Below, one piece after another: positions 1 through 28,085 of a stretch of DNA of 28,085 nt. How positions within the stretch are numbered: position 1 is the first letter of the stretch; each line of letters begins with the position of its first letter. The translations under genes were made by a program, and so were the position numbers. The notes beneath the pieces are model-generated. The model had not been told where the DNA came from. It saw only the letters and a list, made by a program, of their open reading frames with translations, and made no database searches. Origin of the DNA: Candidatus Bathyarchaeota archaeon (GTDB taxonomy: Archaea > Thermoproteota > Bathyarchaeia > 40CM-2-53-6); the NCBI GenBank assembly GCA_005888755.1, contig VBBQ01000038.1:1-28085 (forward strand), in the 5' to 3' direction.

Positions 1-187
1 AAGAGCCAAAATCCTAGCTATAAGTCAGAGAGGCATCCGACGATAAGTTAACAGAGCCATCACAAGCAAGAACCCGAAGCTAGAGTACGCGGTTGGCAGC
101 GAGAGGCGTTACAAGACGCTAAAACACCTGATGCCTCAATCAACTATCGAGAATGGTGTGAGAAGACACTGGAAACTAGACGGATAG
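1..187 (+). CDS. 3' end of a short-chain dehydrogenase (SDR)-like gene, probably frameshifted
   Basis: The gene enters from the left edge and ends at TAG 185-187. The readable tail runs from position 47 and contains AITSKNPKLEYAVG followed by a basic helix ending HWKLDG. This matches the pattern of classical SDR C-termini, in which an AI-x-S-K-N-P-K-x-x-Y-x-V-G stretch follows the substrate-binding helix. The frame is blocked by TAA at 44-46. Reading from position 1 in the neighbouring frame gives NPSYKSERHPTI, which fits the residues expected just before it, so one surplus base near 43-49 would explain the break. Only about 60 residues are visible and no catalytic or cofactor motif is in the window, so the family call rests on tail similarity alone. 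Confidence 0.42.
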
Positions 188-226
188 AATTCCCGTGTTA
201 CAGGCACCAACTATAGTTGATGGTAT

Positions 227-814
227 TTGCCGGTCTTCGCCTCAGGTCTCGGTCTCGTCCTGTTCGACTTTAGCTTCTTTGTCTGGATTGCGAGTGAGAT
301 CTTCGGGGCAGCATTGGTTCCACGCCTTCGGCGCCGGGGTGCAGTCCGCGTCAAGAGGGACCGAGGCTCCCGAGCTCTAATCACGGTCGCAATACTCGTC
401 TCGATGCTCAGTGCCTTCTATTTCGGATACGCAGGCGTGGGGGCGCTTCCAGACTGGATTTTCTATGCCGGGATATTTCTGGTGTTTCTTGGGGTTCTGG
501 TTCGTCAGTATGCAATAGCGATTCTGGGCCGCTTCTTCTCGCTATCAGTTCAGATTGCTGAGGACCACAAGGTTGTCGATAAAGGTCCGTACAGGCTGGT
601 CCGCCACCCATCGTACACTGGAATCCTGATCACGTTCACTGGACTGGGCTTGGCGTTGCAGTCCTTGGGCGCGGTATTAGTACTGCTTCTCTTCTTCGGT
701 ATCTCGTTTGGATATCGAATGAGCGTGGAGGAGCGGACCTTGTTGTCGGGGCTGGGCTCGGACTATGCCAGCTATATGAAAAGGACGAAGCGGCTCATAC
801 CATTCCTCATCTAG
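227..814 (+). CDS. Isoprenylcysteine carboxyl methyltransferase (ICMT/PEMT)-like membrane protein
   Basis: This 195-residue integral membrane protein has four to five hydrophobic segments (about residues 8-30, 50-72, 78-100, 132-165). The family signature GPYRLVRHPSY is at residues 120-130, and the C-terminal motif E-E-R-x-L followed by Y-x-x-Y and K-R-L-I-P is at 168-192. In ICMT and phospholipid methyltransferases these two elements form the S-adenosylmethionine site at the membrane face. The substrate in archaea is not established; a lipid or prenylated cysteine methyl acceptor is the usual guess. The start is TTG 227, the only usable start after the in-frame TGA at 218-220. The gene stands alone on the plus strand, and no cognate prenyltransferase is nearby. 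Confidence 0.85.
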   Translation: MPVFASGLGLVLFDFSFFVWIASEIFGAALVPRLRRRGAVRVKRDRGSRALITVAILVSMLSAFYFGYAGVGALPDWIFYAGIFLVFLGVLVRQYAIAILGRFFSLSVQIAEDHKVVDKGPYRLVRHPSYTGILITFTGLGLALQSLGAVLVLLLFFGISFGYRMSVEERTLLSGLGSDYASYMKRTKRLIPFLI

Positions 815-845
815 CCTGTATCATCGTTCGGGAAGAAATGTTGAG

Positions 846-851
846 AAAAAA
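846..851 (-). terminator. Poly-U tract downstream of the secreted Asp-box gene
   Basis: Read on the minus strand this is a run of six T about 20 bases after the stop codon at 871. No stem precedes it. Short U-tracts of this kind are the usual archaeal transcription end signal. Confidence 0.4.
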
Positions 852-870
852 TAGAGAGGGTCGGGTTGGT

Positions 871-2853
871 CTAGAGCCCGAGTCCCGCGCGGAGAGTATA
901 GATCGCGTTAGTGCTCTGCGTTTCAGTTGTCCCGTCAGCAAGTGTTGCAGTTATTGTTACCGAGTAGATGTTTCCTACAGCTAGAACCAGTCCGAGGGGT
1001 AGGGTGGTTGTCTCTGCAGATGCAGTTTGGCCAGGTAGCAGTGGGAAGGCGTTGCCCCAAGTCATCGTTACGGGTAGACCCGAGACCTGAACTGAGATTG
1101 ACGTGATCGCTGTATTTCCTGTGTTCTCGCCCTGCATCTTGAAGTCGGGCGAGTGACCACCATCGCCACTGAGATCCGTCTCTTCAAGGTCTTCCTCGTC
1201 GACTTCGAGGTAATGGTGTTTCTGGTTAATTGTTGAGCCGCCTGTTTGTATTGCAATGTTGGTGTGGGAGCAGTCGACGCTGTTGCTTACGCTTGAAGAG
1301 CATACCGCGGAACCCGAGCTCCTCTTCGTAGCCGGTTCGGCGGCGCTGTTTACGAATTGATCCGATGTGTAGATTATTGCTGCCTTGCCTGTGGTTGGAC
1401 TGGCCGCTATTCCGAAGTCGTCAAGCAAATCCCGGTTGCCGGTACAGGTCACGCCTGATTCACAGACTCCCCCGTAGTGGATTATCGCCGAGGCTTGGAC
1501 TTGGGTCCAGCTGCTGCCAGGGGTCAGAGCGTTGAGGTTCTGGGAGAAATAGACGTACCATGCCGCGGAATCGGGGTAGCTGTCCGGTGGCTTGACGCCG
1601 TCATAGTAGCTTGTCCCGTACCAGACTATGTCCAGTTGGCCTGCGTTGCCAGCTGCGCTCCAGGGAAAGATTGCTGTCGCGGAGGGGAGCTTGTTGACCT
1701 GGTAGGGGCCAGACCATGTTTGCCCGAAAGTCTTGGAGAAGCTGTAGAACATGTTGTGATTGTCATTGTAGACCACATAGACATTTTCTCCGCTATCAAC
1801 GCTGACATTGATGAACTGGTGCCCATAGTCGACGTTTGTATTCGGATTGTTGTATACCACGTAGTCGGTGAAGGAGTTGCCGCCGTCGATTGATACAGCT
1901 ATCCAAACGGTGTGGACGTGGCAGAAGGCCGTGCATGAGGCTAGCTCGACTGCGTTGTCGATGGAGCTGAATACCTGGTAGATGACATGGCTGCTGGGAT
2001 CGATGGCGAGGTTGCCGATCACGTTGTTGAATCCGGCTAGGAATGCTATGTGGGTTGGGTCGAAGGCCGAAGCATGTGTTGTAAATGTTAGGCCAGCGTC
2101 TTGGCTGCAATCAACGACTATGGTGTTCGTCAGAGGCGTGGCGTGATAGGAGATGCAGACTTTGTTTGCACCATCAGCTGCTATCCACTCCCTGTCATCG
2201 ACAGGAATGCTTGCTCCGGTCGGGTTGATTGACCAAGAAGCGCCTCCGTTCTTGCTAGTGCTGACGTAGACGTTGAGTAGTGGGGGGTTGCTCTGGAGGC
2301 TTGCCACGTAGATGTTGAAGAACCCGTTAGCATTTCTTCGAGGCGCAACCGCTATGTCAGTGTCCCCTCCAGCTGGAGAGAGACCAGCGCTTGTGCAATG
2401 GTCAGAGCCTGTAGGCGGGTTGCAAACAGTTCCAGAGACGCTATTGGGCAGCTTTAGTGTGGTGAAGGAGTTTCCACCGTCGATGGATTTCCAGGCGAAG
2501 GTTCCGCCACACTGCCCGCCTATGACGCAGAAAACGTTCTCTGATGACCCGTAGAAGTTGCCCGCCCTATCAGCCCGAATCGCAGGCTCTCCCTCAGTGT
2601 TCTGGCAAGTTCCAGCAGAGTTAGGGCAGCTGACTCCAACGCTGAAAGGTGGGTTCGTAGTAGTGGCGAAGGGGTTGCCGGCCAGCTCATAGTTAGTGAA
2701 GGTCGCGGGTGTGGCCGTGAGTGTGCTTGTCCCATTGCTTGATGCTGAAGCTCGTGGAATGGCTTTGGATGCTATGAATACGCCGCTGGTCAGAGTTAGG
2801 AGAACGAGAAGTATTGTTACTGTATGGTTTGGGAATTTTCTCTTGATATCCAT
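871..2853 (-). CDS. Secreted sialidase-like (BNR/Asp-box) beta-propeller protein
   Basis: This 660-residue protein starts with a signal peptide (basic residues 3-6, hydrophobic core about 12-28). Five Asp-box-like turns are visible at about residues 123-130 (SIDGGNSF), 200-207, 250-257, 321-328 (SIDGGNSF again) and 373-380, the spacing expected of a six-bladed sialidase/BNR propeller. Many paired Cys suggest an extracellular location. From about residue 555 a separate Thr/Ser-rich beta domain follows, with a preceding acidic patch (EVDEEDLEE) and NTAITSISVQVSGLP, resembling the Ig-like pilin/adhesin domains common in archaeal surface proteins. I see no sialidase arginine triad, so a binding or structural role is as likely as hydrolysis. 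The start is ATG 2853, just downstream of an AT-rich promoter region. Confidence 0.75.
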   Translation of the reverse strand: MDIKRKFPNHTVTILLVLLTLTSGVFIASKAIPRASASSNGTSTLTATPATFTNYELAGNPFATTTNPPFSVGVSCPNSAGTCQNTEGEPAIRADRAGNFYGSSENVFCVIGGQCGGTFAWKSIDGGNSFTTLKLPNSVSGTVCNPPTGSDHCTSAGLSPAGGDTDIAVAPRRNANGFFNIYVASLQSNPPLLNVYVSTSKNGGASWSINPTGASIPVDDREWIAADGANKVCISYHATPLTNTIVVDCSQDAGLTFTTHASAFDPTHIAFLAGFNNVIGNLAIDPSSHVIYQVFSSIDNAVELASCTAFCHVHTVWIAVSIDGGNSFTDYVVYNNPNTNVDYGHQFINVSVDSGENVYVVYNDNHNMFYSFSKTFGQTWSGPYQVNKLPSATAIFPWSAAGNAGQLDIVWYGTSYYDGVKPPDSYPDSAAWYVYFSQNLNALTPGSSWTQVQASAIIHYGGVCESGVTCTGNRDLLDDFGIAASPTTGKAAIIYTSDQFVNSAAEPATKRSSGSAVCSSSVSNSVDCSHTNIAIQTGGSTINQKHHYLEVDEEDLEETDLSGDGGHSPDFKMQGENTGNTAITSISVQVSGLPVTMTWGNAFPLLPGQTASAETTTLPLGLVLAVGNIYSVTITATLADGTTETQSTNAIYTLRAGLGL

Positions 2854-2906
2854 GAAGTCGGGAGAGAAACGACGTCCTGCCTATAACGAATGTTCCGCAC
2901 GGCAAT

Positions 2907-2948
2907 AATTTCGAAGTCCGAGAATGTCGAAATTGGAGAATATCGAAA
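2907..2948. promoter_or_regulatory. Repeat cluster in the divergent promoter region (possible operator)
   Basis: AATTTCGA (2907-2914) and TCGAAATT (2927-2934) form a perfect 8-bp inverted repeat with centres 20 bp apart, about two helical turns. It overlaps a direct repeat GAGAATGTCGAAA / GAGAATATCGAAA (2920-2932, 2936-2948; 12 of 13 identical, period 16). It lies between the minus-strand gene starting at 2853 and the plus-strand gene starting at 3041, so either or both could be controlled from it. Function is inferred from position and symmetry only. Confidence 0.35.
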
Positions 2949-3040
2949 CGCAACATATCCGCATCGATAACAACGATACTTCCGGGCAGCACTCTCGGTA
3001 ATTAGGGACAAGATCCGCATGGACCTTCGAGGACTGTTCT

Positions 3041-3367
3041 ATGGGGCGCACGATTCCTTCGTGGAGGCTGGTTGTGAACGATGAAATTGAAAGAATAGGA
3101 AGATTCAGGCAATTTCTCAGAGTCGAGGATAAGGAAATTTTCGACGATCTTCTACGCCAGTGCAAACACTACGCGCCGTACGCGAGCACCATGGCCTCGG
3201 TGGTGAAAGAGGTCCCGCTAATGTTCTCGATGCTGTTCGGCCAGCACAAGATGATATTTGAACTGGAAAAACGGCTATCGAAGCTAGAGGCCAATGAGAC
3301 TCGATCGTCTGGAGTACAAGATCCGAGCCATGGCTTGGAGACGCTTGTCCCGGCGAGCCAACAGTAG
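3041..3367 (+). CDS. Conserved archaeal small protein beginning MGRTIPS (DUF8156-like)
   Basis: This 108-residue protein has unknown function. Its start MGRTIPS-x-R, a central F-R-x-x-L and D-x-x-I-F-D-D-L (about residues 22-38), a Y-x-x-x-A-S segment and a hydrophobic P-L-M-F-S-M-L-F-x-x-H-K stretch (about 63-75) are the pattern of a small archaeal family I recall as widespread, with members in Thaumarchaeota. The predicted structure is all-helical, with a short charged coiled coil at 76-88 (ELEKRLSKLE). The start is ATG 3041, with a weak GAGG about nine bases upstream. It is monocistronic, transcribed away from the Asp-box gene. The family name is from memory and should be treated as tentative; its existence as a conserved gene is well supported by the motif. 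Confidence 0.75.
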   Translation: MGRTIPSWRLVVNDEIERIGRFRQFLRVEDKEIFDDLLRQCKHYAPYASTMASVVKEVPLMFSMLFGQHKMIFELEKRLSKLEANETRSSGVQDPSHGLETLVPASQQ

Positions 3368-3456
3368 TTTCCATCAGTCTCTCGGTTTCCCGCATAGTGT
3401 GTCTTTTTATCGCTGTTCTACAATTTCCTCGCTGAGAATCGCGGGGAAAATTCTGG

Positions 3457-5064
3457 TTGTTAGTTTCTAGACTGGATAAGCTGGAGCAAGAGGTCTTCAA
3501 TCACGTGTTCAAGTTGAGTCCGCGGCAGGCCGTGATGCTGGGCCTGCACGACTATGATGGATTGTTGCCGGATATTTCGCCAGGCGGGTTAAAGGCCTGG
3601 ACCGACAAGGCGCTGGGGTTGCTTGACCGGGTCAGGAGCGAGAACCACGGGCTCGACAAAGACGGGAGGCTGGACACGTTATGCATGGAGACAATGCTGG
3701 AGCGAATGTTGTTCGATGTCCAAGATCTTCGAGGTTATGCGACTAGGCCAAACATCTACTCGTTGCAGCTGAGTGTGACGCCCTACATTTCCCGGGAATA
3801 CGCGCCTATCGATGTTAGAATTGGGGCAGTGAATAAGCATCTGGCCAGGGTCCCGGGTTTTCTGGACCAGGCCTCGCGGAATCTGGATGGGACGTTGGCG
3901 CAGTCGATTGTTGACGTTGCGACCAAGCAGGTCCAGGGTGTTCTCCGGGATCTTGATGGGAACGCGACGCAGGAAGCTGGGAAAGCATCTGGGCCTGTCC
4001 GTGAAGAGTTTGAGAAGTCGAAAAGAGAGGCTGTGGTCGAGATGGCTGCATTCATTGAAGAACTCACCGAGGAACACTCGCTCTCAACGGATTTTGCCCT
4101 GGGAAGAGAGAGATTCCAGAAATTACTCTGGGTGAACGATCGAATCAGCAAGCCGGTAGAAGAGGTCTTAGCGATGGGATTGCAAGATCTCGAATCAAAC
4201 CTGAAAGCGTTACGGGAATTGGCAGAAAAGATTGGACCAGGGCAAACGGTCGCGAGCGTCATTGATGGAATTCAGGAGGACCATCCAACAGCTCATCGAC
4301 TGATCGACGAGACTGCTGAGGGGCTTAGGGATCTGGAGCTCTGGTTGAGAGAACATGATCTCATCTCCATCCCGGCTGGGACTCGCGTCCGGGTTGTGCC
4401 CACTCCACAGCACATGCGCGCGACTACAACTGCGGCGATGTCTTCGCCGGGCCCGTTTGAGAAGGAGGGTTTGGAGGGGTTGTACTATGTGACGCCGCCG
4501 GAGGATTCGTGGGACGCGAAGACCCGGGAGGAATGGCTGCGGCATCTCAACTACGTGACGTTGAAGGATATCTCGATCCACGAAGTCTTCCCAGGACACT
4601 ACACTCACCGTGTGTTTCAGAGGGAGTTTGGGAATTCGATGACTAGGAAGGCGTACTGGAACTATGCGTTCGGGGAGGGCTGGGCACACTACTGCGAAGA
4701 GATGATGTTGGATGAGGGTTACGGGAATGAGCAGTTGCGATTGATCCAGTTGAAGGAAGCGTTGTTGAGGGATTGCCGGTTTATCGTCTCGTTCTGGATG
4801 CACACGCAGAGCTTAGGGGTAAACGAGGCGCGGCAGTTTATCATGGAAAACGCGTACATGGAGGCACTGCCGGCGGAGCGGGAGGCGCTGCGTGGAACCT
4901 TCGACCATTCGTACTACGGGTACACACTTGGGAAGCTGTTCATCAAGAAGGCTCGAGAAGGGTTCTTTCATGAGCACCCTACCGCGTCTGCCAAAGAATT
5001 CCATGATAAGCTACTGGGGCTTGGAGGCGCGCCGGTCGGTCTCTTAGAAGAACTCATCATCTAG
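3457..5064 (+). CDS. DUF885 family zinc-peptidase-like protein
   Basis: This 535-residue, mostly helical cytosolic protein has no signal peptide or membrane segment. The metal-binding motif HEVFPGH is at residues 375-381 (H375, E376, H381) and is followed by GEGWAHYCEE with E407 as the likely third ligand. This is the HExxPGH...EGWxxYxE arrangement of the DUF885 family, which is distantly related to M32-type carboxypeptidases. The substrate is unknown; peptidase or peptidase-like activity is inferred from the motif. Length agrees with typical 530-600 residue members. The start is TTG 3457; an in-frame TGA at 3433 excludes anything longer. No co-transcribed gene is obvious, although the winged-helix-like gene begins 61 bases downstream. 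Confidence 0.88.
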   Translation: MLVSRLDKLEQEVFNHVFKLSPRQAVMLGLHDYDGLLPDISPGGLKAWTDKALGLLDRVRSENHGLDKDGRLDTLCMETMLERMLFDVQDLRGYATRPNIYSLQLSVTPYISREYAPIDVRIGAVNKHLARVPGFLDQASRNLDGTLAQSIVDVATKQVQGVLRDLDGNATQEAGKASGPVREEFEKSKREAVVEMAAFIEELTEEHSLSTDFALGRERFQKLLWVNDRISKPVEEVLAMGLQDLESNLKALRELAEKIGPGQTVASVIDGIQEDHPTAHRLIDETAEGLRDLELWLREHDLISIPAGTRVRVVPTPQHMRATTTAAMSSPGPFEKEGLEGLYYVTPPEDSWDAKTREEWLRHLNYVTLKDISIHEVFPGHYTHRVFQREFGNSMTRKAYWNYAFGEGWAHYCEEMMLDEGYGNEQLRLIQLKEALLRDCRFIVSFWMHTQSLGVNEARQFIMENAYMEALPAEREALRGTFDHSYYGYTLGKLFIKKAREGFFHEHPTASAKEFHDKLLGLGGAPVGLLEELII

Positions 5065-5125
5065 AGGGTCCCGTGTCAACTCGTTAATGTGCCGGTAGCC
5101 TCGAATCGTCAGGGGGTCTTCCTTC

Positions 5126-5494
5126 ATGGAGAGTAGGCTCGATTCAGGCCTCGAGATCAGACGAATCCTACTGTTGACTAGGTTGAAGGATGTACCGAAG
5201 GGCATGACAATGCCGCAGCTCGTCAAAGACTGCGGGAAGGTCTCGGGATGGAACATTCCCGGAAAGACCGCATGGGAAGTTGTCCAACACGTCGTTCAGA
5301 GCCTTATTGATGACAAGCTTGTTGCGCTGGGTACGCGGTTTGTGGCGACAGTGAAGGGACATGAGTACTTGGCGGACCCGCTGAAGTGGCGCATTGACGA
5401 GAGGACGACGGAGGAGCTGGCGGACAACATGTTCTGGAAAGAAATCTACGACGTATTCGACAAAGCCTACCGCAGGCTAAGGCCGAAGAGCTAG
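5126..5494 (+). CDS. Small winged-helix-like protein of unknown function
   Basis: This 122-residue protein has a plausible winged helix at about residues 8-85: a first helix (LEIRRILLLTRL), MTMPQLVKDC as the turn-helix, WEVVQHVVQSLIDDKLV as the recognition-like helix, and a short hairpin FVATVKGHEYL in the wing position. The C-terminal 35 residues (DERTTEELADNMFWKEIYDVF) are helical and charged. It could be a transcription regulator or a partner of the nucleotidyltransferase gene that starts 64 bases downstream on the same strand. I do not recognise the family. The start is ATG 5126, with no strong ribosome-binding site visible. Confidence 0.6.
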   Translation: MESRLDSGLEIRRILLLTRLKDVPKGMTMPQLVKDCGKVSGWNIPGKTAWEVVQHVVQSLIDDKLVALGTRFVATVKGHEYLADPLKWRIDERTTEELADNMFWKEIYDVFDKAYRRLRPKS

Positions 5495-5558
5495 ACCCTA
5501 AGAACCGGGCGCTGTTGTTTAACCTGGACGTTTCCAAGAAAAGCGTGTTGCGATTCAA

Positions 5559-6290
5559 ATGATGAGCCAACCGGGATACCTGACCGCGCGTGAGACGGAG
5601 ATCATAAGGATCCTCAGGGTCCTTAACGAGGCTACAGATGGCTTCGTGGTCATCGGAGGATATGCAGTCAACGCCCACGGACAGCACCGGTTCTCTGCTG
5701 ATTGCGAACTGGCAACCAACCGGGACAACGTTCCGCTCATAGACGCGACACTCCTCGGAGAGGGATACGAGCTAAGAAGAAGTGAGGTTCGCCCGCCGAT
5801 AGGCGTGACGATCAGGGAATACGCCAAACCGGTTGGGGGAGAAACGGCCTCCATCGAGCTCCTCGTCGATACGGTCGTCAACTCGACAACCCGGGGAATC
5901 TGGACTTACAAGTTCATACGGGAGAATTCTTCAGAGGCGATTGTGGTTGGAGCAACGGAATCAACCCCGTCCAGGGTGGCGCAGAGAAATCTGCTGGTTG
6001 CGATGAAGCTTCACGCGGGTGAGACCCAAGACTTCGAAGACGTCGTGATGCTGTCAGAAAGGGTTGACTGGAAGATGGTTGTAAGGTGTGCGGCCTGCGG
6101 GTCGAAACAACAACTGATAGACCAGATAGATTACGCGATCGGAGAGATTTCTTCCGCGAAGTTCGCATCGGAGCTGAAATCCATCTTTTCCATGCGCAGC
6201 GATCCCACGATCCTGATCAAGCAGGCGAATCTCGGCCTCAGAACGCTAAGAACAGTTGTCGCCCCGGAAAAATTCAAAGATTCTCTTTAG
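5559..6290 (+). CDS. Orphan nucleotidyltransferase-fold protein (AbiEii/DUF6036-like)
   Basis: This 243-residue protein has the minimal nucleotidyltransferase signature: GGYAVNAHG (residues 33-41), R44, and F-S-A-D-C-E with D48 and E50 in the position of the two metal-binding carboxylates. The remainder (LLVAMKLHAG then FEDVVML, about 146-167) matches the K-x-x-x-R/H...KD-x-x-D region of AbiEii and related proteins. Such proteins transfer nucleotides to tRNA or protein and are often toxins. In most relatives the second metal residue is Asp; here it is Glu. No HEPN or AbiEi partner is adjacent, but a winged-helix-like gene precedes it. A two-Cys element CAACGSKQQ is near residues 178-186. Function as a toxin is inference. 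Confidence 0.7.
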   Translation: MMSQPGYLTARETEIIRILRVLNEATDGFVVIGGYAVNAHGQHRFSADCELATNRDNVPLIDATLLGEGYELRRSEVRPPIGVTIREYAKPVGGETASIELLVDTVVNSTTRGIWTYKFIRENSSEAIVVGATESTPSRVAQRNLLVAMKLHAGETQDFEDVVMLSERVDWKMVVRCAACGSKQQLIDQIDYAIGEISSAKFASELKSIFSMRSDPTILIKQANLGLRTLRTVVAPEKFKDSL

Positions 6291-6327
6291 GCAAAATAAT
6301 GCGGGCGTTGTCTCTGCAACGTATCGT

Positions 6328-6864
6328 CTAGTTTTGTGAGGTTGAGGAAGAACCTGTCCGTGTCTTGGAGCGCATAGAGTGGAACGCTATCGTTCCGCCA
6401 ACGCCTAGTGTTGCGGCAACGAGTGCGAGTTCTATCCAGGTGTTTGTCGTGGTGCTAGCTGGTGAGGCGGCGACTGTATAGCTGAAGTAGTTGCCGTTGT
6501 TATTGTTGACCTTCTTGTTGCCGTTGCCATCGAAGGCCACAAGATAGTATTGCACATGACCTCCGTTGTATTGTGGGAGTATGTGAGCTGTGGCTAGCTG
6601 GCTTGTCGAATTGTATGATGCCACAACGGTCGTATTCGTGTTCTTCCAATTGTCAGTTGAATACACTAAGGTCACGTTGAGAACTCCTGAGTTTCCGGCG
6701 GTGACCGTTGCTGTTACTGTGACCTGGTCGTTGGGTCCTGGGGAAGAGGGGGTAATGCTGGGCGTGCTTATGTTCGGTGCTGGCGGCGCAGCAACGAGAG
6801 CGACAGCCGGTAGGAGGAGTAGGAACGCGATGACAAACGCCAAATTCCTTGTGAATCGCGACAA
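6328..6864 (-). CDS. Surface protein with signal peptide, Ig-like domain and C-terminal membrane anchor
   Basis: This 178-residue protein has a signal peptide or N-terminal anchor at residues 6-26 (hydrophobic, ending in alanines) and an extracellular beta domain from about 30 to 125. The pattern PSITPSSPGPNDQVTVTATV, then VTLVYSTDNW and YYLVAFDGNGN, is typical of Ig-like or fibronectin-like domains. An Asn-rich loop, a Thr/Ser stalk and a second hydrophobic helix (about 143-163) followed by basic residues complete it. The topology suggests a cell-surface protein held by its C-terminal helix. No catalytic motif is seen. It points toward the nucleotidyltransferase gene (convergent, 37-base gap). 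Confidence 0.65.
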   Translation of the reverse strand: MSRFTRNLAFVIAFLLLLPAVALVAAPPAPNISTPSITPSSPGPNDQVTVTATVTAGNSGVLNVTLVYSTDNWKNTNTTVVASYNSTSQLATAHILPQYNGGHVQYYLVAFDGNGNKKVNNNNGNYFSYTVAASPASTTTNTWIELALVAATLGVGGTIAFHSMRSKTRTGSSSTSQN

Positions 6865-6971
6865 GTGTTATTCCCTGGATACTACTAGGGAGGCTGGAAC
6901 AAACCCTTCTTGTAACCGCTGGATGCCGATTAGAGAAATTCTAAGCGTCCGCAAAGTCTTGGCTATGCTAT

Positions 6972-7391
6972 CTAGACCGTTTTTCTGACCGCGATTGCAG
7001 AGCCTACCCGCTCTCCTAGCGTACCGTCGGTATTGAGGAAGCGGTAGTGTTCTCCACAGTCAACTACAGATCTCCAATGGACGTAAGGAACCTTCACCGG
7101 GCCCTTCTCCGTGGATATTGTCATGAAGAAGACTTCGCCAGGCTCGAAAACGTCTCTACCATTCAGCTTCTTACGCTCTGGCTCCGGCACAAGGCGGGCT
7201 TTCCGGACTAACTCCAAGTGCTCTGCTCTGATAGTCTCTTCCGCATGGAAAACAGTGTCAGCTATCTTCCAAGGCTTGAGGCGCTTCCCATCAGCTTTCA
7301 TCGTAATCTTCATCGACGCCTCTCCCTTGCTAGACGTGACCGGCGAAGCTCTTAGCCGGATTGAAACCTTCAACTCAACAGGAGCGGACAT
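6972..7391 (-). CDS. Unknown 139-residue protein, mostly beta
   Basis: The protein has no recognised family. It is rich in strands and basic residues. The first 45 residues contain VELKVSIRLRA and MKITMKADG, followed by a helix AEETIRAEHLELVRKA and a second strand region (FEPGEVFFMTIST, KVPYVHWRSVV). No signal peptide or membrane segment is present, so it is likely cytosolic. The start is ATG 7391. The next gene upstream is divergent (7497), and the 105-base gap holds an AT-rich element at 7441-7450 more likely to serve that gene. Coding character is supported by length and clean frame; function is not assignable. Confidence 0.5.
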   Translation of the reverse strand: MSAPVELKVSIRLRASPVTSSKGEASMKITMKADGKRLKPWKIADTVFHAEETIRAEHLELVRKARLVPEPERKKLNGRDVFEPGEVFFMTISTEKGPVKVPYVHWRSVVDCGEHYRFLNTDGTLGERVGSAIAVRKTV

Positions 7392-7496
7392 GTCTCATGG
7401 CATATCTCGTGGAGAGCTGTTGGTACGTGGTGACACCGCCAAATTATTAGTAGGGTCGCGACGTTGCAATGACTCAGAAAGGGGTCAGGATAGTTA

Positions 7497-7712
7497 GTGA
7501 CTCCAAGAGAACGAGAACTAATGACCGGAATGGGCAACTGCTATGCTTCATGCCACGAGGACTTTGAACATACGGTAGAAATGGTCGGCGATGCGCGCGG
7601 TCTGACGGTTGACCAAGTGAAGAAGATGCTGGAGGATATTCGAGGCAAATATGGGGCTGATGCTGATTACCAGAAGCTTCGGGATCGGTTGCCTAAGGGT
7701 TTCCCGATCTAG
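7497..7712 (+). CDS. Small helical protein with a C-x3-C motif, first gene of a three-gene operon
   Basis: This 71-residue protein, unrecognised by family, has NCYASCHEDFEHT near residues 13-25, placing two Cys and two His within 11 residues, a possible metal or heme/redox site. The rest is helical and charged (LTVDQVKKMLEDIRGKYG), ending in a Pro-Gly-Phe tail. The start is GTG 7497, with a purine-rich GGGGTCAGGA about 10 bases upstream. An AT-rich element (AAATTATTAG, 7441-7450) lies at a suitable distance for a TATA box. The next gene starts 13 bases after its stop on the same strand, so the two are almost certainly co-transcribed. Confidence 0.65.
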   Translation: MTPRERELMTGMGNCYASCHEDFEHTVEMVGDARGLTVDQVKKMLEDIRGKYGADADYQKLRDRLPKGFPI

Positions 7713-7724
7713 AGGTCGATATTG

Positions 7725-8624
7725 ATGACGAAGTGTCCTAGTTGCGGGGTAGGTTTTCAGAAACACAATGACTTCGATGATCTCGCGGGTCATTTTGTTG
7801 CGGAGGCGGGACGGAGCGATGCGGGGCATGTGATGTGGCTGAACCGGAACATCACCAAGAACAAATCCGATCGAAAGAAGTTGTCGAGATTATTGAGTGA
7901 ATTCTTCAGTCTGGGAGGCGGTAGTCTGGAGGCGTGGGTTAAACGGCGTTTTATCGAGAAATTCTATGGATCAAGTCCGCACCCGTTCGTGGTGGCGTTG
8001 CAGCATCCCTCCCGCGCCGTATTGCTCGGCTATGTTGTTGAGCATCAGCATTTCCTCCGTCAGTGGGTCCGGTCCTGTGCCTTCATCATGGCCCGGTCAG
8101 GCGAGTTGGAGGTGGTCTTGTATGAGGCGGATAATATCTTCACCGAGATGGTTGGTGAACCTAGTAAGCCCAGCCATTATGAGTTGTTACTTAGGATGGG
8201 TGAGAGTCTCGGGCTGGATCGGAAGAAAGTCAAGCGGACACCTCCCTTGCCTGACACACGGGAAGCGATTCGGGTCTGGGACGGCATCTGTCAGGATGAC
8301 CACTGGACAGAAGCGATGGCAGCAATGCACGGGCTGGAACTGATAGCGAATCGGAAGTTGAAGGCTGAGGGTGCGAGCATCGGATATTTTGACCCAGTGA
8401 TATTGAAGAACAGGGAAGTATCGAAAGAAGCGAAAGCGTTCTTGCGGGAAGGGTATGAAGCGGATGTGGGGCATTCTGAAGAAGCCCTGGGTCTTGTGAG
8501 GAAATATTCTAGAAAATTGGGGAATATGGATGACGTTCAGGCTACGTTTCTTAGATCGATTGACTATTTCGACCGATACCTAATGGCCCGGTTGGAGAGG
8601 AGTAGACAGTTTGAAAGTAGCTGA
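7725..8624 (+). CDS. Zinc-finger plus heme-oxygenase-like (TenA/PqqC/CADD-type) protein
   Basis: This roughly 299-residue protein has two parts. An N-terminal CPSCG element with later His residues (H14, H23 counting from ATG 7725) forms a likely C2H2-type zinc ribbon. From about residue 45 it is an all-helical domain with features of the heme-oxygenase-like fold: a VVEHQHFLRQW helix (about 104-114), E-A-D-x-x-x-x-E (about 134-141), H151 in SHYELLLRMGESLGL, and a final long helix. These Glu/His/Asp positions fit a dinuclear iron site as in CADD and other HO-like diiron oxidases, but an inactive TenA-like role is possible. The start ATG 7725 has GAGGT eight bases upstream; TTG 7722 is an alternative. 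The zinc-finger fusion is unusual for the fold. The 3' end overlaps the next gene. Confidence 0.75.
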   Translation: MTKCPSCGVGFQKHNDFDDLAGHFVAEAGRSDAGHVMWLNRNITKNKSDRKKLSRLLSEFFSLGGGSLEAWVKRRFIEKFYGSSPHPFVVALQHPSRAVLLGYVVEHQHFLRQWVRSCAFIMARSGELEVVLYEADNIFTEMVGEPSKPSHYELLLRMGESLGLDRKKVKRTPPLPDTREAIRVWDGICQDDHWTEAMAAMHGLELIANRKLKAEGASIGYFDPVILKNREVSKEAKAFLREGYEADVGHSEEALGLVRKYSRKLGNMDDVQATFLRSIDYFDRYLMARLERSRQFESS

Positions 8625-8901
8625 GAAAGGCTGCGCGATCTGCCAGGCAACATGGGGCGACTACTGGGAAGAGATCGAAGGACAACGCATGTTCTTTTGT
8701 TGTGATATCTGCGCGATCGAATTCAAGAACATGATAAACGAGGTAAAGAAAAGAACAGGATGGAAGACGATTGACGAGATCAAGATGACGGGGAACTATC
8801 GAGGACGTGAGTGTACGGCTTTGTATGCTGGCAAGAAATATGGCTTTTCAATCCGGTTTGACTCGAAGGGCGGAATAGACTCCTTCAGCGAACGTGCCTA
8901 A
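8611..8901 (+). CDS. Ta0938-like Cys-rich zinc-binding protein
   Basis: This 96-residue protein begins GCAICQATWGDYW and continues with a FFCCDICAIEF element near residues 28-38. The two Cys clusters (C-x2-C and C-C-x2-C) would hold a metal ion. The pattern CA-x-C-x-x-T/S-W-G-x-Y-W...FFCCxxCA is the one I recall for Thermoplasma Ta0938, a small zinc-binding archaeal protein of unknown function. The C-terminal half (TALYAGKKYGFSIRFDSKGGI) is beta. The start is TTG 8611, 14 bases inside the preceding gene, so translation is probably coupled and the product likely works with the HO-like protein. Recognition is from memory of the motif, not from an alignment. Confidence 0.7.
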   Translation: MKVAEKGCAICQATWGDYWEEIEGQRMFFCCDICAIEFKNMINEVKKRTGWKTIDEIKMTGNYRGRECTALYAGKKYGFSIRFDSKGGIDSFSERA

Positions 8902-9026
8902 GTTTCGTAGGTTACAGTCCAAGACCCATTTAGAGGATAACTGTCCATCATCTATTTGGATCTGAGCCTTCTTCTTCGAGGAACGCTCCGTTCATGCAAA
9001 AGTGCTTTCGCCTTCTTCAGGAACCC

Positions 9027-9342
9027 TTATGCTCTCTCGAGAATATCCTCTGCACCCTCAACTGAGGAGACTACCCCGTAATCAGCGGATTCTCGCATGA
9101 TCATCGCGTCTCTGAAATCATCAAACATTTGCTGAGGAATCTCGCTTGAATAAAGGTCGCGGAGCATGGCCTGAAGCCCGCGGTGACTTTTTTCTCTGTA
9201 ACCTCGAGCGAACAATAACGCCCTCGCAGCGTGAAAGATCCAGTAGTAGCCCTGGACCGTTGCCCACTTGTGATCCCCATCGAGGGACCGCCTAGCTGCT
9301 GCAAGATCGGATTCGGGCAACTGCGAACTCTTTCTCGATCAC
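9027..9342 (-). pseudogene. HEPN-domain protein, frameshifted near its start and truncated near its end
   Basis: The central part is a clear HEPN domain: a helix ATVQGYYWIFHAARALLFARG, then YREKSH, which gives the R-x(4-6)-H RNase motif, then a C-terminal helix ending MIMRESADYG. Two defects are visible. The N-terminus expected for the family (VIEKEFAVA..., GTG start at 9342) is in a different frame from ESDLAAARRSL; one surplus base in the GGG at 9315-9317 (plus strand) separates them. At the other end, TAA at 9027-9029 interrupts a frame that continues GFLKKAKALL, the usual last HEPN helix, to a TAG at 8952. It follows the MNT gene at 9405 in the same direction, as in MNT-HEPN toxin-antitoxin pairs. 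If both defects are real, the toxin is inactivated. Confidence 0.7.
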
Positions 9343-9404
9343 ATCTCCAGAAATCTTGGCTTTCGTGATCCTCCGAGAACTTAGAAGCCTCCTATGATGC
9401 GGGC

Positions 9405-9950
9405 TTACTCTTTCTCCCAGAGGATTCTCCCTCGAGAAATGTTATCGTACAACGGCCTCTCATCCCTTCGCAATCGAATCTCACCCTGAGCGTCAACTAT
9501 TATCGTGGAGAGATGTCCGACAAGCTTTTTCCCGGCTCGCCGTACAGCATCCTTCGCCTTTGAAGGGTCACGTGTAAGAATGAACAAGTCCAAGTCGCTG
9601 TCCTTCGCATCCTTCCCCTCAGCACTACTACCGAAAAGGATGATACGTTCGGTATCGCCTTTGAGATCTTCGACGAGCTTGCGCAGGTCTATGATGTTGA
9701 ACAAGACCTTGAGCTCCCTTGAAACCGGGTTCGACAGGTTCAACCTGTAGAACTTCATCCTCCCTTTCTCCTCCATTTCCAGCAGCCCTGAGTCCTGCAG
9801 TGCACGGAGCGTCATGCTTGCAGCCCCGGAGCTCACTCCGGCCCTTTCGGCGATCTCCCTGCCGTGAAATGAGTTGTCAGGATCCTCTGCAAGGAACCGT
9901 AGAATGGTCAGCGTGACTGCTGTGAAATTGATGCTCATTTTCCTGAGCAT
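9405..9950 (-). CDS. Winged-helix/nucleotidyltransferase (MNT) antitoxin
   Basis: This 181-residue two-domain protein has a winged helix at about residues 8-72: HGREIAERAGVSSGAASMTLRALQDSGLLE is a typical helix-turn-helix, and KGRMKFYRLN is the wing. A minimal nucleotidyltransferase follows at about 88-175, with G107-S108 and S-D-x-D (D119, D121) and a third carboxylate in STIIVDAQGEI. MNT antitoxins of this type neutralise HEPN RNase partners, in known cases by AMPylating them. Here the DNA-binding domain is fused, so the protein probably also represses its own promoter. ATG 9950 lies within the operator; ATG 9938 is an alternative that fits the TATA box better. It is transcribed ahead of the damaged HEPN gene. 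Confidence 0.85.
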   Translation of the reverse strand: MLRKMSINFTAVTLTILRFLAEDPDNSFHGREIAERAGVSSGAASMTLRALQDSGLLEMEEKGRMKFYRLNLSNPVSRELKVLFNIIDLRKLVEDLKGDTERIILFGSSAEGKDAKDSDLDLFILTRDPSKAKDAVRRAGKKLVGHLSTIIVDAQGEIRLRRDERPLYDNISRGRILWEKE

Positions 9951-9975
9951 ATGCTCATTATTTTGAACATATAAA
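9931..9975 (-). promoter_or_regulatory. MNT-HEPN promoter with three operator half-sites
   Basis: TGAGCATATGCTCA (9944-9957) is a perfect 14-bp palindrome. A third half-site ATGCTCA lies at 9931-9937, so 7-bp half-sites occur as inverted pairs on both sides of 9944-9950. On the minus strand TTTATATG (9975-9968) is a good archaeal TATA box about 25 bp from the predicted start site, which would fall on the palindrome. Autorepression by the winged-helix MNT protein is the natural reading. Confidence 0.65.
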
Positions 9976-10079
9976 GAATGATGTTACTTTCGAACGACCC
10001 TTCCCTGAGATGGTCAGTACCTACCGTCTATGGTATCTGAGGTGCCATAACGTATAGGATTTCAGTGTCTCGAAACTGT

Positions 10080-10295
10080 TCAGCCTTTCCATATGCCTAT
10101 TGCGAGGCCGACCAGGAAGGCTGCGGAGGTTATCGGTAGGATGCTTGCGAGGCTGGAGGCCTGGCTGGCGATAGCGGGGACTTGCGAGGCGACTCTGTAG
10201 ATCGTTGTCTTATTGTTGTCGCTCAGCGTGAGGTTGATGTAGCCTGTTGCGACCAGAAGGCCGACGAGGGATACTATGGCGAGTCCGAGCTTCAC
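10080..10295 (-). CDS. FUN14-like membrane protein, 5' end unclear
   Basis: The assigned part (71 residues from GTG 10295) has hydrophobic helices at both ends and a polar middle (LSDNNKTTIYRVASQ). The same open frame continues upstream without an ATG, GTG or TTG to TGA at 10398-10400, encoding GSGLVVSALIVLAIGFLVGV then VLKK. A Gly-rich helix followed by two Lys and a second hydrophobic helix is the FUN14 pattern, so the true protein is likely about 100 residues and the visible start is internal. A TTG at 10401 in another frame (MNIPGIL) would join if one base near 10380 were removed. FUN14 proteins are small membrane proteins of unclear prokaryotic role. Confidence 0.55.
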   Translation of the reverse strand: MKLGLAIVSLVGLLVATGYINLTLSDNNKTTIYRVASQVPAIASQASSLASILPITSAAFLVGLAIGIWKG

Positions 10296-10458
10296 AGTTT
10301 TCTTGAGAACTACCCCGACTAGGAAGCCTATTGCCAGAACGATTAGGGCGGAGACGACTAGCCCTGATCCGAGATCAAATGAGAATGCCAGGGATGTTCA
10401 ACCCTATACTCACGTGAGGTACTCTTAAGATGTTCCGAGCGCAAGCTCTCTGAAACCT

Positions 10459-11103
10459 TTGACCCGGTTGATCAAGACGGGCCAGATTCAGATCGTTCTG
10501 ACGTGGGGAGCGATAGTTGCGATGTTGAGCGGGGGTGTCTTTGGTGTCATGTGGACGTTTCCCAACGATCAGGGCGGCATTGTTAACGCGGTCTTGAGTG
10601 GAGAAACCGAAAGCGCCAGTTATCTCGGCCCCAAGGGCAACGGGACCCTCATCAGGCCTGGGTCTGAGGGGCAATTCATCATGTTCTATCAGACAAGAAT
10701 CCAGGCAGGAATGGGCGCCGGGACGTATCTCGTGCCCAGCGGTGAGGGCTTCGCGTTTGGTCACTTCTTGTGGACGACGCCGAGCTCGACCCTCTCATCT
10801 TTCGAAGTGCGGTATGCCATTTTCACTTTCGAGTTCTCCTCACAACTAGGGCCCCCGTCGCCCTTATGGTTCACGGGTCCCCAGGGAGACCTGACCGCGT
10901 TATCGTATGGTATCAAGTATGGTGGGCTTGAGAACACGAGGCCAGGATCGCTTTTCCAAACGAGGATTATCGAAGTATCCGGTTCCGGCAACTATACTCT
11001 GCACTACTTCAACAGGGGAGCGCAAAATGCAACTGGGATAGTGGCTATGGGGGGGGTTCTAGTTCGGTCGTTTTTTCAAGGCCCTATCTGTACGCTGGAG
11101 TGA
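10459..11103 (+). CDS. Surface protein, extracellular domain separated from its anchor by a frameshift
   Basis: The product is 214 residues as read. A hydrophobic segment near residues 9-33 is a signal peptide or N-terminal membrane helix. An extracellular beta-rich domain follows, with many Gly/Ser/Thr residues and repeated aromatic strands (FEVRYAIFTFEF, then an Asn-Tyr-Thr-Leu-His-Tyr strand near residue 178). The frame runs into a G8 tract (11049-11056), after which the last 16 residues look non-native and stop at 11101. One base fewer in that tract continues as MGGSSSVVFSRPYLYAG and a membrane helix ending at 11210. The start used is 10459; its family is not recognised. The upstream region is shared with the FUN14-like gene on the other strand. 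Confidence 0.55.
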   Translation: MTRLIKTGQIQIVLTWGAIVAMLSGGVFGVMWTFPNDQGGIVNAVLSGETESASYLGPKGNGTLIRPGSEGQFIMFYQTRIQAGMGAGTYLVPSGEGFAFGHFLWTTPSSTLSSFEVRYAIFTFEFSSQLGPPSPLWFTGPQGDLTALSYGIKYGGLENTRPGSLFQTRIIEVSGSGNYTLHYFNRGAQNATGIVAMGGVLVRSFFQGPICTLE

Positions 11104-11210
11104 CTACGATTGTGCTCGCTGTCGCATTGGCGGTGGAAACAGGATTCGTGTTACGACGGAGGGGTAAGCCCGCAGCTTCAGGGCCTGGACCCGGCGTGGT
11201 CACGGGCTAG
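11058..11210 (+). other. Displaced C-terminal membrane anchor of the preceding surface protein
   Basis: In the frame that includes TCT 11058-11060, the sequence reads SSSVVFSRPYLYAG, then a hydrophobic helix TTIVLAVALAVETGFVL, then RRRGKP and a Gly/Pro tail, ending at TAG 11208-11210. This is a typical type I membrane anchor with a positively charged cytoplasmic end. It lacks its own start and joins naturally to the 10459 gene by a one-base change in the G8 run. Confidence 0.6.
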
Positions 11211-11220
11211 AGCAAGACTT

Positions 11221-11325
11221 TCAAAGGTGGCTCATGATTTCATCGAAGCTAGTGTATCTCAGTTCTAGGATCCTGAATCCTCTCCTCCTCCTTAGTAGGG
11301 TCCGAATCTTGGTTTCCGTGGAGGT
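11221..11325 (-). pseudogene. C-terminal remnant of a DUF559-like nuclease-fold gene (third copy)
   Basis: The minus-strand frame ending at TGA 11223-11221 reads STETKIRTLLRRRRGFRILEL followed by RYTSFDEIMSHL. This matches the C-terminal part of the two relatives at 12056-12369 (YRILELSYS) and 14374-14661 (KETRSYLRKKGCKTLELAY). The N-terminal two thirds, including the FVD-x-PVH motif, are absent. The fragment ends where the vapBC promoter begins, suggesting that the toxin-antitoxin module displaced the rest. It is not expected to be expressed as a functional protein. Confidence 0.55.
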
Positions 11326-11337
11326 AAGGGAACGAAT

Positions 11338-11365
11338 AAGTAGTACCTATAGGCAGGTACTACTT
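11338..11365 (+). promoter_or_regulatory. Operator of the first AbrB/PIN (vapBC) pair
   Basis: Perfect 11-bp inverted repeat: AAGTAGTACCT (11338-11348) and AGGTACTACTT (11355-11365), spacer ATAGGC. It ends eight bases before the vapB ATG at 11374. A weak TATA-like GAATAAG overlaps the left arm. Binding by the AbrB-type antitoxin, alone or with its toxin, is the usual mode of control for such pairs. Confidence 0.7.
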
Positions 11366-11373
11366 GACTCTTT

Positions 11374-11601
11374 ATGACAGAAGTCGTCGTGACTAGAAAG
11401 GGACAGACCACAATCCCTGTGGAGATGCGACGGAAGTACAAGATTGAGGAAGGGTCCCGACTTGAGGCTATTGACACCGGTAGCGGTATTCTGCTGAAGC
11501 CGGAATTGACAACGGCTGACCTTGCGGGTTCTGGGAAGAAACACGCGAGCGTCTCGGAGATGAAACGTCTACTGGACCGGATGCGAGCAGAGGATGCCTA
11601 G
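11374..11601 (+). CDS. vapB: AbrB-type antitoxin (VapB)
   Basis: This 75-residue protein has an N-terminal SpoVT/AbrB swapped-hairpin DNA-binding domain (residues 2-45: VTRKGQTTIPVEMRRKYKIEEGSRLEAI...GILLKPE) and a C-terminal helical tail (SVSEMKRLLDRMRAEDA) that would bind and block the PIN toxin. The start is ATG 11374, directly after an 11-bp-arm inverted repeat that is probably its own operator. The stop overlaps the start of the PIN gene by eight bases, giving translational coupling. Length and order (antitoxin first) are standard for vapBC. Confidence 0.9.
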   Translation: MTEVVVTRKGQTTIPVEMRRKYKIEEGSRLEAIDTGSGILLKPELTTADLAGSGKKHASVSEMKRLLDRMRAEDA

Positions 11602-11983
11602 GGCAACCTACGATACGCGTTTCTTCGTTGAACACTATTACTCTGGCGACGCCCTGGTCACCGACTCAACCACTAACGAGATCCGAAGGGAAAAGGAAAA
11701 GGCCATCTCCTCAATAGTTCTGCACGAAGTTTACAGGCTGACTCTTCAGAAGGACGGGCGGCAGACTGCTCGCCTCCGCACCGGGCTCCTGAGCAAAGAT
11801 TTCAAGGTCATTCCGGTTGACGAGGAATTAGCTGTCACCTCTGGGGAGCTAAGACAAGAGTACCACATTTCAATGGCCGACAGTATCATCGCAGCCACAG
11901 CTTCGTCCCTACGGGCAGTCTGCGTCACCGACGACCCCCATATCCGAGGCATCCGAGAAGTCAAGACCCGATGGATAACCTGA
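11594..11983 (+). CDS. vapC: PIN-domain toxin (VapC), predicted RNase
   Basis: This 129-residue PIN protein has acidic residues in the expected order: D7 (in TYDTRFF), E45 (LHEVYR), D96 (ADSIIAA) and D113/D114 (TDDPH). These would coordinate the divalent metals used for RNA cleavage, usually of tRNA or rRNA in VapC toxins. The start is ATG 11594, overlapping the antitoxin gene. All catalytic carboxylates are present, so the toxin is predicted active and held by the adjacent VapB. The downstream 70 bases carry no recognisable gene before the damaged DUF559-like copy on the opposite strand. Confidence 0.88.
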   Translation: MPRATYDTRFFVEHYYSGDALVTDSTTNEIRREKEKAISSIVLHEVYRLTLQKDGRQTARLRTGLLSKDFKVIPVDEELAVTSGELRQEYHISMADSIIAATASSLRAVCVTDDPHIRGIREVKTRWIT

Positions 11984-12055
11984 CCTTCCTAGGATCCTTT
12001 ATTCGGTCAAAGATCTGCGAGTATCCTACTTTCAGATGATACCCATCATTTCCCG

Positions 12056-12369
12056 TTATAACTCGTCCCTTTCCCTATCCGAGCAGCCACTGTAACTCAG
12101 TTCTAAGATCCTATACCCTCTTTTCCGTAATAGTGTTCGCAGTTCTCGTCTCTCACCATCTGGCTCGCCTTTAGGTGGACCGGACCGTCAACGAACACGA
12201 TCAACGGCCGAGATTCTATCGGGAAGTAAAAGTCGGCCGTAGTTACAGGTATCTCAACCTGAGTCAGATAGTTCACCCGGTCATCTTGTAGCTTGAGAGC
12301 TAGTTCATGCTCCATCCGTGAGGGGTTAACGTTAAGGCGGTCACGCCAGTCGCTCCGCTGACGCGACAT
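12056..12369 (-). pseudogene. DUF559/Vsr-like nuclease-fold protein, second copy, frameshifted
   Basis: The first 88 residues are readable from ATG 12369: EHELALKLQDD, then VTTADFYF, then LIVFVDGPVHL, then KEGIGS and a stop near 12103. One extra base in the CCC at 12116-12118 (GGG on the coding strand) restores EGYRILELSYSGCSDRERDEL to a TAA at 12056, which aligns with the copy at 14374. The motif order ADF...(x)V-D-G-x-V-H...G-Y-R-I-L-E-L resembles DUF559/very-short-patch endonucleases, but the Glu normally before the VDG Asp is replaced by Phe, so nuclease activity is doubtful. It lies between vapC and a NERD-domain gene. Confidence 0.6.
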
Positions 12370-12396
12370 CCTGGTAGGGTCCTTCAGGGATAGAGC

Positions 12397-12525
12397 CTAG
12401 GACCTAGACACTCCCACGAAGGAAGGAAGCACCGGCAGGAGCTTGTGAACTTTCTCGCAGTCGATTCCCTTGGACCGGAGTTCCTTTGCCAGTCCGCTGA
12501 TATTCGCATCGGTGACATAATTCAT
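12397..12525 (-). CDS. Small protein resembling the start of a PIN-like (DUF5615-type) domain; possibly a remnant
   Basis: This 42-residue frame runs from ATG 12525 to TAG 12399-12397: YVTDANISGLAKELRSKGID followed by CEKVHKLL. The D-x-N-I-S...L-A-x-E-L-R-x-x-G-x-D pattern is that of the first strand and helix of Mut7-C/DUF5615-like PIN-fold proteins, which normally continue for 60-100 residues more. The open frame also extends upstream to about 12597 (EPSLDSGYCRDANM) without a standard start. This suggests a fragment of a decayed gene rather than a complete one. It sits directly downstream of the NERD gene. Confidence 0.35.
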   Translation of the reverse strand: MNYVTDANISGLAKELRSKGIDCEKVHKLLPVLPSFVGVSRS

Positions 12526-12572
12526 GTTGGCATCCCTGCAATAGCCGCTGTCTAAAGAAGGCTCTATGAGAG

Positions 12573-13337
12573 TTACGCGAAAACCGGGAATCTCGCTCTA
12601 TCATTCGCCAGAACCTTGGTAGCTATTTTCTCGGCATAAACGGGTGTGATCTGGAATCCCGGGTTCTGGCTCAAGACGAAGTTACGGACAGTTCCGCCCT
12701 TCAAGACCGGGACTGTTGGGTGGTGTAGCCATAGTTGGACGGCTGGGTGGGTGAAGACAATGACCGGGTTCACGAATACAGTGAAGCCTGATGTGTGAAG
12801 CAGTCCTCCAAGGGTGTCAGCGTTATTCTTCGCTTGAACGCTCACGCTCTTCACGTCGTATTTCTGGCGCCTTCCTTGTAAGAACCATCGGTCTCCATAG
12901 CAGACATACTTGCCCGAGTAATTTTTTGTCTCAAAGACAAAGATGCCAGTCGGCCCAACCAGAACATGGTCGATGTTCCCTCTCGCGCCGGGCAACATCA
13001 CATCGTTCAGTAGAAGGAACTCGTCCCCGAGATAGGACAGCTCCGACGCAACACTCTGTTCTCCCTCCAATCCCTTCCTTATGTTCCCAACATCGAGCCA
13101 ATAGCCTACCCCAATCATGACCAAAACAAAACCAGAACCAGCCAGGACAGTTCCAACAGCAAATCCCGTGCCCGAATCGACCAGTCCAATTCCCAAGCCT
13201 GATGGTGCGGCCAGGGCGAGGAGAAGTCCCCCTCTGAGGCCCCAGAATCTCAGTTTTCGATCTGCAGTCTGGATTTTTCCGAGCGCAAAGTTCGAAGCCG
13301 GCTTAATTAGTCTCAAGCGAATGAATCGAGAAACCAC
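12573..13337 (-). CDS. Membrane-anchored NERD-domain protein
   Basis: This 254-residue protein has two hydrophobic segments at about residues 35-55 and 58-80, followed by a NERD (nuclease-related) domain at about 89-190. Its core is GLEGEQSVASEL, then GNIDHVLVGPTGIFVFETKN with D123, E136 and K138, matching the D...E-x-K of the PD-(D/E)XK nuclease fold, and a Trp/Tyr-containing GDRWF strand. NERD domains occur in proteins linked to DNA processing or defence, and the role of membrane-bound versions is unknown. The C-terminal 60 residues (FVNPVIVFTHPAVQLWLH) look like a further beta segment. The start is GTG 13337. It lies within a cluster of other nuclease-fold genes. Confidence 0.82.
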   Translation of the reverse strand: MVSRFIRLRLIKPASNFALGKIQTADRKLRFWGLRGGLLLALAAPSGLGIGLVDSGTGFAVGTVLAGSGFVLVMIGVGYWLDVGNIRKGLEGEQSVASELSYLGDEFLLLNDVMLPGARGNIDHVLVGPTGIFVFETKNYSGKYVCYGDRWFLQGRRQKYDVKSVSVQAKNNADTLGGLLHTSGFTVFVNPVIVFTHPAVQLWLHHPTVPVLKGGTVRNFVLSQNPGFQITPVYAEKIATKVLANDRARFPVFA

Positions 13338-13516
13338 ACCCCGATTAAGGATATCGGAAATGACGTTTCAGTAGACTCCAAGAGATCCAACCATCCCGCT
13401 TCGATAGCTCACAACGTGAGAGCTTCGTTGTCAGGATAGGCTACACCTTTCTGACAAGTCTCAGGGAACACACAGCCCAAGTCACCTTATGTCCCCATCT
13501 CTAGGGGTTAGAAGAG

Positions 13517-14344
13517 TTGGAGTTGAAGCTCAAGTGGTTCCACAGCCACCGACCACTAGCGACACTACTGATATTCGTAATAGTAACTAGCATCTTCGGG
13601 GTCTACGTGGCGTTTGGGACCGACTGGCTTCGAGGCCAACTGCTAGTCTGCCCAGGCTGTAACCCTCCAGAGATGCTGCAGGTTGACCATTACACTGTCC
13701 AAAACAATACGAGCAATAAACCCACCATGCTGACCATGTGGCTCTTCGGCCACGGTCCCGCGGGCAAGAGCCTCCAGGTGCAGGAACTATACCTGGAAAA
13801 CGGACCGATGAAATATCCAGGATGCCAATGGATCCCCTACAACGAGTCGAGCTGCCTTACGCCCTTCACTGTTCAAGGAGTCAATGTACCATCGCAGTCG
13901 ATTGTCCCGGTGAGCATTGACACTAGCAGCCAGGGAATCTACTTTACGACAGGTCAAGATTACAGGTTCGACATTGTGACTGACAAAGGCTGGTTTGGCG
14001 GTTTAATCGTCACCTATCCCCCACCAGGATTGGTCATGACAGGATACACGATAGGAGTCGACAATGGTCAGTCGAAGGCCACCAGACTGACACTGACACT
14101 GGCAAATATGGCGACCACTCCTGTGACCCTTGTCTCTCTCACTTTGAAAGACGTAACTCCATATCTCAACTCTACATCATACTCATTTCCGATGAATAAT
14201 CCAACGATAAACCAGCCACTAGCGGCTACTCAGGCCACACTCGACACTCTTAGTTCAGGTTTTTACTTCGAACATCAACACACTTACTCTCTCACGATCA
14301 TATCATCAAAAGGCCTGAACTCGACAACTGCTCTCAACTACTAG
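13517..14344 (+). CDS. Membrane-anchored extracellular protein of unknown function
   Basis: This 275-residue protein has an N-terminal hydrophobic helix (residues 14-33, after a Lys/His-rich start) that is not followed by a clear cleavage site, so it is probably a membrane anchor. The rest is an extracellular beta-rich region with conserved-looking Cys pairs (CPGC near residues 45-48, and C103/C113) and two similar halves. QVDHYTVQNNTSNKPTMLTM (about 55-74) and MTGYTIGVDNGQSKATRLTL (about 174-193) each open an Ig-like unit, and each half ends with a Y-R-F-D-I-V / Y-S-L-T-I-I strand before a Ser/Lys-Gly turn. This suggests an internal duplication. The start is TTG 13517; no family is recognised. 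Confidence 0.6.
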   Translation: MELKLKWFHSHRPLATLLIFVIVTSIFGVYVAFGTDWLRGQLLVCPGCNPPEMLQVDHYTVQNNTSNKPTMLTMWLFGHGPAGKSLQVQELYLENGPMKYPGCQWIPYNESSCLTPFTVQGVNVPSQSIVPVSIDTSSQGIYFTTGQDYRFDIVTDKGWFGGLIVTYPPPGLVMTGYTIGVDNGQSKATRLTLTLANMATTPVTLVSLTLKDVTPYLNSTSYSFPMNNPTINQPLAATQATLDTLSSGFYFEHQHTYSLTIISSKGLNSTTALNY

Positions 14345-14373
14345 TCTATTCCGCGTCAGCCTCTTCGTCTATC

Positions 14374-14661
14374 CTATTTTCTTCTTGGTGTTTCTTGGAT
14401 TTCCTGGTAGAGCTTGTCTCTTTTCTTGTCGCTGTAGTGGTCGTAGGCGAGTTCTAGAGTCTTGCATCCTTTCTTTCGTAAATATGATCTTGTTTCTTTG
14501 TCTCTTATCATCTGGGCCCTAGCAAGGTGCACGGGCCTGTCAACGAACACGAGCAAAGGACGCGGATCGAGAGCGAAACAGAAATCAGCAATCGCGAACG
14601 AAATCTCCACCTGGATTTGAAAGACTATCTGACTGAGTTTGATCGCTAGTTCTTGTTCCAT
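14374..14661 (-). CDS. DUF559/Vsr-like nuclease-fold protein, third member of a local family and least damaged
   Basis: The product is 95 residues. Motifs in order: EQELAIKLSQIV (residues 2-13), IADFCF (about 24-29) with D26, LLVFVDRPVH (about 35-44) with D40, KETRSYLRKKG and TLELAYDHYSDKK. These align throughout with the frameshifted copy at 12056-12369. In DUF559/Vsr-type nucleases the segment is E-x-D-G-x-x-H; here the Glu is Phe and the Gly is Arg, so the canonical catalytic site is altered. It could be an inactive DNA-binding relative, or a family with a different activity. The start is ATG 14661; the frame continues upstream as KTGIRPARM to a TGA, without an obvious earlier start. Confidence 0.55.
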   Translation of the reverse strand: MEQELAIKLSQIVFQIQVEISFAIADFCFALDPRPLLVFVDRPVHLARAQMIRDKETRSYLRKKGCKTLELAYDHYSDKKRDKLYQEIQETPRRK

Positions 14662-14694
14662 TCGTGCAGGTCTTATGCCGGTCTTTCACTGGCC

Positions 14695-15033
14695 CTAGCG
14701 CGGAGAAGGCGGCTCGTTTACATCAGGGTGCCAGAGAGAGGGTAGGTTTGTTAGTTTTTCCCATCCTCGACCCGGGTCTCCCATATCCTCGACAGTAAGA
14801 TTGTCAAAGTAATCGTCGAGGACAGCAGCCCTCTCCTGCGCGAGAGGTGGAACACAATAGTCCTCCTCTTCCCATAGAGCAGACCCATCCTCCCTGAGCC
14901 GCGCGTTGACAAGTCCATTTTCAAGCGATCGTACGAACGGACGCATCCTCGAAATCCCCCGAGAGTCAAGCCTCCTCCTCAACTCGCCCAGCCCTTCGAC
15001 CCGAGGCTTAGATGTCACCAACCAGAAGACCAT
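14695..15033 (-). CDS. Conserved archaeal-type protein of unknown function
   Basis: This is a 112-residue protein if started at ATG 15033, chosen because a GAGGT lies about ten bases upstream and because the 46 residues further upstream look non-coding. It opens MVFWLVTSKPRVEGLGELRR, a strand then a helix, followed by GISRMRPFVRSLENGLVNAR and a very acidic segment WEEEDYC, then LAQERAAVLDDYFDNLTVED. I have the impression of a conserved family in TACK archaea with the shape 'MxFWxVTxKPR...EEDYC..PLA.ER', but cannot name it. A ferredoxin-like fold as in YciI proteins is possible from the opening strand-helix. It is a soluble cytosolic protein. Confidence 0.55.
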   Translation of the reverse strand: MVFWLVTSKPRVEGLGELRRRLDSRGISRMRPFVRSLENGLVNARLREDGSALWEEEDYCVPPLAQERAAVLDDYFDNLTVEDMGDPGRGWEKLTNLPSLWHPDVNEPPSPR

Positions 15034-15219
15034 ACGCTCGCAGACCTCAGACGTCAATAATAGAGATGGGGAATAGAGGGATGTTCGTTTACAAATTGCA
15101 CAAAGCCCGAAGGGTTCTAACCCTAACCTCAGATTTTCTTCATACTGGATACAGAAAATTGGCCTCCTCACGAGTCAACGGCTAGCCTTTTCAGCCCAAT
15201 TCGAACGCGTCTAGGGTTC

Positions 15220-15660
15220 ATGTTTCCAGACAAAGCCAAGATGGTCAGAAACGCGAACGCGCTCTTGCTCGTGCTAGCCGTCGCACCCGTGGCGTATCTG
15301 GTTGTAGCAGCTCCATTGACGTTTGGAAAGGGAGGCCTAGCGAGAGATCCAAGCATCATTCCCGTGCTATTCTATGGTTTTGTGGTCGTCTCTCTAGTGA
15401 ACATCGGCACGATGGTCTTCTTCCAGACGAGCAAGAGCATCATGTCAGAAAGGGGCCGTTATGACCCGGTCGGCCGAACTTATCTGGTAATGTCGACAGG
15501 CGCAGTTCTATCGGAAGCACACGCAATATACGGGCTCGTCCTAACCCTCCTGTCAGGCTCGATATTCTACACGATCGGATTCTCTCTCGTCGCGTGGGCA
15601 TGTCTCTGGTGGGTCAGGGACAGATTCAAGATTAATCTCGGAAAACTACCAAACGCGTAG
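15220..15660 (+). CDS. Small four-helix membrane protein, rotor-subunit-c-like motif
   Basis: This 146-residue protein has four hydrophobic helices (about residues 14-32, 46-68, 88-106, 112-131). The third helix reads TGAVLSEAHAIYGLVLTLLS, which resembles the E-A-x-x-I-Y-G-L-V motif of ATP synthase rotor subunit c, including the Glu in the membrane. The rest of the protein differs and no ATP synthase genes are nearby, so this may be coincidence or a distant relative. The start is ATG 15220; ATG 15241 is an alternative. A T6 run ten bases after the stop (15670-15675) is a likely terminator. Confidence 0.55.
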   Translation: MFPDKAKMVRNANALLLVLAVAPVAYLVVAAPLTFGKGGLARDPSIIPVLFYGFVVVSLVNIGTMVFFQTSKSIMSERGRYDPVGRTYLVMSTGAVLSEAHAIYGLVLTLLSGSIFYTIGFSLVAWACLWWVRDRFKINLGKLPNA

Positions 15661-15669
15661 TCTCCAGCC

Positions 15670-15675
15670 TTTTTT
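15670..15675 (+). terminator. T6 run ending transcription of the 15220-15660 gene
   Basis: Six consecutive T, ten bases after the stop codon and before the next gene at 15724, in the position typical of an archaeal poly-U terminator. No stem is visible. Confidence 0.4.
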
Positions 15676-15723
15676 CCCTGCAAATTCAGATAACTATCCT
15701 CCAGACGATAACTAGATCCGGCT

Positions 15724-16263
15724 ATGCTGTTGAAAACTGCCAAGGTCGCACCGGTCAAACCAGCTATCTCTATCGATCTCTTGAACAAGATCGACGTTCG
15801 GGTAGGCACCATCGAGCTCGTAGAGGACATTCCTAGTTCAGAGAAGCTGGTCCGGCTTACAGTGGATTTCGGAGACCACAAGAGACGGATACTAGCCGGT
15901 ATGAAACGGGAACGCTCCAACCCCAAAGAAGTCCAGGGAAAACAGGCGTTGTTCGTGGTCAACCTTGAACCAAAACGGATCACGGGAGAGGTCTCCGAGG
16001 CTATGCTGTTCGACATCGGATACGCTGACGGGATCAAACCGGTACTAGCAGTCCCTGAGCGGCCGGTCCCCAACGGCGCAAGGGCGGCTGATCACAGCAA
16101 CATAGCCAAAGCTTGTGACGGTCATCTGAGACGTCTACGACCGCGAAATGCTACGAACACTCAAACAATACTAATCGGAAATACCTGCATGGCCTTGGGA
16201 TGTTTGAACCAGAACGGACAGTCCGCTCTTCTAGGCAAGAGAGGTCAAGACCTTCTCCCTTAG
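15724..16263 (+). CDS. tRNA-binding-domain (EMAP/CsaA/MetRS-beta-like) protein, 3' end probably shifted
   Basis: The first 120 residues form a complete oligonucleotide-binding (OB-fold) tRNA-binding domain: IDVRVGTIELVEDIPSSEKL, a strand RLTVDFGD, KRRILAGM, QALFVVNLEPKRITGEVSEA, then ML and PNGARA near 117-122. This domain in stand-alone proteins binds tRNA (CsaA- or MetRS-beta-like). Relatives end right after P-N-G-x-R-x-G. Here the frame continues with 57 residues of unlikely sequence because the GGC GGC at 16084-16089 appears one G short; adding it gives ...ARAG and TGA at 16089-16091. The real product is therefore about 122 residues. The start is ATG 15724. Confidence 0.8.
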   Translation: MLLKTAKVAPVKPAISIDLLNKIDVRVGTIELVEDIPSSEKLVRLTVDFGDHKRRILAGMKRERSNPKEVQGKQALFVVNLEPKRITGEVSEAMLFDIGYADGIKPVLAVPERPVPNGARAADHSNIAKACDGHLRRLRPRNATNTQTILIGNTCMALGCLNQNGQSALLGKRGQDLLP

Positions 16264-16562
16264 GCCCATAACCCACAATCCAAGAATGAGAGCAAGTCCA
16301 GACGCCAGAAGCGATATCACACCAGGCGCATAATTCGGAAAGTACCAATCTACTCCATTCCCAACCAAGAACAGGGACGACACCACTGATGGAAGCGAGC
16401 GACAACGATGAGGATAGCGAGCACCCTCGTGCGCCATCTACCGGTGTAGAGCAAAGCACCAGATACCATCACCCCGATAAGACCGCCGAGGAAGATGGCT
16501 GCGTCGGGAATCAGAAACGGCTTCGATTGAAGAGATCCAACAACTGAAAAGAACCCTATCAT
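16231..16562 (-). pseudogene. Small three-helix membrane protein, split by a frameshift
   Basis: Reading from ATG 16562 gives IFLGGLIGVMVSGALLY then TGRWRTRVLAILIVV, and the frame loses sense near 16395. In the next frame the sequence continues SLPSVVSSLFLVGNGVDWYF, NYAPGVISLLASGLALILG, then WVMGLREKVLTSLA, to a stop at 16231. The two parts form a natural 110-residue protein with three to four membrane helices, a short extracellular loop with aromatic residues and a basic cytoplasmic end. One inserted base around 16390-16400 would reconcile them. It overlaps the tail of the shifted tRNA-binding gene on the other strand, more evidence that tail is not real. No family recognised. Confidence 0.5.
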
Positions 16563-16822
16563 GCTCCAAGCCTACCATGTCCCTCCTGCCCCTATACCAT
16601 CCCGTCAATCTTTCTGACAGTATCGAATGGCAAGGACAACCACTCACGAGAGTTATCCGGTCAAAGAGAAATCGAACCGCAAAAGCCGGTTAGCTTACTC
16701 CCCAGTTTATCGTCGGCCCCCTTCTATGGTTCAGATACGACCAACGCACATTCTCAAGAAGGAAGAAATTAGAAGCCACTCTATGGACTTGCAGTCCAGT
16801 CGAGCGTCCGAGGGACTGAGAG
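16563..16822. other. Intergenic stretch with overlapping hairpins ahead of the second AbrB/PIN pair
   Basis: No convincing gene is seen here; a 66-codon plus-strand frame at 16627-16827 has Arg/Ser-rich, non-native composition. Two mutually exclusive stems share one arm: TGGAC(16784-16788)/GTCCA(16794-16798) and CAGTCC(16792-16797)/GGACTG(16813-16818). A short stem AACCG/CGGTT is near 16675-16691. It could be the end of an RNA or chance; no tRNA fold can be drawn. Confidence 0.3.
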
Positions 16823-16846
16823 CTTAAAAGTAAGACGCGTCTTACT
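16823..16846 (+). promoter_or_regulatory. TATA box and palindromic operator of the second AbrB/PIN pair
   Basis: AGTAAGACGCGTCTTACT (16829-16846) is a perfect 18-bp palindrome. CTTAAAAG (16823-16830) just ahead is a good TATA box, predicting transcription from about 16852 and a leader of about 12 bases before ATG 16864. The layout (TATA, operator, short leader, AbrB gene) is like that at 11338-11374, although the operator sequence differs. Repression by the antitoxin is inferred. Confidence 0.7.
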
Positions 16847-16863
16847 CTAGTCAGAGAGCGACA

Positions 16864-17136
16864 ATGGACCTAGGGATGACAAAGGTATCGAGCAAAGGAC
16901 AAGTCGTCATTCCTGGACTCATAAGAGACAGGCTCGGGCTGACCGACGGCAGCCAACTACTGGTCTTCGGAGAAGGCGACACCATTATCCTGAAAAAAGT
17001 CGGTTTCGCCTCCAGCGAAAACAAGGAAGTCCTTGTCTCGGTCAGGGACAAGATTCGCCAGCTTGGCATCACCCGTGAAGACGTCTCCAGGGAAGTCAAA
17101 GCGGTAAGAGCCCGAAAAGCCAGACGGGCTCGATGA
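16864..17136 (+). CDS. AbrB-type antitoxin of the second PIN pair
   Basis: This 90-residue protein has an N-terminal SpoVT/AbrB domain (residues 5-46: KVSSKGQVVIPGLIRDRLGL, DGSQLLVF and DTIILKKV) and a C-terminal region (VRDKIRQLGITREDVSREV), ending in a very basic tail of Arg/Lys/Ala (about 79-90) that may aid DNA or toxin binding. The start is ATG 16864, 18 bases after the palindromic operator. It overlaps the PIN gene by four bases (ATGA), so the two are translationally coupled. The DNA-binding part is a clear relative of the first antitoxin, but the tails differ, so each probably recognises only its own toxin. Confidence 0.88.
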   Translation: MDLGMTKVSSKGQVVIPGLIRDRLGLTDGSQLLVFGEGDTIILKKVGFASSENKEVLVSVRDKIRQLGITREDVSREVKAVRARKARRAR

Positions 17137-17663
17137 AACCCCGCCTGGTCATGGATACAAGCGTCCTAGTATCAGGAATTTTCTTCGCAAAGGGAAACGA
17201 GGCCCAGATACTCAGCTATGCGATCGAAGGAAGAGCCGTTCTCCTGGCCAGTCTGGACACTCTTGAAGAGCTGAGGGAAGTTCTCACCCGGCCAAAATTC
17301 CAGTTGACACAGCCAGAAGCACTTACCCTCTTTCAAATGGTCTTGTCGAGATGCGAGATCGTCCTCAATCCCGAAAAAGCAGAGGCCAAGTGCAGAGACC
17401 CTGACGACCAGAAATTTCTCGACTGCGCAGTAGCCGGAAAAGCAGACCACCTCGTCACAGGAGATCCGGACCTTCTAGTAATGGAACGCGCAGGACGGAC
17501 CATGATACTCACTGGAGCCCAATTGGTCAAAGTCCTTAGAAAAACCTGGTCAACCCCGCCCAAGCTCAGCGACATCGCGGGAAGCAAGAGAATTTCGAAG
17601 GAAGATTGGCTGAGAACCCGGGGTATCATCCGGAATTCAGAGACTGAAGCGCGAGAGGGCTGA
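17133..17663 (+). CDS. PIN-domain toxin (PF13470/COG1569-type)
   Basis: This 176-residue protein has the PIN domain over residues 4-135: VMDTSVLVSGIF with D8, LEELREVLTRPKF with E46, a FLDCAVAGKADHLVTGDPDL stretch with D97 and D111/D113. This arrangement and the phrase 'S-G-I-F...E-L-x-E-V-L-x-R-P-K' define the 'putative toxin component, PIN family' group rather than classical VapC. Residues 136-176 (PPKLSDIAGSKRISKEDWLRT) form a C-terminal tail not needed for the fold. It is translated together with the preceding AbrB antitoxin. All acidic residues are intact. The target RNA is unknown. Confidence 0.86.
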   Translation: MKPRLVMDTSVLVSGIFFAKGNEAQILSYAIEGRAVLLASLDTLEELREVLTRPKFQLTQPEALTLFQMVLSRCEIVLNPEKAEAKCRDPDDQKFLDCAVAGKADHLVTGDPDLLVMERAGRTMILTGAQLVKVLRKTWSTPPKLSDIAGSKRISKEDWLRTRGIIRNSETEAREG

Positions 17664-17671
17664 GGAAGGAG

Positions 17672-18232
17672 CTATTCCCGGGCTGTTTGGAGTCTTTCTA
17701 TTCTCTCGTTGACCCTGGGCCGAAAGCCCAGTCTTGCTAGCGGATGCTTCCATTCCAGGCCCTGATCCCGGATCTTACCTAGTGACCCTTGCAAGGCTTC
17801 CTTTCCAACAAGCGAGGCTGCTTGGAAATCGGCTTCAAAGAAGAGACCTTTCACATAACCAAACATGTACAATCTCAGGACAGTGAGAGAGAAGATCATC
17901 CATGCAGCAATTATTCCCAATAGAAGCAGGATCGAATAGTCTGATCTTTCTATCTTGACAAACTGGAGGATCCCGAAGACGAGGGGAAACTCGCCCAGCC
18001 CCAGCGGCAAGATCAGACGCGTCAAACCTGCCCGTTTCATCTTCGGGACCATGAGGTGGTAGTAGATCATTGAGGAGGCAATGAGCGGTTTCAGATCTTC
18101 CAGCGTCAGCTTCCCCTTCATCTGCCGAGGCAGTTTCACTTCACCGTAGGCGACGATCACGTCGCTGGCCTTCATCCGGTCGACCCAGGATACCGCGTCC
18201 GGCTCAGGCTTTCTGATCCCTAGCCTCTGCAA
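17672..18232 (-). CDS. M48-like membrane protein without the HExxH motif, 5' end uncertain
   Basis: The product is 186 residues from TTG 18232. Two membrane helices are at about residues 70-90 and 100-125. After them, KGLFFEADFQAASLVGKEALQGS at about 131-153 resembles the E-x-x-A-D-x-x-A-x-x-L-x-G segment of M48 (HtpX/Ste24) metalloproteases, but the zinc-binding HExxH is absent. It may therefore be an inactive relative or fragment. The open frame extends upstream as SRDPEDERILDYARELLQRL with good coding character to about 18301 without ATG, GTG or TTG. The true start may be a non-standard codon or lost to an indel. A TATA-like tract near 18330 faces both ways. Confidence 0.5.
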   Translation of the reverse strand: MQRLGIRKPEPDAVSWVDRMKASDVIVAYGEVKLPRQMKGKLTLEDLKPLIASSMIYYHLMVPKMKRAGLTRLILPLGLGEFPLVFGILQFVKIERSDYSILLLLGIIAAWMIFSLTVLRLYMFGYVKGLFFEADFQAASLVGKEALQGSLGKIRDQGLEWKHPLARLGFRPRVNERIERLQTARE

Positions 18233-18326
18233 CAGCTCCCGAGCATAATCCAGAATTCTTTCGTCTTCCGGATCCCGGGACCCGGCCTTAGAATCTGACA
18301 GAATCTATTATGGGAAGAGTCCCGTC

Positions 18327-18334
18327 ATAAAAAG
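18327..18334. promoter_or_regulatory. Shared AT tract in the divergent promoter of the M48-like and eL22-like genes
   Basis: ATAAAAAG on the plus strand and CTTTTTAT on the minus strand could each act as a TATA element. On the plus strand it predicts transcription from about 18355, nine bases before TTG 18364. On the minus strand it predicts a start near 18303, close to the beginning of the open frame of the M48-like gene. Confidence 0.4.
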
Positions 18335-18363
18335 AACGCGCAATTGGACATCCAGCGCTAGAA

Positions 18364-18774
18364 TTGAGCCGCTGGACTAAGCGCGAAGCTGACGATCTCG
18401 ACAGTCATCAGGTTTCTTCCCTAGTCGAGTTCATGAAGGCCAAGGCTGATGGACATTTTGTCCTGCATGGGAAGAGCCTCGAAGTCATTGGCCTATCCAA
18501 CAAGAAGGTCAAGTTTCTCCTCCGTAAATTCCTCTACGCCAACCACCTATCCGAGTACAACGTCCTAGCTAGAGCAGACACTTTCGAGATAGGTCGCATC
18601 AGACCCGAAGCAAAGTCGAAGGAGGATGAGAGACTGAAGCACCCAATGCCCTTCGTGCCCATGCCACCTCCACCCACCGCTGTCAAGCCCAGACTGGTCG
18701 TCGAGTGGCAAGGAAAACCCCCACGAAGAAGATGGGCAACAAGAAATGACATCAGAGCATGCCTGGAGCTCTAG
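18364..18774 (+). CDS. eL22 (eukaryotic-type ribosomal protein L22e)-like protein
   Basis: The product is 136 residues. The core at about residues 18-75 is VSSLVEFMKAKADGHFVLHG, then LEVIGLSNKKVKFLLRKFLY, then HLSEYNVLARADTFEIGRI. Eukaryotic eL22 has the same order: a helix, a strand ITVTSEV, then [25 protein letters not shown], then an E-L-R-Y-F strand. The shared points are the K/R-x-V/L-K-F/Y-L-x-K/R-K-F/Y-L helix, the x-x-L-x-x-Y/W turn and the final beta strand. It differs by a Pro-rich linker (PFVPMPPPP) and basic C-terminus (PPRRRWATR), which might bind RNA. eL22 is usually considered eukaryotic with relatives in some archaea. The call is from motif comparison by eye. The start is TTG 18364. 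Confidence 0.5.
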   Translation: MSRWTKREADDLDSHQVSSLVEFMKAKADGHFVLHGKSLEVIGLSNKKVKFLLRKFLYANHLSEYNVLARADTFEIGRIRPEAKSKEDERLKHPMPFVPMPPPPTAVKPRLVVEWQGKPPRRRWATRNDIRACLEL

Positions 18775-18838
18775 CGAACTTCCAAAAATGAGACGCCGTA
18801 TAGCGATTAATATTCGAGCTGCCATCTAGCTACAGGAC

Positions 18839-19336
18839 TTGTCCGATCAAACCCTCGATATGCTGGATGATGAGGCCGAGGAAAAGCGTGCTCGATGGAT
18901 TTTCAACCTAGTAGTCTTCTTTCTCGTGTTTTCGTTTGCAGTCGACTTGAGCTTCATGACCGGCTCGCTGATCCCTGTCGGAGTAGGGATATCCCTCATA
19001 TGCTGGCGTGTCTGGAGAACACCGGAAATCCTGAACCCGATTACTTCCCATTTGGGACATGGCCCGCGCCGACTCGTTCAGAATCTAGCGGTTGCGCTCG
19101 GAGTAGCGCCCATTCTTCTAGGCGTAAGTGTCAATGCTACTTCGAATCCTTACGCAGTCTCACGCGGGTTCCCCTTTTCAGTAGCGTACGTAATTCCAGG
19201 TTGCTTTGGCCCAGGAAGTCCGCTGGGCTGCCTTGCCTACGACCCATTGGGGGTCGTACTAGATTATCTGTTCTGGGCGGGGCTCTCCTTCGGTATTCTC
19301 ACACTTGCTCGTTGGATTCGGGTTCGTGGAACCTAA
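18839..19336 (+). CDS. Four-helix membrane protein of unknown function
   Basis: This 165-residue protein has hydrophobic helices at about residues 22-40, 42-60, 80-98 and 140-158. An acidic N-terminus (DMLDDEAEEKRAR) and a Cys-containing loop (CFGPGSPLGC, about 122-131) between helices three and four, possibly a disulfide-bonded extracytoplasmic loop, are the only distinctive features. The start is TTG 18839. The S9 peptidase gene begins 56 bases after its stop on the same strand, and the two may share a transcript. No family recognised. Confidence 0.55.
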   Translation: MSDQTLDMLDDEAEEKRARWIFNLVVFFLVFSFAVDLSFMTGSLIPVGVGISLICWRVWRTPEILNPITSHLGHGPRRLVQNLAVALGVAPILLGVSVNATSNPYAVSRGFPFSVAYVIPGCFGPGSPLGCLAYDPLGVVLDYLFWAGLSFGILTLARWIRVRGT

Positions 19337-19392
19337 CGACTTCGCATCCACTCCGATAGTTCTAACTATTCCGTGTTCCCGTCACGGGTCAA

Positions 19393-21267
19393 ATGATTCC
19401 CACACCTGCCTCGAAACTGGCCAGCGACGCTATCACTAGCCCGTCCAACCCTACCTATCGTCCGTTGGACATTGACACGCTCTACTACACGCGTTCCATC
19501 TACGCTCTACGCTGGTCTGTTGACAACGAGCATCTCTATTTCGAGACAAACATCACCGGCCGATACAACATCTGGCGCGTCCCAAGCACCGGCGGTTGGC
19601 CCGTACAGCTTACAGTCAGCGAGGAGAAGACAGATCTCGCTGATCCCAGCCCAGACGGCTTTCATCTTCTCTACTCTCAAGACTATCAGGGCGACGAGAA
19701 ACCGAATCTCTACCTGCTCAATCTAACAGAATACCAGACCCGGAACATTACCAACACGGACAAGAGAGGCCATCGAGACATGAAGTGGAGCCCGGATAGC
19801 CGTTCCCTCGTCTACGCGGCCGAGCGCGATATTCCCGGAACCTACCCAATCTTCCAACACGACCTTGCAACCGGGACAGTCAAGAAAATAATCAGCAGCG
19901 AGACAGGCGATTGCGAAGCGGTAGAGTTCAGTCCTGACGGGAGAAAACTCGCTTTCTCTAGAACTAGAAACTACCAGTACAGCGGTGTCAGTGTCCACGA
20001 TTTAGAAACGAGGAGTGAAACCATCCTCGCCCCGATAGATGATCGCGCTACCAATATCGTCGGCGGCTGGACGCGGGACAACAGACGGGTCTACGTTACC
20101 AGTAATGCTAACGATAAGGGAATGGAGGCTGTCGCTTTACTTGACATCAAAGAAAACGCGGAATTCCAGTGGCTCACTCTTCAGGACTGGGACAGCCAAC
20201 TCGCAGACGTCAGCCAAACAGAAGACAAGTACGCATACATCGTCAACGAGGCTGGGAATATCCATCTCTACATCTGCGATCTGAAAGGAGAGCAGGAAGA
20301 GATACCGCCCGGCCACGGAGTCATACGCGGCGCCCGGTTCTCTCCAGACGGCAAACAGCTCGCGATAATACACGGATCAGGAGATAGTCCCCATGAAATC
20401 TGGGTCTACGATCTCAAACAGCGCACCCTCAAACAAATCACATACTCGCTAGTCGGTGGATTAAACCAGGACAACTTCGTCCAACCCCACCTGATCGTAT
20501 ATCCGGCCCAAGACCAGACCCCTGTCTCGGGCTTCCTCTACGTCCCAGCCAACATCAAACCTGACCGATCACACCCGGCCATCGTCTATGTCCACGGCGG
20601 ACCCCAGTGGCAACACTTCAACAGCTGGTATCCCAACATCCAATACCTCACTAGTCATGGATATCTCGTCATCGCACCAAACTATCGCGGATCAACCGGT
20701 TTTGGACGCGAATACATGGAATCATTACGAAAAGACGCTGGCAGAGGCGATCTCAACGACCTTGTCGCGGCCACCGAATATCTCAAAACAACAGGCTACG
20801 TAGATCCGAAAAAAATCGCGATAATGGGTGGGTCCTGGGGAGGATACCTCACGCTAATGGCGTTGACAAAGACACCTGAGATATGGGCCGCAGGCGTCAG
20901 CATTGTCCCACTAGCAAACTGGTTCACAGCCCACATGAACGAGGACCCCGTCCTCCAGAAAAATGATGAGTGGTTGATGGGCAATCCTGTCACCGACCGC
21001 GAGCTCTGGCACGACCGCTCACCACTATTCTTCGCAGACCGGATCCGCGCGCCCCTACTCCTACTCGCCGGCCAAAACGACATCCGATGCCCGGTAGAGG
21101 AAACACAACAGATGGCCGAAGCAGCACGGAAAAACGGGGTAACGGTCGAGGTCAAGATCTACGAGAACGAGGGCCACGGGTTCGTCCGGCGTGAGAACGA
21201 GATAGATGCGTTCAAGAGAGCAGCAAGATTCCTAGACACGCACATCGGAGAACAGAGACCTGCCTGA
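19393..21267 (+). CDS. S9 family serine peptidase (prolyl oligopeptidase/acylaminoacyl peptidase type)
   Basis: This 624-residue protein has an N-terminal beta-propeller at about residues 35-365, with TolB/WD40-type turns (DPSPDGFHLLYS, KWSPDSRSLVY, EFSPDGRKLAFS, RFSPDGKQLAII). An alpha/beta hydrolase domain follows at about 370-620, with HGGPQW at the oxyanion site, GGSWGGY carrying nucleophile S481, D563 in AGQNDIRCP, and H595 in NEGHGF. All catalytic residues are in place. Such enzymes cleave short peptides or remove acylated N-terminal residues, in the cytosol. No signal peptide is present. The start is ATG 19393. Length is typical. Confidence 0.95.
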   Translation: MIPTPASKLASDAITSPSNPTYRPLDIDTLYYTRSIYALRWSVDNEHLYFETNITGRYNIWRVPSTGGWPVQLTVSEEKTDLADPSPDGFHLLYSQDYQGDEKPNLYLLNLTEYQTRNITNTDKRGHRDMKWSPDSRSLVYAAERDIPGTYPIFQHDLATGTVKKIISSETGDCEAVEFSPDGRKLAFSRTRNYQYSGVSVHDLETRSETILAPIDDRATNIVGGWTRDNRRVYVTSNANDKGMEAVALLDIKENAEFQWLTLQDWDSQLADVSQTEDKYAYIVNEAGNIHLYICDLKGEQEEIPPGHGVIRGARFSPDGKQLAIIHGSGDSPHEIWVYDLKQRTLKQITYSLVGGLNQDNFVQPHLIVYPAQDQTPVSGFLYVPANIKPDRSHPAIVYVHGGPQWQHFNSWYPNIQYLTSHGYLVIAPNYRGSTGFGREYMESLRKDAGRGDLNDLVAATEYLKTTGYVDPKKIAIMGGSWGGYLTLMALTKTPEIWAAGVSIVPLANWFTAHMNEDPVLQKNDEWLMGNPVTDRELWHDRSPLFFADRIRAPLLLLAGQNDIRCPVEETQQMAEAARKNGVTVEVKIYENEGHGFVRRENEIDAFKRAARFLDTHIGEQRPA

Positions 21268-21289
21268 TATCGCTAGCTCGAACCCATTC

Positions 21290-21577
21290 TTACCTGAATG
21301 GTATGGACAGCCATAGGTCTAGGGTTACGATAATCGCGCCGAACCCGATCAGAGTGTAATTCATCTGGTCCTTTCTGATGATTCGCGATCCAAGCACCCC
21401 GGCTACGGCGAGCATTAGACCAAACCAGGCTACAAGATGGATCAAGAACCCAACAACAGCGGTTGCACCGCCCAGCCAGCGAGGAACAAATCCCACAATG
21501 CCATTGTAAACCTCCAGAACTATCGCGCCGAGAATAACCCCGATCAAGAACCAGCCAAGACGTCCAGTAGAGGCCAA
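21290..21577 (-). CDS. Small three-helix membrane protein
   Basis: This 95-residue protein has three predicted membrane helices (about residues 8-30, 38-61, 74-91), separated by an N-x-x-x-G-x-V-P-R-W loop and a basic SRIIRKDQM loop on the cytoplasmic side. No family recognised. The start is TTG 21577, without a strong ribosome-binding site. It is convergent with the S9 peptidase (22-base gap) and follows the surface-protein gene on the same strand by 113 bases. Confidence 0.5.
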   Translation of the reverse strand: MASTGRLGWFLIGVILGAIVLEVYNGIVGFVPRWLGGATAVVGFLIHLVAWFGLMLAVAGVLGSRIIRKDQMNYTLIGFGAIIVTLDLWLSIPFR

Positions 21578-21690
21578 GACGATTCGTCGTTCGCCAAAGT
21601 GGTCCCGCCTGGTCTTTAATCAGATGTGACCCTAGTCGCCATTCCGCATTAGCTGCTTTCAGAGTGATCTTGGAAAGAACAGGGGAGGAA

Positions 21691-22833
21691 CTAAGCTTGT
21701 GTTGCCGGGGTTGACGCGTAGCCTGGCGCGAGTCCGGCTCCTCTCGGCTTTCTTCGGAGAAAGAGGAAGGCAACCAGAGCTGCGACGACCGCGGCAATGC
21801 CAACTCCTCCGTAGAGGAGAGGCCCCGATAGGGTGCTTGCGGGTTGAGTCGGTACCGGGCCGGGGTTCACAGTAACGGCGATTGACGTGCTATGCTTTGA
21901 GTATCCTCCATTGCCCTCGACTATGATAGTATACGTTCCCGGGGAACCCCTGCACGAGAGTGTCGACGTATCCGGGCCTCCCATCGTGAGACTGTTTGGA
22001 GAAACCGAACAAGAGACTCCGCTGGTGGGTGGGGTAGCTGATAGACTGACGGTTGCAGAGAAACCGTAAAGCCGGTGGAGGGTTATCGTTGAATTGGCAG
22101 GAGTATTTCCTGTAGCATTGACCGTGGTGGGATCTGCGCTGAGGTCAAAATCGGGCAAGTGAGCGGTCCCCCAGACATTATTGTCGACCATTCCTATCGC
22201 AAAATCCAATTCTAGGACTCCGGTCACATTGGTTCTAAGGGAGGAGTTGATCTCGATGAGAAAGCCAGAGGATTGGTCAAACGCAAAATTGAACGATTGC
22301 AAATACCCGACTCCCATGTAGGAGCCTGGAACGGTATAATTGAGCAGGTTTACGTTTCTCAGAGAGCCCACGACCATCTCGCTTATCGTCTTGTTAAGGG
22401 TCGGAGCTGAGAGAGTATTCCAGATCTGGTCATGAGCAGCGAGCCCCCCCGCGAGTACGAAATAGTCGTTGGCGCCAAGAGAGAAAGCAGTAATGTTAGA
22501 CGCACCCGTCGCGACATTCACAAGTCCCCCTACATGTCCGCCGGTCCCGTTCTTGAATACCGAGATGAGTTGTAGACTCACTGACGGGCTAGAGATTCCA
22601 ACTACCTGAATCGCGGCGTAGATAGTATCGTTCAGGCTATTCTCGAAGGACTGACAAAGCTGGGGGAACGCGGACTGGCAAGAATACTTGAGAATCTTGT
22701 ACTGGGCAAACTGCCCGGGTGTAACCGCGGGAACATATGGAAAGACCGCACGAGTAGAAAGTAATAGCGAAGAGAGAACTAAGGCAACCAGTGTGATGCA
22801 GAATACGACATTCGATAAATCAGATCTGCGCAC
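21691..22833 (-). CDS. Large surface protein with signal peptide, Ig-like domain and C-terminal anchor
   Basis: This 380-residue protein has a signal peptide at residues 8-29. Extracellular beta-rich regions follow, with Asn/Thr content suggesting glycosylation. An Ig-like domain sits at about 235-325 (ANSTITLHRLYGFSATVSLS, then TPPTSGVSCSVSP and SCRGSPGTYTIIVEGNGGYS), a pattern common in archaeal cell-surface proteins. After a Pro/Ser stalk, a membrane helix (about 340-362, YGGVGIAAVVAALVAFLFL) is followed by RRKPRG, giving type I topology. The start is GTG 22833. The N-terminal domain (residues 30-230) is unrecognised; its paired Cys and low charge fit an extracellular position. Confidence 0.7.
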   Translation of the reverse strand: MRRSDLSNVVFCITLVALVLSSLLLSTRAVFPYVPAVTPGQFAQYKILKYSCQSAFPQLCQSFENSLNDTIYAAIQVVGISSPSVSLQLISVFKNGTGGHVGGLVNVATGASNITAFSLGANDYFVLAGGLAAHDQIWNTLSAPTLNKTISEMVVGSLRNVNLLNYTVPGSYMGVGYLQSFNFAFDQSSGFLIEINSSLRTNVTGVLELDFAIGMVDNNVWGTAHLPDFDLSADPTTVNATGNTPANSTITLHRLYGFSATVSLSATPPTSGVSCSVSPNSLTMGGPDTSTLSCRGSPGTYTIIVEGNGGYSKHSTSIAVTVNPGPVPTQPASTLSGPLLYGGVGIAAVVAALVAFLFLRRKPRGAGLAPGYASTPATQA

Positions 22834-22884
22834 GAGGTTCAGGGAAGAGTAAAGGATTTCGCGTATTTAGACAGTACGCAAGAT

Positions 22885-23118
22885 CTAGCTGTCTGGTTGG
22901 TCTAGTTCTGCTTCTTCAGCTTCTTCTTCGAGCATCGAGAACACATCGTCCACTATCTCAAAGAGCAATCGTGTTTCTTCATAGTCTTCTGGCAGAGCTG
23001 GGGGGCTAACCTCGACTCGCCCATCCTTGTTCAGTATGAATCTGGTCTTGAGTGTTGATTCGGCGAGCTTCTTGTTAGCTCTCTCCCACCAAGTGCCCGA
23101 TTTCTCATCTGCGTTCAA
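22885..23118 (-). CDS. Small acidic protein of unknown function
   Basis: This 77-residue protein has a basic, Trp-containing first third (WWERANKKLAESTLKTRF), a middle strand ILNKDGRVEVSP, and a strongly acidic C-terminal helix (FSMLEEEAEEAELDQPDS). No family recognised and no signal or membrane segment. The start is TTG 23118, with a poly-U-type tract upstream closing the GNAT gene, so it has its own transcript. Coding status rests on regular frame and composition. Confidence 0.45.
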   Translation of the reverse strand: MNADEKSGTWWERANKKLAESTLKTRFILNKDGRVEVSPPALPEDYEETRLLFEIVDDVFSMLEEEAEEAELDQPDS

Positions 23119-23160
23119 ACTGTAAACACTTCAGTGAGGGCGGTGTTGATTGACGGTAAG

Positions 23161-23165
23161 AAAAA
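23161..23165 (-). terminator. U5 tract after the GNAT gene
   Basis: Five T on the minus strand, 35 bases after the stop codon at 23200 and before the start of the next minus-strand gene at 23118. Weak alone, but in a suitable place. Confidence 0.3.
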
Positions 23166-23199
23166 GGTTTGGCGATAGAGACGTGGCGGATTTCTGAGA

Positions 23200-23802
23200 C
23201 TATGATCGGGCAAAGCTCTCAATTCTTGCCTCAAGACCCTTCTTGACCCCGGGCCATTCCTCGGATATTATCGAGTAAAGCATCGAATCCCGGATCGAAC
23301 CATCAGCTCGTATCCCGTGGTTACGCAGCCTTCCCTCAAACTTGGCCCCAAGCTTCAAGATCGCCCGCTGCGAATGAACATTCTTGACATCAGTTCCCAG
23401 CTGCACCCGAATCGCACCCCAATCCTCGAAGGCATGTTTCAAGAGAAGATACTTGCATTCCGGATTCACAACCGTTCCCTGAACATCAAGCGAGTACCAA
23501 GTCGAACCGATCTCCGCGATCTTCCGCTTGGGAGCGACCTCAAGATAGGATGTACTACCGACAATTCTATTCCTCGCTTTAAGGAAGACAGTGTACCCGT
23601 ACTCCGCCTTCCTCTCCTCTCCGCTCAACCTCTCCGCTATCCGTCGATCAACTTCCTCCTTCGAACGCAACGCTCCCAGCATCCACCCCCAGTCCATTTC
23701 CCGGGCAACATCCCACAGAGTGGCCGCGTGATTTGCTCGAAGAGGCTCCAGCCTCACGAATCTTCCATCAAGAGCGATTGGCCCGAGATCGCTGGTACTC
23801 AA
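23200..23802 (-). CDS. GNAT acetyltransferase, RimJ/RimL-like
   Basis: This 200-residue protein has the GNAT fold: an opening VRLEPLRANHAATLWD strand-helix (about residues 15-30), strands YTVFLKARNRIVGSTSYLEV (about 69-88) and AEIGSTWYSLDVQGTVVNPE (about 95-114) and the late element VQLGTDVKNVHSQRAILKLG then AKFEG (about 134-158), which matches the N-x-x-S-x-x-x-x-x-K-L-G-x-x-x-E-G of N-terminal acetyltransferases. The acetyl-CoA loop is less distinct than in most members. It would transfer acetyl groups to a protein or small-molecule amine. The start is ATG 23802. It is on the same strand as the ABM gene upstream. Confidence 0.88.
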   Translation of the reverse strand: MSTSDLGPIALDGRFVRLEPLRANHAATLWDVAREMDWGWMLGALRSKEEVDRRIAERLSGEERKAEYGYTVFLKARNRIVGSTSYLEVAPKRKIAEIGSTWYSLDVQGTVVNPECKYLLLKHAFEDWGAIRVQLGTDVKNVHSQRAILKLGAKFEGRLRNHGIRADGSIRDSMLYSIISEEWPGVKKGLEARIESFARS

Positions 23803-23860
23803 GAGAACCAGATTCGATCAGTCCAAAGTGAGCTAGAACCAAGCAGATGCTGTGTGCGCA

Positions 23861-24181
23861 TCAGGTGGAGGTTGCCATTGTTGGGCTTTCTGCGATGATC
23901 TCGTGAAGCTCAAGCTTGCTCGGGGCGGTGAACGCTTCCTTCGGCGGCGTATTCGCGTGTGCTTCCATGAACGCCTGGCTCTCGGTCCGCTTATCGAAAT
24001 CCTCTTTCGATCTCCAGTAAGTCATGACAACATAGTGATCGCCCTTCATCGGCCGCAGGACTTCAGTCTTGATGAATCCTGGAGACTGTGCAATGTGCCA
24101 TTTTCGTTCCTTCCATCTCTTCTCGAAATTCTCTTCCCAGCCCTTCGCGACCGATATTCTGTTCGAGACGACCAAGACCAT
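23861..24181 (-). CDS. Antibiotic biosynthesis monooxygenase (ABM)/heme-degrading-like protein
   Basis: This 106-residue protein from ATG 24181 is a ferredoxin-like ABM domain: VLVVSNRISVAKGWEENFEK, a helix ERKWHIAQSPGFIKTEVLRP, then HYVVMTYWRSKEDFDKRTES and AHANTPPKEAF. This is the ABM/HmoA-type layout, with the W-x-S-x-x-D-F motif and a His in a likely heme-binding position. Members include small monooxygenases and heme-degrading enzymes; which applies here cannot be said. ATG 24181 is chosen over TTG 24190 because a TATA box at 24205-24212 predicts transcription starting almost at the ATG, giving a leaderless mRNA. Confidence 0.85.
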   Translation of the reverse strand: MVLVVSNRISVAKGWEENFEKRWKERKWHIAQSPGFIKTEVLRPMKGDHYVVMTYWRSKEDFDKRTESQAFMEAHANTPPKEAFTAPSKLELHEIIAESPTMATST

Positions 24182-24204
24182 GGGGAGCAATGACAGTCGG
24201 TTTG

Positions 24205-24212
24205 TATTTTAG
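24205..24212 (-). promoter_or_regulatory. TATA box of the ABM gene
   Basis: On the minus strand CTAAAATA, centred about 26 bases upstream of ATG 24181. Distance and sequence fit an archaeal TATA box with leaderless transcription. Confidence 0.5.
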
Positions 24213-24350
24213 CAATACGGGCTAGATTTCTCTCTATCTCGCCTTCTTAGCAGCCAACGGCGAGAGACCGAGACTGAAGGCAACGAGAACGGTCCAGAAG
24301 CGCCCGAGCGGCGGACAGGCTTAAGCGTAGACGCTCTGGCAAAAATTTGC

Positions 24351-24842
24351 ATGACGGCCGTTACATCGATCAAAGGGTATGGAAGATATGGGTGGGCCAT
24401 CTTCTTCGTCTTTTGGGCTCTCCACCTGGTCTTGTCTGCTCGCGACCTTCTGCCCAGTCTGCAAGATGTATGCCTCGCGTGCGCTTCAGGCGCGCAAACC
24501 CCGATACAGGCCGTAACCGGTATGACTTGGAGCCAGCTGTTGTCCTCGAATCCCAAGTTCGCCAGTTTCCTAGCTTCCACTCTAGTCGATGACGGTATTT
24601 CCGGCGTTGGTCTCGCAGTCTTCGGAATGGTCGTTTCCCTGACCGGTTACAGGAGGGGCGAGAAATGGGCAAGGTACGTTTCGTGGTCTATGCCGATTGG
24701 AATACTAGCCGCCCAGCTCAACGTATACGCACTCACGAGGTCAGTCATGGTGATCTATCTCGCTGCAGTGTTCACCATCGTGTCCGTTCTAGCGCTTCTT
24801 CTTCCATACAGGCAATTCTTCCCGAGAAAGCCACCCAGTTAA
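24351..24842 (+). CDS. Four-helix membrane protein of unknown function
   Basis: This 163-residue protein has membrane helices at about residues 13-33, 77-98, 106-124 and 131-152. A loop with two Cys (DVCLACASG, about 39-47) lies between the first and second helix, probably facing outside. The last residues are basic (RQFFPRKPPS). No family recognised. The start is ATG 24351. Its stop codon overlaps the 3' end of the TMEM175-like gene on the opposite strand by four bases. Confidence 0.55.
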   Translation: MTAVTSIKGYGRYGWAIFFVFWALHLVLSARDLLPSLQDVCLACASGAQTPIQAVTGMTWSQLLSSNPKFASFLASTLVDDGISGVGLAVFGMVVSLTGYRRGEKWARYVSWSMPIGILAAQLNVYALTRSVMVIYLAAVFTIVSVLALLLPYRQFFPRKPPS

Positions 24843-25408
24843 TCGTGGCTGCGACTCCGTCTCGGGACCCGATTGGAGTAGAGAGTTCTGATGCGTTGGA
24901 CGAAGAACGTCGCGGCCCAGAGGTAGTACCGGAGGCTTGTACCGCTTACCTCGGTCCAGAACAAAGGGAGAACTGATACGAAGAAGATCGCTGTGATAAT
25001 TATCTCAGCGTTCCTTATCTGCCGATAGTTCCTGAGGAGATCGGGTGCTAACAGCTTCTTCTCCTCTATCGTTAGAAAATGGGTGAACGCTGCGAGTATG
25101 GCCCAGATCCCGCCTATGTCCAGAGCGTAAGCGGTTGATGCAATGTCCTGTGGAAGGGGAGCAACGATGTTGAAGCCGAAGGAGATCTGGTTGAACAGGT
25201 ATGGTTCGATTGCAACGAGGAAGAGCATCGCTGTATTGAGAGCACGGGTCCTGCCTATCTCAACAGGCAGCACCGACATGACTTCTGTATAGCGGAACCA
25301 GACGAGGATCAGGATTAGGAAGCTGAAGCCGAACGTCGCAATGCTCCCGAATAGTATCGATGTGTCGGTCGGTTTGCTCGTGATCAGATTCAACGCGCCT
25401 CTTGACAA
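24839..25408 (-). CDS. TMEM175 (DUF1211)-like potassium-channel-type membrane protein, 5' end probably displaced
   Basis: The product is 189 residues as read, with five hydrophobic helices. The order is SFLILILVWFRYTEVMSVLP, LNTAMLFLVAIEPYLFNQI, GGIWAILAAFTHFLTIEEKK, then AEIIITAIFFVSVLPLFWTE. This matches archaeal TMEM175/DUF1211 relatives, which form potassium channels. In that family the first helix carries S-D-L-I-F-G-L-A-L-S. Here LSDLIFGLALSRGA is present but starts upstream of TTG 25408 in the same frame, and its N-terminus (KTRLSVLG) is in another frame from ATG 25523; one surplus base near 25450 would join them. The assigned start at 25408 therefore cuts the first helix. It follows the TPR gene. 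Confidence 0.65.
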   Translation of the reverse strand: MSRGALNLITSKPTDTSILFGSIATFGFSFLILILVWFRYTEVMSVLPVEIGRTRALNTAMLFLVAIEPYLFNQISFGFNIVAPLPQDIASTAYALDIGGIWAILAAFTHFLTIEEKKLLAPDLLRNYRQIRNAEIIITAIFFVSVLPLFWTEVSGTSLRYYLWAATFFVQRIRTLYSNRVPRRSRSHD

Positions 25409-25471
25409 GGCGAGGCCGAAGATCAGATCTGACAGTGACTGATCCGTGGCCGAGGACGCTGAGCCGCGTCT

Positions 25472-26458
25472 TCAGGTCGGCCTTTGGTCTCGGGCACTTT
25501 TTTCCAACTTCCCGCGAAGCCATTCTATCTCGAACTGGTCGTCTGGACCCGCGTTCATCTTGGCATCTTTGAGGATTGATTCAGCACGGTGTAGAAGCAT
25601 TCGGGATCTGGCGTGGTCGCTATGAGCGAACTTGACCATAGCCTGGAAGAGCTTGGCCATCGCGGCACGGTATGGATCCTTCGCTGACTCAAGTTTCTCG
25701 CTCTCAGCAAAATAGCGCTCAGCTGCATCGACGTTCCCTCTGTGAATCTCGACAAGGCCCAGATTTTGCAGCTCTGCCCTCACCATTCCTTGGTCGTTGA
25801 TCTTTCGATTGAGGTCGAGGCTCTGCTCGAACAAGGCCGCTGCGTGATCGTAGTCACCCGTCATTCGGGTCGCCTGGGCATGAAGGAACAAAGGTGCTTG
25901 TCCCGTCGCCGGCTCGAGACTGCGTGCGAACTCTCTAGATTTGACGGCCAGGGTGAGGGATTGGGCATAGTTGCCATCTTCGAATGCTACTCTGCTGAGC
26001 GCAAGGTATCCAAGTGTCAACGCTTCTGGATCACTGACCGCGAGTGCTGCGTCTAGGGCCGCTTGGCTCCTTTGCCGTGATTCCTCAAGTTTCCCCTGCC
26101 TGAAAGCCAAGAGAGCGTCACCGTATAGCGCAAGTGATCTGGCTCGTGACACTTTCTTTTTCCCCTTGTCTAGCACGGCGCCTAGAAACGCTCGTCCACC
26201 GTCGAGGTCTCGCGCTACCACCCAGAGCCGCCAGGCGTTTGAAGCGATCTCAACCGCGCCCGTCTCGTCTCCGTTCTCCAATAAGACACGTGCTGCGTTC
26301 GCATAGGATTCTCGCTCCTCGACAGCTTGCTCAACCCGCTGGGGTGTGGCGTGGCCTTTGATGATCGGAGTTCCTTGAGAAGAAGGGAACGCCCAGTGCA
26401 GTTCGCGTGATCCGGCGAGCAGTTGTCTTGCTTTCTCGTCAGTCATTTCTTGAAGCAT
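25472..26458 (-). CDS. Tetratricopeptide-repeat protein, AfsR/MalT-like
   Basis: This 328-residue, all-helical protein has about six to seven TPR units between residues 45 and 310. Examples are ARVLLENGDETGAVEIASNA, WRLWVVARDLDGGRAFLGAV, YGDALLAFRQGKLEESRQRS, HAQATRMTGDYDHAAALFEQ and LGLVEIHRGNVDAAERYFAE. The W-x-x-x-R-D-x-x-x-G-R-x-x-L phrase is characteristic of the TPR domains in AfsR/MalT-type regulators, but no ATPase or DNA-binding domain is present, so the protein acts as a scaffold or sensor at most. The start is ATG 26458. The next gene downstream (TMEM175-like) lies in the same direction and may be co-transcribed. Confidence 0.78.
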   Translation of the reverse strand: MLQEMTDEKARQLLAGSRELHWAFPSSQGTPIIKGHATPQRVEQAVEERESYANAARVLLENGDETGAVEIASNAWRLWVVARDLDGGRAFLGAVLDKGKKKVSRARSLALYGDALLAFRQGKLEESRQRSQAALDAALAVSDPEALTLGYLALSRVAFEDGNYAQSLTLAVKSREFARSLEPATGQAPLFLHAQATRMTGDYDHAAALFEQSLDLNRKINDQGMVRAELQNLGLVEIHRGNVDAAERYFAESEKLESAKDPYRAAMAKLFQAMVKFAHSDHARSRMLLHRAESILKDAKMNAGPDDQFEIEWLRGKLEKSARDQRPT

Positions 26459-26498
26459 GTTGGCAGCTCCTATTGCGCGCCATAGTTGTTTGACTATC

Positions 26499-27104
26499 TT
26501 AGGCTTCTACTGAAACGTTGGCGATGCTGGACGAGAATTGTGATCTTAGGACGCCGTCGAGTTTGTCCGCCCACTGTCGCATGTATGTTCTCTCCAGCCT
26601 CTGAACCATGCCCTCCTCAACATACCGAGCCAAGCTCCTCTGCTGGAACTTCACGTGCAAGACCTCGTGGATGAGAGTAGAAATCGCGGCCGTGGCTATT
26701 TCCCCGATAAGCTTCCTCTGCCCAAGAGATAGTAGGCTGAGAGAATTTGCAAAGAGTTCTGATCCTTCTCTTCGAGTCCGGTCCTTGCTGATCCTTAACG
26801 GGTATAGGCTGATTTGCGCGAGAGTGTGACTGTAGCTTCCGTATAGTATTCTGGAAGGTTGTCGTCTCAATTGTTTTGCGGGGAAGATCATAACACGCAA
26901 GTCAATTGATCGATCTGAACGAATCCCTTCGGCGGCAACAAGCGCGCTTAACAGTTCTCTAATCTCCCCTGAAAGAATCAGTTTCAAGATGAAATTGGCA
27001 TAGCTGAGAAAGAACGCTCGTTCGTAACGTGGAAATTTTGTGAGTACATATTCCGGAGGCTTGGCTAGCCGTGCTCTTATCCGGATTTGAGAAACAGAAC
27101 TCAT
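26499..27104 (-). CDS. Unrecognised protein with an HExxH zinc-peptidase motif
   Basis: This 201-residue protein has ISTLIHEVLHVKFQ at about residues 144-157, an H-E-x-x-H preceded by small and hydrophobic residues as in zincin peptidases. It is followed 12 residues later by EEGMVQRLE, where one Glu could be the third zinc ligand. The N-terminal 140 residues are helical and basic; no signal peptide is seen. Together with its neighbours (TPR and ArsC genes on the same strand) it gives no clear pathway. The start is ATG 27104. I do not recognise the family; a regulatory or toxin-associated peptidase is only a guess. Confidence 0.6.
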   Translation of the reverse strand: MSSVSQIRIRARLAKPPEYVLTKFPRYERAFFLSYANFILKLILSGEIRELLSALVAAEGIRSDRSIDLRVMIFPAKQLRRQPSRILYGSYSHTLAQISLYPLRISKDRTRREGSELFANSLSLLSLGQRKLIGEIATAAISTLIHEVLHVKFQQRSLARYVEEGMVQRLERTYMRQWADKLDGVLRSQFSSSIANVSVEA

Positions 27105-27180
27105 ACTCTTCTATTCTCGGTCAAAGGGTCTCTGAAATATCTAATGCTGAAAGTAATGGTCCAAGATAGCCAGTTCTAGA

Positions 27181-27585
27181 TTATTCTGCCTTGGCAATTT
27201 CTCGAACTCTTTTCTCAATCTCGTCCCTGATCTTCCGGACCTCCTCAATCGATCTGCCCTTTGGATCGTCCAAGTTCCAGTCTACCAGCTTCTTTTGCAT
27301 CGCCGCCAGCATTGGTCTCGGACACGCTTCCTCGACTGAGCAGCCCATTGTAATTACTAATCGTGCATGGTTGATCATATCTGAAGTCAGCATCTTCGGT
27401 GATTTCCGGGAGAGGTCTATTTCCCGCTCTCGCATCGCCTCGACCACGACCGGGTTAACGAGGCTGGAAGGAACGGTCCCCGCACTCGAAGCTCTCAGCC
27501 CAAATTTCTCAGCAAACGCCTGGGCCATCTGGCTACGCCCAGCATTCTCGACGCAGACAAACAGAATCTCTCCTTGTATGGGCAT
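27181..27585 (-). CDS. arsC: Arsenate reductase, thioredoxin-coupled low-molecular-weight phosphatase type
   Basis: The product is 134 residues. The phosphate-binding loop CVENAGRS has catalytic C11 and R17 (C-x5-R). TMGCSVEEACP carries C82 and C88, the pair used for disulfide relay in thioredoxin-coupled ArsC, and WNLDDP provides the general acid Asp. It reduces arsenate to arsenite for export. No arsenite exporter or ArsR gene is in the window. The start is ATG 27585, and length is standard. The alternative, a protein-tyrosine phosphatase, is less likely because both relay cysteines are present. The gene is on the same strand as the HExxH gene, 76 bases apart. Confidence 0.9.
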   Translation of the reverse strand: MPIQGEILFVCVENAGRSQMAQAFAEKFGLRASSAGTVPSSLVNPVVVEAMREREIDLSRKSPKMLTSDMINHARLVITMGCSVEEACPRPMLAAMQKKLVDWNLDDPKGRSIEEVRKIRDEIEKRVREIAKAE

Positions 27586-27692
27586 TCTCGTTCACTGTAA
27601 GTTACGGGTCACGGTCAACGGATGCTAAAAAGCGCCACACCATTTAGCGTAAGATTTAGAGGAGCCTCAGCGCGTTAGGAAGATGACAGCTA

Positions 27693-27878
27693 ATGGGAAA
27701 CGCTCCGATGAAGAAGACCCCCTTCAAGTCCACCCACCAATCTCGAAAGGTAACTTGTGAAAAGTGTGGAGAAACCTTTGACCGGTTCTTCTACGAGAAG
27801 ATTCACAAAGACGTCTGCAGCGGGAAGGGAGCCTCATCGCTGACACCGCCAACGAGATGGGTCCGCGGTAAACCCTAA
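27693..27878 (+). CDS. Small C2HC zinc-finger protein
   Basis: This 61-residue protein contains TCEKCGETFDRFFYEKIHKD then VC, with C22, C25, H39 and C43 forming a likely single zinc finger (residues approximate). Basic residues before it and a Pro/Lys-rich tail after it suggest nucleic-acid binding. The start is ATG 27693; ATG 27708 is an alternative. It is divergent from the arsC gene. Function is unknown; such tiny zinc fingers are frequent in archaea. Confidence 0.55.
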   Translation: MGNAPMKKTPFKSTHQSRKVTCEKCGETFDRFFYEKIHKDVCSGKGASSLTPPTRWVRGKP

Positions 27879-28085
27879 GACCAGCCCCAGAATCACGGCT
27901 AACGCCCATTTTCAGCCCTGATCACGTATCCAAGCCCACGATTTCTAGACACGCGATTTCCCGCGCTGATCCCAAGGGGAAAACACGGGGGATTGAAAGA
28001 GACGAGACAAGCCCATAACACGCCCTTCTCAAAGAGACAATCGCAAAATCTGGTTCAGACAGGAAACGGGTCGGGAAGAAATTGA

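Follow-up and report, generated by a model that had tools for sequence, protein, structure and literature searches.

An archaeal operon pairing an HO-fold protein with a Ta0938-family Cys protein: a candidate partner-dependent oxidase

Three adjacent plus-strand genes at positions 7497-8901 of the window, by which is meant the whole 28,085-nucleotide contig of a Candidatus Bathyarchaeota archaeon analyzed here, form a real operon under strong purifying selection. They encode a mini-protein with a C-x3-C motif, a protein with a heme-oxygenase (HO)-type fold and a predicted metal site (referred to below as the enzyme), and a small Cys-rich protein of the Ta0938 family. On balance, we lean towards a reading in which the operon specifies an O2-dependent, metal-containing oxidase or oxygenase of HO fold that works only with Ta0938 as its partner, with the mini-protein as a lineage-specific accessory.

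HDOs, an expanding class of O2-activating enzymes, have so far been reported chiefly as single proteins of bacteria. The solved relative of the enzyme, SSO2700 (4lqx), exists as a structural-genomics entry with no function, and a literature search covering SSO2700, 4lqx, PF16293, and PF11494 found no paper and no biochemistry for any member. The Ta0938 structure, 2FQH, was found only as one set aside for its different fold, and the enzyme-Ta0938 pair was not found described as a system or operon. Ta0938 and Ta0939 were both listed in 2007 as proteins shared by Thermoplasmata and Sulfolobus, with no function given (PMC1852104).

Gene calls and operon structure

The mini-protein gene (7497..7712, 71 aa, GTG start), the enzyme gene (7725..8624, 299 aa, ATG start), and the Ta0938-family gene (8611..8901, 96 aa, TTG start) all lie on the plus strand, and the gap of 12 bases and overlap of 14 given in an earlier note on this DNA were both confirmed. 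The plus-strand spacer before the enzyme gene (7713..7724) contains, by eye, a Shine-Dalgarno-like AGAGGTC that lies partly inside the preceding stop codon, and a similar element, GGAGAGGAG, precedes TTG 8611 (also by eye). An in-frame TTG is present at 7722, but the start MTKC is common to relatives and favors ATG 7725 as the start of the enzyme. TTG is the start codon of the first gene in most relatives and of the third gene in all of them.

That these genes constitute one operon, as had been proposed, is borne out by the same gene order in 12 of 12 intact loci of the genus and family, among them that of the window itself, at protein identities of 53-95%. The first and third genes have dN/dS values of 0.04-0.10 against the window and are therefore not chance open reading frames. 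Promoter, terminator, and Rfam scans returned nothing above chance, and no neighbor outside the cassette was conserved across phyla. Elsewhere in the window, minus-strand genes at 9027-9320 and 9405-9950 encode a HEPN protein beside a winged-helix and nucleotidyltransferase protein, which looks like a HEPN/MNT toxin-antitoxin pair. Two AbrB-like and PIN-like (VapBC-type) gene pairs at 11374-11983 and 16864-17663, and a low-molecular-weight phosphatase- or arsenate-reductase-like protein at 27181-27585 on the minus strand, were recognized by eye.

Family, fold, and zinc finger of the enzyme

The enzyme matches three Pfam families well above their gathering scores: TENA_THI-4 (PF03070, E 1e-35; 123.9 bits against 22), zf-C2H2_9 (PF16293, E 3e-18; 65.9 bits against 29), and Haem_oxygenas_2 (PF14518, E 8e-14; 52 bits against 28.9). 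It shares its domain order with the solved homolog SSO2700 (4lqx; E 9e-93, 48-50% identity), onto which its AF2 model (pLDDT 95) superposes with Z 40.3 over 295 residues (Foldseek, VIA), and the model also superposes on TenA (Z 22.4), CtCADD (Z 22.0), PqqC, HrmI, and UndA. The enzyme is thus a member of the SSO2700/Ta0939 family with an HDO fold, in agreement with the HO-like fold suggested earlier for the middle protein; we do not class it as a canonical 3H/3C HDO, since its motif, E-H-E-G-D-H, departs from the E-H-E-H-D/E-H set of that class.

The N-terminal CPSCG element, previously noticed as a zinc element, turns out to be part of a CCHH finger matching zf-C2H2_9, with ligands C4, C7, H23, and H35 (7734..7829, plus strand) invariant in 49 of 49 sequences. 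Among the cysteines of the enzyme, C4 and C7 of this finger alone are invariant, and C118 occurs in 38 of 49. A Cys-type TenA thiaminase II was rejected, since the HO domain lacks a conserved Cys that could serve in catalysis.

A thiamine-salvage hydrolase of the TenA_E-like kind, with Glu instead of Cys and no metal chemistry, is rather improbable. TenA structures align with the enzyme as well as CADD does, and the enzyme gene is the sole TenA-superfamily gene found in the window's genome. The family profile nevertheless ranks CADD first (E 3e-8) and PqqC next, and TenA thiaminases that have been described are absent from its matches up to E 1; a catalytic glutamate alone would leave the conserved E/H/E/D/H set unexplained; and some Thermoplasmatota genomes have an additional, shorter TenA-like gene alongside the enzyme.

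The predicted metal site

The metal ligands of CADD, E81, H88, E142, H174, D178, and H181, provide the reference for the site. In the profile alignment to 1rcw (CADD), E141, H151, E205, D247, and H250 of the enzyme (8145..8474, plus strand) pair with E81, H88, E142, D178, and H181, so that five of the six ligands are kept; the sixth, H174, is replaced by G243, a Gly in 48 of 49 sequences. Homology, alignment, and superposition together suggest that the five residues converge on one metal site, and the claim that the middle protein carries metal-site residues is upheld to this extent. The seven ligands named in the earlier note fared less evenly. Its E142 and H152 (E141 and H151 when counted from the ATG) align with HDO ligands, and the other five do not; among these, E106/H107 and E134 are invariant, yet not ligands in CADD, and are still possible ligands here, and H109 and D136 vary across the family. 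E205, D247, and H250, aligned members of the site, were absent from that list.

With a conserved Gly at the sixth canonical position, the alignment stops short of a classic dinuclear site, and since every linked SSO2700-type copy has Gly for the Fe1 His, the site may be mononuclear, non-redox, or a Zn site. The invariant H107 (8043-8045) and H202 (8328-8330), both present in 49 of 49 sequences, are neighbors of the site, and either could replace the missing ligand. A single helical turn separates H107 from Y103, a residue aligned with an active-site Tyr of CADD (numbers deduced from the alignment).

The HDO oxidases UndA, SznF, BesC, HrmI, AetD, and FlcD share the fold of the enzyme; unlike the enzyme, they have no dedicated Cys-rich partner mentioned in the HDO literature consulted. 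The matching Fe1 ligands of FlcD are E181, H191, and H274 (PMC11363339), which makes the ligand lost in the enzyme the Fe1 His of helix 3. The E-x9-H spacing of the enzyme equals that of FlcD E181/H191, whereas its E-H-E-G-D-H motif is neither the HDO E-H-X-H-D/E-H nor the FlcD E-H-X-H-V-R pattern. A FlcD-type mononuclear HDO was rejected on the latter mismatch.

CADD is the closest characterized relative by profile, and CtCADD and NePabS resemble the enzyme in fold, in five of six ligands, and in an HPF motif. They differ in that the enzyme lacks the sacrificial Tyr and Lys, has Gly at one ligand position, and possesses an extra zinc finger and an obligate small partner. A CADD/NePabS-like p-aminobenzoate synthase serving folate or methanopterin would accord with a gene for ThyX, the flavin-dependent thymidylate synthase, that ends 1 nt upstream of the mini-protein frame in a pair of related MAGs (L065:1861-2598, L066:420-1157) and with GcvT/PdxT/GlyA-like genes (named by eye) that adjoin the enzyme in one Thermoplasmatales clade. 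In NePabS, Tyr25 directly follows HPF (PMC11965152), whereas in the enzyme family HPF is followed by V or I and never by Tyr (position 89 is V in 26, I in 19, M in two, L in one, and P in one; n=49). The donor Lys expected ten residues past the bridging Glu is not conserved either, with Lys in 11 of 49 sequences at position 214 and in none at 215. Self-sacrificing synthesis in cis of the CADD type is contradicted by the missing Tyr and Lys, and p-aminobenzoate synthesis as a whole is very improbable. A link to methanopterin is without support because no RFAP synthase exceeded the family cut-off in the window's genome or in any family member searched (G000-G020). Other families of the order do have RFAP synthase, as does Sulfolobus acidocaldarius, a distribution that suggests a changed pterin C1 carrier in the window's family.

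Ta0938 and its linkage to the enzyme

The third protein is Ta0938 proper (PF11494, E 2e-37; solved homolog 2fqh, E 7e-21), as had been surmised. It is conserved along its whole length, weakly resembles TRASH/YHS metal fingers in Pfam, and carries the motif C8-x2-C11-x18-C30-C31-x2-C34, whose five cysteines are invariant in 81 of 81 sequences. In locus L085 (6875-8377), a proline-rich linker joins Ta0938 to an alpha/beta hydrolase (Abhydrolase_3, E 8e-78), L092 has a fusion of the same kind, and L134 has a gene of the dienelactone hydrolase family 48 nt downstream of Ta0938. One Thermoproteota genus (L040, L042, L043, and L044) has Ta0938-like proteins in which an additional insert with Cys separates the knuckles, and no HO-fold gene lies close to them.

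Scanning genomes for the enzyme profile yielded 79 named loci, mostly in MAGs, from soil Bathyarchaeota/Crenarchaeota, Nitrososphaerota, many Thermoplasmata, one Heimdallarchaeota MAG, Sulfolobales, Acidilobaceae, Ferroplasma, and Thermoplasma. Ta0938 is directly downstream of the enzyme in 78 of these, across several archaeal phyla, and the hosts of the pair include many archaea of soils and acidic habitats. The mini-protein is directly upstream in 34, was not found in 44, and would lie beyond the contig edge in one (L078). The conserved adjacency that the earlier note proposed to look for in other genomes is thus confirmed, and the outcome named there as a refutation, that the three families do not occur together elsewhere, did not arise. 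Among 300 Thermoproteota genomes drawn, the finger was found in 13, with Ta0938 adjoining in 12 (the thirteenth is a fragment), and the mini-protein occurred at the enzyme/Ta0938 locus only. In 194 Thermoplasmatota genomes, the enzyme and Ta0938 were each present in 15 and common to 14, where they lie close together; the mini-protein was not found in any of the 194.

Ta0938 is missing from the vicinity of four enzyme copies (L136, L138, L139, and L140), and the metal-site ligands are broken in all four, with the zinc finger intact. L136 belongs to WH1.bin9, whose genome also holds a paired copy (L127), and has R141, Y151, and R250; the other three have D205, A/S247, T/Y/F250, and Q or E at 151. 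Among copies that do have Ta0938 next to them, on its own or as a fusion, 89 of 89 evaluable ones retain all five ligands; this count includes the L085 and L092 fusions as linked (automated scoring called them not adjacent because of the long open frame). The enzyme tree forces two independent losses among the four orphans, and the orphan evidence amounts to just these two events. A divergent homolog without the zinc finger, L142, keeps all five ligands and has a Ta0938 gene directly downstream. Since linked copies keep the ligands, orphans lose them, and L142 retains both ligands and partner, the enzyme site and Ta0938 belong to one function. The finger is separable from that function, because it is intact in orphans and missing in L142.

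Obligate 1:1 linkage and joint loss are also what would be expected if Ta0938 were the substrate, its Cys or aromatic residue being oxidatively matured by the enzyme in the manner of MNIO enzymes on Cys peptides. C30, the fifth invariant Cys beyond the four-Cys knuckle, and the hydrolase fusion in one clade are compatible with such a role. We consider it unlikely, as whole-length conservation and the weak TRASH/YHS resemblance fit a partner equally well and the protein has no leader/core layout. MNIO (DUF692) enzymes offer an analogy only, an oxidase with a small Cys protein and a partner, on an unrelated fold; an MNIO/RiPP system was rejected, no DUF692 Pfam match being present in the operon.

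The mini-protein

The mini-protein has no credible match in Pfam or PDB and belongs to no described family. Of the Cys/His cluster earlier ascribed to it, the cysteines stand (C15-x3-C19 in the window, C-x3-C in 33 of 33 mini-proteins), and the His that follows the second Cys varies. The suggestion that it is the substrate of the enzyme is disfavored, since the 44 loci with the pair and no mini-protein mean that it cannot be an obligate one. On the enzyme tree, copies with the mini-protein fall into a single clade, with Metallosphaera yellowstonensis in addition.

The AF2 model (pLDDT 95) shows four helices in an HTH-like arrangement, and its structural matches are mostly helix-turn-helix domains, MntR-like ones among them. 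Together with the TRASH-like character of Ta0938, these matches would suit a metal sensor or storage complex that is no enzyme, with the mini-protein as its regulator. This is quite improbable, given that the matches fall below significance (best Z 7.5) and that conservation is concentrated in the loop that carries the Cys residues and in the C-terminal tail, away from the would-be recognition helix. The folded, conserved structure and the invariant C-terminal P66 and F69 suggest that the mini-protein is a docking accessory. Where it is present, as in the window, Ta0938 is one residue shorter before its GR motif, and where it is absent the residue is kept (alignment of 81; edge cases by eye); this indel may reflect contact with the mini-protein, or only descent.

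Proposed mechanism and implications

The mechanism outlined here for a partner-dependent oxidase builds on the established fold family, the five of six HDO ligand positions, the near-universal adjacency of Ta0938, and joint loss, from which we infer the steps involving metal, O2, electron transfer, and substrate. Iron (or Fe/Mn) would be bound through E141, H151, E205, D247, and H250, and the place left empty by H174 would be taken by H107, H202, or substrate. The C-x2-C/C-x2-C knuckle of Ta0938 may deliver electrons (in a rubredoxin-like manner) or metal to the enzyme site, or may present the substrate. The latter is probably either a small molecule, aromatic or C1/cofactor-related, or a protein side chain. 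The zinc finger would be a structural or docking element, and the C-x3-C mini-protein would dock on the enzyme-Ta0938 pair as an accessory subunit of one lineage.

The known hosts Sulfolobales, Ferroplasma, and Thermoplasma use O2. In M. yellowstonensis, and in that one lineage only, a Rieske [2Fe-2S] ferredoxin gene lies immediately upstream of the cassette (L132:5373-5726), which hints at an electron supply; with the aerobic hosts, it fits an O2-dependent oxidase. More tentatively, catalysis may be split between the oxidase and an obligate Ta0938 that contributes electrons, metal, or a sacrificial side chain, with the C-x3-C subunit added in one lineage, which would make this the first HO-fold oxidase with a dedicated partner.

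If the preferred reading is true, the HDO class would be widened by a multi-phylum archaeal family that departs from the usual ligand set and depends on a Cys-rich partner, and two orphan structural-genomics targets, 4lqx and 2fqh, would gain a function at once, with the orphan copies and their broken sites serving as a natural control.
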